From Alphaproteobacteria bacterium (GTDB lineage: Bacteria > Pseudomonadota > Alphaproteobacteria > Rhizobiales > Xanthobacteraceae), in contig JBBCGH010000001.1 in NCBI GenBank assembly GCA_037200445.1, positions 2,232,001 to 2,296,000 of the forward strand: a stretch of 64,000 bases of DNA. Reading direction: 5' to 3'. Under the pieces are notes generated by a model. That model did not search any database, was not told the DNA's origin, and was given only the letters and a program-made list of their open reading frames with translations. A program made the translations under genes and the position numbers. Below, piece after piece: positions 1-64,000 of this stretch (position 1 is its first letter; every line of letters starts with the position of its first letter).

Positions 1-855
1 GTACGCGACTCCACCGGCGTCATCACGGCGCGTTTTCTTGCCGAGAAGGACAATCCGCGCGCCGACATCGTGATGGGTCTTGCCGTCACCAGCCTGATCG
101 CGTTCGAGAAGATGGGCTTGATGGAGACCTACGAGCCGAAGGGCGCCTCGGCGCTGAAAGCGAGCTATCGCGACGGCACGCCGCCCTACACCTGGACCGG
201 CATGGACGCCTATCTCTCGGCGCTGTGCTTCAACACGGTCGAGGGCAAGAAGAACAACGTCGCGACGCCGACGTCCTGGCAGGACATCACCAAGCCCGAA
301 TACAAGGGCAAGCTCGTGATGCCGCACCCGGCCTCGTCCGGCACCGGCTATCTCACGGTTGCGGCCTGGATCCAGATCATGGGCGAAAAGGCCGCCTGGG
401 AGTTCATGGACAAGGTGCACGACAACATCGCGGTCTACACCCACTCGGGCTCCGCGCCTTGCGTGCAGGCCGCCAAGGGCGAGCGCATGGCCGGCATCGG
501 GTTCGACATGCGCGGCGCGCGCGAGAAGACACAAGGCGCGCCGATCGAGATCGTGCTGCCGAAGGAGGGCGCAGGCTGGGACCTCGAGGCGACCGGCATC
601 GTGAAGGGCACCAAGAACCTCGATGTCGCCAAGAAGGTCGCGGACTGGGGCGCGAGCAAGCAGGCGAGCGAGCTCTATTCCAAGTACTATGCGCTCGTCG
701 CGGAGCCTTCGGTGAAGAACATCCCGCCGAACTATCCGCCGAACGCGGAAGCTGCGATGGTGAAGAACGACTTCGGCTGGATGGCCGAGAACCGCGACCG
801 CATCTTGGCCGAGTGGTCGAAGCGCTACGAGAGCAAGGCGGCGCCGAAGAATTGA
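1..855 (+). CDS. ABC transporter periplasmic substrate-binding protein, 2-aminoethylphosphonate type (5' truncated)
   Basis: The reading frame is open from the first base of the window, so the signal peptide and N-terminal lobe are missing; 284 residues are visible. The visible part starts with a DSTGVITARFL-like stretch and continues as a typical type-II periplasmic binding protein (PhnS2/AfuA-like family). It would capture the ligand in the periplasm and deliver it to the permease. The ATPase and fused permease follow on the same strand, giving the order binding protein, ATPase, permease seen in putative aminoethylphosphonate transporters. The ligand is inferred from family resemblance and from the PbfA-like enzyme downstream. 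Iron(III) or another organophosphonate ligand cannot be excluded, because related proteins bind those. Confidence 0.8.
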   Translation, partial: VRDSTGVITARFLAEKDNPRADIVMGLAVTSLIAFEKMGLMETYEPKGASALKASYRDGTPPYTWTGMDAYLSALCFNTVEGKKNNVATPTSWQDITKPEYKGKLVMPHPASSGTGYLTVAAWIQIMGEKAAWEFMDKVHDNIAVYTHSGSAPCVQAAKGERMAGIGFDMRGAREKTQGAPIEIVLPKEGAGWDLEATGIVKGTKNLDVAKKVADWGASKQASELYSKYYALVAEPSVKNIPPNYPPNAEAAMVKNDFGWMAENRDRILAEWSKRYESKAAPKN

Positions 856-936
856 GCCTGTGTCCCGCACGCGGTGCAGCGCGCAGCGGTGCACCGCAGA
901 TGCGAGACCCCGGTTGCTGGCTGTATAACCGGGATT

Positions 937-979
937 CCGGGTCTGCATCGCATCACTTCGTGCTGCGATGCAGACCCGG
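937..979. repeat. Perfect 16-bp inverted repeat between binding-protein and ATPase genes
   Basis: Arms CCGGGTCTGCATCGCA (937-952) and its exact reverse complement (964-979) flank an 11-nt spacer. Pairing continues inward with one mismatch, leaving a TTC loop. The hairpin lies in the 147-nt gap between the two transporter genes. It could attenuate or stabilise the mRNA so that binding protein is made in excess of ATPase, or it may be a copy of a REP-like element. There is no T-run after it, so it is not a classic terminator. Confidence 0.8.
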
Positions 980-1002
980 GACATGCGGGCTGGATGGGGC
1001 TG

Positions 1003-2115
1003 ATGAGTGATCTGGCGAGCGATAACAAACCCGGGAACAGCGGATCGCCCTTTCTCCGCGTCCGTGACCTCCACAAGCATTTCGGCAAGTTCACCGCGCT
1101 GAAGGACATCTCGCTCGACGTCGACAAAGGCGAGTTCGTCTGCTTCCTTGGGCCGTCCGGCTGCGGCAAGACCACCTTGTTGCGCGCGATCGCGGGCCTC
1201 GACCCGCAGAACGAAGGCCTGATCGAGATCGGTGGCCGGGACGTCTCGAACCTGCCGCCGGCCGCGCGCGATTTCGGCATCGTGTTCCAGTCCTACGCGC
1301 TGTTCCCGAACCTGACCGTCGCGGCAAATGTCGGCTACGGCCTGGTCAATCGCCGGGCGGGCCGCGCCTCGATCGACAAGCGCGTGTCCGAACTGCTCGC
1401 CCTGGTCAGCCTGACCGAGCACGGTGCCAAATATCCCGTGCAGTTGTCCGGCGGCCAGCAGCAGCGCGTGGCGCTCGCGCGTGCACTCGCGACCTCGCCC
1501 GGGCTCCTGCTGCTCGACGAGCCGCTCTCCGCGCTCGACGCGCGCGTGCGCGTACGACTGCGCGACGAGATCAAGGCGCTGCAGCGCCGGCTCGGCGTGA
1601 CCACCATCATGGTGACTCACGACCAGGAGGAAGCGCTGGCGATGGCCGACCGCATCGTGGTGATGAACCAGGGCGTGATCGAGCAGGTGGGAACGCCGTC
1701 CGAGATCTACCGCAGCCCCACGACCGCCTTCGTCGCCGACTTCGTCGGCACCATGACGTTCCTCGACGGTCTGGTCAGCGGCCCAGACCGGCTGCGCGTC
1801 GGCGGCATCGAGCTCGCCTGTGGCGGCGTGAACGGCTTCAAGCACGGCGATCCGGTGCGCGTCGGGCTGCGGCCCGAGGAAGTACGCGTGCGCAACATCG
1901 ACGCCTCGACGCCGAACCAGATCGCGACGCGCATCTCGCTGCTCGATTTTCTCGGCTCGTTCTGCCGCGCACGCCTCGAGCCCGAGGCTGCGCCGGGCGT
2001 CTCGATCCTCGCGGACTTCTCCGCCAATGCGATACGCGATTTGTCCGTCGCGCAGGGACAGAAGCTGACCATCGCGCTGCCGCCGGAGTCGCTGCGGCTG
2101 TTCTCGAGAAACTAG
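1003..2115 (+). CDS. ABC transporter ATP-binding protein, PhnT/PotA type
   Basis: This 370-residue ATPase would energise import of the aminophosphonate-like substrate. It has Walker A GPSGCGKTT (about residues 50-58), a Q-loop FQSYALFP, signature LSGGQQQRVALARAL, Walker B LLLLDEPLSALD, the H-loop VTHDQEEAL and a C-terminal TOBE-like region with LRPEEVRV. The frame is open upstream to 874, but that part runs through the hairpin at 937-979 and is not ATPase-like, so ATG 1003 is preferred; ATG 994 is possible. The stop is 3 nt before the permease start, implying one transcript. PotA/PhnT-family identity is clear; substrate identity is inferred from context. Confidence 0.88.
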   Translation: MSDLASDNKPGNSGSPFLRVRDLHKHFGKFTALKDISLDVDKGEFVCFLGPSGCGKTTLLRAIAGLDPQNEGLIEIGGRDVSNLPPAARDFGIVFQSYALFPNLTVAANVGYGLVNRRAGRASIDKRVSELLALVSLTEHGAKYPVQLSGGQQQRVALARALATSPGLLLLDEPLSALDARVRVRLRDEIKALQRRLGVTTIMVTHDQEEALAMADRIVVMNQGVIEQVGTPSEIYRSPTTAFVADFVGTMTFLDGLVSGPDRLRVGGIELACGGVNGFKHGDPVRVGLRPEEVRVRNIDASTPNQIATRISLLDFLGSFCRARLEPEAAPGVSILADFSANAIRDLSVAQGQKLTIALPPESLRLFSRN

Positions 2116-2118
2116 GCC

Positions 2119-3819
2119 GTGAGTGTCACGACCGCCCCCTCGTATGCAGGCGTTGCGCGGACGGTCTCGCGCGAGATCTGGGTCGCGCGCATCGGCGTCC
2201 TGCTACTGGTCGCGTGGTTGTTGCTTTCCATCGCCCTGCCGCTCTGGACGCTTTTGTCGAAAAGCTTCCAGAACGCCAACGGCGAATTCATCGGGCTCAC
2301 CAATTACATCCGCTATTTCTCCACGCCGAGCCTGTTCAACTCGATCTTCAACTCGATCTGGGTCGCGCTCGTTACCACCGTGATCGTGATCCCGCTCGCG
2401 TTCGGCTATGCCTATGCGCTGACCCGCAGCCAGATGCGCTTCAAGGGCCTGTTCTACGCGGCCGCGATGCTGCCGCTGTTCGCGCCGTCGCTGCTGTCGG
2501 CAATCTCGCTCATCTACCTGTTCGGCAATCAGGGCCTGCTCAAGGGGCTGTTGTTCGGCGGGGACATCTATGGCGCCGACGGCATCATCGTCGCGCAGGT
2601 GTTCTACTGCTTCCCGCATGCGCTGATCATCGCGGTGACGGCGCTCGCGCTCGCCGACGCGCGGCTCTACGAGGTTGCCGATGCACTGGGCACGAAGAAG
2701 TCGCGGATCTTCAGAACCGTGACACTTCCGGGGGCGAAGTTCGGGCTGATCAACGCGGCTTTCGTGGTGTTCACGCTGGTCGTCACGGACTTCGGCATCG
2801 CCAAGGTGATCGGCGGACAGTTCAACGTGCTCGCAACAGACGCCTACAAGCAGGTGGTCGGCCAGCAGAATTTCGAGATGGGCGCGGTAGTCGGCATGGT
2901 GCTGCTGGCGCCCGCGATACTGGCCTTCGTGATCGACCGCATGGTGCAAAGCCGCCAGGTCGCGCTCCTGTCTGCCCGCGCCGTGCCGCTCGAGCCCAAG
3001 CCCAATTCGATGCGCGACACGTGGCTCCTGATCTACTGCCTCGTCGTCGCGGCAATTCTGATCGGCGTGCTTGGCACCGCGGTCTGGGCCTCGTTCATTA
3101 CCTATTGGCCGTACAATCTCACGCCGACGCTGAACAACTACAACTTCACCAACTTCGATCCGGGCGGCTGGGACCCGTATTTCACCTCGCTTGCGATGGC
3201 GGCCTGCGCGGCGGTGTTCGGCACCGCGATCGTGTTCACCGGCGCCTATCTGGTCGAGAAGACCAAGGTGATGCCGGGGGCGCGGCTGCTCGCGCATCTG
3301 CTCGCGATGCTGCCGATGGCGGTGCCGGGCCTCGTGCTCGGTCTCGGCTATGTGTTCTTCGTGAACGCGAAGTGGAACCCGCTCGGATTCCTCTATGGGA
3401 CGCTCGCCGTGCTGGTGATCAACTCGGTTGCGCATTTCTACACGGTGGCGCACATCACCTCGCTCACCGCGCTGAAGCAGATCGATCCGGAGTTCGAGTC
3501 GGTGTCGGCTTCGCTGAAGGTGCCGTTCTGGCGCACCTTTGCGCGCGTCACCGTCCCGATCTGCTGGCCCTCGATCCTCGACGTCGCGGTCTACATTTTC
3601 GTCAACGCGCTCACCACCGTGTCGGCCGTGATCTTCCTCTACGGCCCGAATACCAAGCTTGCCGCGATCGCGATCGTGCACATGGACGAAATGGGCGCTT
3701 CCGCTGCGGCCGCCGGCATGGCGACGATGATCGTCGCGACCGCGCTTGGCGCAAAGCTGTTGCAGGTTCTGCTCGACCGGGTGTTGTTCAAGCGCCTGCA
3801 GGCGTGGCGCAAGAGGTGA
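2119..3819 (+). CDS. ABC transporter permease, fused two-domain PhnU2 type
   Basis: The 566-residue protein contains two tandem binding-protein-dependent permease domains. The first EAA-like loop is around ADALGTKKSRIFRTVTLPG; the second is around SASLKVPFWRTFARVTVP. Each half has about six hydrophobic helices. This length and fusion are typical of the putative 2-aminoethylphosphonate permease family and of FbpB-like iron permeases. The start is GTG, 4 nt after the ATPase stop. It forms the inner-membrane channel for the transporter encoded by the two preceding genes. The fused form means no second permease gene is required. Confidence 0.87.
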   Translation: MSVTTAPSYAGVARTVSREIWVARIGVLLLVAWLLLSIALPLWTLLSKSFQNANGEFIGLTNYIRYFSTPSLFNSIFNSIWVALVTTVIVIPLAFGYAYALTRSQMRFKGLFYAAAMLPLFAPSLLSAISLIYLFGNQGLLKGLLFGGDIYGADGIIVAQVFYCFPHALIIAVTALALADARLYEVADALGTKKSRIFRTVTLPGAKFGLINAAFVVFTLVVTDFGIAKVIGGQFNVLATDAYKQVVGQQNFEMGAVVGMVLLAPAILAFVIDRMVQSRQVALLSARAVPLEPKPNSMRDTWLLIYCLVVAAILIGVLGTAVWASFITYWPYNLTPTLNNYNFTNFDPGGWDPYFTSLAMAACAAVFGTAIVFTGAYLVEKTKVMPGARLLAHLLAMLPMAVPGLVLGLGYVFFVNAKWNPLGFLYGTLAVLVINSVAHFYTVAHITSLTALKQIDPEFESVSASLKVPFWRTFARVTVPICWPSILDVAVYIFVNALTTVSAVIFLYGPNTKLAAIAIVHMDEMGASAAAAGMATMIVATALGAKLLQVLLDRVLFKRLQAWRKR

Positions 3820-3843
3820 GTATGCCGAGTCCGCTGGCTCCGA

Positions 3844-3956
3844 CTGTCATCCCGGCCGAGCGCAGCGAGAGCCGGGACCCATCTCTCCGCGAAAATCGAG
3901 CGCGGTGGTACATGGGTCCCGGATCGGCTCGCTCCGCTCGCTGTCCGGGATGACAG
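3844..3956. repeat. Intergenic inverted-repeat element, GTCATCCCGG family (copy a)
   Basis: The outer ends CTGTCATCCCGG (3844-3855) and CCGGGATGACAG (3945-3956) are exact reverse complements. Internal GGGACCCAT and ATGGGTCCCGG segments also pair. Related elements occur at 4288, 11975, 43337 and 45941. It lies immediately upstream of the GIY-YIG gene. The size and structure resemble REP/BIME-type or MITE-like interspersed repeats common in Hyphomicrobiales genomes. Confidence 0.85.
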
Positions 3957-3970
3957 ATGAGTATGTGGCG

Positions 3971-4429
3971 ATGCCCTACTACCTCTATATCCTTGCAAGC
4001 GGTCGGCGCGGGACGCTCTACATCGGCGTGACAAACGACCTCGTGCGCCGTGTTTACGAACACCGGACTGACGCCATTCCAGGCTTCACAAAAAAGTACA
4101 AGGTTCATCGCCTCGTCTATTATGAAGCGCACGACGACATTAGCGCGGCCATTGCCCAAGAGAAACGAATGAAGCGCTGCTCTCGCGCATGGAAAACCGA
4201 GCTGATCGAGAAACAGAATGAAGATTGGCACGATCTGTGGCCGACGCTGGGAGCTTGGGCCGATGAGCGGCGGAAGTGCCGCATTCTCGACTGTCATCCC
4301 GGCCGATCGCGTAGCGCGAGAGCCGGTACCCATGTATCACCGCGTTCTGCGATTGCGGAAACATGGGTCCCGAGTCTCCCCCGGCTCGCGCTTCGCTTGG
4401 CCGGGGTCGCTCGGGATGACAGTCGGTGA
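3971..4429 (+). CDS. Small GIY-YIG nuclease family protein enclosed by interspersed repeats
   Basis: A single GIY-YIG domain fills about residues 1-100. The GIY position is YLYIL near residues 4-8, LYIG is at 16-19, Arg26 lies in LVRRVYEH, and the catalytic Glu candidate is Glu52 in LVYYEAH. These small YhbQ-like proteins are putative DNA endonucleases and usually end near residue 100. Here the frame continues about 46 more codons through the repeat at 4288-4425, producing a low-complexity tail (HPGRSRSARAG) that is probably non-functional. ATG 3971 matches the family start; ATG 3950 is in frame. It sits between the permease and the PbfA-like gene but has no obvious metabolic link to them, so it looks like an inserted unit. 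Confidence 0.8.
   Translation: MPYYLYILASGRRGTLYIGVTNDLVRRVYEHRTDAIPGFTKKYKVHRLVYYEAHDDISAAIAQEKRMKRCSRAWKTELIEKQNEDWHDLWPTLGAWADERRKCRILDCHPGRSRSARAGTHVSPRSAIAETWVPSLPRLALRLAGVARDDSR
4288..4425. repeat. Intergenic inverted-repeat element, GTCATCCCGG family (copy b), overlapping GIY-YIG 3' end
   Basis: CGACTGTCATCCCG at the left end pairs with CGGGATGACAGTCG at the right end. Internal ACCCATG and CATGGGTCC segments pair too. It is the partner of the element at 3844-3956, so the GIY-YIG gene is bracketed on both sides. It supplies the last codons and the stop of that gene and ends 19 nt before the next start at 4445. Confidence 0.85.
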
Positions 4430-4444
4430 AACGGGCGACGGCCT

Positions 4445-5809
4445 GTGAACAAATCTCCGCCCAACGAATCCGAAAGCGACACCAACCTGTCGCCGCAGCG
4501 GCGCGCCTGGGCCGAGAAGAATCTCGACCCGGAGGCGCAGACGCTTCTCGCCGAGGACGAGAAGTACTTCCTGCGCCAGTCGGTCTCGACGCCGTGCCTC
4601 AACGCCATCGCCAAGGCGGAAGGCATCTGGATCGAGGACACCGCCGGGCGCCGCACCATGGATTTCCACGGCAACAACGTCCATCACATCGGCTACGGCC
4701 ACCCGCGCCTGAAGAAGGCGATTGCCGAGCAGATGGATGCGCTGCCGTTCGCGCCGCGCCGCTACACCTGCGGGCCGGCGGTGGCGCTCGCCGCAAAGCT
4801 TGCCGAGATCGCGCCGGGCAATCTGTCCAAGGTACTGTTCACCACCGGCGGCTCCGACGCCGTCGAGGTCGCGATCAAGATCGCGCGTGCCGCAACCGGC
4901 CGTTACAAGACGCTTTCGTTTTGGGATGCATTCCACGGCGCGGGTTTCGGCGCTTCGGCTGTCGGAGGCGAAGCGCTGTTCCGCTCCGGTGGCGTGGGAC
5001 CGCTGATGCCGGGCGCCGAGCACGTCGCGCCCTATGCGTCGTACCGTTGCCCCTATGGCACCTCGACCATCGGAGCGAGCGCGGACGCCTGTGCGCGCAT
5101 GATCGAATTTGTGCTGGAGCGGGAAGGCGACATCGCGGCGTTCATTGCCGAGCCGATGCGCGCGGTGCCGCACATTCCGCCACCCGGTTTCTGGCGCCGC
5201 GTGCGCGCGGCCTGCGACCGGCACGGAACGCTGTTGATCTTCGACGAGATACCCACCGGCCTCGGCAAGACCGGCAAGATGTTTGCCTGCCAGCATGACG
5301 GCGTCGTGCCGGACCTGCTGGTGCTCGGTAAAGGTTTGGGCGGCGGCATCGTGCCGATCGCCGCGGTGATCGCGCGGCCGGAGCTGGATGTGGCCGCCGC
5401 CTATGCGTTCGGCCACTACACGCATGAGAAGAACCCGGTGACGACACGCGCGGCGCTCACCACCATCGAGATCATCGAGGACGAAGACCTGGTCGAAAAC
5501 GCGGCGCGCGTGGGCGCTGCCGCGATGGCGCGGCTGCATGAGATGAAATCGAAGCACGCGCTGATCGGCGATGTGCGCGGGCTCGGCTTCCTGATGGGCA
5601 TCGAACTCGTCACGTCGCGCGTGAGTAAGGCGCCCGCCAAGGATGCGGCCGAGGCCGTGATGTATCGCGCGCTGGAAAAAGGCCTCTCGTTCAAGACCAC
5701 GTTCGGCAATGTGCTCACCCTGACGCCGCCGCTCACCGTGACCGAGCCCGAGATGATGCGCGCGCTCGACATCCTGAGCGAGGCGATCGGCGAGGTGGCG
5801 AAGCGGTGA
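4445..5809 (+). CDS. Class III PLP enzyme, PbfA-like (probable (R)-1-hydroxy-2-aminoethylphosphonate ammonia-lyase)
   Basis: The 454-residue protein has the class III aminotransferase fold. It shows the TGGSDAVEVAIKIAR phosphate-cup segment, the PLP aspartate in IFDEIPTGLGKTG, and the Schiff-base lysine in VLGKGLGGGIVP. The N-terminal region (YFLRQSVSTPCLNAI, DFHGNNVHHIGYGHP) resembles the ammonia-/phospho-lyase branch that includes PbfA and ethanolamine-phosphate phospho-lyase rather than classical transaminases. PbfA turns (R)-1-hydroxy-AEP into phosphonoacetaldehyde plus ammonia. The link to the upstream AEP-type transporter supports this, but a transaminase or a lyase for another amino alcohol phosphate remains possible. 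The start is GTG. The stop overlaps the next start by 4 nt (GTGA). Confidence 0.72.
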   Translation: MNKSPPNESESDTNLSPQRRAWAEKNLDPEAQTLLAEDEKYFLRQSVSTPCLNAIAKAEGIWIEDTAGRRTMDFHGNNVHHIGYGHPRLKKAIAEQMDALPFAPRRYTCGPAVALAAKLAEIAPGNLSKVLFTTGGSDAVEVAIKIARAATGRYKTLSFWDAFHGAGFGASAVGGEALFRSGGVGPLMPGAEHVAPYASYRCPYGTSTIGASADACARMIEFVLEREGDIAAFIAEPMRAVPHIPPPGFWRRVRAACDRHGTLLIFDEIPTGLGKTGKMFACQHDGVVPDLLVLGKGLGGGIVPIAAVIARPELDVAAAYAFGHYTHEKNPVTTRAALTTIEIIEDEDLVENAARVGAAAMARLHEMKSKHALIGDVRGLGFLMGIELVTSRVSKAPAKDAAEAVMYRALEKGLSFKTTFGNVLTLTPPLTVTEPEMMRALDILSEAIGEVAKR

Positions 5810-6273
5810 CGGCGACGCTGACCATCCGGGCGGAGCCGCCGGCCCAGCCCGATGTCCTGCGCCTGATCGAGGCGCTCGATGCGCAGATGACCGCGCTCTA
5901 TCCGCCGGAGAGCAATCATCTGCTCGACATCGCCGCACTGTCTGATCCGGCGGTGTCGTTTCTGGTGGTGCGCGAAGATGGCGAGGCGATCGGTTGCGGC
6001 GCGATCCTGAACGACCCGCGTGGCTGGGGCGAGGTCAAGCGCATGGTCGTGCGGCCCGATCGGCGCGGGCGCGGAATCGGGCGGCAGGTGCTGGCCGCGC
6101 TGGAGGCGGTCGTGCGCGATAGGGGCTTACCGCTGCTGCGGCTTGAGACCGGCCTTCACAATACGGACGCGCTCGCACTGTACCGCCGCAGTGGATTCGT
6201 CGCATGCGCGCCGTTCGGTGATTACAAGCCGGACCCGCTCAGTGTATTCATGGAAAAGCGCATCCGCGTGTGA
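5806..6273 (+). CDS. GNAT family N-acetyltransferase
   Basis: This 155-residue single-domain acetyltransferase has the acetyl-CoA pyrophosphate loop VRPDRRGRGIGRQVL and the terminal GNAT segment LALYRRSGFVACAPFGDYKPDP. It probably acetylates a small amine. Its start overlaps the PbfA-like stop by 4 nt, and it runs directly into the glutamine-synthetase-like gene, so it belongs to the same operon. A role in acetylating an aminophosphonate or related amine, as PhnO does in phosphonate operons, is plausible but only inferred. PhnO itself is not clearly recognisable. Confidence 0.8.
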   Translation: MTATLTIRAEPPAQPDVLRLIEALDAQMTALYPPESNHLLDIAALSDPAVSFLVVREDGEAIGCGAILNDPRGWGEVKRMVVRPDRRGRGIGRQVLAALEAVVRDRGLPLLRLETGLHNTDALALYRRSGFVACAPFGDYKPDPLSVFMEKRIRV

Positions 6274-6290
6274 GTGTTTGGGGAGGGGGC

Positions 6291-7658
6291 ATGCCGGGCA
6301 ATCTTTCTTTCGCCGAGCTGAAAAAGGCTGTGTCGGCCGGCACAATCGACACCGTGATAGTCGCGATGGTGGACATGCAGGGCCGGCTCGTCGGCAAGCG
6401 CTTCCAGGCGGAGTTCTTCTGCGACGGCGCGCACGAGGAAACGCACGGCTGCAACTACCTGCTCGCCGACGACATCGACATGGAGCCGGTGCCCGGCTAC
6501 GCGGCTGCGAGCTGGGAGCAGGGCTACGGCGACTTCGTCATGAAGCCCGACATGACGACATTGCGCCGCGTGCCGTGGCTCGACGGTACCGCATTGGTGC
6601 TCGCCGACGTGCTCGACCACCATCACCACGATGTGCCGCATTCGCCGCGTGCCATGCTCAAAGCGCAGGTCGCCCGGCTGAAGCAGCAGAAGATGCGCGC
6701 CTACTGCGCCTCGGAGCTCGAGTTCTACCTGTTCGATGAGAGCTACGAGGCGATCCGCGACAAGCACTGGCAGGGGCCGAAGACCGCCGGCAACTACATC
6801 GAGGACTATCACATCCTGCAGACCACCAAGGAGGAAGGCGTGATGCGCGCCATCCGGAAAGGTCTGCAAGGCGCCGGCATTCCGGTCGAGAACTCGAAGG
6901 GCGAATGGGGGCCGGGGCAAGAAGAGATCAACGTCCGCTATTCCGACGCGCTCGACATGGCGGATAACCACGCGATCCTCAAGAACGCCTGCAAGGAGAT
7001 CGCACTGGCGCAGGGCAAGTCGGTCACCTTCATGTCGAAGTGGAATTACGGCCTCGCGGGTTCGTCATCGCACGTGCACGTGTCGCTGTGGGACGCGGCC
7101 GGCAAGACGCCGCTGTTCTACGACGCGAAGGCCGAGTTCACGATGTCGCCGCTGATGCGCGCGTTCGTTGCGGGTCAGCTCAAGTATGCCGCCGACATCA
7201 CCTGGTTCCTCGCGCCCTACGTCAACTCCTACAAGCGCTTCCAGGTCGGCACCTTCGCGCCGACCAAGGCGGTGTGGAGCCGCGACAATCGCACCGCGGG
7301 CTTCCGGCTGTGCGGCGAGGGGAGCAAGGCGATCCGCATCGAATGCCGCATCGGCGGCGCGGATCTCAACCCGTATCTGGCTTTCTCCGCTTTGATCGCT
7401 GCCGGGCTGAAGGGTATCGACGAGAAGTTGACGCTCGACGCGCCATTTTCCGGCGATGCGTATCATGGGAAGAAATTACCCGAAGTGCCGAAAACGCTGC
7501 GCGAGGCGACCGAGTCGCTCGACAAATCGAAGATGCTGCGCGCGGCGCTCGGCGATGCGGTGATCGACCACTATGTCCACACCGCGAAGTGGGAGCAGTT
7601 CGAATACGACCGGCGCATCACCGACTGGGAGCTGATGCGCGGCTTTGAGAGGTATTGA
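6291..7658 (+). CDS. Glutamine synthetase family protein (gamma-glutamylamine ligase-like)
   Basis: The protein has 455 residues from ATG 6291, chosen for the strong GGGGAGGGGG ribosome site just before it; GTG 6270, overlapping the previous stop, is the alternative. It has the GS beta-grasp N-terminus and an ATP/metal-binding C-terminal domain. ELEFYLF and GPGQEEINVRY carry metal-binding glutamates, GSSSHVHVSLW a conserved His, and FRLCGEGSKAIRIECRIGGADLNPY the nucleotide/glutamate arginines. The length fits PuuA/GlnT-type ligases that join glutamate to an amine, rather than the housekeeping GlnA with its adenylylation loop. Between a PLP lyase and two dehydrogenases it could glutamylate the imported amine or reassimilate released ammonia. 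Confidence 0.85.
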   Translation: MPGNLSFAELKKAVSAGTIDTVIVAMVDMQGRLVGKRFQAEFFCDGAHEETHGCNYLLADDIDMEPVPGYAAASWEQGYGDFVMKPDMTTLRRVPWLDGTALVLADVLDHHHHDVPHSPRAMLKAQVARLKQQKMRAYCASELEFYLFDESYEAIRDKHWQGPKTAGNYIEDYHILQTTKEEGVMRAIRKGLQGAGIPVENSKGEWGPGQEEINVRYSDALDMADNHAILKNACKEIALAQGKSVTFMSKWNYGLAGSSSHVHVSLWDAAGKTPLFYDAKAEFTMSPLMRAFVAGQLKYAADITWFLAPYVNSYKRFQVGTFAPTKAVWSRDNRTAGFRLCGEGSKAIRIECRIGGADLNPYLAFSALIAAGLKGIDEKLTLDAPFSGDAYHGKKLPEVPKTLREATESLDKSKMLRAALGDAVIDHYVHTAKWEQFEYDRRITDWELMRGFERY

Positions 7659-9040
7659 TGGCCGACGTTGTTTGTATCTCCCCGGTTGATGGCCGGGAGA
7701 TCGTGCGGCGCGCGAGCGCGTCAGCTGCCGAGATCGACGCAGTCGTCGCGGCCGCGCGCAATGCGCAGGCCGCGTGGCGCCGCGTGCCGGTGACGGAGCG
7801 CGGGAAAATCCTCTCGAAGGCCGTCGATGCGATGCTGGCGATGCGTGCCGAGGTCGGACCGGAACTGGCCTGGCAGATGGGCCGTCCGGTGCGCTACGGC
7901 GGCAACGAGCTCAACGGCTTCGAGGAACGTGCGCGCGCGATGATCGCGATGGCTGAAAGCGCGCTCGCAAGCATCGTTCCCGAGCCGAAGGCCGGGTTCA
8001 AGCGCTACGTCGCGCGCGAGCCGGTCGGCGTCGTGCTCACGGTCGCGCCATGGAATTATCCGTATCTGACCGCAGTCAATTCGGTGGTGCCGGCTCTGAT
8101 GGCCGGCAATGCCGTGATCCTCAAGCACGCGGCGCAAACGCTGCTGGTCGGCGACCGCTTCCAGGCCGTAATGGACAAGGCCGGCTTGCCGAAAGGGCTG
8201 TTCCGCACGCTGACACTCTCGCACGACGACACAACGAAGCTGATTTCATCCGGCGCGGTCGACCAGATCTGCTTCACCGGCTCGGTGGCGGCGGGAAGAC
8301 AAATCGAGCATGCGGCGGCCGGCACCTTCGCGGGTGTCGGGCTCGAGCTTGGCGGCAAGGATCCTGCGTATGTGCGGCCCGACGCGGACCTCGCCCACGC
8401 GGTCGAGAACATCGTCGACGGCGTCTACTTCAATTCCGGCCAGTGCTGCTGCGGCATCGAGCGCGTCTACGTGCACGCAGACGTGTACGACAAATTCGTC
8501 GATGGCTTCGTCGCGCTGACGAAGCAATACGTGCTCGACGATCCGCTCGACCAGAACACCACGCTCGGGCCGATGGCGCAGCCACGCCTTGCCAAGACCG
8601 TGCGCGACCACATCGGCGAAGCACTGCACAAAGGCGCCAAGGCGTTGATCGATACGAAAGCGTTCACGCGCGACCGCGACGGCTCGACTTATGTGGCGCC
8701 GCAGGCGCTGGTGAACGTCGACCATTCGATGAAAGTGATGATGGAGGAGACGTTCGGGCCCGTCTCCGGCATCATGAAGGTCGCGGACGACGCCGAGGCG
8801 ATCCGCCTGATGAACGATTCGCCTTACGGGCTGACCGCCTCGATCTGGACGCGCGACATGGACGCCGCCGAGCGCATCGGCCGTGAGATCGAGACCGGCA
8901 CCGTTTACATGAACCGCTGCGACTATCTCGATCCCGGGTTGGCGTGGACCGGCGTGAAGGACACCGGCCGCGGCGCGACGCTGTCGCGCGTCGGGTATGA
9001 GTCGCTGACCCGGCCGAAGAGCTATCATTTGAGGGCGTAG
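7658..9040 (+). CDS. NAD(P)-dependent aldehyde dehydrogenase
   Basis: This is a 460-residue ALDH-superfamily enzyme. APWNYP is the cofactor motif, FTGSVAAG the nucleotide-binding loop, LELGGKDPAYV carries the general-base Glu, and NSGQCCCGIERV the catalytic Cys. ATG 7658 overlaps the preceding stop by one base (TGATG) and follows GAGAGG; TTG 7655 is in frame but less likely. It would oxidise an aldehyde made in this pathway. Phosphonoacetaldehyde (as PhnY does) and a gamma-glutamyl aminoaldehyde (as PuuC does) are the two main candidates. Sequence alone does not decide between them. Confidence 0.85.
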   Translation: MADVVCISPVDGREIVRRASASAAEIDAVVAAARNAQAAWRRVPVTERGKILSKAVDAMLAMRAEVGPELAWQMGRPVRYGGNELNGFEERARAMIAMAESALASIVPEPKAGFKRYVAREPVGVVLTVAPWNYPYLTAVNSVVPALMAGNAVILKHAAQTLLVGDRFQAVMDKAGLPKGLFRTLTLSHDDTTKLISSGAVDQICFTGSVAAGRQIEHAAAGTFAGVGLELGGKDPAYVRPDADLAHAVENIVDGVYFNSGQCCCGIERVYVHADVYDKFVDGFVALTKQYVLDDPLDQNTTLGPMAQPRLAKTVRDHIGEALHKGAKALIDTKAFTRDRDGSTYVAPQALVNVDHSMKVMMEETFGPVSGIMKVADDAEAIRLMNDSPYGLTASIWTRDMDAAERIGREIETGTVYMNRCDYLDPGLAWTGVKDTGRGATLSRVGYESLTRPKSYHLRA

Positions 9041-9125
9041 CCCGCATGGAGCGAAGCGCAATGCGGGGTCAGGCCCGCATGCGGCACCATCGCTCCCGGA
9101 TTTCGCTTCGCTTCATCCGGGCTAC
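9037..9125. repeat. Intergenic inverted-repeat element, GTAGCCCG family
   Basis: GTAGCCCG at 9037-9044 pairs with CGGGCTAC at 9118-9125. The interior carries AGCGAAGCGCAATGCGGG and TTTCGCTTCGCTTCATCC segments typical of this interspersed repeat class. The left end supplies the ALDH stop codon. It separates the ALDH and alcohol dehydrogenase genes within what otherwise looks like one operon. Confidence 0.8.
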
Positions 9126-9140
9126 AAAAAGGAACGTTCA

Positions 9141-10298
9141 ATGCAACTGCGCGGCAACTGGAACTACCCGACCACGGTGCGCTTCGGCGCCGGTCGCGTG
9201 GGTGAAATCGGCGAGGCCGTGAAGGCCGCGAAGATTTCCAACCCGCTGTTCGTCACCGATCCGGTCGTCGCCAAGATGCCGATGACGCAGAAGGCGCTCG
9301 ACACGTTGAGCGAGGCCGGCGTGGCGGCGAAACTGTTCGCCGAGGTGCAGCCCAATCCGGTCGAGGCGAACGTCGCGGCTGGAGTCGCGGCCTACAAAGC
9401 CGGTAATCACGACGGCGTGGTGGCGTTCGGCGGCGGCTCGGCGCTCGACGCCGGCAAGCTGATCGCGCTGATGCATGGTCAGCGTATCTCGGTATTCGAC
9501 CTCGAAGATGTCGGCGACTGGTGGACGCGCGCGGATGCGGGCGCGATCTCGCCGGTGGTCGCGGTGCCGACCACGGCGGGCACGGGCTCGGAGGTCGGCC
9601 GCGCCGCGGTCGTCACCAACGAGAAGACGCACACCAAGAAGATCATCTTCCATCCGAAGATGCTTCCCGTGCAGACGATCTGCGACCCGGAGCTGACGGT
9701 CGGCATGCCCCCGGTGATCACCGCCGGCACCGGTATGGACGCATTCTCGCATGCGCTCGAAGCGCTGTGTGTGCCGAGCTATCACGCGCTCGCCGACGGC
9801 ATCGCGGCCGAGGGTGTGCGGCTGGTGAAGGAGAATCTTGTCGCCGCGTACCGGGACGGTGCCAACATCGAGGCGCGCGCCCACATGATGGCGGCGGCCG
9901 CAGCCGGCGCGACCGCGTTCCAGAAGGGCCTCGGCGCGATCCATGCGCTCTCGCATCCCGTCGGCGCGCTCTACGACACGCACCATGGGCTCACCAACGC
10001 AGTGTTTGCGCCGTACGTGCTGGTGTTCAACCGCAAGGCCATCGAAGACAAGATCAAGCGGCTCGCCGCCTACATCGGTTTGCGGCCGAACTTCCGCGCG
10101 TTCCTGGATTTCGTGCTCGAACTGCGCGAGCAGACCGGCATTCCGCACACGCTTGCCGGCCTGAAGGTCGGCGACGACAAGGTCGACCAGATCGTGAAGA
10201 TGGCGCCGGAGGACCCGACCGCCGGCGGCAATCCGGTGAAGCTCGACCGCCGCGCCGCGCGCACTATCTTCATGCGCGCGCTGGAGGGGAGGGTCTAG
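9141..10298 (+). CDS. Iron-containing (group III) alcohol dehydrogenase
   Basis: The 385-residue protein is a full-length Fe-ADH. It has a nucleotide-binding GGGSALDAGK motif, PTTAGTGSEV, and metal ligands in GTGMDAFSHALEA (Asp and His) and in AIHALSHPVGALYDTHHG (two His). The family interconverts alcohols and aldehydes with NAD(P). It is the last gene of the plus-strand cluster, 15 nt after an inverted repeat that could reduce its expression. Fe-ADHs reduce phosphonoacetaldehyde in some phosphonate pathways, and others oxidise amino-alcohol derivatives, so it fits an aldehyde/alcohol step with the adjacent ALDH. The 3' end overlaps the convergent glycosyltransferase gene by 4 nt. Confidence 0.85.
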   Translation: MQLRGNWNYPTTVRFGAGRVGEIGEAVKAAKISNPLFVTDPVVAKMPMTQKALDTLSEAGVAAKLFAEVQPNPVEANVAAGVAAYKAGNHDGVVAFGGGSALDAGKLIALMHGQRISVFDLEDVGDWWTRADAGAISPVVAVPTTAGTGSEVGRAAVVTNEKTHTKKIIFHPKMLPVQTICDPELTVGMPPVITAGTGMDAFSHALEALCVPSYHALADGIAAEGVRLVKENLVAAYRDGANIEARAHMMAAAAAGATAFQKGLGAIHALSHPVGALYDTHHGLTNAVFAPYVLVFNRKAIEDKIKRLAAYIGLRPNFRAFLDFVLELREQTGIPHTLAGLKVGDDKVDQIVKMAPEDPTAGGNPVKLDRRAARTIFMRALEGRV

Positions 10299-10984
10299 CC
10301 GCCGTATCGTTTCGCCAGATCCTCCGGCTTCGCCCCGAAGAAATACGCGAGCCGCAGCCGCCACATCAGCATGATGGTGCGCAAGACACCGCGGCTCTCC
10401 CACCGCCTGCCTGATGTCGTGACGCGTGCGCGCAGGCATAAGGGCGACGAGACGCGCTTGAGGCGCCGCGAAAGTTCGATGTCCTCCATCAGCGCGATCT
10501 CGGGAAATCCGCCGACGGCGGCGAATGCGTCGCGCGTGACAAACATCGCCTGATCGCCGGTCGCGATGCCGGTCAGGCGCGAGCGTGCATTCATGGATGC
10601 CGCGACGACCGGCAGCAAGGAACGCCGACCTTCGATTGTAACATCGAAGCGGCCCCAAACATGTTGCGACTGCGCGAGACCCTCGAGAATCAGTTCGTGG
10701 GCATTTGGCGGCAACCGCGTGTCGGCATGCAGGAAAAGCAATACATCGCCGCTGGCGATCGCCGCACCGGCGTTCATCTGAATCGCGCGCCCGCGTGCGC
10801 TCGTGATAACGCGGTCGGCGAGGGAAGCCGCGCGCGTAGCGGTATCGTCAGCGCTGCCGCCTTCGGCGACGATGATTTCGGCGCCGCGCGCGCGTAGGGC
10901 GCCGAGCGCTTCGAGCGCCAAAACAATAGTCGCCGCTTCGTCGAGGGCCGGAATGATGATGGAGAGCGACGGCGTAGCCGTCAC
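10295..10984 (-). CDS. Family 2 glycosyltransferase of the arsenosugar-biosynthesis type
   Basis: The 229-residue GT-A protein has SLSIIIPALDEAATI at the N-terminus, the LLFLHADTRLP metal-site region (DxD-like DTR), GDQAMFVTRDAFAAVGGFPE and EDIELSRRLKR. This is the TIGR04283-like group found beside radical SAM ArsS. It overlaps the arsS stop by 4 nt on the same strand, indicating translational coupling. The proposed role is a glycosyl-transfer step in making arsenosugars or a similar sulfur/selenium/arsenic sugar. The assignment depends on the ArsS neighbour, because this GT subgroup is not functionally proven. Confidence 0.8.
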   Translation of the reverse strand: MTATPSLSIIIPALDEAATIVLALEALGALRARGAEIIVAEGGSADDTATRAASLADRVITSARGRAIQMNAGAAIASGDVLLFLHADTRLPPNAHELILEGLAQSQHVWGRFDVTIEGRRSLLPVVAASMNARSRLTGIATGDQAMFVTRDAFAAVGGFPEIALMEDIELSRRLKRVSSPLCLRARVTTSGRRWESRGVLRTIMLMWRLRLAYFFGAKPEDLAKRYGG

Positions 10985-11961
10985 TCCGCCGCCTCTTTGA
11001 GCGCGCCGCCGCAGCTCGAGCCCTGGCCCGCGGTGCAGCCGAAACAGTGGCCCGCGACGCGGATCGGATTGTCCACAATATCGTCGTCGAGCAGTTCGGA
11101 GAGATGCACGCGCTCAGTATTGCCGCGGGTCAGCGGCAGGTCGAGCATCTGGTTGAAGTCGCAGTCGTACACATAGCCGCGATAATCGACCGAGAGGAGA
11201 TTGCGGCACATCACGCCGTCGAGGTTCTCGTCGCGATGCGCGTGCGTGAGCTTGTCGAGATAGTCGTCGAACTGGCCTTGCGACAGCAGGATCGCGCCGA
11301 AGCGCTGGATCGGCATGTTGGCGAGCGTGAACAGATTGTTGAACGCGATGCCGAACCGCTCTCCGAGCACGCGCTTGTAGTCGGCCTCGAGCTCCGCCTG
11401 CGGCGGGGGCAGCGAGGGGCCGAGCGGATTGTAGACGAGATTGAGCGTCAGCCCTGAGCCGTCGTGCCCATAGCCCAGCGCGTTGAGTTTCTTCAGCGCG
11501 CGGATCGACCCGTCGTACACGCCCTTGCCGCGCTGCTTGTCGACATTGTCCTGCAGGTAGCAGGGCATCGAGGCGACGACCTCGACCTGATTGGCGGCAA
11601 GGAATGCGGCGAGGTCCTCCTGTCCGGGCTGCTCCTGGACCGTGAGGTTGTGCCGGTCCATCACCTTCACGCCCATGTCGCGCGCGGCCGTGACGAGGCG
11701 GCGGAAGTTCGCATTCAGCTCCGGAGCACCGCCGGTGATGTCGAGCGTTCCGATGCGGCGCTTCTGCAGAAATTCCAGGACCGCATCCGCGGTCGCCGCG
11801 TCCATCTCCTCGGTGCGGTTCGGTCCGGCATTGACGTGGCAGTGCACGCAGGACTGGTTGCAGCGATAGCCGACATTGACCTGCAAGGTTTGCAGCGCTC
11901 CGCGCCGGATCGGAGGAAACGGAATCTTGTCGAGCAGGGGCCAGGTGTCTTTCATGCTCAC
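10981..11961 (-). CDS. arsS: Radical SAM protein ArsS (arsenosugar biosynthesis)
   Basis: The 326-residue protein has the radical SAM cluster motif CNQSCVHC (CxxxCxxC, about residues 33-40), followed by NAGPNRTEEM and DITGGAPELN, the SAM-binding GGxP-like motif. A C-terminal cysteine cluster HCFGCTAGQGSSCGG matches ArsS-family proteins. ArsS is proposed to transfer a 5'-deoxyadenosyl group to a methylated arsenical on the way to oxo-arsenosugars. The downstream glycosyltransferase is the usual companion. No ArsM methyltransferase gene is visible next to it, so methylated arsenic would have to come from elsewhere. The start ATG 11961 is followed at once by a second in-frame Met (MSMKD). Confidence 0.85.
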   Translation of the reverse strand: MSMKDTWPLLDKIPFPPIRRGALQTLQVNVGYRCNQSCVHCHVNAGPNRTEEMDAATADAVLEFLQKRRIGTLDITGGAPELNANFRRLVTAARDMGVKVMDRHNLTVQEQPGQEDLAAFLAANQVEVVASMPCYLQDNVDKQRGKGVYDGSIRALKKLNALGYGHDGSGLTLNLVYNPLGPSLPPPQAELEADYKRVLGERFGIAFNNLFTLANMPIQRFGAILLSQGQFDDYLDKLTHAHRDENLDGVMCRNLLSVDYRGYVYDCDFNQMLDLPLTRGNTERVHLSELLDDDIVDNPIRVAGHCFGCTAGQGSSCGGALKEAAE

Positions 11962-11974
11962 CGCCTGTCATCCC

Positions 11975-12130
11975 GGCCAAACGGCCACCCGGATCGGCGC
12001 TTCGCGCCGTCCGAGTGCAAGCTCCGCCCGCGCGAGCCGGGAACCATCTCGCCATTGTAGCGGAGGGCGGAGCGTGGCGCAGCATGGGTCCCGGCTCTCG
12101 CCCGCTGCGCGGGCTTCGGCCGGGATGACA
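11975..12130. repeat. Intergenic inverted-repeat element, GTCATCCCGG family (copy c)
   Basis: CTGTCATCCCGGCC at the left end pairs with GGCCGGGATGACA at the right. The first about 72 bp are nearly the same as the element at 45941-46100, with about five differences. It lies just upstream of arsS and downstream of the FeeM-like gene, both on the minus strand. Confidence 0.85.
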
Positions 12131-12172
12131 ATCCTGTGATATGGCGCGTGAGGAGTCTCGGGCGCGCGCCTG

Positions 12173-12940
12173 CTAGGCCGCCCGGTATTCGTCCATCGAC
12201 ACCACGGTCGCGGGGCGCGGCGCAAACAGGTTGCGCTCGAGCAGCATGCGCCGTTCGAAGTAGGTCGAGCGGAAGAACGGATAGCGCTGGTAGACCTGCT
12301 CGGCCACCTCCGCGACGTTCACGGTCATCAGGCTGATCGGCTTCGCAAGCAGCGGATAGGGCCGGGCGTCGCAGATCAGGCGATGGCGGAAGGTGCGGCG
12401 GTAGAACGCCTGATGCTCGGTACGGATCGCGACCAGGAAATGCTCGGCGCGGAAGTGCTCCGAGGCGAGCCAGCACAGCCGCAGGGTCGCGTAGGGCAGG
12501 CCGGGGTTGAGCTGCGAGAGCGTCTTGTTGGTGACGAAGCGCGTCGGATCGACGATCACGCGGCCGGCCTGCAGCTCGGGGTCGAGCAGGTCATCGAACA
12601 CGTGGTAGCTCGGAAAGTCGGCGTGCTCGGGCGAGGTTACGTGAATGCGGATCGAGCTTGCGAGCTCGCCGTCGAGATAGAGCCCGAAGATGCGTGCGTT
12701 CGGGAGATCGTCGTAGGGGTCGGTAAATATGCCCGCCGGACTGGGCGAGATCGCGCCTTCGCGCAGATAAGCCTCGTAACGCAGGCGGAAGATCGGCTCG
12801 CGTTCCTCCGGCGTTTCCGCGACGCGGCAGTCGAGCCGGCCGAGCAACTCGGCAACGCGGTTGGCGAACAGGTTTTGGGGTTCGGAGCGTGGAGCAGGGC
12901 GGACTTCAACAGGGGACAACGCAACAGCAGCCACAGCCAT
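12173..12940 (-). CDS. FeeM-like N-acyl amino acid synthase domain protein (GNAT/LuxI-like fold)
   Basis: From ATG 12940 the protein has 255 residues; this start follows GGGGGAGA, whereas the longer frame begins at GTG 12961. FRLRYEAYLREG, followed by FGLYLDGELASSIRIHV and then PSYHVFDDLL and IVDPTRFVTNK, matches the autoinducer-synthase-like acyltransferase group that includes FeeM. Such proteins transfer a fatty acyl chain from acyl-ACP to an amino acid or related amine. The product could be a membrane lipid precursor or a signal. It appears monocistronic. Two CtrA-type boxes lie 46-90 bp upstream. The acyl acceptor cannot be read from sequence. Confidence 0.72.
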   Translation of the reverse strand: MAVAAVALSPVEVRPAPRSEPQNLFANRVAELLGRLDCRVAETPEEREPIFRLRYEAYLREGAISPSPAGIFTDPYDDLPNARIFGLYLDGELASSIRIHVTSPEHADFPSYHVFDDLLDPELQAGRVIVDPTRFVTNKTLSQLNPGLPYATLRLCWLASEHFRAEHFLVAIRTEHQAFYRRTFRHRLICDARPYPLLAKPISLMTVNVAEVAEQVYQRYPFFRSTYFERRMLLERNLFAPRPATVVSMDEYRAA

Positions 12941-12985
12941 ACTTCGGTCTCCCCCAATCACGCCGCCCCCAGCGTGAAAAGAGGA

Positions 12986-13029
12986 TTAACACTTCGTTAA
13001 CGAATCTACAACCTTAACGCTTCGTTAAG
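12986..13029 (-). promoter_or_regulatory. Two tandem CtrA-type boxes upstream of the FeeM-like gene
   Basis: TTAACACTTCGTTAAC (12986-13001) and TTAACGCTTCGTTAAG (13014-13029) both fit TTAA-N7-TTAA, the consensus for the alphaproteobacterial cell-cycle regulator CtrA. Their spacers CACTTCG and CGCTTCG differ by one base, and the sites are 28 bp apart. The second is also the core of a perfect 9-bp inverted repeat (13010-13018 and 13024-13032). They sit 46-90 bp before ATG 12940, where a promoter would be. Confidence 0.65.
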
Positions 13030-13032
13030 GTT

Positions 13033-13333
13033 AACGTTGTGGCGTTGTTCCGAAGCCAGGAGCCGTGCGCGCTGACCCTTCGTCACTCTGGAACTTTGCT
13101 GTGAGCGGAACGCGAGACGTTGCCCGCAATTCTCAAAGGTCCTGCCAAATGGCTCTTATCGAATGCGCACCGATGTGCTGAAGGCGGGCTCGCAATCGCC
13201 ACGGCTCTCGCGGGGTGCGACCAATAGTCGTACCTGTCCGCGTTACTACTTATCTATCTGAGATAGAATTGGTACCGGGCTGCGCGCCCCGGCGTTGCTG
13301 ACGCAAGGTCGCCTCCCGGGCAGGCGATTCCGC
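13033..13333. other. Gene-free stretch between GGDEF-EAL stop and FeeM-like promoter
   Basis: No coding frame with family resemblance is seen on either strand. After the CtrA-type boxes the sequence is mixed and slightly lower in GC, with no strong hairpin-plus-T-run terminator for the GGDEF-EAL gene that ends at 13334. It probably holds the remainder of the FeeM-like promoter region. Confidence 0.5.
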
Positions 13334-15655
13334 TTACGCCACCTTCTCGACCGGACCGGCGGCGGGAGTCATCGCACCCAGCAGCCGGCGGATGTCCGCG
13401 GCGGGAAGCGGCCGCCCGAGCAGGAAGCCCTGCACCTCGTCGACGCTTGCTTCGCTCGCGATCAAGGCAAGCTGCTCGTCGGTCTCGACCCCCTCGACGG
13501 TGACGCGCAGGCCAAGTTCCGCGGAGAGCCGCGCAACGCCGCGCAACAGCGTCATGTGCCGCGCGTTCTTGAGATCCTGAACGAAGGACTGGTCGATTTT
13601 CACCTTGTGCAGCGGGAAGCTGTGCAGATAGCTGAGACTCGAATAGCCGGTCCCGAAATCGTCGAGCGAGATTCCCACGCCGAGCGTCTCGAGCTGGCGT
13701 AGCGCGGCGCGCGACTTGCGCGTGTCCTGCAGCAGGGTCGATTCGGTGATCTCGATGTGCAGCCGCTCGGGCGGCAGGCCGGTTGCGGCGAGCGTCTGGC
13801 GGATCAGCCCCGGCACGTTGGAGCGGCTGAACTGGATCGGCGAGAGGTTGACGGCGACGCGTGTGTCGCCCGGCCAGCGGCGGCATTCGAGGCAGGCCTT
13901 GCGCAGCACCTGCTGGCCGATCTCCACGATGATGCCCATCTCCTCGGCAACCGAGATGAACTCGCCCGGCGACACCATCCCGCGCTCATGATGGTGCCAG
14001 CGCAACAGCGCCTCGCAGGAGAGGATGCGGCGGGTGCGGATGTCGAAGATGGGCTGGTAGTAGAGGTCGAACGCCTCCTCCTCGAGCGCGGTGCGCAGGT
14101 CGAGTTCCAGCGAGCGGCGGGCCTGGGCGCGCGCTTCCATTTCGGCTTCGAACCAGCGCCAGGTGCCGCGGTTCTCGGCCTTGGCGCGGTAGAGCGCCAT
14201 GTCGGAATTCTTCAGCAGCTGGTCGGCGTCGGTGTCCTTCGCGCTCGCGATGGCGATGCCGACGCTGGCGCTGACCGCGACCTCGTGCCCGTCGATCTCG
14301 TAGTGTCCCTTCAGGCCGTCCACGATGCGCTTGGCGAGCACCGAGGCCTGGTCGAGCGTGGTCACCGGATACTGCAGCACCACGAACTCGTCGCCGCCGA
14401 AGCGCGCGATCACGTCGCTGTCGCGCACGACCTTGCGCAGCCGCTCGGCGACCGCGACAAGCAACAGGTCGCCGCGCGAATGGCCGAGCGTGTCGTTGAC
14501 CTGCTTGAACTGGTCGAGATCGATGAAGTGCACCGCGCACATCTGCTCGGGCGTGCAGGCGGCAAGCGCGTTGTCCATGCGGTTGCGCAGGATGGTCCGG
14601 TTCGGCAGGCCGGTCAGTGAGTCGAAGCGCGCGAGATGGTTGATCCTGGCCTGCGCTATCTTGCGCTCGGTGACGTCCTCGCCGACCAGCACCATGCCGC
14701 CGTTCTCCATCGGCTGCACGGTGAATTCGAGCGTGCGGCCGTTGTGCAGGTCGATGACGAAGGGGTGGCTCTCGGCGCCGGAGATCCGCGCGCCGAGGTC
14801 TCGCACCAATTGCTCGGCCTGGTCGGTCGGGATCAGTCCGTTGTCGGCTCCGACCGTCACGAGCTTCTCGGGTGTGAAGCCTTTCAGCTCGGTGTCGGCC
14901 GGCAGGCCGAGGTGCTCGTTGAGCCGCTTGTTCGCGACCACGATGCGCCGTTCGGCGTCGAACATGCACAGGCCGTGCGGCATGTTGTTGAGCGCGCTGT
15001 CGAAGCGCTTGGCGAGCAGCGTCATGTCGCGCGTCGCGACCACCGCGTCGAGCAGCGTGCGGCGCAGCCGCTCGGCGATGAACTTCACGGAGAGGAAGAA
15101 CGGTCCGAGCAGGATCGCAAAGATCCAGTGATAGACATCGCCGTGCAGCAGCAGTGCGGCGGTGATCGGTATCCACGCGCACATGATCTGGATGATGACC
15201 GAGCGCGAGTTTCCGAAATTGCGCCCGAAGATGCCGATCACGTAAGCGATGGTCATCGAGAAGCTGATGAGACGCGCGAAGGCATCGTCGGTGCGGGCGA
15301 ACGCGATGTAGCACCAGATGCCGAGGAGCCCGACGGAAGCGGCCGCGCCTGCCACATAGCGCCGCTCCCAGCGCCGCGCCTCGGCGTTGCTCGTGACCGT
15401 GGTGCGGACGCGCGCATAGGTGCGCATCAGGAAGCCGCGCGTGCAGGCGACCGCCACCACGGCGAATGCGCAGGCAAGGAAAAGCGGTTCGCCGGTCTTC
15501 CAGAACGTGGTGAGCATCGAGCCGACGACGAAGAGCGTGCCGGTGAACAGCGTCCGCCCGTCCTTGTAGAGCGAATCAACCAAAGGGATGTAGATGTCGG
15601 GCGGGACCGCGACCGGCTGCTCGGCGAGGCCGGAAGGCATGCGCACAGGTTTCAT
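13334..15655 (-). CDS. Membrane-anchored PAS-GGDEF-EAL cyclic-di-GMP protein
   Basis: The protein has about 773 residues from ATG 15655 (GTG 15667 also possible). Four to six hydrophobic helices occupy roughly residues 30-200, then a PAS-like region (LNNMPHGLCMFDAERRIVVANKRL), a GGDEF domain with intact RFGGDEFVVLQ, and an EAL domain with SCEALLRWHHHERG and DDFGTGYSSLSYLH. Both signature motifs look intact, so it could make and degrade c-di-GMP. Dual-domain proteins often have one dominant activity, which cannot be judged here. The membrane part would sense an envelope or redox cue. It stands alone and is divergent from the MFS gene. Confidence 0.9.
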   Translation of the reverse strand: MKPVRMPSGLAEQPVAVPPDIYIPLVDSLYKDGRTLFTGTLFVVGSMLTTFWKTGEPLFLACAFAVVAVACTRGFLMRTYARVRTTVTSNAEARRWERRYVAGAAASVGLLGIWCYIAFARTDDAFARLISFSMTIAYVIGIFGRNFGNSRSVIIQIMCAWIPITAALLLHGDVYHWIFAILLGPFFLSVKFIAERLRRTLLDAVVATRDMTLLAKRFDSALNNMPHGLCMFDAERRIVVANKRLNEHLGLPADTELKGFTPEKLVTVGADNGLIPTDQAEQLVRDLGARISGAESHPFVIDLHNGRTLEFTVQPMENGGMVLVGEDVTERKIAQARINHLARFDSLTGLPNRTILRNRMDNALAACTPEQMCAVHFIDLDQFKQVNDTLGHSRGDLLLVAVAERLRKVVRDSDVIARFGGDEFVVLQYPVTTLDQASVLAKRIVDGLKGHYEIDGHEVAVSASVGIAIASAKDTDADQLLKNSDMALYRAKAENRGTWRWFEAEMEARAQARRSLELDLRTALEEEAFDLYYQPIFDIRTRRILSCEALLRWHHHERGMVSPGEFISVAEEMGIIVEIGQQVLRKACLECRRWPGDTRVAVNLSPIQFSRSNVPGLIRQTLAATGLPPERLHIEITESTLLQDTRKSRAALRQLETLGVGISLDDFGTGYSSLSYLHSFPLHKVKIDQSFVQDLKNARHMTLLRGVARLSAELGLRVTVEGVETDEQLALIASEASVDEVQGFLLGRPLPAADIRRLLGAMTPAAGPVEKVA

Positions 15656-15882
15656 CACGGTCACCACGCTGGGCCCCGAAGGGCCGGATACTCCGCTGGC
15701 TCAGCCAGCACTCGGCGACTTTGGATGAACAATCTATCTATGCGGTAAATGGAAATGCGCTGATCTGCTTGCTCCGGTGTCAAGCTCGCATTAACCAACG
15801 GGGGGTGTCGGATTTTTTCTCCCTGACGTTGCGTTGACAGGGGACCCGGGCGAGTTCCAATTCGCGCCGGGAAGGGGACTGC

Positions 15883-17052
15883 ATGCTGGCAAGCCGCTGG
15901 TTCATTCTGGCCGTACTGTTCGCGGCCCGGTTCGCGCTTGGGTACCAATTCCAGTCGGCGGGCTCCGTTGCGCCCTTCCTGATCCGCGATTTCGGCATCG
16001 ACTATACGCAGGTCGGCCTTCTGGTCGGCGGCTTCATCCTGCCCGGCATCGCGATCTCGCTGCCGAGCGGGTTTCTCGGGCGGCGCTTCGGCGACAAGTC
16101 GGTCGTGACGGCCGGACTGGCGCTGATGGTCCTCGGGGGCGCCATTGCGAGCCTCGCGCCCTCCTATGCGGTAATCCTGTTCGGCCATCTCACAGCCGGT
16201 GTGGGCGGCGCGATCCTGATCGTGCTGATGTCCAAAATGCTAGCCGACTGGTTCGCCGACAAGGAGCTGTTCCTCGGCAATGCCATCTTCATCGTCGGCT
16301 GGCCCGCCGGCATCGCAGCCGGACAGGCGACGCAAAGCTGGCTTGCCGAGACGACGTCCTGGCAAGTCGTATTCCGGCTCAGCACCGTGCTGGCCGCGCT
16401 CGCGCTGGTGCTGATGGCGGCGTTCTATCACCGTCCTCCGGACGCGCGGCACGACACACCGGAAGCGCCGCAACGGCTCGGCTGGCAGGACATCAAGATT
16501 GCTTGTCTCACCGGCATGATCTGGATGTTTTTAAACGGCGCCTACCTGGTGATGCTCAGCTTCGGTCCCTCGCATCTCATCGAGCGCGGCATGGAGATCG
16601 CGCAGGCGAGCGCGGTCGTGAGCCTGATGTCGTGGGCCACCATCCTGGGGATCCCGCTCGGCGGCTATCTGGCGACGCATTACCGCATTCCGAACGTCGT
16701 GATGGCCGGCGGGCTCGCAGTCAGCATCGCGCTCGGCGCGGCTCTCCCGTTCGCGCCGTATCCGCTCGTGTTCTTCACGCTGTTTGGTTTCGTATTTGCG
16801 ACCGCCGTGCCGGTGGTCGGCTCGCTCGCCGCCGAGGTGTTCGATCCGCGCGTGCGCGGGCCTGGGTTCGGCGTCTACTTCCTCTGGTACTTCGGCGGAA
16901 TGCCTGTGCTGATCGCGTTCGCCGGGTTGCTGCGCGACTGGACCGGATCGATCACGGCGTCGATCCTGTTCGCGGTCGGGATGCTGGTCTGCTGTCTGCT
17001 GCTCGCTGGCCTGTTCCGTATGATGCAGAGACGCAAAGCGCCCGCCTCATGA
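15883..17052 (+). CDS. MFS transporter (CynX/NimT-like)
   Basis: The 389-residue protein has about twelve hydrophobic segments. The MFS loop motif after TM2 is seen as PSGFLGRRFGDK, and the conserved positions of TM4-TM5 follow. GGGAAGGGG lies 5 nt before ATG 15883. It resembles cyanate/nitroimidazole-type permeases, a group with broad and mostly unknown substrates. It is divergent from the GGDEF-EAL gene, and its stop overlaps the convergent DUF3750 stop by 3 nt. No enzyme gene is co-directional with it, so the substrate cannot be inferred. Confidence 0.82.
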   Translation: MLASRWFILAVLFAARFALGYQFQSAGSVAPFLIRDFGIDYTQVGLLVGGFILPGIAISLPSGFLGRRFGDKSVVTAGLALMVLGGAIASLAPSYAVILFGHLTAGVGGAILIVLMSKMLADWFADKELFLGNAIFIVGWPAGIAAGQATQSWLAETTSWQVVFRLSTVLAALALVLMAAFYHRPPDARHDTPEAPQRLGWQDIKIACLTGMIWMFLNGAYLVMLSFGPSHLIERGMEIAQASAVVSLMSWATILGIPLGGYLATHYRIPNVVMAGGLAVSIALGAALPFAPYPLVFFTLFGFVFATAVPVVGSLAAEVFDPRVRGPGFGVYFLWYFGGMPVLIAFAGLLRDWTGSITASILFAVGMLVCCLLLAGLFRMMQRRKAPAS

Positions 17053-17847
17053 GGCGGCGCCGGCGCTTTCCGCGGCCGGGACCTCGACGCCGATGCGGCC
17101 GAATCCCGGAATCTTGAGCGCCGGATGGCGCAGGTCGAATCCCGCGACGAGACCGAGCAAATTGAGCTCGATCCCCTCGACCCAGCCAGCCTTCAGGCCG
17201 AGCACGCCCCAAAGGTTCGCCTCGATGCCGGTGCCGCTGTCGGTCAGCCCGACATAGGGCAGCGGGCGATAGTCACGGCCCACTGCGTTCGGCGGCAGCA
17301 TGGCGCCAAGCTCCGGGACGGCGCGCAGGACCGATGCGACGAATGTGTTGCTGTTGGGCCCCGGCCAGATCACGTAGTCGCCTTCGTGGGCGTAGCGATA
17401 GTTCTTGATGGCGGTTTCGATCCGCGGGATCAGCGCCTCGGCCTGCGCGCCTTTGACGTCGGCGACGACAGAGCCGTATTCGCCGAACCAAAGGTCCGGC
17501 GGCCACCAGTTCACCCGCACGGGATTGCCCCAGCCTGCGACATCGTAGCGGCGCCATGCCGGCTCGTTCGCGCGCTTGACGACGATCCAGCTATGGACCG
17601 CGAGCGCGCCCTTCCAGCCGCGGGTGCGGCCGCTCATCACCAGGATGCGCGCCTGCGGATGTGTCGCCGCATCGCCGAGCCGGCTCTGAACCGTGCGGTC
17701 CCAGCGGCTCCAGTGGTTCGGGCCGCCATGATAGGCAAGCAGCCCGGTCGCGCCGAACACGGGCAGCAGGAAGATCGCGAGCAGCAGCCAGGTCGCGATT
17801 CTGCGGCGGGATTTGCGGCGCGGGGGGCTATCGGGCGAGGCGGTCAT
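17047..17847 (-). CDS. DUF3750 domain protein
   Basis: From ATG 17847 the protein has 266 residues; the frame is open upstream to 18522, but that part opposes the asparaginase gene and is not protein-like. The N-terminus RKSRRRIATWLLLAIFLLP is a single membrane anchor. The body has AVHSWIVVKRANEPAWRRYD and WPGPNSNTFVASVLRAVPEL, typical of DUF3750. These proteins have unknown function; the HSW and PNSN-type motifs are reminiscent of a papain-fold or LRAT-like arrangement, but this is only suggestive. It converges with the MFS gene and diverges from the asparaginase gene. Confidence 0.8.
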   Translation of the reverse strand: MTASPDSPPRRKSRRRIATWLLLAIFLLPVFGATGLLAYHGGPNHWSRWDRTVQSRLGDAATHPQARILVMSGRTRGWKGALAVHSWIVVKRANEPAWRRYDVAGWGNPVRVNWWPPDLWFGEYGSVVADVKGAQAEALIPRIETAIKNYRYAHEGDYVIWPGPNSNTFVASVLRAVPELGAMLPPNAVGRDYRPLPYVGLTDSGTGIEANLWGVLGLKAGWVEGIELNLLGLVAGFDLRHPALKIPGFGRIGVEVPAAESAGAAS

Positions 17848-17916
17848 GTCGGTTAAGTATTGCGTATAAAGGGTTTCGGCCTGAACTGTGGCAAGCACAA
17901 TCCGGCAACGTGACAC

Positions 17917-18939
17917 ATGAGTAATCCGGTTCTGGTCGAGGTGGTGCGCGGCGCGCTCACTGAAAGCCGCCATCGCGGTGCGGTGGCGGTGGCCGATGCG
18001 GATGGCGCGACCGTGCTCACGCTCGGCGATGTGGCGCGGCCGGTCTATCCGCGCTCGGCAGTGAAGCCGATACAGGCGCTGCCGCTGATCGAGAGCGGCG
18101 CGGCGGAGCGGTACGGCTTCGGCGATCGGGAAATCGCGCTCGCCTGTGCCTCGCACGGCGGCGAGCCCGCGCATGTCGAGGTGGCACAGGGAATGCTGGC
18201 GCGCGCCGGGCTCGATCTCGGCGCACTCGAATGCGGCGCGCACTGGCCCAGCCATCAGCCATCGAGTCACGCGCTGGCGTGCACAGCCGGCGCGCCGTCG
18301 GCGTTGCACAACAACTGTTCGGGCAAGCACGCGGGCTTTCTGTGTGTCGCCTGCGCGGCGGGAGTGGAGCACCATGGCTACGTGAAGGCCGAGCATTTCG
18401 TGCAGAGCGAAGTACGCGGCGCGCTCGAGAGCCTGACCGGCGTGGGCCTGAGCGTGGATCAATGCGGCATCGACGGCTGCTCGATCCCGACCTGGGCGGT
18501 GCCCTTGACGGCGCTGGCGCATGCGTTTGCAAAGTTCGGAACGGGACGGGGACTCTCGCCGGAGCGCGCCAAGGCCGCGGCCCGCATTCGTGCTGCGTGC
18601 GCGGCGGAGCCCTATTACGTCGCGGGCACCGGCCGCTTCGGCACAGAGATCATGAAACTGTTCGGCTCACGCGTTTTGGCGAAGACCGGCGCGGAGGGCG
18701 TGTACTGCGGCGCACTGCCCGGGCAAGGCCTTGGCATCGCGCTCAAGTGCGACGACGGCGCGACGCGCGCATCTGAAGTCACAATGGCGGCGGTGATCGC
18801 GCGCTTTCTGCCGATGTCGGATGAGGAGCGCGGCGCGATGGCCCGCGTCCTGCGGCCGGCGCTGCGCAACTGGAATGGCATCGAGGTCGGCGGGTTGAGG
18901 CCGAGCGATGTCTTGCTTCAGGGCCACCTCGGCTCATGA
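17917..18939 (+). CDS. L-asparaginase, R. etli type (class 3)
   Basis: The 340-residue protein belongs to the asparaginase group described from Rhizobium etli (ReAIV/ReAV), unrelated to E. coli AnsA/AnsB. YPRSAVKPIQALPL holds the nucleophile-region Ser-Lys. NNCSGKHAGFLC (Cys134, Lys137) and QCGIDGCSIP (Cys188) correspond to the zinc-site Cys/Lys/Cys of ReAV. It hydrolyses asparagine to aspartate and ammonia in the cytoplasm. ATG 17917 follows a short promoter-sized gap from DUF3750. Its end overlaps the convergent CoA-transferase gene by 22 nt. No transporter gene for asparagine is adjacent. Confidence 0.87.
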   Translation: MSNPVLVEVVRGALTESRHRGAVAVADADGATVLTLGDVARPVYPRSAVKPIQALPLIESGAAERYGFGDREIALACASHGGEPAHVEVAQGMLARAGLDLGALECGAHWPSHQPSSHALACTAGAPSALHNNCSGKHAGFLCVACAAGVEHHGYVKAEHFVQSEVRGALESLTGVGLSVDQCGIDGCSIPTWAVPLTALAHAFAKFGTGRGLSPERAKAAARIRAACAAEPYYVAGTGRFGTEIMKLFGSRVLAKTGAEGVYCGALPGQGLGIALKCDDGATRASEVTMAAVIARFLPMSDEERGAMARVLRPALRNWNGIEVGGLRPSDVLLQGHLGS

Positions 18940-20324
18940 GTCCCAAGCGGCACCGAGGGCCGCGCCCAGTGCGGGGGTGTTTCGCTCATCACCGCGGCGT
19001 GGCGCACGGCGGTCAGCTTGCCGAAGCCGGAGTCGCTCTCCTCAAGCCGGTCGCGCACGTCGTCGAGGCTCGGATCGGCGCAGCCGAGCCCATCGATGCG
19101 GCCGAGCCCGCGGATCCAGTGACCGGTCTGTGCGAGTGACACGCGCACATGCCAGCTTCCGCCTTGGCTAGCGCGGCGTGCAAGCGCCGTCATCGCGCCG
19201 AACGCCATCAGGTAGCCGCTCGCATGATCGATCGCCTGGCAGGGCAGGGGTTTTGGTTGCGCGCTTTCCGCTGCTTCCGCTTCGGCATGATTGATGCCGT
19301 TTGCGTTCTGCACCAGGGAGTCGAAGCCGCGCCGGTTTGCCCACGGGCCTTCATGACCGTAGGCGCAGAGCGAGACGTAGACGACGCCCGGGCGCAGCCG
19401 CGCGAGTTCCTCCGGGCCGAAGCCGTTGTCCTTCACGGCGCCGGGCCGGTAGCCCTGCACGAAAATGTCCGCCTTGCGCGCAAGCGCGGCGAGTGTGTCG
19501 CGCCCCCTCGCCTCGCGCAGATCGATGACGGTCGAAAGCTTGCCGCGGCCACTGTCCATCACCAGCGGCATCATCTGCGGCAGGTGCGCGGCGGTGACCA
19601 GCATCACGTCCGCGCCGTGCACCGCGAGCGTGCGCCCGCACACGGGGCCCGCGATCACGCGCGTGAGATCGAGCACGCGCACGCCCGAGAGCGGGCGCTC
19701 GCCGGGCGGCAGCGGCTGGGGCGGGGTGTCACCGATCTTCTCGATCGAAAACGCTGGCAGGCCGGCGACCGCGCGTCCCTGCGGATGCGCGTCCCATTCG
19801 GCAAACGAGCGCGTCATGGTGACGACGAGGCCGGCTTCCGCCGCGGCCGTTTCGAACGTCTCCGCCTGCCAGCCGTCGAGCGCACGTTGAACGGCTTCGC
19901 GCGAGTAGTCGCAGCCGAGGAGCTTGAGAACGCCGTCGCGATGATGCGGGAAATTCGTGTGCAGCCGCACCCAGCGCCCGTCGCCGCAGCGATATAGCCC
20001 CGCGATCTTGTCCCAGATCTCGCCCGGCGCTTTGCCCGCGACGCGCATGTAGCGCTCGCTGCGAAACTCGATCGCCGCATCGCGCATGTCGACGCTGACC
20101 TGGCCCTGCCGCCCGGTGCGCAGCCGCCACAGCTCCGCCGCGGCGAGCGCTGATGCCGCGATGGTCGCCTGCGCGGCAGTGCCGATGGCGAACGAGGAGG
20201 GGAGCGCGGGCTCGGTGCCGGTCAGCGTGATTGCGTCGAGCGCGGCAGCAGGCCGGCCCGTGGCGTCCCAAAGGCCGGCGAGCGCCGCCTCCGGGCTGGT
20301 TGTACCGTGTCGGGTGCTTGTCAT
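18918..20324 (-). CDS. CaiB/BaiF family III CoA-transferase with two domain halves
   Basis: The 468-residue protein contains two family III CoA-transferase portions in unusual order. Residues about 1-200 look like a C-terminal half, with GRQGQVSVDMRDAAIEF carrying the catalytic-Asp position. Residues from about 210 look like an N-terminal CoA-binding half (PLSGVRVLDLTRVIAGP), and they finish with a second copy of the catalytic region, where VRVSLAQTGHWI has Gln in place of the Asp. Such proteins transfer CoA between carboxylic acids. The donor and acceptor are unknown. Its start overlaps the promoter of the Xre/RES module, and its 3' end overlaps the asparaginase end. Confidence 0.82.
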   Translation of the reverse strand: MTSTRHGTTSPEAALAGLWDATGRPAAALDAITLTGTEPALPSSFAIGTAAQATIAASALAAAELWRLRTGRQGQVSVDMRDAAIEFRSERYMRVAGKAPGEIWDKIAGLYRCGDGRWVRLHTNFPHHRDGVLKLLGCDYSREAVQRALDGWQAETFETAAAEAGLVVTMTRSFAEWDAHPQGRAVAGLPAFSIEKIGDTPPQPLPPGERPLSGVRVLDLTRVIAGPVCGRTLAVHGADVMLVTAAHLPQMMPLVMDSGRGKLSTVIDLREARGRDTLAALARKADIFVQGYRPGAVKDNGFGPEELARLRPGVVYVSLCAYGHEGPWANRRGFDSLVQNANGINHAEAEAAESAQPKPLPCQAIDHASGYLMAFGAMTALARRASQGGSWHVRVSLAQTGHWIRGLGRIDGLGCADPSLDDVRDRLEESDSGFGKLTAVRHAAVMSETPPHWARPSVPLGTHEPRWP

Positions 20325-20364
20325 TCTACAGAAATTATCCTATATACATATTTCCAAGGAAATA
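20318..20364 (+). promoter_or_regulatory. Promoter and palindromic operator of the Xre/RES module
   Basis: TTGTCA (20318-20323) and TATATA (20341-20346) are separated by exactly 17 bp, a near-consensus housekeeping sigma promoter. Immediately downstream, TATTTCC-AA-GGAAATA (20349-20364) is a perfect 7-2-7 palindrome that covers the start region and ribosome site of the antitoxin gene at 20367. This is where an autoregulating antitoxin would bind. The AT-rich composition contrasts with the surrounding genes. Confidence 0.65.
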
Positions 20365-20366
20365 AC

Positions 20367-20750
20367 ATGCCAAAACCCTCGCCCAAAGCGGCTCCTGCCG
20401 TTGCGCCCGGCTCAACCGTGACCAAGGCTATTCTGCGCGCGGCCGAGCGTCTCGGGATATCGAACAAGCTTATCGCGGCCATTGTGGGTCTCTCCGAAGC
20501 GACGGTATCGCGCATGGGGAGTGGCGGCTACGTGCTCCAGCCAGGCGAGAAGCCGTTCGAGCTGTCGGTGCTTTTGGTCCGTCTCTATCGCTCGCTCGAT
20601 GCCATGACGGGAGGCGACGACGCGGTCGCGCGGACTTGGCTGCGCAGCGAGAACACCGCGCTCGGAGGCACGCCGCTGACGCTGGTTCAATCAGTCCAGG
20701 GGCTGGTCAATGTCATTGCGTACCTGGACGCCCGCCGCGCTGTCAGCTGA
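20367..20750 (+). CDS. MbcA/ParS/Xre-family antitoxin
   Basis: The 127-residue protein has an N-terminal helix-turn-helix region (LRAAERLGISNKLIAAIVGLSEATVSRM) and the C-terminal MbcA/ParS/Xre toxin-binding domain (FELSVLLVRLYRSLDAM, WLRSENTALGGTPLTLVQ). It should neutralise the RES toxin encoded next and repress the operon through the palindrome at 20349-20364. ATG 20367 follows AAGGA by 6 nt; the longer in-frame start at 20307 would run through the promoter. It overlaps the toxin gene by 41 nt in another frame, so the two are co-translated with antitoxin first. Confidence 0.9.
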   Translation: MPKPSPKAAPAVAPGSTVTKAILRAAERLGISNKLIAAIVGLSEATVSRMGSGGYVLQPGEKPFELSVLLVRLYRSLDAMTGGDDAVARTWLRSENTALGGTPLTLVQSVQGLVNVIAYLDARRAVS

Positions 20751-21474
20751 GCAGCGCCGGATCGCGGGATTGTGCTGGCGCCTGGTCGAGGCGCAGCACG
20801 TCGTTTCGACGCTCAAGCTTGTGGATTCGCTGGACGAACAGGCGCTCCTCGAACGCCTGATCGAGGAGACCAAGCCGCCGGTGCCGCCCGAGTGCCGGCC
20901 CCTCCACTACCTGCTGTCGACGCCCTTTCGCTACGGCTCGCCCTATCCCGCGGGCTCGCGGTTTCGGCGCACCGGGCCGACACCGGGCGTGTACTACGCG
21001 TCCCGGACGACCGCCACAGCGGTCGCCGAGATGACATTCCATCGGTTGCTCTTCTTCGCCGAATCCCCGGCGACGCCTTGGCCGGCAAACGCAGCGGAGT
21101 TCACCGCCTTTTCGGTTCGTTATGCAGGGGCGGGAATTGATCTCACAGTGCCGCCGCTATCGCGCGACGAAGCGGCGTGGACTGAGCTGACCGACTATGC
21201 GCCGTGCCAAGCGCTCGCCGAGGCGGCGCGACGAGCGGAGATTGCGGTCATCCGCTACCGATCCGTTCGCGATCCCGGCGCCGGTTTGAATGTCGCGCTT
21301 CTCACATGCAGGGCCTTCAGGCAGGAAGAGCCGGCGGACCGCCAGACATGGCACATCCAGCTGGGGCGGAGCGGAGCGCGCGCCGTGTGCGAGTTTCCCG
21401 AGGCGCGGCTCGAATTTCCCCGTGGCGGGTTCAACGCGGACCCGCGCGTTGCGGCAATGAACTGGGAGCGCTAG
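20710..21474 (+). CDS. RES-domain toxin (NAD-degrading family)
   Basis: The 254-residue protein has a RES domain. RFRRTGPTPGVYYASRT contains the conserved arginines, TATAVAEMTFHR the conserved Glu, and ALLTCRAFRQEEPADRQTW the C-terminal part. RES toxins of Xre-RES modules cleave NAD+ (phosphorolysis in MbcT), which stops growth until antitoxin binds. The protein is longer than minimal RES toxins (about 150-180 residues) because of an N-terminal extension of about 85 residues containing LLERLIEETKPPVPP. ATG 20710 lies inside the antitoxin frame. A run of T residues follows the stop (21476-21481). Confidence 0.88.
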   Translation: MSLRTWTPAALSAEQRRIAGLCWRLVEAQHVVSTLKLVDSLDEQALLERLIEETKPPVPPECRPLHYLLSTPFRYGSPYPAGSRFRRTGPTPGVYYASRTTATAVAEMTFHRLLFFAESPATPWPANAAEFTAFSVRYAGAGIDLTVPPLSRDEAAWTELTDYAPCQALAEAARRAEIAVIRYRSVRDPGAGLNVALLTCRAFRQEEPADRQTWHIQLGRSGARAVCEFPEARLEFPRGGFNADPRVAAMNWER

Positions 21475-21485
21475 CTTTTTTATTT

Positions 21486-21558
21486 GAGCATGATCTTTTC
21501 CGAAAACCGGTACTCACCCCGGATCAAGTCCGGGGCAGGCATTTTCGGGATCATGCTC
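21486..21558. repeat. Intergenic inverted-repeat element, GAGCATGATC family
   Basis: GAGCATGATC (21486-21495) pairs with GATCATGCTC (21549-21558), with TTTTCCGAAAA and ATTTTCGG segments inside and an inner CCCCGG-ATCAAGT-CCGGGG hairpin. This arrangement is a widespread interspersed repeat in Hyphomicrobiales. It lies between two convergent genes (RES toxin and TIGR03808-like protein), where it could help end transcription. Confidence 0.85.
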
Positions 21559-22946
21559 TACCGCACCCGGTTGCCGTTGATGGCGAGCTGTGCGTAGCGC
21601 GCCGCGCCCTCGCGCGCGAGGTCGCCGGTCATCGCGCGGCGCTGGTCCATGCCGACGATCGCGCCGCTCTTCGTGCCCGAAATCAAGTTGTCGGCGATCA
21701 CCGCCGAGCCAGCGCCCGGCGTCACCGACACCGCGATGCCGACGCCGGCGCCGCGCACCACGTTTCCGGTGACGCTGACGTCGCGCAGATACTGGCCCCA
21801 GCCGACCGAAATGCCGGCGACCGGCGCATTCTCGATGATGTTGCCGGTCACCGCGGTGTCAGCTTCGACGCCGATACCGATGCCGTTGCCGTCATTCGGA
21901 TCGGTGCCTGCCGGACGCTTCGGCACGAGATTGCGGATGAGGTTGCCCTGCACGACGGCAAGCCGGCCGCCCTGATTGAAGTTCGTCACCGCAACGCCGA
22001 TCGCGGCGCCGTCGATCGTGTTATTGGCGATCACCGCGCCCTCGAAGCCGAACTCCGCATAGATCGCGACCTCGCCGAGATTGATGCAGGTATTGTTGGT
22101 GATCTGGATGTTCGAGGCCGCGTTGCCGCGTACCGCCGAGAAGGCGGCGTTGCGGATACGGTTGCCGCGCACGGTCACGTTGTGTGCGCGGAAGACGTTG
22201 ATGGCATTTCCGTTCTGCCCGGACCCGCCGCTCTGCGCGGCGATGTCCTCGATGCGGTTATCGAGCACCTGCGTGCCGTCGTCGCCTGCCGCCGAGCGCC
22301 ACACCTGAATGCCATTGTTGAAAGCGTTGCGGATGGTGTTGCGGGAGATCACAAGGCCGCGCGAGTCGAGCGCATGAATGGCCGCGCCGAGGGCGCCGGT
22401 GATTGTCGTGGTGGTGATCTCGCCCTCGATGCCTTCGAGCACGATGCCGTTGCGCCCCGCGCCCAGCACTTCGCAATCCCGGATCGCGATGCCGCGCCCG
22501 TTCGCGAGCTGGATCAGGCCTGCGTTCTCGGGCAGCGCCTTGCCGCTGCCGTCGAAGATGATGCCGGAGAGCAAAACGTAGTCGGCGCCGCGCGCAACGA
22601 CGATCGGCGCGTTGTCGGTCGCGACGATGCGCGTCGCGCCCGGCACGCCGATGAGCCGCGTGCCGGTCGGCAGCACGAGGCCGCGTGCGCGGTAGACGCC
22701 GGGCGCGAGGATCAGCGGCAGCCGTGCTCCGGCGGTGCGGTCGATCGCGCGCTGCAACGCCTCGGTCTGGTCGTCGGTGCCGTTGAAGCGCACGCCGAGA
22801 TGAATGGCGTCGACGCCAAGGCCCGACACCGGCACGGTGTTCGATGCGGCGGGAGCGGGCGTGGCGATCGCGTCGGTGGCGCTGAAGGCGCCGGTCGCGC
22901 CGGTGGTGGCGGCTGCTCCGATGAAGTGGCGGCGGTCGATGGCCAT
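21558..22946 (-). CDS. TIGR03808-like Tat-exported parallel beta-helix repeat protein
   Basis: The 462-residue protein begins with DRRHFIGAAATTGATGAF, a twin-arginine signal. After about residue 45 it has a pectate-lyase-like region (GTDDQTEALQRAIDRT, the usual first rung) and then about fifteen right-handed beta-helix rungs with recurrent NxIxxA or GNxIxN patterns. It matches the Tat-translocated repeat protein family of Hyphomicrobiales, whose function is unknown. A periplasmic or surface polysaccharide-binding or -cleaving role is possible, but no catalytic residues are evident. It is the last gene of a minus-strand run, though the 75-nt gap from the C15 peptidase suggests its own promoter. 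Confidence 0.85.
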   Translation of the reverse strand: MAIDRRHFIGAAATTGATGAFSATDAIATPAPAASNTVPVSGLGVDAIHLGVRFNGTDDQTEALQRAIDRTAGARLPLILAPGVYRARGLVLPTGTRLIGVPGATRIVATDNAPIVVARGADYVLLSGIIFDGSGKALPENAGLIQLANGRGIAIRDCEVLGAGRNGIVLEGIEGEITTTTITGALGAAIHALDSRGLVISRNTIRNAFNNGIQVWRSAAGDDGTQVLDNRIEDIAAQSGGSGQNGNAINVFRAHNVTVRGNRIRNAAFSAVRGNAASNIQITNNTCINLGEVAIYAEFGFEGAVIANNTIDGAAIGVAVTNFNQGGRLAVVQGNLIRNLVPKRPAGTDPNDGNGIGIGVEADTAVTGNIIENAPVAGISVGWGQYLRDVSVTGNVVRGAGVGIAVSVTPGAGSAVIADNLISGTKSGAIVGMDQRRAMTGDLAREGAARYAQLAINGNRVR

Positions 22947-23021
22947 GGCGTTCCTCGAATGTGAGGAGCGCTGTGCTTCAAGAACCGCGCCTTGGGGCCT
23001 GTGCCGCGGCGGGACAGCGCA

Positions 23022-23648
23022 TTAACCTAAACGCCGGTGCGCGGCGAGAAGCGCAAGCAGAAAGGCCTCGCCGGAGCGCGCCAGCGCCGCGTGGGTCATT
23101 CGCTTCTTCGGGCCGGGGCGGCGCTTCACCAGCGGAACCCATGGGACGTGGATGAACTGCGCGAGCGGCGTTCCGGATCGGGACGCTTCCAGCGCGCGCC
23201 AATAGGCGTAATTGCACAGATACCGGCCAGCATCGCGCGACATCCTGGCCGGCACGCGTGCGGCGCGCGCTGCGCCAAGGAGGCGCCAGATTGGCGCACG
23301 CCCGCTGAGAGCAGGCTTGCCGCGCGCGATTGCCCGCTCGTCGGGCCGATGGCCGGTGACATCGGGGAACAGGATCGACCGTGCATTGCGGGCGCGCGTC
23401 TCAATGCGCGCGAACGGCGTGCGCGCCGCGAGCCCGAACATCAGCAGGATGTCGGGCTTGTGCTTGGCGATGAGCTTGGGCAGATCGCGGTCGACCGCCG
23501 CGTAGCTCGTTTTGAAGATGTGCACTTCGCGGCGTACTTCGGCGAAGGCCGGCCGCTTGCGTTTCGCAACGGCGCGCGCCAGCGGGCCGCTCGGATTGAA
23601 CGGGGCGCCGGGAAAACGCCCGAAGCCGGTGATGAGAACGGTCGTCAC
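23022..23648 (-). CDS. Peptidase C15 (pyroglutamyl-peptidase I-like)
   Basis: The 208-residue protein has the C15 fold signature LITGFGRFPGAPFNPSG at the start. The catalytic positions are a Glu in IETRARN, the nucleophile Cys in GRYLCNYAYWRAL, and the His in QFIHVPW. These enzymes remove N-terminal pyroglutamate from peptides in the cytoplasm. The central region is more arginine-rich and divergent than in Bacillus/Pseudomonas enzymes, so substrate range may differ. It begins 4 nt inside the end of the CDF transporter gene (overlap 23645-23648), implying a shared transcript. Confidence 0.82.
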   Translation of the reverse strand: MTTVLITGFGRFPGAPFNPSGPLARAVAKRKRPAFAEVRREVHIFKTSYAAVDRDLPKLIAKHKPDILLMFGLAARTPFARIETRARNARSILFPDVTGHRPDERAIARGKPALSGRAPIWRLLGAARAARVPARMSRDAGRYLCNYAYWRALEASRSGTPLAQFIHVPWVPLVKRRPGPKKRMTHAALARSGEAFLLALLAAHRRLG

Positions 23649-24595
23649 GCGACTACCGTCGTGGGCTGCGCGCGCTCACCGCGCGTTGTGCTCGACTGCG
23701 GCTTGATGAAGATCGTAAACACCTCGGGGTTCTTGCTGCAGATGCGGCGTTCGATCGCCGCAACCGCCTGCTCGATCTGCGGCGTGGTCAGTTCATCCCT
23801 GAATTCCAGGCTGAGCGCGGCGACGATCTGATCCGGAGAAAGATGCACGGTCACGAGATCGTTGACCCGCTCCACGCCAGGCTGCTCGGCTGCAATCTGG
23901 CGAATGGATCGCATGGTCCGCCCGCGCGCACCTTCGCCGATGAGAAGCCCCTTGCTTTCACGCGCAAGAAACATCGCGGTCGCGGCCAGCACGATGCCGA
24001 TGCCGACCGACGCCACACCATCGAGCACCGGCATCGCAAGCCGGTCGGCCGCGAGCGTGCCGAGGAACGCGATCGCGATTCCGATCAACGCCGCTGAATC
24101 CTCGAACAAGACGAGAAACGAGGGCGGATCCTTGCTGAGGTGAACCGCTTCGAAATAACCGAGCGTGCCGCGTGTCCTGTTGAATGCTTTCAACGCGATC
24201 CAGAACGTCACCCCTTCGAACACGGCGGAGAGGCCGAGCACGATGTAGTTCACGTGCGGATCGGTGATCGGCACGGGCGCCAGAATGTGCGCGATCCCCT
24301 CGTAGAACGAGAGTCCGGCCCCGATCGAGAAAATCAACAGTGCGACAATGAAGCTCCAGAAATAGAGCTCGCGCCCGTAGCCGAGCGGATGATCCTCATC
24401 GCGCGGCTTGTGCGCCCGGCTGATGCCATAGAGCAGCAACAGCTGGTTCGCCGTATCGACCACCGAGTGGACGCCCTCGCTCAGCATCGCGGACGAGCCG
24501 GTCCACGCCGCGGCGGCAAATTTGGTGAGTGCAATCGCCAAGTTGCCGGCGAGGGCGGCATAGATGACTTTGCGCGATGCGGAGCCGGCGGCCAT
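23645..24595 (-). CDS. Cation diffusion facilitator (ZnT9-like) transporter
   Basis: From ATG 24595 the protein has 316 residues; the frame extends further upstream, but that part opposes meaB and is not transporter-like. Six TM helices are followed by a cytoplasmic domain (GRTMRSIRQIAAEQPGVERV). TM2 carries SEGVHSVVDTANQ with the His/Asp metal site. The TM5 site is FEDSAALIG, acidic where classical CDFs have His-x3-Asp, as in the SLC30A9/ZnT9-like branch. It probably exports zinc or another divalent metal, or in this branch may act as a metal/proton carrier of unclear role. It is 8 nt downstream of meaB. Confidence 0.85.
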   Translation of the reverse strand: MAAGSASRKVIYAALAGNLAIALTKFAAAAWTGSSAMLSEGVHSVVDTANQLLLLYGISRAHKPRDEDHPLGYGRELYFWSFIVALLIFSIGAGLSFYEGIAHILAPVPITDPHVNYIVLGLSAVFEGVTFWIALKAFNRTRGTLGYFEAVHLSKDPPSFLVLFEDSAALIGIAIAFLGTLAADRLAMPVLDGVASVGIGIVLAATAMFLARESKGLLIGEGARGRTMRSIRQIAAEQPGVERVNDLVTVHLSPDQIVAALSLEFRDELTTPQIEQAVAAIERRICSKNPEVFTIFIKPQSSTTRGERAQPTTVVA

Positions 24596-24603
24596 TCGGT
24601 TCC

Positions 24604-25581
24604 CTAGACGCCCAGCGCCGCTGCGATCTCGTCGACGGCGAGCGCAGGCGAGAGCGTTCCGTCGGCAACGGCTCTCTCGATCGCCGGCAGCCGAGCTTTC
24701 AGCTTCGCGTCGGTCTTCAGCCGCAAATGGAAGCGGTCTTCGAGCATTGCCCACATCCACTTGACCTGCTGCTCGCGCCGGCGCGCGGCTAATTCGCCTG
24801 TGGCAGTGAGCTGTTGCCGATGCGCCTGCACTGTCTCCCACAGCGCCGGCACCCCGTCGCCGGTCAGCGCCGAATAGGTTGTGACCGGGGGCGCCCAGTT
24901 CGGCGAGCGGGGTGTGAGGATATGCAGCGCCGCCCGGTATTCGCCGGCGGCTGCCCGGGCGCGCCTGACGTTGTCGCCGTCCGCCTTGTTCACCGCGATC
25001 ATATCGGCAAGCTCGACCACGCCTTTCTTGATGCCTTGCAGTTCGTCGCCCGCGCCGGGAAGCATCAGCACCAGGAAAAAGTCGGTCATGTCGGCGACCG
25101 CCGTCTCGGACTGCCCGATGCCGACCGTCTCCACCAGGATCACGTCGAACCCCGCGGCCTCGCAGAGCAGCATGGTCTCGCGCGTTTTTGCCGCCACCCC
25201 GCCGAGCGTGCCGGCGGCGGGCGAGGGGCGGATGAAGGCATGCTCGTCGTTGGCAAGCCGCGCCATGCGTGTCTTGTCGCCGAGGATCGAGCCACCGGTG
25301 CGGGTGGACGAAGGGTCCACCGCCAGCACCGCCACCTTGTGGCCTTTGCCGGTCAAATAGGTTCCCAGCACGTCAATCGTGGTCGACTTGCCGACACCGG
25401 GTGAGCCGGTGATGCCGACGCGCGCCGCCTTGCCGGTTTCTGCGATGAGCTGCTGCACCAGCCTGTGCGCGGCCTGCTGGTGGTCGGCTCGCTTGCTCTC
25501 GATGAGCGTGATGGCGCGCGCCAGCGTCGCGCGATCGCCGGCGCGTAATTTTTGGGCAAGGAGTTCGGGGGAGTTCGCCAT
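24604..25581 (-). CDS. meaB: MeaB, methylmalonyl-CoA mutase-associated G protein chaperone
   Basis: The 325-residue GTPase of the MeaB/ArgK family has the P-loop GITGSPGVGKST, VETVGIGQSE and the NKADGDN base-recognition motif, plus the C-terminal arm WMWAMLEDRFHLRL used for dimerisation. MeaB loads and protects the adenosylcobalamin cofactor of methylmalonyl-CoA mutase. The mutase genes are in this window but 5.3 kb away (30876-34904) and share only the strand. ATG 25581 matches the family start; the longer open frame upstream is not MeaB-like. It is followed closely by the CDF transporter gene, perhaps in one operon. Confidence 0.93.
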   Translation of the reverse strand: MANSPELLAQKLRAGDRATLARAITLIESKRADHQQAAHRLVQQLIAETGKAARVGITGSPGVGKSTTIDVLGTYLTGKGHKVAVLAVDPSSTRTGGSILGDKTRMARLANDEHAFIRPSPAAGTLGGVAAKTRETMLLCEAAGFDVILVETVGIGQSETAVADMTDFFLVLMLPGAGDELQGIKKGVVELADMIAVNKADGDNVRRARAAAGEYRAALHILTPRSPNWAPPVTTYSALTGDGVPALWETVQAHRQQLTATGELAARRREQQVKWMWAMLEDRFHLRLKTDAKLKARLPAIERAVADGTLSPALAVDEIAAALGV

Positions 25582-25692
25582 CGGCTCACGAGTCGGATCG
25601 CAATCTATCGGGCCGGAGGCGATCCCGCCATAATGCGGAGAACGGCCGGGAACCTTTCCCGGTCGGCTGCATTCACGACCGGATCGGGCACG

Positions 25693-27216
25693 ATGAACGT
25701 CCGCGTGCACCATGATGCCGGCCTTCTGGGCCGGCTCGCGCGTTGGCTTGCGGCGCTTCGCCGCCGGCCCGCTTCCGCTCGCTTTGATGCTCCGGACCTC
25801 GCCACCCAGGAAGCGCTGCGCGTCTCGGAAGAGCGCCTGCGGCTGGTACGCCGCGCGACCGGGCTCGGAATGTACGAAATCGATTGGGTCGCGCGGCGGC
25901 GTTATTGGTCGCCCGAGCTGCGCGGTATCCTGCGCGTGCCGGGCGACCTCGACATCGATACGGACACGGATCTGCTCGAGCGCATCATTCCAAACGACAT
26001 GCGTACGCACTTCCGCGAGAAGCTGCGCGCCTCGCTCGCGCCGGAAGGCAGCGGCGACTATGAGGATGAGCATCGCATCACGCGCTTCGACGGCACCACG
26101 GGCTGGATCCTGTTGCGCGGCAAGACCTTCTTTCAGGACTCGGCGGCGGGAAAGCATCCGACTCGCTCGATCGGGCTCGTCGTCGACATCACGGAGCGCA
26201 AGCGCGCAGAAGAAACCAACGCGCTGCATGCCTCCACCGTTCTCTCCTCGATGGACGCAATCTTCTCAATCGATGCCAATCTGATCATCAAGACCTGGAA
26301 TGGCGGCGCCGAGCGTCTCTACGGCTACACGGCGGCCGAGGCGATCGGACAGTCGCTCAAGGTGATCTGTCCTGAAGAGATGCGCGAAGAGCAGTCGGGA
26401 CTCTACGCCGAGACGATGAGCGGCCGGCCGGTTCTGCTCGAGACGGTGCGGCGTCACAAGGACGGGCGGTTGATCCCGGTCGGAATCTCCGGCTCGCCGA
26501 TCTTTGCGCCGGATGGCCGCGTGATGGGGGTCGCGGCGGTCCACCGCGACATGACCGAGAACCGCGCCTACAAGGAACACTTGGGCTTTACCCTGCGCGA
26601 GCTCTCCCATCGCACCAAGAACCTGCTTGCCGTCGTGCAGGGGTTAGCGCGCATGATTGCGCGGCGCTCCGACGATATCGAGGAATTCGAGGTTCGTTTC
26701 CGTGGCTGCGTTCAGGCGCTCGCCTATTGTCACGATCTCCTCGTGCAGCACGAATGGCAGGGCGCGACGCTGGAAGAACTGCTGCGGGTTCAGCTTGCGC
26801 CGTTCGGCGGCGTCGACTCGCGGAAAATCAGCGTGCAGGGCCCGGAGGTGTTCCTCACGCCATCGGCGATGCAGTCCCTGGGTCTCGTCCTGCATGAGCT
26901 TGCCACCAATGCGACCAAACACGGCGCGCTCTCGAGCCCGGCGGGCTCCGTCTCAATCAGCTGGACGCGCGATGCCAAGGACGGCGCCCGGGTCCTGTGG
27001 GAGGAGCGGGGCGGCCCGCCCGTTGCCGAGCCCAAGCACAGGGGCTTCGGTCAGGTGGTGTTCGAGCGGATCGGCGCGTCCCTCGACGGCAACATCGCAA
27101 CCGAGTTCCGGCCCGAGGGGTTTGTCTGTTCGGTCACCATCGCGGCGAACAACCTGCTTCCCGCCGACCTGCTGCCGCATGTCCGGAGCATCGAGCCGCG
27201 CGCGACCATGCATTGA
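25693..27216 (+). CDS. PAS-domain HWE-family sensor histidine kinase
   Basis: The 507-residue protein is cytoplasmic with no TM segments. A PAS region occupies about residues 50-180 (LGMYEIDWVARRRYWSPEL, ending DITERKRAEE) and a second PAS about 185-300 (SSMDAIFSIDANLIIKTWN, ending AVHRDMTENRAYKEH). The HWE/HisKA_2-type dimerisation box has His306 in LRELSHRTKNLLAVVQGL, and the ATPase domain has LHELATNATKHGALS. HWE kinases, common in rhizobia, often serve light, redox or general stress signalling. No response regulator is adjacent. It diverges from meaB with a 111-nt gap. ATG 25693 gives the PAS-proximal start; ATG 25633 is an in-frame alternative. Confidence 0.88.
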   Translation: MNVRVHHDAGLLGRLARWLAALRRRPASARFDAPDLATQEALRVSEERLRLVRRATGLGMYEIDWVARRRYWSPELRGILRVPGDLDIDTDTDLLERIIPNDMRTHFREKLRASLAPEGSGDYEDEHRITRFDGTTGWILLRGKTFFQDSAAGKHPTRSIGLVVDITERKRAEETNALHASTVLSSMDAIFSIDANLIIKTWNGGAERLYGYTAAEAIGQSLKVICPEEMREEQSGLYAETMSGRPVLLETVRRHKDGRLIPVGISGSPIFAPDGRVMGVAAVHRDMTENRAYKEHLGFTLRELSHRTKNLLAVVQGLARMIARRSDDIEEFEVRFRGCVQALAYCHDLLVQHEWQGATLEELLRVQLAPFGGVDSRKISVQGPEVFLTPSAMQSLGLVLHELATNATKHGALSSPAGSVSISWTRDAKDGARVLWEERGGPPVAEPKHRGFGQVVFERIGASLDGNIATEFRPEGFVCSVTIAANNLLPADLLPHVRSIEPRATMH

Positions 27217-27370
27217 GAAAATCGGAAACGCAAAGCTATTTCAATATCTTGCAGGCATCCGTTGGTTTTCGGCCACAGTTAACGAGAGTTAACAGGGGGC
27301 AAATTTTTCGTCGCTTCCGCAGCGGAAAATCAGGTATCATTGCGCTGGGTGGAAGGTGCGGGAGAATTTC

Positions 27371-29557
27371 ATGCGTCGGCTCTCGACGTCCACTTGGCTT
27401 GTCTGCGTTTCCCTGACCACTGCCCTCCAGCTCAGTGCCGCTTCTGCCTCCGACCTCGTCTGGGAGGTTCAGAGCCCGTTCCGCTTCTTCAAGAAGCCGG
27501 CGGCCTGGGCTTTGCAGGAGAAGGCCTACGAAGCGGTGCGCGGCAAGGCGGACACGCCGCTGCCCGCCAACATTGTGTGGCGGACCGAGCGCCGGCTGAA
27601 CGATCCTGATTGCGGCGACAAGTCGAGCCCCGGCCGCTGCTATGACACCAAGAAAGCCGGCTACGAGCGCTCGCGTCTCGGTTGGGCGGCGCAGACGCTC
27701 GAGTCGGTCTGTTACGACCACAACTCGCGCCCATTCCGCTACATGGGCGTGTGCGAGCGGCAATATTCGTGGGGGACCGCGAAGGAAGATTATATCCTGC
27801 CCGATGCCCACACGGTGGACGTCACGCTCTCGGCCGAGCGGCTCGCCGAGGTCGAAAGCGGCGAGTGCACCTTCTCCTGGCTGCCGCGTGCGGGCGCCGG
27901 CAAAGGCGAGACCGTCAAGCAGCCGTGCAAGAAGCAGTTCGTCATCAAGCGCCTGCCGTACTCGCACGACGCCAAGGTCTCCGGCGCGAACGTGAAGGTC
28001 ACGCTGCCCGATGGGCGCGAACTCACCGAAAGCATCGTCGTGGAAGACGTGCTCGTCGTGGCGATCGGCGACTCGTTCATGTCGGGCGAGAGCAATCCCG
28101 ACAAGCCGGTGTCGTTCAGTCCGTCGCGCGAGATGGTCTACGACCCGATCATCGCCAACAGTCATGACCAGTTTGCCTCGCGGGGACCCGAGAAGGGTTA
28201 CAAGGCGAAGGCAAGCAATTTTGGCCTCGCCTCGGTCGACAGCGACTTCAACGTGAAGAGCCTGCCGCGACGCCGGATGGAGGACGAGGCAAAGGGCCTC
28301 ATCTACCGGCCGAACTCAGCAGAGTTTCAGGCTGCCTTCGACAAGGGCGGCGCACAATGGCTCTCGGCCGACTGCCACCGCTCGCAATACGGCTATCCGT
28401 TCCGCGTCGGCATCAACATGGCGCTGGAGAACCGGCATCGCGCGGTGACGCTGGTGAGCGTCGCGTGCTCAGGCGCGGACGTGACCGGCCTGTTCATGGA
28501 TCACGACGCGCGCGAGCGCGCCAGCGAGAAGGGCGGCGCCAAGGTCCCGCCGCAACTCGATCAGCTCGCCGACCTGATCTGTGTTGGCGGCGCCAAGGGG
28601 CGGACGCAGGCCGCGAGCTACACGCTTCCCACGTACAAATATGGCAGCACCGGCTTCTCGGCGCAGACCGTTGCCAAGCAATGGTGCCCGCCCGCCCATC
28701 GCAAGCGTCCGATCGACCTCGTGCTGCTCTCGATCGGCGGTAACGACATTGGATTCGGCGCGGTTGCGCTCTACGCCACCATCGAGAACGCGCGCGACCT
28801 TGCGCCGATCGCAGGGCTCGTCGGGGGAGAGATCCGATTTGGGCCGGATGTCGCCAATGCCTATCTCGCCGTGCTCGACAAGCGCATCAAGGCGGTGCGT
28901 GACGCGCTGGTCGATGGGTTCGGCGTCGATCCCTCGCACGTGCTGCAGAATGCCTACGAGCCGATCCAGTTCGACGAGACCGGCAGCTACTGCGGCGCAC
29001 AGCCGACGCTCGGCATGGACGTCCATCCCTCGCTCAAGGTCAACAAGGCGCGGCTCGGCGAAGCCGCGAACGTGGCCGGCGAACTGCAGAAGCGGCTTGC
29101 CTGCATGGCGCGCAGCACGGCGGGTTGCCCAGCGGGCCTTGCGACCGGCGCCGGCACCGGTTTCCGCTTCATCACGGATCACATCGCGGACTTCTCCAAA
29201 CGCGGCATCTGCGCGCGCGACCCGACCCGCGCGCTGATCGACCAGGCTTCGATGAAGATGCCGCGCCGCTCGAAGCAGACGCAGGACTGGGAGCCGTATT
29301 CGCCGGCCGGCGTACTGCCTTATGCGCACCACTGGCGGCTGATCCACAATCCGAACGATGCCTTCCTGGCCGCGAACACGCACCGCGAAGGCATCTCGCC
29401 GTTCGATATTCTCCAGCCGGCCTTTGCGGCGCTCACCTCCGGCGCTTTCCATCCGACCGCCGAGGGGCACGCCATCGTCGCCGACCACGTGATGCGCCAC
29501 GTGCGCGCGGTGCTGGACAAGGAGAAGAAGACGATCGTCGAGGGGCGGCTGCAGTAG
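27371..29557 (+). CDS. Large secreted SGNH/GDSL-type hydrolase
   Basis: The protein has 728 residues from ATG 27371 (GTG 27356 possible). RRLSTSTWLVCVSLTTALQ with ASASD marks a Sec signal peptide. About 200 residues of unknown type follow, with several Cys pairs. Then come SGNH blocks: Ser235 in AIGDSFMSGES, Asn458 in SIGGNDIGFG and His694 in FHPTAEGH. The family hydrolyses esters or thioesters. The N-terminal part and total length are well above ordinary GDSL esterases (200-350 residues), so this is a multidomain extracytoplasmic enzyme whose substrate is not evident. A TTAA-N6-TTAAC sequence lies about 80 nt upstream but has non-canonical spacing. Confidence 0.8.
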   Translation: MRRLSTSTWLVCVSLTTALQLSAASASDLVWEVQSPFRFFKKPAAWALQEKAYEAVRGKADTPLPANIVWRTERRLNDPDCGDKSSPGRCYDTKKAGYERSRLGWAAQTLESVCYDHNSRPFRYMGVCERQYSWGTAKEDYILPDAHTVDVTLSAERLAEVESGECTFSWLPRAGAGKGETVKQPCKKQFVIKRLPYSHDAKVSGANVKVTLPDGRELTESIVVEDVLVVAIGDSFMSGESNPDKPVSFSPSREMVYDPIIANSHDQFASRGPEKGYKAKASNFGLASVDSDFNVKSLPRRRMEDEAKGLIYRPNSAEFQAAFDKGGAQWLSADCHRSQYGYPFRVGINMALENRHRAVTLVSVACSGADVTGLFMDHDARERASEKGGAKVPPQLDQLADLICVGGAKGRTQAASYTLPTYKYGSTGFSAQTVAKQWCPPAHRKRPIDLVLLSIGGNDIGFGAVALYATIENARDLAPIAGLVGGEIRFGPDVANAYLAVLDKRIKAVRDALVDGFGVDPSHVLQNAYEPIQFDETGSYCGAQPTLGMDVHPSLKVNKARLGEAANVAGELQKRLACMARSTAGCPAGLATGAGTGFRFITDHIADFSKRGICARDPTRALIDQASMKMPRRSKQTQDWEPYSPAGVLPYAHHWRLIHNPNDAFLAANTHREGISPFDILQPAFAALTSGAFHPTAEGHAIVADHVMRHVRAVLDKEKKTIVEGRLQ

Positions 29558-29558
29558 G

Positions 29559-29631
29559 CTAGTGTCCCGATTCCGAAGTTCGCTTCAGAGCGTGCTGCAA
29601 GGTAGGGCGAACTTCGGAATCGGGACACTAG
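29559..29631. repeat. Perfect 25-bp inverted repeat element, CTAGTGT family (copy 1)
   Basis: Arms 29559-29583 and 29607-29631 are exact reverse complements over 25 bp, with a 23-nt loop. The termini are CTAGTGTCCC and GGGACACTAG. A related element follows 13 nt later. It lies immediately after the SGNH hydrolase stop, between convergent genes. Confidence 0.92.
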
Positions 29632-29644
29632 CAACTAATTGATT

Positions 29645-29722
29645 CTAGTGTGGCTTAGGTTCATAAGTCCGCATTACGGACTCGCCGCAGCGCTGTTGCG
29701 GACTTCTGAACCGCCACACTAG
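29645..29722. repeat. Imperfect inverted repeat element, CTAGTGT family (copy 2)
   Basis: Termini CTAGTGTGGC (29645-29654) and GCCACACTAG (29713-29722) pair exactly. The remaining arm pairs with one mismatch and a 3-nt insertion (TTA at 29655-29657). The right arm, read as its complement, matches the left arm of copy 1 at about 20 of 25 positions, so the two are diverged members of one family. Its terminal CTAG provides the stop codon of the convergent lipoprotein gene. Confidence 0.88.
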
Positions 29723-30246
29723 TCGCGCAGCATCCGTGACGCCGGGTCGCTGCGCTTCAGCCCGGCAAAGAAGGCGGCCGGGTCCGCGACATTGTCGATG
29801 AAGCATTCGTACTGGCCGCGGATCTCGACGCGCGCCGCCGCGAGCATCGCCTTGTCCTGCTTGCCGCACTCGACCACGTAGACCAGCGCCTCGCGGCCGT
29901 TGATCCTGAACAGCGCGTAGCCGTAGCCCTTCTTGTCGGTGTTGGGTTGCGGCATCCCGCCGACCTGCGCCACGTGCATTCCGCCGGCGATAGGGTGGAA
30001 GCTCACCGGGTTGGACGCGCCCTTCTCGTTGATGAAGTCGTAGACGCTGCCGTGCTGGCGGATCTCCATGTACTCCGACGGTTTGGTCTGGTCGCCGTAT
30101 TGCTCGAACAGCGCGTAGGGGCCGGGCTCGAGCGCGGGCACGCCGCTCTCCGGCGGGAACATCGGCCGGTCCGAACCGAAGCAGCCGGAGAGGAGGGTAG
30201 CGAGGGCGAGTGCAAGAGCTGACAAGGGAAAGGTTCGTCGTGACAT
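29719..30246 (-). CDS. Small predicted lipoprotein of unknown function
   Basis: From ATG 30246 the protein has 175 residues, with a lipoprotein signal peptide LALALATLLSGC (lipid-attachment Cys22). The mature part is soluble, with FEQYGDQTKPSEYMEIRQHG, a DKKGYGYALFRINGREALVYVVECG core and a C-terminal YECFIDNVADPAAFFAGL. The family is not recognised with certainty; similar small lipoproteins occur in Bradyrhizobium relatives. It probably faces the periplasm from the inner leaflet of the outer membrane. The longer frame from 30276 would spoil the signal peptide. It is divergent from the Uma2 gene. Confidence 0.7.
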   Translation of the reverse strand: MSRRTFPLSALALALATLLSGCFGSDRPMFPPESGVPALEPGPYALFEQYGDQTKPSEYMEIRQHGSVYDFINEKGASNPVSFHPIAGGMHVAQVGGMPQPNTDKKGYGYALFRINGREALVYVVECGKQDKAMLAAARVEIRGQYECFIDNVADPAAFFAGLKRSDPASRMLRD

Positions 30247-30310
30247 CGGCTTGTTTTCTGGCAGAAATCCACGCATCGCACTGTCCAGGATTTGTTGCTA
30301 TATTTCGCTC

Positions 30311-30871
30311 ATGAATGTCGCTTGGACCAGGGCCGCCGAGGGGTATCCGCGCCGCGCTTTCACCGTCGAGGACGTACGGCGGATAATCGAGATTGGCGTC
30401 ATTCGCGAGGATGAGAAGTTCGAGCTGATCGAGGGGGAGATCGTTCCGGTTTCGCCAAGCCATGACCCTCATGAGCGTGTGAAGTCGGCACTTATTCTAC
30501 AGATCGCCCCTCGAATTCCCAACGACATGTGGCTTGGTGTTCAAAGCAGCATTTATCTCGCGCCGAGGACCTTCGTGGAGCCGGATTTATGCCTCTATGA
30601 TCGCAAGTTGCCGCTCGAAAAGGTGAGGGGACCTGATCTTCAATTGGTTATTGAGGTTTCTGATTCCACGCTTTCCTTCGATTTAGGAACGAAAGCGCAG
30701 CTTTATGCTTCCTTCGGGATTCAGGAGCTTTGGGTGGTCAACGCAAACACTCGTGTGACCACCGTACATACTGCGACCGGATGGGGAGGCGTCCGCAAAG
30801 TTGAGCCGACAGAATTGCTGTACATCGCCGCGCTTCCGGGCCTCACGCTTCGGCTCGCCGACATCGCCTGA
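30311..30871 (+). CDS. Uma2-family putative restriction-endonuclease-fold protein
   Basis: The 186-residue protein has the Uma2/DUF820 arrangement, a PD-(D/E)XK nuclease-like fold. KFELIEGEIVPVSPS carries an early Glu, FVEPDLCLYD the Asp (Asp92), and LQLVIEVSDSTLSFD the Glu of the E-x-V motif (Glu115), followed by KAQLYASFGIQELWVV. Such proteins are widespread and often multicopy in cyanobacteria and other phyla; their target is unknown. Lower local GC than the flanking mutase genes and a solitary position suggest recent acquisition. ATG 30311 overlaps no other gene; the upstream frame to 30251 is not conserved-looking. Confidence 0.82.
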   Translation: MNVAWTRAAEGYPRRAFTVEDVRRIIEIGVIREDEKFELIEGEIVPVSPSHDPHERVKSALILQIAPRIPNDMWLGVQSSIYLAPRTFVEPDLCLYDRKLPLEKVRGPDLQLVIEVSDSTLSFDLGTKAQLYASFGIQELWVVNANTRVTTVHTATGWGGVRKVEPTELLYIAALPGLTLRLADIA

Positions 30872-30875
30872 ACAA

Positions 30876-33032
30876 CTACTCCGCGGCCGCCTGCTGGTGC
30901 CCGAGCCGCCGGTTCAGCGACTTGACCAGCTCTTCGGCGGCCTCCGCGATCACGGTACCGGGCGGGAAGATCGCCTCGGCGCCGGCCTTCTTCAGCGCGT
31001 TGTAGTCCTGCGGCGGCACGACGCCGCCGACCACGATCATGATGTCGCCGCGGCCCTGCTTCTCGAGTTCCGCCTTCACCTCGGGAACAAGCGTCAGGTG
31101 CCCAGCGGCGAGCGACGAGACGCCGATGACATGCACGTCGTTCTCGACCGCCTGCCGCGCCGCCTCGGCGGGCGTCGCGAACAGCGGCCCGACGTCCACG
31201 TCGAAGCCCAGGTCCGCAAAGGCCGAGGCGATCACCTTCTGGCCGCGGTCGTGGCCGTCCTGTCCGATCTTGGCGACGAGGATGCGCGGGCGGCGGCCTT
31301 CGTCCTGCTCGAACGCAGTGACGAGCTTCTGCACGCGCGCGACCGCATCGGTCATGCCGACCTCCCGCTTGTAGACGCCGGACAATGTCTTGATCTCGGC
31401 GCGATGGCGCCCGAACACTTTCTCCAGCGCCGCCGAGATCTCGCCGACGGTCGCTTTTGCGCGCGCCGCATCGACCGCGAGCGCCAGCAGGTTGCCGTTG
31501 CCGCGATCGGCGGCACGCGTCAGCGCCGCGAGCGCGTCCTCGACCGCTTTCGGATCGCGCTCCTTCTTCAGTCGCGCCAATTTGTCGAGCTGCAGGCGCC
31601 GCACCGCCGAGTTGTCGACCTTCAGCACGTCGATGGGGTTCTCGTCAGTCGGCCGATACTTGTTCACCCCGATGATCGACTGCGCGCCCGAGTCGATGCG
31701 CCCCTGCGCCTTGGCGGCGGCTTCCTCGATGCGCAGCTTCGGAATGCCGGCCTCGATCGCCTTCGCCATGCCGCCGAGTTCTTCCACCTCCTGGATGTGG
31801 CCCCAGGCTTTCCTGGCGAGCTCCGCGGTCAGCCGCTCCACATAGAAGGACCCGCCCCACGGGTCGGCAATGCGCGTGGTGCCGCTTTCCTGCTGCAGGA
31901 AGAGCTGCGTGTTGCGGGCGATGCGCGCCGAGAAGTCGGACGGCAGCGCCAGCGCCTCGTCGAGCGCATTGGTGTGCAGCGACTGGGTGTGCCCTTGCGT
32001 TGCCGCCATCGCCTCGATCGCGGTGCGCACCACGTTGTTGTAGACGTCCTGCGCGGTGAGCGACCAGCCGGAGGTCTGCGAGTGCGTGCGCAGCGACAGC
32101 GAGCGCGGATCGGCCGGGCCGAACTCCTTCATCAGCTTGGCCCAGATCATGCGTGCGGCGCGCAGCTTGGCGACCTCCATGAAGAAATTCATGCCGATCG
32201 CCCAGAAGAACGACAGCCGCGGTGCGAAGCGGTCGATGTCGAGCCCGGCCTTCATGCCGGCACGCACGTATTCGACGCCGTCGGCGAGCGTATAGGCGAG
32301 CTCGAGGTCCTGCGTCGCGCCCGCCTCCTGCATGTGATAGCCGGAGATCGAGATCGAGTTGAACTTCGGCATCTTCTCCGACGCGTAGGCGAAGATGTCC
32401 GAGATGATGCGCATCGAAGGCGTCGGCGGATAGATATAGGTGTTGCGCACCATGAATTCTTTCAGGATGTCGTTCTGGATCGTTCCTGAAAGTTTTTCGG
32501 TTGCGACACCCTGCTCCTCCGCCGCCACGATGTAGAGCGCGAGCACGGGGAGCACCGCCCCGTTCATGGTCATCGACACGCTCATCTGGTCGAGCGGGAT
32601 GCCCGAAAACAGCGTCCGCATGTCGTAGATCGAATCGATCGCGACGCCCGCCATGCCGACGTCGCCGGAAACGCGCGCGTGGTCGCTGTCGTAGCCGCGA
32701 TGGGTCGCGAGATCGAACGCGACCGAGAGGCCCTTCTGCCCGGCCGCGAGGTTACGGCGATAGAAGGCGTTCGAATCCTCGGCGGTCGAGAAACCCGCAT
32801 ACTGCCGCACGGTCCACGGCTGCGTGACGTACATGGTCGGGTAGGGGCCGCGCAGATAGGGCGCGATGCCGGGGTAGGCGTCGAGGAAGTCGAGGCCAGC
32901 GAGATCGCCGGGGCCATACGCGGGCTGCACGGGAATGCCTTCGGGGGTGAGCCATGGCTGGGCGGCGCCTTCTGGCGGCGGTCCGTCAACAGCCTCGAAT
33001 GCGACGCCGGCGAAATTCGGAATCTGCGTCAT
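30876..33032 (-). CDS. mutB: Methylmalonyl-CoA mutase large (catalytic) subunit
   Basis: The 718-residue protein has the MCM catalytic barrel, including [20 protein letters not shown] near residue 85 and [17 protein letters not shown]. The C-terminal B12-binding domain has [14 protein letters not shown], the DxHxxG lower-ligand motif, and [17 protein letters not shown]. It isomerises (R)-methylmalonyl-CoA and succinyl-CoA with adenosylcobalamin, linking propionyl-CoA and branched-chain degradation to the TCA cycle. The small-subunit gene ends only 6 nt upstream on the same strand. MeaB, encoded at 24604-25581, is its likely chaperone. The start is Met at 33032. Confidence 0.96.
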
Positions 33033-33038
33033 GCCGAT

Positions 33039-34904
33039 TCAGCCTTTCGATCCCAGACTATCATGCGCCGCTTCGAGCGTCGCCACCACGTCGCAACCGA
33101 CGTAAATGAAGTCCTGCACATCGGCCGCTTTCAACGCGGTCTCCAGTTCGCCGGGGCGACCGGCCAGATAGATATGCGCTGCACCGGCCGATTTCAGCGC
33201 GTGCGCCGCATCGGCAGCATCAGCCGCATAGACTTTGTCGGAGGAGCACAGGCACACGAGTTTTGCACCGGATCCCTTGAATGCCGCGACCATGTCGGCG
33301 TGGCTCGCGAAGCCGTCATTTGAAACGGCCTCGATCCCGCCCGCCTCGAAGAAGTTCTTCGCGAACAGCGTGCGCGCGGTGAAATCCGAGAGCTTGCCGA
33401 GATTGGCGAGGAAGACCTTCGGGCGCATGCCGCTTGCCACAAGCATGCGGTCGGAGGCATCGCGCAACGCCTCGAACGGCGCGGCAAGGCGGATGCGGGG
33501 TAGGGCGGCGAATTGCGCCGCCGTCTCGCTCGCGGGATAGGGCGCGACATCCAGCACATGCACCGCCGCCTCGTGAATATCCGGGAACTCGCTCGTACCG
33601 GTCAGCGCATCTCTGCGCCGCGCGATATTCTTCTCGCGCTCGGCCCGCGTCGCGGCGGCCTTGCTCTGGATCAGGCCTTGCTCAAGAGCGGCCGGTGTTC
33701 CACCCGCCTTCTCGATCTCCTGAAACAGCGACCATGCGGCCCCACAGAGCTGCTGCGTCAAATCTTCGATTGCGCCCGAGCCGGCGGTCGGATCGCCGAC
33801 CTTCGCGAGGTTCGACTCCTCCAGCAACACAAGCTGCGTGTTGCGCGCCACGCGTCGCGCGAAACCGTCCGGCAATCCGATGGCCGCGGTGAACGGCAGC
33901 ACCGCGATCGCGTCCGCGCCGCCGACGCCGGCGGCGAACACCGCCACGGTCGTCCGCAGCATGTTCACGTAAGGATCGCGGCGCGTCATCATGCGCCACG
34001 CCGTCTCGGCCGCCACATAGGCCGGCGCCGCCGCAAGACCGCTGGCCTCTTCGACGCGCGCCCACAGTTTCCGCATGGCGCGGAATTTCGCGATCGTCAG
34101 AAACTGATCGGCATCGGCCGCAAGGCGGAAGTAGATCATCCGGCGCGCGGCATCGAGCGGCACGCCTGCCGCGTCCAGCGCGCGGAGGTAGGTCACCGCG
34201 TTTGCCAGCGCGAAGGCGAGCTCCTGCGCCTCGGAGCCGCCCGCACTGTGGATCACGCGTCCATCCGCGACCGCGAATGGCCCGCGGAAGCCGGCGTCGG
34301 CAAGCTCCTTCACCAGCCCGGCGAAATAGGGCGCCAGCTCGTTCCACGGCCGCACCGCCGTTCCGGTCGCGGCGTTGTGGCCGAGCGGATTGAGCGCCGC
34401 CCGCATCTCGATCGTCTCGGGCGCAATCCCGCGCTTCCTCACCAGCGCGGCGAAGTTCTTCGCGGCGTCGCGCGTCTCTGCCGCGACATTGAAGTCGATG
34501 ACGACTCCCGCGTCGAGGTAGACGCCGTCGAGCACGCGTTCGAGCGCTTCGAGCGAACTGTCGAGCCCGTAGTCGTTTGCATTGATCGATCCCTTGCAGA
34601 CGATGGTGAGCCCGGTCGCGCCGTTCTCCAGATCGTGGAGCGCCTGCGCATTGGCGGCGGCAGGATCGGGATGATCGATCCGCTGCATCACCGCCCAGGG
34701 CGCGCCCGGCGCGCGTGCCGCCACGGGCCGCGCATCTCCGGCACGCGGGTAGAGCGGCTGGATCGTCAGGCCATCGTAGGTTTTGGAGACGAGCCGCTTC
34801 TCGAATGGCGCGCCCTTGAGCACGCCGTCGACCAGCTTGAGCCACGCTTCGCGCGTGGCCGCCGGAAATTCACTCGCAAATGCAAGCTCTTCGGTCTCGG
34901 ACAT
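33039..34904 (-). CDS. mutA: Methylmalonyl-CoA mutase small subunit
   Basis: The protein has 621 residues from ATG 34904 (MSETEELAFASEFPAATRE, the usual family start; the frame is open to 34952). It resembles the large subunit along its barrel (FRAMRKLWARVEEASG, NTQLVLLEESNLAKVGDPTAGSG). It lacks a DxHxxG motif in its C-terminal flavodoxin-like domain, as expected for the non-catalytic MutA subunit. It forms a heterodimer with the product of the next gene. Its start lies 63 nt downstream of the folK stop, so it may be read from the folate genes or from a promoter in that gap. Confidence 0.93.
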   Translation of the reverse strand: MSETEELAFASEFPAATREAWLKLVDGVLKGAPFEKRLVSKTYDGLTIQPLYPRAGDARPVAARAPGAPWAVMQRIDHPDPAAANAQALHDLENGATGLTIVCKGSINANDYGLDSSLEALERVLDGVYLDAGVVIDFNVAAETRDAAKNFAALVRKRGIAPETIEMRAALNPLGHNAATGTAVRPWNELAPYFAGLVKELADAGFRGPFAVADGRVIHSAGGSEAQELAFALANAVTYLRALDAAGVPLDAARRMIYFRLAADADQFLTIAKFRAMRKLWARVEEASGLAAAPAYVAAETAWRMMTRRDPYVNMLRTTVAVFAAGVGGADAIAVLPFTAAIGLPDGFARRVARNTQLVLLEESNLAKVGDPTAGSGAIEDLTQQLCGAAWSLFQEIEKAGGTPAALEQGLIQSKAAATRAEREKNIARRRDALTGTSEFPDIHEAAVHVLDVAPYPASETAAQFAALPRIRLAAPFEALRDASDRMLVASGMRPKVFLANLGKLSDFTARTLFAKNFFEAGGIEAVSNDGFASHADMVAAFKGSGAKLVCLCSSDKVYAADAADAAHALKSAGAAHIYLAGRPGELETALKAADVQDFIYVGCDVVATLEAAHDSLGSKG

Positions 34905-34967
34905 CAGAAAGCTTCTAGGCACCCCGGCACTCGAATGCAACGAAAGTGCCATGACGCGTCCGGTACG

Positions 34968-35462
34968 TCATGAGCCGGGAGCAGGCAGTCGCTCGATACC
35001 TGTGGCGTCGATCGATGCCGCCGCATCGGCGATCCGCCGCGCGCCGATCATGCGCTCCGGCACGATCTCAGCCAGCGGGATGAGAACGAACGCTCGCTCG
35101 AATAGCCGCGGATGGGGAAGGATGAGGTCCGGCTCACTCATCGCCACGTCGTCATAGGCGAGGAGGTCAATGTCGAGTGTGCGCGGACCCCAGCGCTGCT
35201 CGCGCGCCCGGTCGCGTCCGAGCGCGCGCTCGACGGCGAGGGCGCGGTCAAGCAGCGCGCGGGGCGGCAACACGGTCTCGACCGCGATCGCGCAGTTGAT
35301 GAAGGGGGGCTGGTCGATGACGCCCCATGGTGGGGTCCGGTAGTCGGACGAGCGGGCGATCAGCTTCACCGCGACGCCATCGGCGAACCGGCGCACCGCC
35401 TCGTCGAGCGTCCCGCCAACGTCGCCGACATTGCCGCCGAGCCCCAGGAGTGCCGCCGCCAC
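34968..35462 (-). CDS. folK: FolK, 6-hydroxymethyl-7,8-dihydropterin pyrophosphokinase
   Basis: From GTG 35462 the protein has 164 residues: LLGLGGNVGD at the N-terminus, SSDYRTPPWGVIDQPPFINC, and the signature WGPRTLDIDLLAYDD followed by LILPHPRLFERAFVLIPL. It transfers pyrophosphate from ATP to hydroxymethyl-dihydropterin, the step before FolP. The GTG lies one nucleotide beyond the folP stop, so translation is coupled; the longer open frame upstream runs inside folP. folB, often between folP and folK in this order, is absent here. It is essential for folate synthesis, so folB is presumably elsewhere. Confidence 0.95.
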   Translation of the reverse strand: MAAALLGLGGNVGDVGGTLDEAVRRFADGVAVKLIARSSDYRTPPWGVIDQPPFINCAIAVETVLPPRALLDRALAVERALGRDRAREQRWGPRTLDIDLLAYDDVAMSEPDLILPHPRLFERAFVLIPLAEIVPERMIGARRIADAAASIDATGIERLPAPGS

Positions 35463-35463
35463 C

Positions 35464-36303
35464 TCAACGCGCCTTCTCGATTGCCACCATGACGCGCAGC
35501 GCCTGCACGGTTTCCGCCACGTCGTGTACCCGCACGATGTCCGCCCCCGCGTGTATGGCCGCAAGGTTTCCGGCGATCGAGCCGCCGATGCGCTGCTGCG
35601 GTTTCGAAGGCGACACGAAATCGATGAAGCGTTTGCGCGAGAGACCGATCAGGATCGGCAGGCCGAACGTTTTCAGGTCTGCCAGCCGGGCGATGACCTC
35701 GATGCTTTGCGCGGGCGTCTTGCCGAAGCCGACGCCGGGATCGAGCACGATGCGATCGCGCGCGATGCCCGCCTTCGACGCGATGTCCAGCGAGCGCAGG
35801 AAGAACGCCTCGATATCGGCCATGATGTCGAGTGCGGGCTCGGCCTGCTCGCGATTGTGCATGACGATCAGCGGCACGCGATGCTCCGCGGCGACGCGCG
35901 CCATATCCGGGTCGCGCTGCAAGCCCCATACGTCGTTGAGGATTGCGGCGCCCTGTTCGAGCGCCCAGGCGGCGACCTTTCCTTTGATCGTGTCGACCGA
36001 CACCGGCGTGCCCAGCTCGACCACCGGCCGCAGGACCGGCGCGAGGCGGGCGATCTCGTCGTCGAGCGAGACCGGTCGCGCGCCAACGTAAGGCCGCGTC
36101 GATTCCGCACCGATGTCGATGATATCGGTGCCCTCGGCAATCATCTGCCGCGCGTGCGCCAGCGCAGCCTGCGGGTCGATGAAGGAGCCGCCGTCCGAAA
36201 ACGAGTCCGGCGTGACGTTGAGAATGCCCATCACCAGCGGACGCCGCTTAGGGAGCAGCCGGTCGAGCACATTGTTTCGCGTGGTGGAACGCGTCGGCGT
36301 CAT
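35464..36303 (-). CDS. folP: FolP, dihydropteroate synthase
   Basis: The 279-residue TIM-barrel protein has LVMGILNVTPDSFSDGGSF, DIGAESTRPYVGARPVS, NDVWGLQRDPDM, IVLDPGVGFGKTP and the C-terminal IVRVHDVAETVQALRV. It condenses p-aminobenzoate with hydroxymethyl-dihydropterin pyrophosphate to give dihydropteroate, the step inhibited by sulfonamides. It heads the folP-folK pair and is 31 nt downstream of the DUF4332 gene on the same strand. Length and motifs are normal for the family. Confidence 0.96.
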   Translation of the reverse strand: MTPTRSTTRNNVLDRLLPKRRPLVMGILNVTPDSFSDGGSFIDPQAALAHARQMIAEGTDIIDIGAESTRPYVGARPVSLDDEIARLAPVLRPVVELGTPVSVDTIKGKVAAWALEQGAAILNDVWGLQRDPDMARVAAEHRVPLIVMHNREQAEPALDIMADIEAFFLRSLDIASKAGIARDRIVLDPGVGFGKTPAQSIEVIARLADLKTFGLPILIGLSRKRFIDFVSPSKPQQRIGGSIAGNLAAIHAGADIVRVHDVAETVQALRVMVAIEKAR

Positions 36304-36334
36304 GGCGCCGCTTTGCGGCGGCGCAACATCTTAG

Positions 36335-36745
36335 TCAAGAGTAGCTGATCTTGGGTGGTAGCTTCTTGGCGCGCTCGATCCAGTGCTCGATCCGCTTTGT
36401 GGTCGGCAACTGGTCCACACGTTTGCGCTTGGCGTTCGCCGCGGCCATCGCTTCCGCAAGCCGGCTCGGATTGCGGTACTTCAACTCCTTCACGGTGTCG
36501 ACGCCCGCGTCCTTGAGCAGCTCCGCATAGGGCTCGCGCACACCCTTGATGCGCATGCGGTCCGCCAAATTCGCCAAGCGCAGCACCGTCTGCTCGTCGA
36601 CACCGAGCTTTTCGGCGAGATTCTTGCGGTCTTTGACCGTCTTTGACGCTTCGAGCAGCCCTTCGGTGGTCCGAATGTGCTCGGTCCGCAACTTGGCAGC
36701 CATCGCAGGCGCAATGCCTGCGATCGACCGGATGGAGTAGGACAC
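36335..36745 (-). CDS. DUF4332 helix-hairpin-helix-like protein
   Basis: The 136-residue basic protein starts MSYSIRSIAGIAPAMAAKLR. Two repeats of a helix-hairpin-helix-like pattern are visible (GIAPAMAAKLRTEHIRTTEGLLEAS, split here for clarity as GIAPAMAAKLR and TTEGLLEAS; then GVREPYAELLKDAGVDTVKEL). Proteins of this family are predicted to bind nucleic acid, but no function is established. It precedes folP by 31 nt on the same strand, so it may be the first gene of the folate/mutase transcript. The lysine/arginine-rich C-terminus (AKRKRVDQLPTTKRIEHW) supports nucleic acid contact. Confidence 0.75.
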   Translation of the reverse strand: MSYSIRSIAGIAPAMAAKLRTEHIRTTEGLLEASKTVKDRKNLAEKLGVDEQTVLRLANLADRMRIKGVREPYAELLKDAGVDTVKELKYRNPSRLAEAMAAANAKRKRVDQLPTTKRIEHWIERAKKLPPKISYS

Positions 36746-37151
36746 GCGCTATCTCCTTCGTTCCGTCCGGGCGCGCAGCAACGGGGGAGGCCGGCGCGCG
36801 CCATGCGAATACAGAGTGTCAGGTGCAGTGATCGAGACAAACCACGCGTGCTACAGATTGATAGATAATCTCACGTCTCGCGAACGTGACCATGATATCC
36901 CCCTCATGCCCCGCGTTGCGGCAGGTTCTTTTTGATCTTGGACCTGCTTGCCGATCGAACTCAAGCACGAGATGCAGGAAGCGTCGAGGGCATCTCGCAA
37001 GCATTCACGCATTCCTCACGGGACGTGACCGCCGCGACACATTTCGAACTCGGTTGTGCTAGGGGTAGGGGAGCCCGAAGCGACGCTTCACAATGGCGAC
37101 GGGGCGCAATCGCGGGATTATGATGCCTGCGGGCGCTGCGGAGGCACATCG
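36746..37151. other. Gene-free divergent promoter region between DUF4332 and HerA-like genes
   Basis: No convincing coding frame is present on either strand. The stretch separates two divergent genes and is locally AT-richer around 36850-36960 (for example GATTGATAGATAATC and GTTCTTTTTGATC), so it probably holds both promoters. No interspersed repeat of the families seen elsewhere was recognised here. Confidence 0.5.
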
Positions 37152-38729
37152 ATGGCTGATCTCGATCAAGACGGAAAGATTTTCGTCGGCAAGAGTGTCA
37201 AGCCGGAGTACCTGACACTCCACTATGGCAATCGGCATGGCCTGGTGACCGGCGCGACCGGCACCGGCAAGACCGTTACGCTCCAGGTTCTCGCCGAAGG
37301 CCTCTCGCGCGCGGGCGTCTCGGTGTTCGCTGCCGACATCAAGAGCGATCTTTCGGGCATTGCGGCCGTCGGCGAGGCAAAAGATGCCTTTGTCAAGCGG
37401 GCCAAAGAGCTGGGCTTCGAGTATCAGCCCGACGAATTCCCGGTGATCTTCTGGGATCTGTTCGGCGAACAGGGCCATCCGGTGCGCGCCACCATTTCCG
37501 AGATGGGTCCGCTCTTGCTGGCGCGGCTGATGGACCTCAACGACGTGCAGGAGGGCGTGCTCAATATCGCGTTCAAGGTTGCCGACGAGCAGGGGTTATT
37601 GCTGCTTGATATGAAGGACTTGCGCGCGATGCTTGGCTTCATTGCTGAGCATGCGGCGGAGCTGACGACACAATATGGAAACGTCTCGAAGGCAACCATC
37701 GGGACCATTCAGCGCCAGCTTCTGGTGCTGGAGAACCAGGGCGGCACGAAATTCTTCTCCGAGCCCGCACTCGACATGAAGGATTTCATGAAGGTCGACA
37801 GCGACGGGCGCGGGATCATCAACGTTCTCGCCGCCGACAAGCTGATGGAGAACCCGCGGCTCTATGCGACCTTCCTGCTGTGGCTGTTGTCGGAGCTGTT
37901 CGAAACGCTTCCCGAGGTCGGCGACCTCGACAAGCCCAAACTCGTGTTCTTCTTCGACGAGGCGCACCTGTTGTTCAACGATGCGCCCAAGGCGCTGATG
38001 GACAAGATCGAGCAGGTGGTGCGGTTGATCCGTTCGAAGGGCGTCGGCGTCTACTTTGTCACGCAGAATCCGCTCGATGTGCCGGACAAGGTGCTGGCGC
38101 AACTCGGCAACCGCGTCCAGCACGCGCTGCGTGCGTTCACGCCGCGCGACCAGAAGGCCGTCCGCGCCGCAGCCGAGACGTTCCGCGCCAACCCCAAGCT
38201 CGATACCGCGACCGTCATCGGCGAACTTGGCAAGGGCGAGGCGCTGGTCTCGTTCCTCGAAGGGAACGGCACACCGTCGATGGTCGAGCGCTGCATGGTG
38301 CGGCCGCCCTCGGCGCGGGTCGGGCCGGTGACGCCGGAGGAGCGCAAGGCGGTCATCGCGAAAAGCCCCGTCAAGGGCAAGTACGACCAGGCGGTGGACT
38401 CCGAATCCGCCTACGAGGTCCTGTTGAAGCGCGCCCACGAGACTGCCGCGCCGGCAGGCCAGGGCCAAGGCGGCGCGGAGGGGGCGCCGCAGGGCGGCAT
38501 TCTCGAACAGATCGGCGGAATTGTCGGCTCGATCTTCGGCACCAATCGTCCGCGCGGCCAGCGCCTCTCGACCGGCCAGTTGATCACGCGCCAGATCACC
38601 CGCTCGGTGACCAACCAAGTGGCCGGCCAGATCGCCGCCAATCTCGGCAAGTCACTCGGCGGCTCGATGGGCGGCTCGGTCGGGCGCGCCATCGTGCGCG
38701 GCACCATGGGCGGGATGTTGCGGCGGTAA
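37152..38729 (+). CDS. HerA/VirB4-like ATPase (DUF853 family)
   Basis: From ATG 37152 the protein has 525 residues. Walker A is [16 protein letters not shown] (about residues 27-42), Walker [14 protein letters not shown], and the sensor-like [19 protein letters not shown]; an arginine-finger-like segment FTPRDQKAV follows. The C-terminal 90 residues are glycine/serine/glutamine-rich, with [20 protein letters not shown]. The DUF853 family consists of bacterial HerA-like hexameric ATPases whose role is not settled; archaeal HerA works with NurA in DNA end resection. No NurA-like nuclease is adjacent. It is monocistronic, ending 5 nt before an inverted repeat. Confidence 0.88.
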
Positions 38730-38733
38730 CCCA

Positions 38734-38874
38734 CGGTCATTCCGGGGCGCCGCGAAGCGGCGGGCCCGGAATCCATAAACACCGTGGTTGCAGTTCAGTC
38801 TCACCGGTGCGACATCGATAATATTGTGGTTATGGATTCCGGGCTCGCGCCTTCGGCGCTCCCCGGAATGACCG
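38734..38874. repeat. Intergenic inverted-repeat element, GGTCATTCCGGGG family
   Basis: CGGTCATTCCGGGG near 38734 pairs with CCCCGGAATGACCG ending 38874. Inner GGAATCCATAA and TTATGGATTCC segments pair as well, giving a 141-bp element. The copy lies between the HerA-like stop and the M20 peptidase start. It is a different family from the GTCATCCCGG elements, although the termini are similar. Confidence 0.85.
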
Positions 38875-38888
38875 CCTCGGAGACAATA

Positions 38889-40289
38889 ATGACCTCTGCC
38901 GCCAAAGCCTTGCCCGCCGTGCTCGAGCGCATCGACGCCGATCTCGACAACAGCCTTAACCGCCTGTTCGAACTGATCCGCATTCCGTCGATCTCGACCG
39001 ACAGCGCGTACAAGGATTTCTGCGTTTCCGCCGCCAACCATGTGGCGAAGGACCTGACGACGCTGGGCTTCGAGGCGGCCGTGCGGCCGACCGCGGGGCA
39101 TCCGGTCGTTACGGCCAAGAGCAATGGCGCGGCCAATGGCGGCCCGCGTGTCCTGTTCTACGGGCACTATGACGTGCAGCCGGTCGATCCGCTCGATCTG
39201 TGGAAGACGCCGCCGTTCGAGCCGAAGATCGAAAGCCTGCCCGGCGGACGCAGGATCATTCACGGGCGCGGCGCGTGCGACGACAAGGGCCAGTTCATGA
39301 CCTTTGTGGAGGCGTTGCGTGCCTACAAGGCGGTGACCGGCAAGCTCCCAATCGACGTCACGATGATGATCGAGGGCGAAGAGGAATGCGGCTCCAAGAG
39401 CCTGTTCGACTTCGTGCGCACGAACGCCGATGAGTTCAAGCGCGACCTCGCGCTTGTCTGCGACACGGGGATGTGGGACCCGAAGACGCCGATCGTCACC
39501 ACCTCCTTGCGCGGCCTGCTCTACGAGGAGGTGACGATCACCTGCGCGGACCGCGACCTGCACTCCGGTGTGTTCGGCGGCGGCGCGGCCAATCCGATCC
39601 GCATTCTCGCGCGCATCGTCGCGAGCCTGCATGATGCGGGCGGCCGCGTGACGGTGCCTGGCTATTACGACGGCGTTCCCGAGTTGCCCGCGGACATCAA
39701 GGCAGAGCTGAAGGGACTCGATCTCACCGCGGAACAATTCCTCGGCCAGGTCGGCCTGAAGGTGCCCGCTGGCGAAAAGGACCGCATGCTGATCGAGCAG
39801 ATTTCGACGCGCCCGACCTGCGACGTGAACGGCATCATCGGCGGCTACACCGGGGAAGGCGCCAAGACCGTGATCGCCGCGCAGGCCTCGGCGAAGATTT
39901 CGTTCCGCCTCGTCGGCACGCAGAACCCGGAAAAGATCCGCGATTCATTTCGCGCTTTCGTGCGCGTGCAACTTCCGGCGGATGCGACCGCCGAGTTCAT
40001 CAATCACGCCTGCAGTCCCGCGCTGCAGGTCGCCTACGAGAACCCCGCGCTCGCCAAGGCGCGCGCGGCCCTCACCGAGGAATGGGGCACCAAGGCGGTC
40101 GCGGTCGGCTCGGGTGGCTCGATCCCGATCGTCGGCGATTTCAAGACTGTGCTCGGCATGGACACGCTGCTGGTCGGCTTCGGGCTCGATGACGACCGCG
40201 TGCATTCGCCGAACGAGAAGTACGACCTGACCTCGTTCCACAAAGGCATGCGCTCCTGGGCGCGCATCATCGCGGCGCTGGCGGGGTAG
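38889..40289 (+). CDS. M20-family metallopeptidase (dipeptidase-like)
   Basis: The 466-residue protein belongs to the M20 di-zinc family. Metal and catalytic positions appear in VLFYGHYDVQPVDP (His and Asp), GRGACDDKGQFM (bridging Asp), MIEGEEECGSKS (catalytic and metal Glu), LVCDTGMWDP (Asp) and VHSPNEKYDL (His). A dimerisation domain sits between about residues 210 and 330. It cleaves dipeptides or N-acyl amino acids in the cytoplasm. ATG 38889 follows the repeat; the longer open frame begins inside that element and is not protein-like. No partner genes are seen on this strand. Confidence 0.9.
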   Translation: MTSAAKALPAVLERIDADLDNSLNRLFELIRIPSISTDSAYKDFCVSAANHVAKDLTTLGFEAAVRPTAGHPVVTAKSNGAANGGPRVLFYGHYDVQPVDPLDLWKTPPFEPKIESLPGGRRIIHGRGACDDKGQFMTFVEALRAYKAVTGKLPIDVTMMIEGEEECGSKSLFDFVRTNADEFKRDLALVCDTGMWDPKTPIVTTSLRGLLYEEVTITCADRDLHSGVFGGGAANPIRILARIVASLHDAGGRVTVPGYYDGVPELPADIKAELKGLDLTAEQFLGQVGLKVPAGEKDRMLIEQISTRPTCDVNGIIGGYTGEGAKTVIAAQASAKISFRLVGTQNPEKIRDSFRAFVRVQLPADATAEFINHACSPALQVAYENPALAKARAALTEEWGTKAVAVGSGGSIPIVGDFKTVLGMDTLLVGFGLDDDRVHSPNEKYDLTSFHKGMRSWARIIAALAG

Positions 40290-40309
40290 GGGCCACGCGC
40301 TACTCTTAC

Positions 40310-40440
40310 CCTCCCTCTTGGGGGGAGGGTCGACGCGAACGTAGTGAGCGTTGGGGTGGGGGTCGGAGTTTGTCGCGACGATAGTGCCCCAGTGAAGGAG
40401 CCCCACCCCCAACCCCTCCCCACAAGGGGGAGGGGAGCGC
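40310..40440. repeat. Intergenic inverted-repeat element, CCCTCCC/GGGAGGG family
   Basis: ACCCTCCCTCTTGGGGGGAG near 40309 and CCCCTCCCCACAAGGGGGAG near 40413 frame complementary GTTGGGGTGGGGG and CCCCCACCCCCAACCCC-type segments (about 40350-40363 and 40400-40418). This is a common rhizobial intergenic repeat with strong secondary structure. It lies between convergent genes (M20 peptidase and enoyl-CoA hydratase) and may end transcription of both. Confidence 0.75.
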
Positions 40441-40464
40441 ACCGAGCGTGCGGCGCTGCTTTGC

Positions 40465-41253
40465 CTATTCCCCAACCCACTGCGGCGTGCGCTTGGTCAG
40501 AAACGCGTCGAGGCCCTCGCGAAAATCCTTGCTCATGTAGCACGACAGGATGAGGTCTTCGCCCTCATCTGCCGAAAGGCGCGGCTGGAGCCGGCGCATC
40601 GCCTCCTTGGTGGCGCGCAAGGTGAGCGGTGCGTGGCTCGCGAGAAGCGTCGCAAGCTCGTCCGCCCGACGTTGCAGTGCCGCCACGTCCTCGACGACCT
40701 CGCTCAACAGGCCGAGGGCGAGCGCTTCCTGCGCCTCGACGAGGCGCGCCGTGAAAATGATGTCTTTCACGCGCGCCGGACCGAGCAGCGCCGCAAGCCG
40801 CCCGTAGTTCGCCATCGAGAGGCAATTGCCGAGCGTGCGCGCGATCGGAAAGCCGAAGCGCGCGGTCTTCGTGCCGATGCGCAGATCGCAACACGCCGCA
40901 ATCGCGGCGCCGCCACCGGTGCACACGCCGGCGATCGCCGCGAGGGTCGGCACGCGGCATTTCTCCAGCACGCCGAGGACGCGGTCGTTGCGCGCCTCGT
41001 AGTCGATGGCATCCTGCGGCGTCGAGAACGCGCGGAACTGGTTGATGTCGGTTCCCGAGGCGAACGCCTTGTCGCCGGCACCGGTGAAGATCAGCACCTT
41101 GATGGCGCGATTTCCGTTCGCTTCCTCGCAGATCTCGGCAAGGCGCTCATACATTTCAAAAGTGAACGCATTGCGCGCCTGTGGCCGGTTGAACGTGACC
41201 CGGCCGATGCCGTCGCGCACGTCGAAAAGGATGTCGCTGTTCTGTTCGGTCAT
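40465..41253 (-). CDS. Enoyl-CoA hydratase/isomerase family protein
   Basis: The 262-residue crotonase-fold protein has GRVTFNRPQARNAFTFEMY, the oxyanion segments DKAFASGTDINQF and AAIAGVCTGGGAAIAACCDLRIG, and LVEAQEALALGLLSEVV. In the second segment the usual Glu (E144 region) is not clearly at its normal place, so the reaction may be isomerisation or hydrolysis rather than hydration. It acts on acyl-CoAs in the cytoplasm. It is isolated on its strand and divergent from the MFS gene. A role in a specific pathway cannot be assigned from context. Confidence 0.83.
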   Translation of the reverse strand: MTEQNSDILFDVRDGIGRVTFNRPQARNAFTFEMYERLAEICEEANGNRAIKVLIFTGAGDKAFASGTDINQFRAFSTPQDAIDYEARNDRVLGVLEKCRVPTLAAIAGVCTGGGAAIAACCDLRIGTKTARFGFPIARTLGNCLSMANYGRLAALLGPARVKDIIFTARLVEAQEALALGLLSEVVEDVAALQRRADELATLLASHAPLTLRATKEAMRRLQPRLSADEGEDLILSCYMSKDFREGLDAFLTKRTPQWVGE

Positions 41254-41416
41254 CTTGTCTCTCCGCCGGCGCTGTCTTTGACGATGTGCCGCGCCAGGTC
41301 AAGCAATCAACATGCGTGATGCCTCGATGAGAACAATGCATGGGCGGTGCGTGCTTCCCGACTGGCTGCTTTGCGTGTGCAGGTGCTAGACCATCGCGGA
41401 ACGACCGGGAAATCCC

Positions 41417-42664
41417 ATGGACGCCATGACGAGCCGCGGCAGCGCGGCTGAAACCGATTCTCCCTATGCCTGGCGGCGTCTCGCGTGCACGTTGATGGTC
41501 AGCACCATCGGCGGCGTCGGCATGTGGTCGTTCATCGTTTCGCTGCCGACCGTGCAGGCCGATTTCGGCATCGCGCGCGCCGATGCCTCGCTGCCCTACA
41601 CCTTGCTGATGCTCGGATTCGGGCTGGGTGGCATTTTCATGGGCAGGCTTGCGGACCGCCGCGGCATCGTGCCGCCGCTGCTGGTCGCCGTCGCGGCGCT
41701 GGGTGCCGGCTACGTGCTGTCCGCTTTCACGACCAACATCTGGCAGCTCGCGCTGGTGCACGGGGCCCTCCTGGGACTGTGCGGAACGTCCGTGATGTTC
41801 GCCCCACTCATGGCCGACATCTCGCACTGGTTCGTGCGGCGGCGCGGCATCGCGATTTCGATCGCGGCCTCGGGCAACTACATCGCGGGCACGATCTGGC
41901 CGCCGATCCTCCAGGCATTGATCGCGTCGATCGGCTGGCGCCAAACTCACATGATCGTCGGCGTTTTCTGCGTCGTGACGATGCTGCCGCTGGTGCTCAC
42001 CCTGCGCCGCAGGCCCGCGGTCCACGCGCTGACCCGGATGGGCGCGGCCGCGACCGCCGCGCAAGGGTCGCTCGGCATCTCGCCGAATGCCTTGACGGCA
42101 CTGCTCTGGATCGCGGGCCTCGCGTGCTGTGTGGCCATGTCGATGCCGCAGGTGCACATCGTCGCCTACTGCGCCGACCTCGGCTACGGCGTCGCGCGCG
42201 GCGCTGAAATGCTCTCGCTGATGCTCGGGTTCGGTGTCGTCAGCCGCATCGGGTTTGGCTTCATCGCCGATCGCATCGGCGGACTGGCGACATTGCTCGT
42301 CGGCTCGATACTGCAGACCCTCGTTCTCATTCTCTATCTCGGCTTTACCGGGCTGACACCGCTTTATCTGGTCTCGGCGCTGTTCGGGCTGGTGCAAGGC
42401 GGCATCGTGCCGGCCTATGCGATCATCGTGCGCGAATACTTCCCGCCGAAGGAGGCGGGCACGCGCGTCGGCATCGTGATCATGGCGACCCTGGTCGGGA
42501 TGGCGTTCGGGGGCTGGATCTCGGGAGCGATCTTCGATTTCACCGGCTCCTACCTCGCGGCCTTCGCCAATGGCGCGGCGTGGAACGTGCTCAACGCCGC
42601 GATCGCGGCTTGGCTGCTGATGCGGGCGAGCCGCACCGGCATCGGACGCCTGGCGGCGGCTTAG
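41417..42664 (+). CDS. MFS transporter (OFA/monocarboxylate-like)
   Basis: The 415-residue protein has twelve predicted TM helices. The MFS motif between TM2 and TM3 is GRLADRRGIVPP, and the second-half equivalent is IADRIGGLATLL. It resembles oxalate:formate/monocarboxylate-like MFS proteins that carry small organic acids. It is divergent from the enoyl-CoA hydratase gene and converges with the haloacid dehalogenase gene, 4 nt apart. The pairing with a dehalogenase may hint at halogenated or other 2-substituted acid uptake, but they are on opposite strands, so this is weak. Confidence 0.82.
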   Translation: MDAMTSRGSAAETDSPYAWRRLACTLMVSTIGGVGMWSFIVSLPTVQADFGIARADASLPYTLLMLGFGLGGIFMGRLADRRGIVPPLLVAVAALGAGYVLSAFTTNIWQLALVHGALLGLCGTSVMFAPLMADISHWFVRRRGIAISIAASGNYIAGTIWPPILQALIASIGWRQTHMIVGVFCVVTMLPLVLTLRRRPAVHALTRMGAAATAAQGSLGISPNALTALLWIAGLACCVAMSMPQVHIVAYCADLGYGVARGAEMLSLMLGFGVVSRIGFGFIADRIGGLATLLVGSILQTLVLILYLGFTGLTPLYLVSALFGLVQGGIVPAYAIIVREYFPPKEAGTRVGIVIMATLVGMAFGGWISGAIFDFTGSYLAAFANGAAWNVLNAAIAAWLLMRASRTGIGRLAAA

Positions 42665-42668
42665 AGCG

Positions 42669-43322
42669 CTAGGCGACTGCGCTCAAGTCGCGCACCACCT
42701 TCGCCGGCGCGAACTCCGGATACTCGTCCGGCAGGCTGGAGCGGTTGACCCACACGCAGTGGAAGCCGAACGCGGTTGCGCCCATCACGTCCCAGCGGTT
42801 CGACGAAACGAACGCGACGTCAGCGGGCGCGATGCTGAACCGGTCCGTCACCATCGCGTAGACGGCCGGCTGAGGCTTGTAGACACGGATGGTATCAACC
42901 GAGAGCGCCGCATCGAGGTCGCCGCCGATGCCGGCTGCGGTGATCGCGGCCTCGAGCATGCGCGGACTGCCGTTTGACAGGATCGCGGTCTTGGCGCCTC
43001 TCGCCCGCAGCGCGCCCAGGGCCTGACGTGCGTCGGGAAACGCATCGAGCTTGAAGTAGGCATCGAGCAGTCGCGCGCGCAGTGCGCGGTGGACCGTCGG
43101 ACATCGCGCAAACGCATAGTCCAGCGCGCGCTCGGTCAGCGTCCAGAAGTCGACGTAGTGCCCGGCCGCCGAGAGCATCCAGGCGTATTCGAGCTGCTTC
43201 GTCCGCCAGATTTCGGAGAAGCGGTCCGCCTCCGGTCCGGCCGCCTTGCGATGGCGCGCGATCGCGGCGTGCACGTCGAAGAGGGTGCCGTAGGCGTCGA
43301 AGACGAATACGCGAATGCTCAT
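42669..43322 (-). CDS. Haloacid dehalogenase type II (L-2-haloacid dehalogenase-like)
   Basis: From ATG 43322 the protein has 217 residues. VFVFDAYGTLFDVHAAIARH carries the nucleophile Asp, KTAILSNGSPRML the Ser/Asn motif, YKPQPAVYAMV the Lys, and VSSNRWDVMGATAFGFHCVWVNR the Asn/Trp/Asp set typical of the type II haloacid dehalogenase subgroup. It would hydrolyse 2-halocarboxylates with inversion, or act as a phosphatase-like relative. The longer frame to 43409 runs through an interspersed repeat and is not conserved-looking. It is a single gene. Confidence 0.86.
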   Translation of the reverse strand: MSIRVFVFDAYGTLFDVHAAIARHRKAAGPEADRFSEIWRTKQLEYAWMLSAAGHYVDFWTLTERALDYAFARCPTVHRALRARLLDAYFKLDAFPDARQALGALRARGAKTAILSNGSPRMLEAAITAAGIGGDLDAALSVDTIRVYKPQPAVYAMVTDRFSIAPADVAFVSSNRWDVMGATAFGFHCVWVNRSSLPDEYPEFAPAKVVRDLSAVA

Positions 43323-43336
43323 GGAAGTACTCCAGC

Positions 43337-43489
43337 CGTCATCCCGGCCAAGCAGCCGAAGGCTGCGCGAGCCAGGACCCAGTAGACACCGGCGGATGAT
43401 AACTCGCACGACCTGCGTTTACGGGATCCCGGCTCTCGCTTCGCTCGCCCGGGATGACGATCGGGGGAAACGCTCGCCCGGGATGACAG
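43337..43489. repeat. Intergenic inverted-repeat element, GTCATCCCGG family (copy d)
   Basis: CCGTCATCCCGGCC at the left pairs with CCCGGGATGACG ending 43459, and a second CCCGGGATGACAG ends at 43489. The right end is therefore duplicated, with a CTCGCCCGGGATGAC unit repeated about 30 bp apart. It lies between divergent genes, the dehalogenase and the aminotransferase. Confidence 0.82.
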
Positions 43490-43591
43490 CGGAGGGGACG
43501 CGACGACCCTGATGTCAGCCATCAGCGATTTTCATGGGCGAAATCGTGTAGAACGCCGTAGAAACGTCGCGCAATTTGAAGGAGCGCGCCC

Positions 43592-44458
43592 ATGGCGGCG
43601 AACGGCTGGTCCAGAACCTGGACCTTCTACGAGGGCGACTGGCACGAGGGCAATATCGGCATCGTCGGTCCGCGAACGCACGCATTGTGGCTGGCCTCCT
43701 CGGTGTTCGACGGCGCACGCGCCTTCGAGGGGGTGACGCCCGACCTCGACCTGCACTGCGAGCGCATCAACAACTCCGCGCCGAAACTCTCGCTCAAGCC
43801 GCTGACGACTAAAGAGACCTGGATGGGTCTCGTGGCCGACGGCCTGAAGCGGTTCGACAAGAACACGCCGCTCTATATCCGCCCGATGTACTGGGCCGAG
43901 CACGGCGCGACGCTGACCGGTGTTTCGCCCGACCCCGAATCGACGCGCTGGTGTCTTTGCCTCTATGAAACGCCGATGCCGCCGGAGTCCGCCGGGCTCT
44001 CGATCACGCTCTCGCCGTTCCGCCGTCCGACCATCGAATGCATGCCGGTGGACGCCAAAGCCGGTTGCCTCTATCCGAACAACGGGCGCGCGCTCGTCGA
44101 GGCGAACGCGCGCGGCTTCGACAACTGCCTGCTCGCCGACATGCTGGGCAACGTTGCGGAGCTTGCCACCGCGAATATCTTCTTTGCCAAGGACGGTGTC
44201 GTGTACACGCCGGCCGCCAACGGCACGTTCCTCTCCGGCATCACGCGCCACCGCACCATCAAGCTGATGCGCGATGCCGGTGTGCCCGTCGTGGAGGGCT
44301 CGTTCCGCTATTCCGATTTCCAGAATGCCGACGAGATTTTCTCCACCGGCAACTATTCGAAGGTGATGGCGATCGTGCGCATCGACGACCGCTCGCTGCA
44401 GCCCGGGCCGTTCTATCGCAAGGCGCGCAAGCTCTACTGGGATTTTGCACACCACTGA
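43592..44458 (+). CDS. Class IV aminotransferase (branched-chain aminotransferase type)
   Basis: The 288-residue fold-type IV PLP enzyme has VFDGARAFEGVTPDLDLHC (N-terminal start of the family), LYIRPMYWAEHGA, the PLP lysine in VDAKAGCLYPNNG, and GFDNCLLADMLGNVAELATANIFF with TFLSGITRHRTIKL after it. It would transfer amino groups to branched-chain or related 2-oxo acids. The EGSGEN-type motif of typical BCATs is replaced by ELATANIF, so it may be a related D-amino acid or BCAT-like transaminase. AAGGAGCGCG precedes ATG 43592. The next gene begins 9 nt after its stop. Confidence 0.85.
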   Translation: MAANGWSRTWTFYEGDWHEGNIGIVGPRTHALWLASSVFDGARAFEGVTPDLDLHCERINNSAPKLSLKPLTTKETWMGLVADGLKRFDKNTPLYIRPMYWAEHGATLTGVSPDPESTRWCLCLYETPMPPESAGLSITLSPFRRPTIECMPVDAKAGCLYPNNGRALVEANARGFDNCLLADMLGNVAELATANIFFAKDGVVYTPAANGTFLSGITRHRTIKLMRDAGVPVVEGSFRYSDFQNADEIFSTGNYSKVMAIVRIDDRSLQPGPFYRKARKLYWDFAHH

Positions 44459-44466
44459 GACTCGCC

Positions 44467-45678
44467 ATGAAAGTCAGGCCGTGCTCCAACACCGATGAGA
44501 TGCGCGCCGCCATGGCGCCGATCTGGCACTATTTCGGCCTGAACCTGCCGACCGACGACGCGATCAAGCATTTCAAGCGCGTGCTGCCGCATGAGCGCGT
44601 GCATGCAGGCTTCGACGGTGAGAAGATCGTCGCCGGCACGGCTGCATTTCCGTTGGATCTCGTCATTCCGGGCGGGCAGGTGAAGGCGGCCGGCGTCACC
44701 GTCACGGGTGTGCTGCCGACGCATCGCCGCCGTGGCTACCTGCGCGCCATGATGCGCTCGCTCATCGATGACGCTCGTGCGCGCGGCGAGCCGGTCGCGA
44801 TGCTGTGGGCGACGGAAGACACGATCTACGGCCACTTCGGCTACGGCATGGCGTCGATGGCGGCGGAGATCGACGTGCCGCGTGACCGGGCGAAGCCGTT
44901 TGCGCCTGTCGCTTCGCCCGGAGAAACCCGGCTGGTGCCGCTCGACGAGGCGGAGCCCCTGGTCGCGCCCATCTACGACCGCGTCGCGCGCGTCACACCG
45001 GGCATGTTCGCGCGCTCATCCGAATGGTGGCAGGACCGGGTGCTCAACGACATGGAGTGGAAACGGCGCGGCGGCGGCTTTCTCCAGTGCGCGGTGCTGG
45101 AGATCGGCGGCAAGCCCGCAGCCTACGCGCTCTATCGGGTGAATACCTTCATCGAGCGCGGGCTGCAGAGCGGCAACATCTTCGTCGTCGAGGCGATGGG
45201 CGACACGCCCGAAGCCACGAACGCGATCTGGCGCTATCTGCTCGATATCGACTGGCTCGCGCGGGTGAAGGCGAACCTCCTGCCGCTTGATCATCCGCTG
45301 CTGCTGTCGCTGGCCGACCCGCGCCGGCTGAATTTCCTGGTACGCGAAGGGCTCTGGATTCGCCCGATCGACATTGGCGCGGCATTTTCGGCGCGCGGCT
45401 ACGCGACGGACGATGCAATCGTGGTCGATGTCACCGACGAGTTCTGCCCCTGGAATGCCGGACGCTGGCGCATCGGGCGCGGCGCGGCGGAAAAGACCAA
45501 CGCCGAGCCGGACCTGTCCTGCGATGTCGCCTCGCTCGGCTGCGTCTATCTCGGGGGTTTCACGTTCGCGCAGCTTGCGCGCTCGCTGCGGATGAAGGAA
45601 ATGCGTGCTGGCGCAATCGCGTGCGCCGATGCAATGTTCCGCTCCGATCGCGCGCCCTGGTGCCCCGAGATATTCTGA
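44467..45678 (+). CDS. Eis-like two-domain GNAT acetyltransferase
   Basis: From ATG 44467 the protein has 403 residues, with an N-terminal GNAT domain (VTVTGVLPTHRRRGYLRAMM carries the acetyl-CoA loop, YGHFGYGMASMAAEI follows), a second GNAT-like central domain and a C-terminal SCP2-like domain (LGCVYLGGFTFAQLARSLR). This Eis organisation occurs in proteins that acetylate lysine or aminoglycosides with hexameric assembly. The natural substrate is not evident here. It starts 9 nt after the aminotransferase and 9 nt before the DUF3297 gene, so the three form an operon. Confidence 0.85.
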   Translation: MKVRPCSNTDEMRAAMAPIWHYFGLNLPTDDAIKHFKRVLPHERVHAGFDGEKIVAGTAAFPLDLVIPGGQVKAAGVTVTGVLPTHRRRGYLRAMMRSLIDDARARGEPVAMLWATEDTIYGHFGYGMASMAAEIDVPRDRAKPFAPVASPGETRLVPLDEAEPLVAPIYDRVARVTPGMFARSSEWWQDRVLNDMEWKRRGGGFLQCAVLEIGGKPAAYALYRVNTFIERGLQSGNIFVVEAMGDTPEATNAIWRYLLDIDWLARVKANLLPLDHPLLLSLADPRRLNFLVREGLWIRPIDIGAAFSARGYATDDAIVVDVTDEFCPWNAGRWRIGRGAAEKTNAEPDLSCDVASLGCVYLGGFTFAQLARSLRMKEMRAGAIACADAMFRSDRAPWCPEIF

Positions 45679-45687
45679 GCTTTGGAA

Positions 45688-45939
45688 ATGAGTGAGACGC
45701 CACCCGACCGCCTCTCGACCGATCCCGACAGCCCTCACTACGACGAGGCGCTGCTGGAGCGCGGCATCGGCATTCGTTTCGCCGGCCAGGAGAAGACCAA
45801 TGTCGAGGAATATTGCGTGAGCGAGGGCTGGATTCGCGTCGCTGCCGGCAAGGCGCTGGACCGCAAGGGCAAGCCGCTGACCATCAAGCTGAAAGGTCCG
45901 GTCGAGGCGTATTTTCGGGAAGAGAAGGCCGACGGGTAG
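45688..45939 (+). CDS. DUF3297 family small protein
   Basis: The 83-residue protein begins MSETPPDRLSTDPDSPHYDE, followed by RGIGIRFAGQEKTNVEEYCVSEGWIRVA (the conserved centre of DUF3297) and KGKPLTIKLKGPVEAYF. This family is found in many proteobacteria, is soluble, and has no known function. ATG 45688 is 9 nt after the GNAT stop; TTG 45682 is in frame but less likely. It is the last gene before an interspersed repeat. Its size and sequence are normal for the family. Confidence 0.85.
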   Translation: MSETPPDRLSTDPDSPHYDEALLERGIGIRFAGQEKTNVEEYCVSEGWIRVAAGKALDRKGKPLTIKLKGPVEAYFREEKADG

Positions 45940-45940
45940 A

Positions 45941-46100
45941 CTGTCATCCCGGCCAAGCGACCACCCGGATCGGCGCTCCGCGCCGTCCGAGTGCAGGCTC
46001 CGCCCGCGCGAGCCGGGACCCATAAAACACAGGCCTGTCCATGTTACACGATGGGTCCCGGGTCTCCTGACGCCTGCGGCGTCAGTCGCCCGGGATGACA
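45941..46100. repeat. Intergenic inverted-repeat element, GTCATCCCGG family (copy e)
   Basis: CTGTCATCCCGGCC at 45941 pairs with GCCCGGGATGACA ending 46100. The first about 72 bp match the element at 11975 with about five differences, which defines a subfamily. It lies between convergent genes (DUF3297 and SOD) and starts 1 nt after the DUF3297 stop. Confidence 0.85.
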
Positions 46101-46108
46101 ACGAGGGA

Positions 46109-46711
46109 CTACGCCCCTGCCTTGCCGTACATCTCCTCGACGTGTTCCCAGTTGATCAGGCTTTCCCAAAACGCCTTGAGGTAATCCGGACGGCGATTGC
46201 GATAGTCGATGTAATAGGAGTGCTCCCACACATCGCAGCCGAGGATCGGGGAGGCGCCCTTGACCAGCGGGCTCTCGCCATTCGGCGTCTTGTCGATGAC
46301 GAGCTTGCCGTCCTTCACGGCGATCCAGCACCAGCCGGAGCCGAACTGGGTCACGCCCGCCTGGATGAAATCTTCCTTCGCCTTGGCGACGCCGCCGAGA
46401 TCCTTGTCGATCGCGGCCTTGAGCTTTCCCGGAATCTTGTCGCCGCCGCCGCCCGGCTTCATCCACTTCCAGAAATGGATGTGGTTGTAGTGCTGGCCCG
46501 CATTGTTGAACACGGCCGGGTTCTTGCCGTGCGAGCCCTTCACGATCTCTTCGAGCGGCTTTCCCTCCCACTTGGTGCCCTTGAGCGCATTGTTGCCGTT
46601 GGTGACATAAGCCTGATGGTGTTTGTCGTGGTGAAACTCGAGCGTCTCCTTCGACATGGTGGGGCCGAGCGCATCGTGTGCATAAGGAAGAGGGGGCAAC
46701 TCAAAGGGCAT
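46109..46711 (-). CDS. sodB: Iron/manganese superoxide dismutase
   Basis: The 200-residue protein has FELPPLPYAHDALGPTMSKE at the start, the metal His in LEFHHDKHHQAYV and NHIHFWKWM, and the Asp/His pair in GCDVWEHSYYIDY, with the Gln in GAGVTQFGSGWCW-type position (QFGSGW). It disproportionates superoxide in the cytoplasm. The GVTQFGSGWCWI stretch and the YAHDALGPTMSKET pattern fit the iron-type group, but metal specificity needs structural comparison. ATG 46711 follows AAGGAG; the upstream frame to 46837 is unlikely. It is monocistronic. Confidence 0.93.
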   Translation of the reverse strand: MPFELPPLPYAHDALGPTMSKETLEFHHDKHHQAYVTNGNNALKGTKWEGKPLEEIVKGSHGKNPAVFNNAGQHYNHIHFWKWMKPGGGGDKIPGKLKAAIDKDLGGVAKAKEDFIQAGVTQFGSGWCWIAVKDGKLVIDKTPNGESPLVKGASPILGCDVWEHSYYIDYRNRRPDYLKAFWESLINWEHVEEMYGKAGA

Positions 46712-46912
46712 GGTCAACTCCTTGGGGATCGGGACCGCGTCGGCTCGCCACTGGAGGGGGCGAGTTCCATCGTCTAGATAGGCCGGGCCACGCCCCGCGG
46801 CAACGCTGTTGTTCCTTGAGCCGTGTCGCCCGCGCAACGGTCAGCGCCTATCGCCTTGGAAACACTTGCCCCGCCGTGCAGGTTCCTGAAATGTGTCAGG
46901 GGGGTAGCCTGA

Positions 46913-47578
46913 ATGTACCTGGTGTTGGTTGTTGTCGGCGCGGTGCTGGCGGCGGCCGGTGTCGCGATGATGCGATCCGGGATGCCGCTCGAGGACATGT
47001 CCAGTGTCGCGCTGTTCGTCTCGGGCATCGTGGCGCTCGTGGGAGCGCTCGTGATCGGGGCGCTCGCCGTCGTCGCGCGTACTTTGGGGCGCATTGCCGA
47101 GCGGATGGAGATTCAGCCACTGCCGCTTCCGCCGGTTGTGGCCGTCGGCCGGGAGGACCCGGCCCCGCGTGCGGCGCGGTCCCCCGCGCCCGCCGCCGCG
47201 ATGGGTGCGGCCCGGCCTTCGCTGCTCGGCTGGCTCGGGCGGGGGAGTGCGCCAACGCCGGCGCGCGCCGCGCAACCGCCGCCCGCAATACCCGCCGCCG
47301 AACCCGCGCCGGCTTCCGTCGACCTCGCGCCGCTCACCCGGATCGTGGAGCCGAGCGTGGCTACGCCGCCTCCGCCGGCGACCCCCGCGGCGATGTCTGC
47401 GCCAAAGCCGGCCGTGTCACAGAACGGCGCGGCGAGCACCGTCTATCGCTCCGGCGTGATCGACGGGATGGCCTATACGCTGTTCATGGACGGCTCGATC
47501 CAGGCCGAGCTGCCGCAGGGAACGGTCAAGTTCGGCCATATCGACGACCTGCAGAAGTATCTGCTGGGTAATCGGTAG
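46913..47578 (+). CDS. Membrane-anchored protein with Pro/Ala-rich linker, unknown function
   Basis: The 221-residue protein has two N-terminal membrane helices (YLVLVVVGAVLAAAGVAMM and VALFVSGIVALVGALVIG). A long Pro/Ala-rich linker follows (about residues 70-165). The C-terminal domain of about 45 residues has YRSGVIDGMAYTLFMDGSIQ and GTVKFGHIDDLQKYLLGN. The small C-terminal domain looks conserved and probably is the functional part at the cytoplasmic face. No family name is recognised with certainty. It stands alone between the SOD and a binding-protein gene. The GC skew and proline content come from the linker only. Confidence 0.72.
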   Translation: MYLVLVVVGAVLAAAGVAMMRSGMPLEDMSSVALFVSGIVALVGALVIGALAVVARTLGRIAERMEIQPLPLPPVVAVGREDPAPRAARSPAPAAAMGAARPSLLGWLGRGSAPTPARAAQPPPAIPAAEPAPASVDLAPLTRIVEPSVATPPPPATPAAMSAPKPAVSQNGAASTVYRSGVIDGMAYTLFMDGSIQAELPQGTVKFGHIDDLQKYLLGNR

Positions 47579-47688
47579 GGCGCGATGGCGGAATAGCTGC
47601 CCAACTCGTCGCGGTCGGGGATGCCCCATTCCGACATCCGCGTGAGCTGCTAATATCGATTGTTGCTCAAGACGCCAATGGGGCTCCC

Positions 47689-48441
47689 GTGGCAATTCTC
47701 CGGATCGCAGCAATTTCCATCGTTCTCGCATTTGCGCACCTCGCTGGCGCCCGGGCATCCGAAATTACCCTCTGGACGCAACGCGCCATCGCCACCGTGC
47801 TTGCGGAAGTCGGTCCACAATTCGAACAGCAGACGGGTCACAAGGTTAAGGTGACTTCCGATCTGACCGCGCGCTTTCTGCAAAGGATCGATGCGGGCGA
47901 ACACTTCGACATCATCGTTTCGGCGGCCCCTGACCTCATGGATGGTCTGGTCCGGCGCGGCAAAATCGTCGCGGAGTCGCGCACCCCGCTGGTGCGTTCC
48001 GGCATCGGAGTCGAAGTACGCGCTGGCGCCCCGAAACCCGACATCAGTTCGGTCGATGCCTTCAAGCACGCACTGCTGAATGCACAATCGATCGGCTATC
48101 TGCCAGCCGGCAGCGGCACGTATATCGCCGTGATGCTTGAACGGCTGGGGATTGCCGACGCAATCAAGGCCAAGGTCACGCGGCCGGACAGAGACATCGT
48201 GTCGGAAATGGTTGCCAGGGGCGAACTCGAAATCGGGATGGTGGTGATCACGCAGATATTGACGACGCCTGGCGTCGATTTCGTCGGGCCGCTTCCACCG
48301 GAACTGCAGCACTATGTCGAGTTTGTCGCCGGGGTAAGCACTGAGTCGAACGTGCGTCCAGCGGTCACGGAGCTGCTCAAGTTCCTGAAGGGACCGGTTG
48401 CCATTCCGGTTATCCGCGCCCAGGGGATGGAGCCGCTCTGA
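47689..48441 (+). CDS. ModA-like periplasmic substrate-binding protein
   Basis: The 250-residue protein has a Sec signal (RIAAISIVLAFAHLAGARA). A type II binding-protein core follows, with LWTQRAIATVLAEVGPQFEQ, HFDIIVSAAPDLMDGLVRRG and PAGSGTYIAVMLERLGI. It resembles molybdate/tungstate-type or related small-anion binding proteins (PBPb/ModA-like), often found as orphans in rhizobia. No permease or ATPase gene is adjacent, so it may act as an orphan sensor or chaperone. The start is GTG 47689. ModA ligand residues were not verified. Confidence 0.72.
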   Translation: MAILRIAAISIVLAFAHLAGARASEITLWTQRAIATVLAEVGPQFEQQTGHKVKVTSDLTARFLQRIDAGEHFDIIVSAAPDLMDGLVRRGKIVAESRTPLVRSGIGVEVRAGAPKPDISSVDAFKHALLNAQSIGYLPAGSGTYIAVMLERLGIADAIKAKVTRPDRDIVSEMVARGELEIGMVVITQILTTPGVDFVGPLPPELQHYVEFVAGVSTESNVRPAVTELLKFLKGPVAIPVIRAQGMEPL

Positions 48442-48534
48442 TCGCGGCACCGCGGTGATGGCGAAAGTGCACGTCGGCTTCTGGCCTCTCGCGCCATGTC
48501 GTGGCATTGCAGAACGGATCTATGAGCCCACGTC

Positions 48535-50652
48535 CTAGCTCGTCTGTGCACCCACAACATCAATCGCGAACGCATAGGACAACGCAACCTCCTTCAATCG
48601 ATCGAAGCGTCCGGCAGCGCCGCCGTGGCCCGCTTCCATGTTGGTACGCAGCGCGATCAGATTGCTTGCCGTGTTGAGCTCGCGCAGCTTCGCGACCCAC
48701 TTCGCCGGCTCCCAATAGGTCACGCGCGGATCGGTCAGCCCTGCGAGCACGAGCAGCGCCGGATAGTCCTGCGCGCGCACGTTGTCGTAGGGCGAGTAGC
48801 CGACCATGATGCGAAACGCATTCGCATCGGTGATCGGGTTGCCCCATTCCTGCCACTCGGGCGGCGTGAGCGGCAGCGTGTCGTCGAGCATGGTGTTCAT
48901 CACATCGACGAACGGCACTTCGGCGATGATGCCGCCGAAGAGGTCGGGCCGTATGTTCGCGATCGCGCCCATCAGCATGCCGCCGGCCGATCCGCCATGC
49001 GCGATGATCTTGCCCGGCGCCGCATAGCCGGTCGCGAGCAGGTGCTCGGCGGCCGCAATGAAGTCGGTGAAGGTGTTCGGTTTCTTCGTGAGCTTGCCGT
49101 CCTGGTACCAGTGCCAGCCCTTGTCGGTCCCGCCGCGGATATGCGCGATCGCATAGACGAAGCCGCGATCGACCAGCGACAGGCGGCCGGTCGAGAACGA
49201 TGCGGCGATCGCATGGCCATAGGCGCCGTAGCCGTAGAGCAACAGCGGCGGGGTGCCGTCCGGCTTCACGTCGCGGCGGTGCAGGATCGAGATCGGCACC
49301 ATCTCGCCGTCGGGGGCGCGGGCCTCGATCCGCCGCGTCACGTAGGCAGCGGGATCGTGTCCGCTCGGCACCTCCTGCCGCTTGCGCAAGGTCCGTGCAC
49401 GCGTCTTCAGATCGTAGTCCCACACCTCGCTGGGTGTGGTCATGGACGAATAGTAGAAGCGCAGGCGGTCGGTGACGAACTCGTCGCCGCCGTCGGCACC
49501 GAGCGCATAGGCTTCTTCCGGAAACGAGATCGTGTGCTCTTCGCCGCTCGCGATATGCCGCACCACGATGCGCGGCAGACTGTTCTCGCGCTCGAGCCGG
49601 ATCAGCCAGTCCGACAGCACGATCGTGGCAAGCACGAAGATGCCGCGCCGGTGCGGGATGAGGTCGCGCCAGTTTTCACGGCCTGGATGGGCCAGCGGCG
49701 CGAGCATGACCTTGAAGTCCTCGGCCTTGTCGGCGTTGGTGCGGATCACGAGGCGTTCTTCGCCATCCCAGCTTGGATGATATTCGACATCGTACTGCAC
49801 CGACGTCTCGCGCGCCGTGACAAGGCGGGGCTTTGCATCTGGCTCCGCCAGATCGATGAGCCAGCATTCGGACGTCTCGTGATCGGCAACCGAGATCGCC
49901 GCATAGCGCCCGGACTGCAGCCCGGCGAGGGAGATGAAAAACCGGCTGTCCTGTTCCTCGTAGACCAGCGTGTCGTCCGCCGCTGGGGTGCCGAGCCTGT
50001 GCCGGTAAACGCGCGAGGGCCGGTGGTTGGCATCGAGCCGCACGTAATAGACGGCGGTTGAGTCCGCGCTCCACACGACAGAGCCTTCGAGGTCCGGAAT
50101 TTCATCCGGCAGATCGCGACCGGTGGAAAGATCGCGCACGTGCAGCGTGTCGTACTCCGAGCCCTTGTCGTCGGCCGACCAGGCGAGCAGCTTGTGGTCG
50201 GGCGAATGGGCGCTGCCGTCGAGCTGAAAGTAGGCCTTGCCCGCCGCGAGTGCGTCGCCGTCGAGGAGTTCCTGTTCGGGGCCGCCGTCGCGCGGCTGGC
50301 GGCACAGGACCGGATGTTGCCCGCCTTCGCGATAGCGCACGTAATAGGCGTGCGGCCCGTCGGGGCTCGGCACCGTGGAGTCGTCCTCCTTGATGCGGCC
50401 CTTCATTTCGGCGAACAGCGTTTTCTGCAGCGCTTGCGTGTGCGCAAGCGCTGCAGCCGTATAGGCGTTCTCGGCCTCCAGATAGTCGCGGATTTTCGGC
50501 TCGAGCGCCGAAGGGTCGCGCATCACCTCGCGCCAGTTGTCGGCGCGGAGCCACGCATAGTCGTCCGCGAGCGTGCTGCCGTGCCAGCGCGATGTTTTGG
50601 CCTGCCGCTCGGCCCGCGGCGCGGGAGGAAGGCGTCTGGTGCGCTCGAGCAT
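48535..50652 (-). CDS. Oligopeptidase B-like S9 family serine peptidase
   Basis: The 705-residue protein has an N-terminal beta-propeller (LEGSVVWSADSTAVYYVRLD, SRFFISLAGLQSGRYAAIS and similar blades to about residue 410). The C-terminal alpha/beta hydrolase domain has the nucleophile Ser in IIAHGGSAGGMLMG, the Asp in LVLAGLTDPRVTYWEP and the His in NMEAGHGGAAGRF. It cleaves peptides after basic residues in the cytoplasm or periplasm, as PtrB does; no signal peptide is seen. It is a single gene, divergent from mucR. Confidence 0.93.
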   Translation of the reverse strand: MLERTRRLPPAPRAERQAKTSRWHGSTLADDYAWLRADNWREVMRDPSALEPKIRDYLEAENAYTAAALAHTQALQKTLFAEMKGRIKEDDSTVPSPDGPHAYYVRYREGGQHPVLCRQPRDGGPEQELLDGDALAAGKAYFQLDGSAHSPDHKLLAWSADDKGSEYDTLHVRDLSTGRDLPDEIPDLEGSVVWSADSTAVYYVRLDANHRPSRVYRHRLGTPAADDTLVYEEQDSRFFISLAGLQSGRYAAISVADHETSECWLIDLAEPDAKPRLVTARETSVQYDVEYHPSWDGEERLVIRTNADKAEDFKVMLAPLAHPGRENWRDLIPHRRGIFVLATIVLSDWLIRLERENSLPRIVVRHIASGEEHTISFPEEAYALGADGGDEFVTDRLRFYYSSMTTPSEVWDYDLKTRARTLRKRQEVPSGHDPAAYVTRRIEARAPDGEMVPISILHRRDVKPDGTPPLLLYGYGAYGHAIAASFSTGRLSLVDRGFVYAIAHIRGGTDKGWHWYQDGKLTKKPNTFTDFIAAAEHLLATGYAAPGKIIAHGGSAGGMLMGAIANIRPDLFGGIIAEVPFVDVMNTMLDDTLPLTPPEWQEWGNPITDANAFRIMVGYSPYDNVRAQDYPALLVLAGLTDPRVTYWEPAKWVAKLRELNTASNLIALRTNMEAGHGGAAGRFDRLKEVALSYAFAIDVVGAQTS

Positions 50653-50857
50653 GCGGGGTTCCGGCCATGGAGGAAGTAGTTGGCGCCAGAGCTAGGCGGC
50701 GCTCCCGGCGAGAACAAGGCGGCCTTAAGGAAATGCCAACACGGTGCTGGCCTGCGGTCACTGTTCCGCGACATCAAGTCGCGACAGAATATGCGGCCGA
50801 ATGTTCAACAAAACGCGATGTCTTCAAGGATTTCATGCCGAAAACCGGTCAATGAAC

Positions 50858-50885
50858 TTGAATAGGCGATCTCGAATACTATAGA
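50858..50885 (+). promoter_or_regulatory. Probable sigma-70-type promoter of the mucR-like gene
   Basis: TTGAAT (50858-50863) and TATAGA (50880-50885) are separated by 16 bp. They lie about 40 nt upstream of ATG 50927 in an AT-rich part of the otherwise GC-rich gap. MucR-type regulators usually repress their own AT-rich promoters, so autoregulation here is plausible but not shown by a specific site. Confidence 0.45.
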
Positions 50886-50926
50886 ATTCACGTAATTCCG
50901 CTCGCGCCCGATTCCGGATCTGGTCC

Positions 50927-51343
50927 ATGAATGATACCCCCAGCGGCAGCTACATCTCGCTCACTGCCGACATCGTGTCGGCCTACGTGAGCAACAACAC
51001 GGTTTCGGCGAACGACATCCCCAGCCTGATCAGCCAAGTCCATTCCGCACTGATGCGCGTTTCCGGGGGGCAGAGCGATTCGCAACCCGAGCCGCTCAAG
51101 CCGGCCATCTCGGTGAAGAAATCGATCACGCCCGACTATCTGGTCTGCCTCGAGGACGGCAAGAAGTTCAAATCCCTGAAGCGCCACCTGCGCACGCAAT
51201 ACAACATGACGCCGGAAGCCTACCGCGAGAAATGGGGCCTTCCGCCCGACTATCCGATGGTGGCCCCGAATTATGCGGCGGCCCGGTCTCAGCTCGCCAA
51301 GCAGATGGGCCTCGGCCAGCAGCGGCGGCGGCGCTCGAAGTAG
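50927..51343 (+). CDS. mucR: MucR/Ros-family zinc-finger transcriptional regulator, altered zinc site
   Basis: The 138-residue protein is MucR-like: [15 protein letters not shown] at the N-terminus, then [20 protein letters not shown], and [20 protein letters not shown] with the basic tail GQQRRRRSK. The Ros-type zinc ligands would be Cys74, Asp77, His87 and His91, but residue 91 is Gln (codon CAA at 51197-51199), so the fourth ligand is lost, as in some Mesorhizobium Ros homologues without zinc. It acts as a H-NS-like repressor of AT-rich DNA and as a cell-cycle-linked regulator. It lies upstream of the DnaA-domain-like gene. Confidence 0.92.
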
Positions 51344-51581
51344 CCAAACCGCCAGATTGAGCCGGCCTGGCCGCTCCGCGGCGTGGAATATGCAACCTTT
51401 TCCCCAGCCTGCCGGGAGCGGGAACCTCCACAAACGAATGCCGGGTCAGTGACTTAGCTCTCCCGCTCGTAGGATAGATTTCTTTGGCGCTGGATTTCGT
51501 TCCAAACGCGAGAAATAAGTTATCCCCGCCACCCCGGGTTGGTCTTATCTTGCAGGGAATCGAAGCCTGCAGGAGGAATAG

Positions 51582-51959
51582 ATGGCCAGTCTGGACAGAG
51601 CCCGGCACTCCGGCAGAGTTCCCGGAGTATCGCTGGCGCCCGCCCAACGCGCCGCCGACCTGATCAGCGCAGCGGTCGCTGCGGCATTCACGGTCCCGAT
51701 CAGTGAGCTGCGCGCCTCCTCGCGCCAGAGCGCGCCGGTGGCACTGGCGCGCCAAAGCGCGATGTACCTCGCGCATGTCACGCTCGGCCTGTCGTTTGCC
51801 GAGGTCGGCCGCGCGTTCGGCCGCGATCGCACCACCGCGGCTCATGCGTGCCGCAGGATCGAAGACCGCCGCACCGAGAACCGGCTTGATACCGCCTTGG
51901 CCGAACTGGAGCAGGCGGTTCGGCGCGATCTGGTCTCGACGTTGGGAGCCGCTTCGTGA
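51582..51959 (+). CDS. Stand-alone DnaA domain IV-like helix-turn-helix protein
   Basis: The 125-residue protein has a Bac_DnaA_C-like DNA-binding region. ARQSAMYLAHVTLGLSFAEV leads to GRAFGRDRTTAAHACRRIED (Arg81-Asp82-Arg83-Thr84-Thr85), which corresponds to the DnaA signature FGRDHTTVLHA with the His replaced by Arg. There is no AAA+ domain. It could bind DnaA-box-like DNA and compete with DnaA or act as a transcription factor. It is coupled (GTGA, 4-nt overlap) to the following DUF6456 gene. AGGAGGAATAG precedes ATG 51582, a strong ribosome site. Function unknown. Confidence 0.82.
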   Translation: MASLDRARHSGRVPGVSLAPAQRAADLISAAVAAAFTVPISELRASSRQSAPVALARQSAMYLAHVTLGLSFAEVGRAFGRDRTTAAHACRRIEDRRTENRLDTALAELEQAVRRDLVSTLGAAS

Positions 51960-52570
51960 CCAAGGAAGCCAATCGCGATTTTCGCGAAGCTGTCGAAACC
52001 GCTGACATCGACCCCTTCCGCGCGCAGCATCTCAGCATCGCGCGCGGGCGCGTTGAGACAGCCGACGGGCCGGTCGACGTTTCAGTCAACGAGCTGGAAA
52101 GCCCGCTCGCCTGGCTCGCGCGCCGCAAAGGGCGTGACGGCAAGCCGCTGATCGAAGCCGTCCAGTTGCAGGCCGGCGAACGGCTGCGCGCCGATTTCAC
52201 GCGCGCGAACCTGACGCCGAGCGTCACAGCGAGCTGGGATCCGAGCCGCGCGCAGGGCCGGCGCGGCCAGAGCGGAGGCGGCACTTTCACCGACGCGGTC
52301 GTCGCGGCGCGCGAGCAGGTCAACCGCGCTGTTGAGGCGGTTGGACCGGAGTTCTCCAGCGTGTTGCTTGACGTGTGCTGCTTTCTCAAAGGGCTCGAGG
52401 ATGTGGAGCGTGAGCGCCGCTGGCCGGCGCGATCCGCAAAGGTTGTGCTGCAATTGGGGCTTGACCGGCTCGCACGCCATTACGGGCTCGCCGAGGTGGC
52501 ACGCGGCCGCGCCCGCGCGCCGATCCGGACATGGCTCGATGCAGACAGCGCCGTCGTGGTGGAGGCTTAA
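51956..52570 (+). CDS. DUF6456 domain protein
   Basis: The 204-residue protein contains the DUF6456 region in its second half (VNRAVEAVGPEFSSVLLDVC, FLKGLEDVERERRWPARSAK and LQLGLDRLARHYGLAE). Helical predictions and a basic centre (RKGRDGKPLIEAVQLQAGER) suggest contact with nucleic acid or with the partner protein. DUF6456 proteins are found in alphaproteobacteria, commonly beside a DnaA-domain-IV-like HTH protein as here. The start GTG 51956 overlaps the preceding stop by 4 nt; the stop overlaps the convergent sufE stop by 4 nt. No function is established. Confidence 0.8.
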   Translation: MTKEANRDFREAVETADIDPFRAQHLSIARGRVETADGPVDVSVNELESPLAWLARRKGRDGKPLIEAVQLQAGERLRADFTRANLTPSVTASWDPSRAQGRRGQSGGGTFTDAVVAAREQVNRAVEAVGPEFSSVLLDVCCFLKGLEDVERERRWPARSAKVVLQLGLDRLARHYGLAEVARGRARAPIRTWLDADSAVVVEA

Positions 52571-53001
52571 GCCGCTTGCGCAAGCGCCGACCGCGCATCC
52601 GCCTTGATGCGCTCGACCATGGAGCGGAAGCCGTTCGAGCGCTGCGGCGTCAGGTGTTCGCGCAGCCCGAGCCGTTCGAACAGCGCGACCGCGTCGGTGT
52701 CGAGGATCTCCGGCGCATGCTTGCCAGAATAGAGCGCAAACAGAATCGCGATCAGCCCGCGCACGATATGCGCATCGCTGTCGCCGACGAACGAGAGCGT
52801 GGGGCCGGCAGCGCCATCCGGTCCGACGCGGGTCGCAAGCCACACCTGGCTGGCGCAGCCCTGTACCTTGTTCGCCTCGCTGCGCAGCTCCTCCGGCAGC
52901 GTCTCGAGCGTCCGGCCGAGCTCGATGACATAGCGGTAGCGATCGTCCCACTCGTCGAGCAGGGCGAAATTCTCGATGATGTCGTCGATCGCCGCAGTCA
53001 T
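52567..53001 (-). CDS. sufE: SufE family sulfur-acceptor protein
   Basis: From ATG 53001 the protein has 144 residues: IIENFALLDEWDDRYRYVIEL at the start and NKVQGCASQVWL, in which Cys49 is the sulfur acceptor, followed by FVGDSDAHIVRGLIAILFALYSG. SufE accepts sulfane sulfur from the cysteine desulfurase SufS for Fe-S cluster assembly. It is separate from any suf operon here, as is common in alphaproteobacteria. The longer frame to 53046 has an extra 15 residues that are not SufE-like. Stop codons of this gene and DUF6456 overlap. Confidence 0.92.
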   Translation of the reverse strand: MTAAIDDIIENFALLDEWDDRYRYVIELGRTLETLPEELRSEANKVQGCASQVWLATRVGPDGAAGPTLSFVGDSDAHIVRGLIAILFALYSGKHAPEILDTDAVALFERLGLREHLTPQRSNGFRSMVERIKADARSALAQAA

Positions 53002-53073
53002 GGGATTCGTCGTTGCACGCCCTACGATATAGGCGTGCGCCGCCACGACGTATACCCCGTCCGGAGATTCCGG

Positions 53074-53466
53074 CTATTGCGGGCGCTTCAGGTCGGCTTG
53101 GCGCTGTGCCGAACCACGCCACGCGGGGGCCGCGTCGGCCTGCGTCAGCGTGTTCTGGGAATCGCCTTCGGCCACGGCCTTGGACTCGACCGCTCCGGTC
53201 TGCGACGCGGATTTCGAGGTGACCATATCGTAGAGCCACTTTGCGCTCGCCTGCGCCTTGTGGCCGAAGTGGGCGAGCGCCTGAGAGCCGATCTGGCACG
53301 CATCAGGCTGACGCGTGCAGAACTGGCTCATGTCGGAGAACGTCGCGGACGCCGCGCCCACGGCTTGAGCGGCCCCGACGCCCGATTCCGGTTTCATCGA
53401 CTCCGGTGCCGGCAGCAGCGCGATCACGATGCTGAGCCAGAACGCCGTGCGCAAAAGAAAGAACAT
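53074..53466 (-). CDS. DUF5330 domain protein, secreted
   Basis: From ATG 53466 the protein has 130 residues. LLRTAFWLSIVIALLPAPES is an N-terminal signal or anchor, then ATFSDMSQFCTRQPDACQIG (paired Cys), ALAHFGHKAQASAKWLYDMV. This matches the DUF5330 family of Hyphomicrobiales, whose function is unknown. The Cys pair (FCTRQPDAC) suggests oxidising periplasm. The longer frame to 53838 runs through the intergenic region and is not conserved-looking. It is 72 nt beyond the sufE start on the same strand. Confidence 0.78.
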   Translation of the reverse strand: MFFLLRTAFWLSIVIALLPAPESMKPESGVGAAQAVGAASATFSDMSQFCTRQPDACQIGSQALAHFGHKAQASAKWLYDMVTSKSASQTGAVESKAVAEGDSQNTLTQADAAPAWRGSAQRQADLKRPQ

Positions 53467-53907
53467 GACCCTGCCTCTTGTCCTCCACGGCGTTCTTCCC
53501 GCGGTTGAGGCCAAGCTAGCAGAGCCGTTTGAAGGCGAGGTTCGTTCAGTGCCGTCGATTTTGCGCATGTTCGAGTCAAGTTGTCCGAGACTTTTCCTAA
53601 AATTCGAACGATTTTCATCGTTAAAAAAATGTAGGCAATTTGAAGAGCTGCCCGCGCAAATGGGAGCGCCGATCATCGCGCTTGGCGATCTGGGCGCGCA
53701 TCTCCTGCTTCCGCCATTCTCCTGCCGCCGTTTGGCAACCGACCATTCACCATTCCGGATGAATTCGGCGGAGCTTGCGCGCTTGTGTGGCGATACGGCG
53801 TTCTGCGCGCCTTCGCTGCAGCCATCCTTAGCGTTCATTTAAGCGGGCTCTGACACGATCGCAGGGACTTGGGGAGCGCGTCCGCCAACGGGCGTGTCTA
53901 AAGCGAC
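53467..53907. other. Gene-free 440-bp region upstream of the DivJ-like kinase
   Basis: No supported coding frame is seen; open frames on both strands lack family resemblance. The stretch is AT-richer around 53590-53640 (GATTTTCATCGTTAAAAAAA) and holds the probable divergent promoters of the DUF5330 gene and the DivJ-like kinase, including the CtrA-type box at 53828-53842. Confidence 0.5.
53828..53842 (+). promoter_or_regulatory. CtrA-type box upstream of the DivJ-like kinase
   Basis: TTAG-CGTTCAT-TTAA (53828-53842) has the N7 spacing of the CtrA consensus TTAA-N7-TTAA, with one mismatch in the first half. It ends 65 nt before GTG 53908, similar to the position of the box ahead of DUF2336. 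Confidence 0.45.
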
Positions 53908-55722
53908 GTGAATCTGTTCGCGCAAATCGGCGCATACATCGATCAGCTGGTGCATCCGTCGGCGCGGCTCGATCCGCTGACCGCCGCGCGCCATCGGGCG
54001 TTCATTGCGCCGCGCTTCATCGGCGGCTCGATCGCGCTCACCGCGCTGCCCATTCATCTCGCGCTCAGCGGCGTGCCGGGCACGCTCGAAATCCTGTTTT
54101 ACGCCTGGCTCGCGGCCCCGATTGCGGTCGCCACCTATCTGTCCCGCACCGGACATTATGAAGGCGCGCAGCTTGCCTCGTCCGCCTCGCTCGCTGCGCT
54201 CATCGCAACGGTCAGCCTTGCGAGCGGCGGTATTGCGTCGTTCGCCGCGGTGTGGCTGGTGGTCATACCGCTCGAGGCCGCGCTCTCCGCCTCGCGCCGC
54301 GTCGTCCTCATCGCGTCGGGCATGGCCTTCGTCGTCGCCGCGATGCTGTATGCGACCGGGGCGTCTGCCGCGTTCGCCGTTGCGACCGGGGCTTCGCACA
54401 CGCTGATGATGCTCGGCGTCATATCTGCCGCGCTTTACGCAACCGGGCTGGCACTCGGCAGCGCGTCGCTCGCGCGCACCAGTTCGCGCTTGCTTGTTGT
54501 GGAAGAGGACCGCTATCGCCTGCTCGCCCGAAACATCACCGACGTCATCACGCGCCATCGCCGCAATGGAACGGTGCGGTTTGCCTCGCCCGCCGCCGAA
54601 CCGTTGTTCGGCGTTGCGCCCAAGACATTGCTCGGACACGGCCTGTTCGATCGCGTCCATGTGGCGGACCGTCCCGCCTACCTGACCGCGCTTGCGAATG
54701 CCGCAACCCAGGGCGTCGGCAGCTCGGTCGAGTTCCGCATCCGGCGCGAATCGCCCGGACAGCCGCAGGGGCATGCCCCCTTCATCTGGGTCGAGATGCG
54801 CTGCCGGGCGCTCGATCGCACGGCGGGCGAGAAGGATGCCGAAAACGAAGTCGTGGCCGTGATCCGCGACGTGACCGACCGGAAAATGCAGGAGCACGCA
54901 GTCGAGGATGCGCGGCAGGAAGCCGAGCGCGCCAATGCGGCGAAGAGCCGATTCCTCGCGACCATGAGCCACGAGCTGCGTACGCCGCTCAATGCCATCA
55001 TCGGCTTCTCCGAGATGCTGACCAATGAAGAGATGATGCAACTCGATGCCGCGCGCCGCCGCGAGTATGCGACGCTGATCGGCGAGTCGGGACATCACCT
55101 GCTGTCGGTCGTCAACGGTATTCTCGACATGTCGAAGATCGAGTCGGGAAATTTCGAGATCACGGCCGAGCCGTTCACGCCGGCGCCGGTGATCGGCACG
55201 TGTTGCGACCTGATGGCGTTGCGCGCGCGAGAGGCGGGTATCGACCTGATCTGCCGCGTTCCGGATGATCTGCCCGACATTGTCGCCGACAAGCGCGCGG
55301 TCAAGCAGATCCTGATCAACCTGCTTTCGAACGCGATCAAGTTCACGCAGCGCGGCGGCAAGGTGGTCGTGAGTGCGGCCATGCGCGGCACCGATATCGT
55401 CTTGCGCGTGGAGGACACCGGCGTCGGCATCGGTGAGGAGGACCTGCGGCATGTGGGCGATCCCTTCTTCCAGGCGCGCACCGCCTATGATCGCCCGCAC
55501 GATGGGACGGGACTTGGGCTCTCGATCGTGAAGGGGCTCATCGAGCTTCACGGCGGAGAGCTTGGCATCGAGAGCCGTGTCGGGTCGGGTACCAGCGTAT
55601 CGGTGCGGCTGCCGAAGGATTGCGAAAAGGCGCGCATGACCGACGTCGCGCCAAAGATCGAGCGTCTGCCCATTCCCGAACCGCCCGCAATTTCAGACCT
55701 GAGGATGAGAAAACGTGCCTGA
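53908..55722 (+). CDS. Membrane sensor histidine kinase, DivJ-like
   Basis: The 604-residue protein has about six N-terminal TM helices (residues 30-190), a PAS region (YRLLARNITDVITRHRRNG, ending VAVIRDVTDRKMQEH), a HisKA box with His355 in FLATMSHELRTPLNAIIGFSE, and a HATPase with NLLSNAIKFTQRGGKV, DTGVGIGEEDL and GTGLGLSIVKGLIELHGG. The layout resembles DivJ/PleC-type kinases of Hyphomicrobiales that phosphorylate DivK and control the CtrA pathway. It starts at GTG 53908. The peptidoglycan-binding gene overlaps its end by 8 nt. Identity as DivJ versus another PAS kinase needs comparison with known sequences. Confidence 0.85.
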   Translation: MNLFAQIGAYIDQLVHPSARLDPLTAARHRAFIAPRFIGGSIALTALPIHLALSGVPGTLEILFYAWLAAPIAVATYLSRTGHYEGAQLASSASLAALIATVSLASGGIASFAAVWLVVIPLEAALSASRRVVLIASGMAFVVAAMLYATGASAAFAVATGASHTLMMLGVISAALYATGLALGSASLARTSSRLLVVEEDRYRLLARNITDVITRHRRNGTVRFASPAAEPLFGVAPKTLLGHGLFDRVHVADRPAYLTALANAATQGVGSSVEFRIRRESPGQPQGHAPFIWVEMRCRALDRTAGEKDAENEVVAVIRDVTDRKMQEHAVEDARQEAERANAAKSRFLATMSHELRTPLNAIIGFSEMLTNEEMMQLDAARRREYATLIGESGHHLLSVVNGILDMSKIESGNFEITAEPFTPAPVIGTCCDLMALRAREAGIDLICRVPDDLPDIVADKRAVKQILINLLSNAIKFTQRGGKVVVSAAMRGTDIVLRVEDTGVGIGEEDLRHVGDPFFQARTAYDRPHDGTGLGLSIVKGLIELHGGELGIESRVGSGTSVSVRLPKDCEKARMTDVAPKIERLPIPEPPAISDLRMRKRA

Positions 55723-56461
55723 GCGAGCCATCGCGGTCGATCCGCGCGAATTCGAGAGCGAAGGCCTGCGCGGACTGTTGGGCCGTGCGCTTGGACGCAA
55801 TCCCCTCGATGCGGTCGGGATCTTTGTTCTGGTGATCGCCGCCGGCGCGATCCTGATCAATGCGCTCTACCGGCAGCCGGGTCCGCATCCCGCGCCGATC
55901 TTCTCGATCAAGCCGCGTCCGGTCGCGAGCGAGCCCGCGGGCGGCGTCGTGCCGGCGATGCCGCGCGCGCGGCCGGAAAGCGTTGCGCCGGCGAAGGGCG
56001 AGGCGGCCGCGCGTCCGCGCGCCGACATCATCACGGACGTCCAGCGCGAGCTCTCGCGCCGCGGTCTCTACGACGGCCCCGTCGACGGCATGGTCGGACC
56101 GAAGACCGACGCCGCGATCCGGGATTTCGAGACCTCAACGAAGCTCAAGGTCACCGGCGACGCGAGCGAGGAAGTACTGCGCGCGATCATGCGGATGCCG
56201 CTCAAGACCGAGGTTGCCGCTCCCCGCCCGCGGCCAGACCCGATCGCAGACCTGATTGCGCCGCCGCAACGGGTGACGGCCGTACAGCGCGCGCTGAACG
56301 ACTACGGCTACGGGCCGATGAAGGTGACGGGAAATTTTGGCGCCGAAACCGTCTCGGCGATCCAGAAGTTCGAACGTGACCGTAAGCTGCCGGTCACGGG
56401 CCAGATCTCGCCTCGGCTCCTGCGTGAGCTTGCAGCGCTCGCCGGGCGGCCGTTGGAATAG
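55715..56461 (+). CDS. Membrane-anchored protein with two peptidoglycan-binding domains
   Basis: The 248-residue protein has one TM helix (VGIFVLVIAAGAILINALY, about residues 33-52), a Pro-rich linker, and two PG_binding_1 domains: VQRELSRRGLYDGPVDGMVG with KTDAAIRDFETSTKLKVTG, and VQRALNDYGYGPMKVTGNFG with ETVSAIQKFERDRKLPVTG. It would tether the membrane to peptidoglycan. GTG 55715 overlaps the kinase stop by 8 nt, so the two are translationally coupled. The DUF1491 gene follows 61 nt later. Such a kinase-PG-binding pairing suggests cell-wall-linked signalling. Confidence 0.85.
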   Translation: MPERAIAVDPREFESEGLRGLLGRALGRNPLDAVGIFVLVIAAGAILINALYRQPGPHPAPIFSIKPRPVASEPAGGVVPAMPRARPESVAPAKGEAAARPRADIITDVQRELSRRGLYDGPVDGMVGPKTDAAIRDFETSTKLKVTGDASEEVLRAIMRMPLKTEVAAPRPRPDPIADLIAPPQRVTAVQRALNDYGYGPMKVTGNFGAETVSAIQKFERDRKLPVTGQISPRLLRELAALAGRPLE

Positions 56462-56522
56462 TCTCACGACGCTTCTTTCAATTCGTCATGCTGGGCTTTA
56501 TGCCGGACATGACGGGGAAAGC

Positions 56523-56870
56523 ATGCGCCTCAAATCCGATATCTGGGTTGCCGCCTACCTGCGCCGCTGTCAGGTCGAGGGCTCGCCAGCGGTGCTGCGC
56601 CGGCGCGGCGCCGAGGAGGCGGGTGCGATCTTCGTCAAGGTGAGCCGGCTCGACGGCACGGCGGATCTGTATGGACCGGCGCCGCAGTCGGTGTTCGACG
56701 AGGCGCGCCCGAGCGAGCGGGCCTTCAGCCCCGCACTCAAGGGCCTGCCACTGCCGGAAGCCGATGTGGAAGCCTATCTCGCGCGCCAGCTCCGCTTCGA
56801 TCCCGACCTCTGGATCGTCGAGGTCGAGGACCGGGCCGGGCGGCACTTTCTCGATCACCTCGTCCGCTGA
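56523..56870 (+). CDS. DUF1491 family protein
   Basis: The 115-residue protein begins MRLKSDIWVAAYLRRCQVEG, followed by RRGAEEAGAIFVKVSRLDG and ARQLRFDPDLWIVEVEDRAG, the DUF1491 layout. These small soluble proteins are common in alphaproteobacteria and have unknown function. ATG 56523 follows GGGGAAAGC. The stop overlaps the convergent DUF2336 gene by 16 nt. It probably belongs to the transcript of the DivJ-like kinase and peptidoglycan-binding genes. Confidence 0.83.
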   Translation: MRLKSDIWVAAYLRRCQVEGSPAVLRRRGAEEAGAIFVKVSRLDGTADLYGPAPQSVFDEARPSERAFSPALKGLPLPEADVEAYLARQLRFDPDLWIVEVEDRAGRHFLDHLVR

Positions 56871-57886
56871 CGCGTCGCGGGCTCGGTGCGTGCCGGCGCC
56901 TGCGGCTCGGCAGCGGCGGGACGCCGGGCAACCGATCCACGCCGTCCGCGTGTTGCTTCGTCGTCGTAGTACATCGGGCGGTGGCTGGGCCGGCGGGTGC
57001 GCACGGGCTCGTGGCCGCGCAGGCTCGCGATGATCTTGTGCGCGGCATCGGCGCTGACGCGCTCGTAGAGGCTCGCAAGATCGAATACGCGGTGTACCGA
57101 CTCGCCGATCGCCGGATCGATGAACATCAGGATGCGCTGGAGCGCGATCGACGGCATGGCGAGCGCCTTGGCGGCGATGAGCAAGGGTTCGCCCGACGGA
57201 TCGGTCACGATGCGCTCGGCCTGTTCGTGAGTCAGATTGAGCGCACTCTCCAGCAGCCTCGTGAAGCCCGCGCGATCGCGCCCAAGTGCGGCGACTTCCA
57301 GTGCCTGATTGGTCGCGACCGGCTGGACGGTCTGCGGCTGTTCGGTTTCGGCCGAGCCGAGGCTCATCAGCAGCATGCGGCGCGCGGACGACTCTGCCGA
57401 GAAGAACAGCTCGGCGAGGCCCAGCTCTTCACCGCCGGCGGGCCGCGGCTGCGCGGCCGGGCGCGCCTCACTCTGCGGCCTCGGGGCGGCTTTCGGTTCC
57501 GGCTCGCGGCGCGCCGCGATGACAACCGCATGATTGATGCCGAAGTCACGTGCGACAGCGTCGAGCTCGGCAATCGTCAAGACCTGGGTGTGCCGAAGGA
57601 TCGGATCGGCGACCTCGATCACGTCGCGCGCGAGCCGGCGCGCCACGGAGGGCGGCGTGCCCGCGTAGGGGCCGAGCTTCCTGGCAACGGTTGTGCGGGT
57701 TTGCAGATCGACCGAGTCGAGCAACTGCAATGCAAGCTCGGTGTAGTGGCGCTCTTCCTCCGAGGTGTGCGCCGGTTTCTGCACATAAAGGTCGGTCAGG
57801 ACGCGCAGCAGCGTCGGACGCGTGTCGACGCCGTCGCGCCGCGCAAGGCTGTCGAGGCCCTCGAGCTTGGGAAATACCGCTGACAC
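56855..57886 (-). CDS. DUF2336 domain protein
   Basis: The 343-residue protein has the DUF2336 region in its first two thirds: HTSEEERHYTELALQLLDSV, TTVARKLGPYAGTPPSVARRL, DPILRHTQVLTIAELDAVA, with helical HEAT-like repeats. The tail is Arg/Pro-rich (GHEPVRTRRPSHRPMYYDDE and after). DUF2336 proteins occur in alphaproteobacteria and some have been linked to cell-cycle and polar control. A CtrA-type box lies 64-79 bp upstream of ATG 57886. It converges with DUF1491 and is divergent from the small gene at 58036. Confidence 0.82.
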   Translation of the reverse strand: MSAVFPKLEGLDSLARRDGVDTRPTLLRVLTDLYVQKPAHTSEEERHYTELALQLLDSVDLQTRTTVARKLGPYAGTPPSVARRLARDVIEVADPILRHTQVLTIAELDAVARDFGINHAVVIAARREPEPKAAPRPQSEARPAAQPRPAGGEELGLAELFFSAESSARRMLLMSLGSAETEQPQTVQPVATNQALEVAALGRDRAGFTRLLESALNLTHEQAERIVTDPSGEPLLIAAKALAMPSIALQRILMFIDPAIGESVHRVFDLASLYERVSADAAHKIIASLRGHEPVRTRRPSHRPMYYDDEATRGRRGSVARRPAAAEPQAPARTEPATRQRTR

Positions 57887-57949
57887 AAGCTCCTCCCGCC
57901 GTTTCGCACGTCAGTGCGAGTCCATGCCGATCAGCCTAGCCTCGCCGCG

Positions 57950-57965
57950 TTAGCGGAGCGTTAAC
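57950..57965. promoter_or_regulatory. CtrA-type box between DUF2336 and the small gene at 58036
   Basis: TTAG-CGGAGCG-TTAAC (57950-57965) has N7 spacing and a TTAAC right half; one mismatch in the left half. It lies 64-79 bp before the DUF2336 start on the minus strand and 71-86 bp before ATG 58036 on the plus strand, so it could serve either gene. Confidence 0.5.
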
Positions 57966-58035
57966 CTTGTCAGCCGCTTAATTCGCGGGTGAGCCGATCC
58001 AGCGGGCGCCGGCAAGCCGGCTGGGGGAGGGGGAC

Positions 58036-58212
58036 ATGGGGATCGTTATCGCTTTCCCGGCGGAGAAATGTACCGCGGGGTCCGGACTGATCGAGGCGCG
58101 CCAGGAGAGCGGCAGCGTCATCATTCTTCCCGTGATCCGCATCGAGCGGCCGGGCGACAGTCCGTCCGAGCCCACCTCGTCTTCGCCGCGCGGCAAACGC
58201 CGCAAGCGCTGA
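58036..58212 (+). CDS. Small 58-residue protein, unrecognised, translationally coupled
   Basis: ATG 58036 follows CTGGGGGAGGGGGAC, an unusually strong ribosome site. The frame begins MGIVIAFPAEKCTAGSG, continues through VIILPVIRIERPGDS and ends GKRRKR before a stop at 58210-58212. The stop overlaps the next ATG (58212) by one base (TGATG). The hydrophobic MGIVIAFP start and basic end show no known motif; Cys12 is the only cysteine. It is below the usual length cut-off for ORF calling. Strong initiation and coupling make it likely to be expressed, perhaps with a regulatory or chaperone-like role for the following gene. Confidence 0.65.
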   Translation: MGIVIAFPAEKCTAGSGLIEARQESGSVIILPVIRIERPGDSPSEPTSSSPRGKRRKR

Positions 58213-58961
58213 TGAACCTGCGCCGGCTTACGCTCTGCATCGCCCTTGCGATCGCACTGCCGGCCGTCACCAAGGCGGGCGATTTCGGGCGGCCCAAACC
58301 CTCGCTGCTCGAAGGGCTGATCCCGCGGCAATTTTGGCAAGGGCCGGTCACCGGCTATTCGGGTGCTCCGCTCACCGATCTTGAAATCGAGCTACGCGAC
58401 CGCTCGTATGTTCTCATTCGGCCGAACGAGCCGCGCGGCAGCTGGAACATCTACATCGCGGGCTTTCAGATCGTCGGTCTCTTCCCGCCGGCCTACGTCT
58501 ACACGGACTATACCGAGTACTCGCGCATGCTGCTGTGGACACCGGCGCGCTCGGAAGCTTCATCCTACAATCGGCTGATCGACGACATGGCCGAGGACGG
58601 CAAGCTGAGCGTGCCTTTCACGGCCGTGGCGTGCACGGTCGCCGATCTTGATATCAAACGCGAGCGCAGTCTCGCTTACGTCGGCGAGCTGCCGGACTGG
58701 CAAGCCGCCGACGCATTTGGGCGCATCCGGGAGAACCGCCTGATCACCGCCTGGGTGCATCGCGCCCTGCATTGGCGGCTTGCATCCTATCGGTACGCGC
58801 TGGAACGCCTGGTGATCGCGGTGCCGTCGGTGCTCGCCGTCGAGGCGGAGCGCGCGCTCACCCGCTTTGCGGCAGTCGTCACCCAGGTCGATCCAGCACT
58901 CGCGCGCTGCGCGGGCGCTGAATTCCAGGCTGTGGCGGCCGCGCCGCTCGTCACGAAATAG
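58212..58961 (+). CDS. Secreted protein of unknown function
   Basis: From ATG 58212 the protein has 249 residues with a Sec signal (RRLTLCIALAIALPAVTKAG). The mature part has LEIELRDRSYVLIRPNEPRG, FQIVGLFPPAYVYTDYTEYS and LDIKRERSLAYVGELPDW, then a helical C-terminal half (VHRALHWRLASYRYALERL). No family is recognised with certainty. It would be periplasmic. Its ATG overlaps the stop of the 58-residue gene by one base, so the two are coupled. It converges with the DUF1254 gene 1 nt away. Confidence 0.75.
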   Translation: MNLRRLTLCIALAIALPAVTKAGDFGRPKPSLLEGLIPRQFWQGPVTGYSGAPLTDLEIELRDRSYVLIRPNEPRGSWNIYIAGFQIVGLFPPAYVYTDYTEYSRMLLWTPARSEASSYNRLIDDMAEDGKLSVPFTAVACTVADLDIKRERSLAYVGELPDWQAADAFGRIRENRLITAWVHRALHWRLASYRYALERLVIAVPSVLAVEAERALTRFAAVVTQVDPALARCAGAEFQAVAAAPLVTK

Positions 58962-58962
58962 A

Positions 58963-59508
58963 TCAGGATTGCGTGCGGCACTGGGCTGAAGCCAGCGCGC
59001 GGCGTGCCATCGGCATCAGCCCCGGCTCCGGGCCGAAGGTGCGGATCAGGATCAGACCCCTTGGTGTCGGTGATTCCACGATCAACCGGTCGGCGGCGGT
59101 GATTTCCTCGTCGTCGGGAATATCCGCGCGCTGCTGTGTCGTCATCAGGTCGAGCTCGATGACGCGCCGGCCCGCGGCGCGGTCGTTGATTGCGTAGTAG
59201 GCGATGCCGCTGCGTGCATAGAACGAGACGGATGTGTAGGCCTGACTGACGGGCACGCGGAGCTGCAGCGGACCTGACGCGAGATCATAGCGGCAGACCG
59301 CAGTCGCAAAGGCCGGGTCCATGAAGGGCAGCACCGCATCGTCCGGTGTCGAGGCGGGCAGGGGCATGATGGCGTTGACGGGAGCGCTCGCCGAGAGCCG
59401 GGTGTAGGCGTCCTGCGTTGCCGTGCGCGGCAGCAGCAGCACGGTTGCGAGATGTACGATGCCGCCGAGCACCAGTCCGCCTAACAACCACAGCAGCCAG
59501 CGGATCAT
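58963..59508 (-). CDS. DUF1254-domain membrane-anchored protein
   Basis: The 181-residue protein has an N-terminal TM (IRWLLWLLGGLVLGGIVHLA) and the DUF1254-like part: DDAVLPFMDPAFATAVCRYD, YTSVSFYARSGIAYYAINDR and RGLILIRTFGPEPGLMPMAR. DUF1254 and DUF1214 normally form one long protein; here they are split into two short, overlapping genes. The upstream DUF1214 gene overlaps its start by 4 nt. Function is unknown; both are predicted to act at the periplasmic face of the membrane. Confidence 0.8.
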   Translation of the reverse strand: MIRWLLWLLGGLVLGGIVHLATVLLLPRTATQDAYTRLSASAPVNAIMPLPASTPDDAVLPFMDPAFATAVCRYDLASGPLQLRVPVSQAYTSVSFYARSGIAYYAINDRAAGRRVIELDLMTTQQRADIPDDEEITAADRLIVESPTPRGLILIRTFGPEPGLMPMARRALASAQCRTQS

Positions 59509-60083
59509 GCGCAGGCTCCCGCCGTAACAGCAGGCATCGGTGCGTCCCTGGCGGTCCGCGTCGCGACGCCCACCGGCGTATCGTAGAGGCGCAGCACCAC
59601 CACGTAGCGGTCGATGCCGCCGGTCGGGAGCCAGTTGCCCGGCCGCGCGCGCGGCGCGAGCACGACCTCGAACGATCCGTCAGCGCGCCGCGCGATCTCC
59701 TGGCTGGTGAATCCGTATCGATCCGCCGCGTTGGGAACGAGCCGTCCGTCGAGATCGTAGAGCGTCACAGTCCAGAAGCGCGCGGGCGGCGTGGTGCCGG
59801 CGAGCGTCACCATGCAGCGTCCGTCGAGCGGACGGCCGACGTCGTCCGTGGAGGCGAAGAATGCGACGCCGTCACCCGAACCGATCGGGAGCTCGCCGCT
59901 GCGCGCAATCGCCGCGCGCGCGTACGGGTCGATGTCTGCTGTCCCGGTTTTCGGCCACGCGGTCCACGCGCCGATCGTGATTGCGCCGAACGCGGTGCCG
60001 CGCGTCAGGGCAAACTGGGTAAGCCCGAGGCCGAAAATCGCGGCGACCGCGAACGAGAACAGAAGTCCGATCAGCAGGCGCAT
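59505..60083 (-). CDS. DUF1214-domain membrane-anchored protein
   Basis: From ATG 60083 the protein has 192 residues with an N-terminal TM (LLIGLLFSFAVAAIFGLGL) and a DUF1214 region: DIDPYARAAIARSGELPIG, CMVTLAGTTPPARFWTVTLY and LPTGGIDRYVVVLRLYDTPV. It is the first gene of the two-gene pair with DUF1254. It begins 16 nt downstream of the PBP1A stop on the same strand. This short two-gene form is found in Hyphomicrobiales and differs from the large fused DUF1254-DUF1214 proteins. Function unknown. Confidence 0.82.
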   Translation of the reverse strand: MRLLIGLLFSFAVAAIFGLGLTQFALTRGTAFGAITIGAWTAWPKTGTADIDPYARAAIARSGELPIGSGDGVAFFASTDDVGRPLDGRCMVTLAGTTPPARFWTVTLYDLDGRLVPNAADRYGFTSQEIARRADGSFEVVLAPRARPGNWLPTGGIDRYVVVLRLYDTPVGVATRTARDAPMPAVTAGACA

Positions 60084-60099
60084 CGAGATTTCGCCGGGG

Positions 60100-62337
60100 T
60101 CAATTGCCGCGGGCGCCGCTGTCGGTCGAAGCAACCGCACCCTGCGTGCGCAGCGATGCGCCTTGCTGCGTGGTGGGCGCATCGGCGAGGCCGCGCGACG
60201 CATTCTCCATCATGCGCTCGACACGCAGCAGGACGTCCATGGAACGTTTCGTCAGCATGGTCGGACGCGGCGCCGAGGGCTCATTGGTCTTCTCCTTCGA
60301 TGCCACCTGCGGCGCTGCCGGTGTCGGGCCGGCCGGCACGCCGGGCAGGGGTTTTATCTCCACGCCTTGATGCGCATAGGCCATGATCTGATGCCAGGTC
60401 ATGGCGGGGAGCGACCCGCCTGTCATGCGATTGGTCGGCGAATAATCGTCGTTTCCGAACCACACGCCGCACGCATAATTTCCGGTGTAACCGACAAACC
60501 ACGCGTCGCGATAAGCATTGGTGGTGCCGGTCTTACCCGCCGCCCTGATGCCGTCGAGGATCGCGCGCTTCCCGGTCCCTTCCTCGACCACCTTGTTCAT
60601 CATCTGGATCATATCGAGCGCGACCTGCGGCCGCAGCACCTGCTCGGGCTTTTTCCCGTCCCGATCAAAGCGCCAGACGATTTCCCCGTTTCCACTGCGG
60701 ACTTCCACGATCGTGTGCGGGGCTACGGCCCGGCCGAGGTTAGGGAACGTTGCATACGCGGCAGTGTGTTCAAGCACGTTCACTTCCGCGGCGCCGATCG
60801 GCAGCGACGACGAATCCGTGAGCGGCGTCCGGATGCCCATGCGCTGCGCGGTCTGGATGATCTTGGCGCGGCCGACCTTCGGGTTGCCGTCGCCGAGCGA
60901 AACCGAGAGACGCACCGGGATGACGTTGATCGAGCGCACCAGCGCCTGGGTAAGCGTCATCGAGCCGGAAAACGAGTGCGAATAGTTCTGCGGACACCAG
61001 TTGCCGAGGCAGATCGGTGCGTCGACCACGATCGATGTCGGCTTGAAGCCGTTTGAGAGGGCGGTCGCGTAAACATAAGGCTTGAACGACGAGCCGGGCT
61101 GGCGCAGCGCGTCGGTCGCGCGGTTGAACTGGCTCTGCCCGTAGTCGCGCCCGCCGACCATCGCGCGTACCGAGCCGTCCAGATCGAGCACGACGGCCGC
61201 GGCCTGGCGCGCCTTGTAGTCGTTGCCGTACTGCCGGATCATCGACTCGACGGCGTTTTCGGATTCGCGCTGCAGGTTCACGTCGAGGCCGGTGCGCACC
61301 ACGAACACGCGTTCATGCAGCGACTTCGGGAACGTCGCGACCAGCTTCTTCATCTCGTCGAAGGCGTAGTCGAGATAATAGTTGGCAACGCGCTCGTCAC
61401 GCCGGTCCATCGCGGTCGCGGGATTGCGCCGCGCACCGAACACCTGGCCCTCGGTCATGAATCCCGCTTCGACGAGGTTGTCGAGCACCACGTTGGCGCG
61501 CGCGCGGGCCGCGGGCAAGTTGACGTGCGGGGCAAAGCGCGTCGGCGCCTTGAACAGGCCGGCAAGCATGGCGGCCTCGGCGAGATTCACGTCGCGTGCC
61601 GACTTGTTGAAATAGTATTGCGCGGCCGCGTCGACGCCGAAGGCGCCGCCGCCCATGTAGGCGCGGTCGAGGTAGAGTTTCAGGATCTCGTTCTTGGTGA
61701 GGCGCGTTTCGAGCCAGATCGCGAGGAATGCCTCCTTCACCTTGCGCTCGATCGTCCTCTCGTTGTTCAGGAACAGGTTCTTGGCGAGCTGCTGCGTGAT
61801 CGTCGAGCCGCCCTGCACGACGCCGCCGGCGCGTGCATTGGCGGTGAGCGCGCGCGCAAGACCCGACGGATCGATCCCGAAGTGGTCATAGAAGCGCCGG
61901 TCCTCGGTCGCGAGCGCGGCCTTGATCAGGTGGTCGGGATAGTCCTCGAGCGGAATGGCGTCGTTGTGCCGGATGCCGCGCGAGCCGACCTCGTTGCCGA
62001 AGCGATCGAGGAAGGTGACCGCGAGCTCGGACTTCTTCAGCCAGTCATCGTCCGAGGTTTCGCGGAACGCCGGGATGGCAAGCGCGAGCATGACCATCAG
62101 CCCGCCGAGGCCGAGGGTCGCTGCCTCCGACAGCGGCTCGACCACCGCCCAGCGGCGCCAGCCCGCCACATGGAACCGGTCCATGAAGGCGGAAAAGCGC
62201 TCGAAGTATTCGCGCAGCCAGCGCGCGCTCAGGAAGACGGTCGAATCCAGGCGCGAGTCGAAGTCGAGCAGGAAGCGCCTGAGCTTCCCCTTGAATTCCT
62301 GGCCATTGAGGTCGCGCAACCGTCTATCTCCGGCCAA
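60100..62337 (-). CDS. Class A penicillin-binding protein (PBP1A-type)
   Basis: The 745-residue bifunctional peptidoglycan synthase has a cytoplasmic N-terminus, one TM (LGLGGLMVMLALAIPAF), the transglycosylase domain with catalytic ALATEDRRFYDHFGIDP and GGSTITQQLAKNLFL, and the transpeptidase domain with SxxK in QPGSSFKPYVYA, SIN in LVRSINVIPV and KTGT in AAGKTGTTNAYRDAW. It polymerises and cross-links cell-wall glycan. The C-terminal tail is Pro/Gln-rich. DUF1214 and DUF1254 genes follow on the same strand, so the three may be one transcript. Confidence 0.94.
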   Translation of the reverse strand: MAGDRRLRDLNGQEFKGKLRRFLLDFDSRLDSTVFLSARWLREYFERFSAFMDRFHVAGWRRWAVVEPLSEAATLGLGGLMVMLALAIPAFRETSDDDWLKKSELAVTFLDRFGNEVGSRGIRHNDAIPLEDYPDHLIKAALATEDRRFYDHFGIDPSGLARALTANARAGGVVQGGSTITQQLAKNLFLNNERTIERKVKEAFLAIWLETRLTKNEILKLYLDRAYMGGGAFGVDAAAQYYFNKSARDVNLAEAAMLAGLFKAPTRFAPHVNLPAARARANVVLDNLVEAGFMTEGQVFGARRNPATAMDRRDERVANYYLDYAFDEMKKLVATFPKSLHERVFVVRTGLDVNLQRESENAVESMIRQYGNDYKARQAAAVVLDLDGSVRAMVGGRDYGQSQFNRATDALRQPGSSFKPYVYATALSNGFKPTSIVVDAPICLGNWCPQNYSHSFSGSMTLTQALVRSINVIPVRLSVSLGDGNPKVGRAKIIQTAQRMGIRTPLTDSSSLPIGAAEVNVLEHTAAYATFPNLGRAVAPHTIVEVRSGNGEIVWRFDRDGKKPEQVLRPQVALDMIQMMNKVVEEGTGKRAILDGIRAAGKTGTTNAYRDAWFVGYTGNYACGVWFGNDDYSPTNRMTGGSLPAMTWHQIMAYAHQGVEIKPLPGVPAGPTPAAPQVASKEKTNEPSAPRPTMLTKRSMDVLLRVERMMENASRGLADAPTTQQGASLRTQGAVASTDSGARGN

Positions 62338-62660
62338 ATGCCTATGCGGCGGCGGACGCGCCCCGAATCCGCCAACCTGTCGATTTGTTCACCACTAGCC
62401 CGTTCCGGCGGGCCCGCCAATGGCGGAAGCGCAACACGGTGAAGGGAATACGGGATATCGGGCCGCATTGGGGTGAATTGAGGGCCCGGACCCATCCCGA
62501 GAGTTGGAGCACCATTGGCTTTCGGCGCAGGTCGCTGCAATGGGCTGCCCCTGCGGGATTCCGGGCCCGCGCAACCTGCGAGTTTATCGCAGGTGGGATT
62601 CGCATCTTGTAGTACGCTTGCCGCTTGACTCGCAACTTTCGCGTCGGCCAACTCACGCGG
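62338..62660. other. Gene-free divergent region upstream of PBP1A and the subtilase-like gene
   Basis: No supported gene is seen. The region separates divergent genes and would hold both promoters. A GGATTCCGGGCCCGCG segment near 62555 resembles the ends of interspersed repeats but has no paired partner here, so no element is called. Confidence 0.45.
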
Positions 62661-64000
62661 GTGAGTCTGCGCGTGGAGCAGCCATTGAGCAGTGCTTCCG
62701 ACAATCAAAACCTCATTGGGCTGACCTCGTCCGCGTCGGCGGGCGCCGAGGCGATTATCGACAGCGTTGCGAATGGCCCGCTCTCCAAGGTCGACAGCCA
62801 GCTCGCCGCGTTGCATCTCGGCCACTCAACGATGGCGCTCGCGGCGCAATCGTTTACCTCGACGGTGCAGCAGTTCGCTCAGTCCGTCAGCCCCGATGGT
62901 CGATATGTCCTCATCGATGCGACCGCGGCGGACGGGAGCGGTGCATTCTTGCTCGACCAACTTGAAGGGATCGGGCTTCTCGATGGTTCGAGCTTTGGTG
63001 CTGTGGCCTCGGGTGGGCTTCCGATCGATGAGATCGAGGCGCTAGGCGGATTGGGCGACCTGAACTTCGCGCGCGAATCCCCGTTGATATCCAATGTGGG
63101 CGCGGTCACGACCCAGGCGGACGCATCGCTGCATTCCAACTCCGCTCGCTCGACCTTCGCGGTGAACGGGGCGGGCGTAAAGGTCGGCATACTCTCCGAC
63201 AGTTTTAATTCGAAGGGAGGCTACAGCGCGGATATTGCAACCGGCGATCTTCCGTCGGGCATTCAAGTGCTCCAGGACAACGGCACGACGGACGAGGGCC
63301 GCGGGATGGCCCAGCTCATCTACGATATAGCGCCCGGAGCGAGCCTTGCGTTCGCCACAGCGAATGGAGGCCAGGCGGGCTTGGCGAACAACATCATTGC
63401 CCTGAAAAACGCCGGCGCCAAGGTGATCGTCGATGACGTCATCTACTTTGCGGAGCCGATGTTTCAGGACGGAATTGTTGCTCAGGCGGTCAATCAGGTT
63501 GTGACCGGCGGAGCGGTGTATTTTTCATCGGCAGGAAATAACGGCCACAAGGGTTACGAAGCCCCGTTTCTTGCCGACGGCTCCCAAACGATCAATGGCA
63601 AGACGGAAACCTGGCACGACTACAATGCCGGCGGCTCTGCCAATATCTTCATGCCGTTCACTCTGGCCAACAACAGCCGGGCGACGATCGTTCTGCAGTG
63701 GAATCAACCCGCCGCATCGGTGAGTCCAGGTCATGGCGCGACCAGCGATCTGGACCTGTTCGTAACCGACAACTCTGTCAGCCACTCCCTCGTATCGTCT
63801 TCGCAGACCAACAACGTCGGGAATGACCCGATCGAAATCGTACAGGTCACCAACACCACCGGTGCAGCGCAGACCTATGACATTGTCGTCGGCCTCGCGT
63901 CCGGCGTCGCGCCGACGGACATGAAGATCGTGACCTTCAATGGCAACGGCAGTGTCGGCAACGGATTTTCCTCCAATACAAATGACGGAACAATCTACGG
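62661..64000 (+). CDS. Subtilase (S8)-like protein with Glu in place of the catalytic His (3' end cut by window)
   Basis: The frame is open from 62613 to the window end (446 residues from GTG 62661; GTG 62673 and TTG 62625 are alternatives, with no clear ribosome site). GAGVKVGILSDSFNSKGG (Asp180) is the subtilase Asp box. TTDEGRGMAQLIYDIAPGAS (Glu212) takes the place of the HGTxVA His box. VYFSSAGNNGHKG (Asn293) is the oxyanion box; the Ser box would lie beyond the window. No signal peptide is evident. A long C-terminal region rich in Asn/Thr/Gly suggests export by a type I or autotransporter-like route. Whether it is an active peptidase is open. Confidence 0.75.
   Translation, partial: MSLRVEQPLSSASDNQNLIGLTSSASAGAEAIIDSVANGPLSKVDSQLAALHLGHSTMALAAQSFTSTVQQFAQSVSPDGRYVLIDATAADGSGAFLLDQLEGIGLLDGSSFGAVASGGLPIDEIEALGGLGDLNFARESPLISNVGAVTTQADASLHSNSARSTFAVNGAGVKVGILSDSFNSKGGYSADIATGDLPSGIQVLQDNGTTDEGRGMAQLIYDIAPGASLAFATANGGQAGLANNIIALKNAGAKVIVDDVIYFAEPMFQDGIVAQAVNQVVTGGAVYFSSAGNNGHKGYEAPFLADGSQTINGKTETWHDYNAGGSANIFMPFTLANNSRATIVLQWNQPAASVSPGHGATSDLDLFVTDNSVSHSLVSSSQTNNVGNDPIEIVQVTNTTGAAQTYDIVVGLASGVAPTDMKIVTFNGNGSVGNGFSSNTNDGTIY

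Follow-up and report, generated by a model that had tools for sequence, protein, structure and literature searches.

Why does a small nuclease gene lie between two copies of one repeat, in the middle of what looks like a contiguous operon? The locus stands within a window of 64,000 nucleotides (the whole stretch of DNA analysed here) from an alphaproteobacterial genome of the Xanthobacteraceae (G000), which is a single contig of 5.84 Mb. The reading that we favour, and judge moderately probable on the analysis as a whole, is that of a compact mobile REP–nuclease–REP cassette, whose nuclease would serve REPs of the CGTC kind as RAYTs serve GTAG REPs, and from an unrelated enzyme family.

A GIY-YIG gene between inverted repeat dimers

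The best reading of the gene runs from ATG at 3971 to TGA at 4427–4429 and encodes 152 residues. GIY-YIG is the sole Pfam match of its product (PF01541, 48.4 bits against a cut-off of 22.6, E = 1.1e-12); NCBIfam and PADLOC searches gave no match. The two repeats that bracket it share 23-bp blocks in direct orientation (96% and 87% identity) and have inverted ends in each (I9, 12/12; I4, 24 nt at 83%), and each dimer has a predicted DNA fold of about −45 kcal/mol (Table 1). The first-pass annotation, which placed a GIY-YIG gene between two copies of one inverted-end repeat, is thus borne out. Its proposal that the unit interrupts an operon is supported by a genome of another family (G005), where both neighbour genes are nearly adjacent in the sequence as judged by eye.

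Table 1. Features of the window locus
Feature	Position	Strand	Evidence
Upstream inverted dimer, CGTC-type REPs	3843..3957		REP finder, DNA fold −45.5 kcal/mol, inverted ends I9, dispersed copies
REP1	3846-3881	+	Upstream dimer, called by REP finder
REP2	3913-3954	-	Upstream dimer, called by REP finder
Stand-alone GIY-YIG nuclease gene, 152 aa	3971..4429	+	PF01541 E 1.1e-12, dN/dS, conserved residues
Downstream inverted dimer, same REP	about 4290..4424		By eye; translated as residues 107-152
REP3	about 4293-4332	+	Downstream dimer, degenerate, by eye
REP4	about 4364-4420	-	Downstream dimer, degenerate, by eye
Permease-like gene, upstream neighbour in interrupted operon	2119..3819	+	ORF; function label by inspection
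Aminotransferase-like gene, downstream neighbour in interrupted operon	4445..5809	+	ORF; function label by inspection

CGTC REPs are defined by a (C/T)GTC tag, a stem of 8–9 bp, a loop of 4–5 bp, a CCA tail and an arrangement in inverted dimers (Di Nocera 2013, PMC3733652), and that survey places them in five phyla and in species of all alphaproteobacterial orders. The window hairpin carries the marks of this class: a TGTC tag, a stem of about 8 bp, a CCA tail, inverted dimers and many copies, with two of the four REPs degenerate. In tag, stem length of 8–9 bp, tail and dimeric arrangement the window repeats are like the class as the survey describes it, which includes Neisseria dRS3 and R. 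conorii RPE-6/RPE-4 (PMC3733652). They differ in the loop, which is longer in the window copies than the 4–5 bp of the described families and reaches about 14 nt in REP1, outside the definition; many other flanking REPs have loops of 4–5, and other loop lengths are noted in the survey for Bradyrhizobium CGTC-1 (PMC3733652). All Rfam matches to this region fell far below the gathering scores.

The elements follow the order REP(+) REP(−) gene REP(+) REP(−) over about 575 bp. With a dimer on each side, the outer REP pair has its tags outward and the inner pair its tags inward; this nested order recurs in one Azospirillum copy and in one copy of genome G128. The repeat is dispersed in its own genome, with at least 65 blastn rows over 5.84 Mb (some places matching on both strands), 40 of the 144 candidates having been scored. 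More CGTC-type REPs lie within the window at 12085–12129, 38736–38872 and 46052–46099, and at one of these sites they form an inverted dimer of subtype GTCATTCCGGG.

Nuclease genes are flanked by CGTC-type REPs well beyond the window

The association of the nuclease with CGTC REPs is general. Flanking was scored in two samples, the named sample (the best 80 of 189 loci encoding a relative, ranked by protein similarity, repeats not considered) and the class sample (80 of 102 nuclease rows from 142 genomes of the class, leaving out six own-genome rows, one contig-end row and 15 rows with E >1e-20). An inverted-flank score of at least 20 was reached by 40/80 named loci, against 1/1986 positions and 4/403 gene boundaries; a score of at least 16 was reached by 38/80 class-sample loci, against 9/2000 positions and 0/58 gene boundaries. 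A structural REP finder that uses the GTC tag, an 8-bp stem and CCA, and nothing else, found 48/80 and 27/80 loci to have CGTC-type REPs on either side at a distance of up to 250 bp, against 5/2396 and 2/2400 positions. In every flanking test the nuclease stood above the controls by one to two orders of magnitude, so that flanking is commoner than at random positions or gene boundaries, as the proposal of the first-pass annotation requires; among the scored named loci the association extends outside Hyphomicrobiales. Of 32 records found in a plasmid collection, 10 were scored; eight of these loci reached 16 or more and two were unflanked. The inverted-flank test counted the window copy itself as flanked (24.0); the REP finder, which called REP1 and REP2 and neither of the others, did not.

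Together the two samples, 11 own-genus loci and 10 loci of the plasmid collection make 181 loci, or 177 unique copies once four pairs of duplicates are collapsed, one pair spanning the two samples. By either criterion 124/177 are flanked. Copies with no flanking repeats, which the first-pass annotation took to speak against its proposal, do occur: 53/177 are unflanked, among them own-genome copy L001 (score 11.0, no REP). On the nuclease tree the flanked state clusters only weakly, with 38 changes against a shuffled mean of 45.7 and minimum of 40.

A record of N. gonorrhoeae holds a gene copy, with a putative start codon, flanked by the CGTC-1 type, which the 2013 survey equates with Neisseria dRS3 (PMC3733652). 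Several loci have features of their own. In a Desulfobulbus MAG (L101, 6348–7711) an array of REP matches, mostly in one orientation and spaced by 90–140 bp, lies just 3′ of the GIY-YIG gene, and on a Planktothrix plasmid (L263) a GIY-YIG copy without flanking REPs lies between an MmeI-type restriction gene and drmA. Two own-genome cassettes with a related REP type, one of whose nucleases is broken, lie about 2.2 kb apart (L222, G000:C1:893000-901000). A stretch of about 160 bp in G128 (L223, 13977–14136) has over 30 matches within its own genome and may be a REP dimer or a small mobile element of another kind.

Nucleases and REP subtypes are paired

Where a genome holds several copies, the flanks of one copy can be compared with those of another. 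The two flanks of the same copy beat all cross pairings within the genome in 45/71 copies (15.2 by chance), and were best in 34/38 of those in multi-copy genomes whose own score was at least 16. By this measure each nuclease has its own REP subtype. The five nuclease copies of congener G002, for example, have differing flanking subtypes.

REP type also varies with the nuclease. On the nuclease tree, REP loop class needed 35 changes across 132 loci, whereas none of 200 shuffles needed fewer than 51. REP similarity followed nuclease identity with a Mantel r of 0.28 over 83 loci, the highest value among 999 permutations being 0.13; duplicates were removed from both sets, and both comparisons ignore species kinship. 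Within the genus, subtype GTCATCGCCCGCGAAGGCGGGCGATCCAGTA (up to three mismatches) occurs 52 times in G000, 22 times in G002 and not at all in G001, the last two being draft genomes. Its nuclease is present in G000 and G002, and none was found in the draft of G001, in which the four small GIY-YIG copies detected have other flanks. Of a second subtype there are 79 copies in G002, which also has the cognate nuclease, 33 in G000 and three in G001, again with G001 and G002 as drafts; in G000 a search for a nuclease cognate to these 33 copies found none.

These comparisons bear on an account by hitchhiking, in which REPs gather near gene ends and dispensable small intergenic genes come to be flanked by chance or by REP–REP recombination. 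The 2013 survey does find REPs to be mostly intergenic and near 3′ ends (PMC3733652). Against it stand the gene-boundary controls (ORFs of 100 aa or more, not other short gene families), which gave 4/403 and 0/58, and the subtypes matched copy by copy and co-varying with the nuclease tree. Hitchhiking is already disfavoured, and we regard it as very improbable.

The REP tags may mark the ends of a unit

Among nearest REP pairs, 49/75 have their tags outward (p = 2e-13 against one quarter). In a boundary set of 55 loci, picked because their outward-facing REPs form a pair of equal length, the unit measures a median of 397 bp from tag to tag, and similarity between flanks drops to about 0.3–0.4 within 3–4 nt outside the tag. 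Since flank resemblance stops a few bases beyond the tags, the alignments suggest that the tags are the ends of the unit and that the enzyme recognizes the hairpin, acting at the tag or close to it. Gene-less REP dimers would be non-autonomous partners of such a unit, because they share its ends.

Whole units are present at some sites and absent from related ones

In Azospirillum lipoferum 4B a unit lies between sufB and sufC. It is absent from that site in A. ramasamyi, A. oryzae and B510, where the finder detects no REP, and eleven further Azospirillum records among the matches listed (16 matched; three inspected) hold operon pieces consistent with absence. With the matched records of its relatives empty or consistent with absence, gain of the unit in A. 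lipoferum would be the simplest reading. In Shinella, WSC3-e and HZN7 are filled and S. sumterensis and H4-D48 empty and REP-free by the finder, and own-genome copy L007 is absent from G001, at a site without a REP. Sphingobium TomMM7A and TYG73 are both filled, the TYG73 gene having a 1-bp deletion; the TYG72 site shows no hairpin by eye, and the TYG64 and TYG74 sites, without the gene, have one hairpin made of the left half of one REP and the right half of the other (seen by eye; the finder is silent). This hairpin could be either a scar left by deletion from one REP stem to the other or an insertion target. Genome G128 is filled where G162 lacks the gene; the two are highly diverged, and degenerate REP-like sequence is visible by eye at the G162 site. 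No target-site duplication was recognized in the filled/empty comparisons, where the spacers are too diverged, and in the search with L259, 39 non-source records (among the best 40 of 186) match one flank only.

Homing endonucleases occur among GIY-YIG proteins, and the same sites can be read with the REPs as target and not as cargo: a free-standing endonuclease would cut REP dimers or hairpins, and repair would copy the gene in. The composite hairpin of TYG64 and TYG74 and the REP-like remnant in G162, both judged by eye, speak for such homing. The empty sites of three Azospirillum, two Shinella and G001 are, however, REP-free by the finder, TYG72 shows no hairpin by eye, and both flanks of a copy are matched in subtype to each other and not to the flanks of other copies. 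We consider homing unlikely. If the REPs do travel with the gene as a cassette, frequent movement is disfavoured, because three congeners have conserved copies at a shared locus.

Genomes with REPs tend to carry the nuclease

Genome-wide REP content was assessed with a covariance model built first from 29-mers, after which the REPs were realigned with that model (MAFFT of mixed REP lengths puts stems out of register); the first model was searched over 74 picked loci, most of them with REPs. With 51 candidates scored per genome, the nuclease occurs in 27/30 REP-positive and 22/112 REP-negative genomes of the class; of the 142, three have REPs alone and 90 have neither (OR 37, p = 1e-12). The co-occurrence is partly confounded with genome size, and a check restricted to the 42 genomes of at least 2.5 Mb gave p = 0.002. 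The model misses REP classes, since 16/28 nuclease copies in REP-negative genomes are still flanked. In G098 (at least 30 REP matches) and G024 (one) the sole GIY-YIG protein is UvrC-sized and the small nuclease was not found, and in G086 (at least 34 REP matches) there are three other small GIY-YIG matches, all unflanked.

RAYTs, each paired with a REP class, served as the control: they occur in 7/30 REP-positive and 24/112 REP-negative genomes (OR 1.1, p = 0.81). A RAYT was rejected as mobiliser of these REPs, given this lack of association across the 142 genomes and a single weak PF01797 match in the own genome (23.8 bits), with none at E ≤ 1e-5.

The gene is under purifying selection and its repeat-encoded tail is incidental

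Among the three orthologues at the window locus (3971–4270 of the window gene aligned), dN is 0.09–0.14; two of their three pairwise comparisons have saturated dS, and the remaining one gives a dN/dS of 0.12. The ratio is 0.08 between own-genome copy L003 and L213, and 0.09 in a Shinella pair. By these ratios the nuclease gene is under purifying selection. The conserved Tyr, Tyr, Arg, His and Glu of GIY-YIG proteins have a catalytic role; the window nuclease keeps all five, and flanked copies keep them in 122/123, 124/127, 126/127, 126/127 and 127/127 cases. An in-frame stop falls within the matched region in 20/181 copies, 17 of them flanked.

Selection on the gene would also be expected if the nuclease served the host, resolving hairpins or cruciforms or processing REP transcripts, and selection simply kept the gene beside its substrate with no mobilization at all. 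Conservation at one locus in three congeners fits this, and so does a distant relative, E. coli YhbQ, which is annotated as a nuclease of the DNA damage response. By sequence, the nearest relatives with solved structures are stand-alone GIY-YIG proteins of the UPF0213/YhbQ kind (PDB 1zg2, E = 8.8e-7; 1ywl, E = 5.9e-4). YhbQ itself differs from the nuclease group, being only about 25% identical and lacking flanking REPs, and was set aside as a relevant relative. Host service also leaves unexplained why REPs stand on both sides, why their tags point outward and why whole units are present or absent, and we hold it to be distinctly improbable.

The first-pass annotation further stressed a C-terminus encoded by the downstream repeat. 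Residues 107–152 of the window protein, 46 in all, are indeed encoded by the repeat, although the stop codon lies just outside it rather than being supplied by it. In two congeners (G001 and G002) the whole cassette occupies the corresponding site, and the gene there is open and ends before the 3′ repeat. Because these orthologues end there, the tail is incidental read-through after loss of the native stop, and neither a functional domain nor a significant feature of the system.

Discussion

In the mobile cassette that we favour, a CGTC-type REP, a stand-alone GIY-YIG nuclease gene and an inverted CGTC-type REP form a unit of about 400 bp from tag to tag, usually with tags outward. The nuclease would recognize the hairpin of its cognate REP, probably in extruded or single-stranded form, and would nick or cut at or near the GTC tag. 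This would allow low-rate copying or movement of the REP–gene–REP unit and, in trans, of gene-less REP dimers. The analysis shows the association itself, the cognate pairing, the co-occurrence across genomes, the presence and absence of whole units and the selection on the gene; hairpin recognition, cleavage, copying and action in trans are steps that we infer.

The closest known parallel is the REPtron, a RAYT gene between GTAG REPs (PMC3733652; PMC8049555). As these papers describe it, the REPtron is like the window unit in having a small enzyme gene between inverted REPs, in the gene-less REPs and dimers dispersed through the same genome and in long retention of the gene, seen for RAYTs in vertical inheritance and here in dN/dS and one shared locus. 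RAYTs are reported to be single-copy and vertically inherited (PMC3733652; PMC8049555), whereas genomes with the GIY-YIG nuclease may hold several copies, some of them broken. The enzyme of the REPtron is an HUH tyrosine transposase (PF01797) and not a GIY-YIG protein, and its REPs have the tag GTAG, unlike the GTC tag of the CGTC REPs here. As enzyme family and REP tag differ, the GIY-YIG system is RAYT-like without being a member of the RAYTs. The first-pass suggestion of a REP/RAYT-like partnership, with a GIY-YIG enzyme in the place of the transposase, fits the flanking, pairing and co-occurrence; the incidental C-terminus and the 53/177 unflanked copies do not.

The CGTC REPs, in the account of the 2013 survey, are apparently without a dedicated transposase, no associated transposase gene being reported (PMC3733652), whereas here a GIY-YIG gene is associated with them. 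Among the papers listed by our literature search, which took in few subscription papers and no bioRxiv preprints, none was seen to connect GIY-YIG proteins to CGTC REPs. We can guess why such a link may have been missed. The nuclease genes are short (about 100 aa), 3/32 plasmid-collection records are annotated as excinuclease ABC subunit C, and the intragenic count of the 2013 survey excluded hypothetical proteins of less than 120 aa (PMC3733652).

Whether the CGTC REPs at large, including Neisseria dRS3 and possibly the Rickettsia RPEs, are mobilized by a stand-alone GIY-YIG nuclease travelling between two cognate REPs, as a second and independently evolved partnership of REP and enzyme, we regard as an evenly balanced proposition. 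Because the pairing of nuclease and hairpin recurs in many bacteria, the nuclease is a candidate for the missing enzyme behind the spread of a widespread bacterial repeat class. With a specific candidate enzyme and a cognate substrate for each copy, the question of the CGTC REP transposase becomes testable at the bench. If the enzyme does move REPs, their spread would have at least two separate origins, in enzymes that are unrelated to each other.
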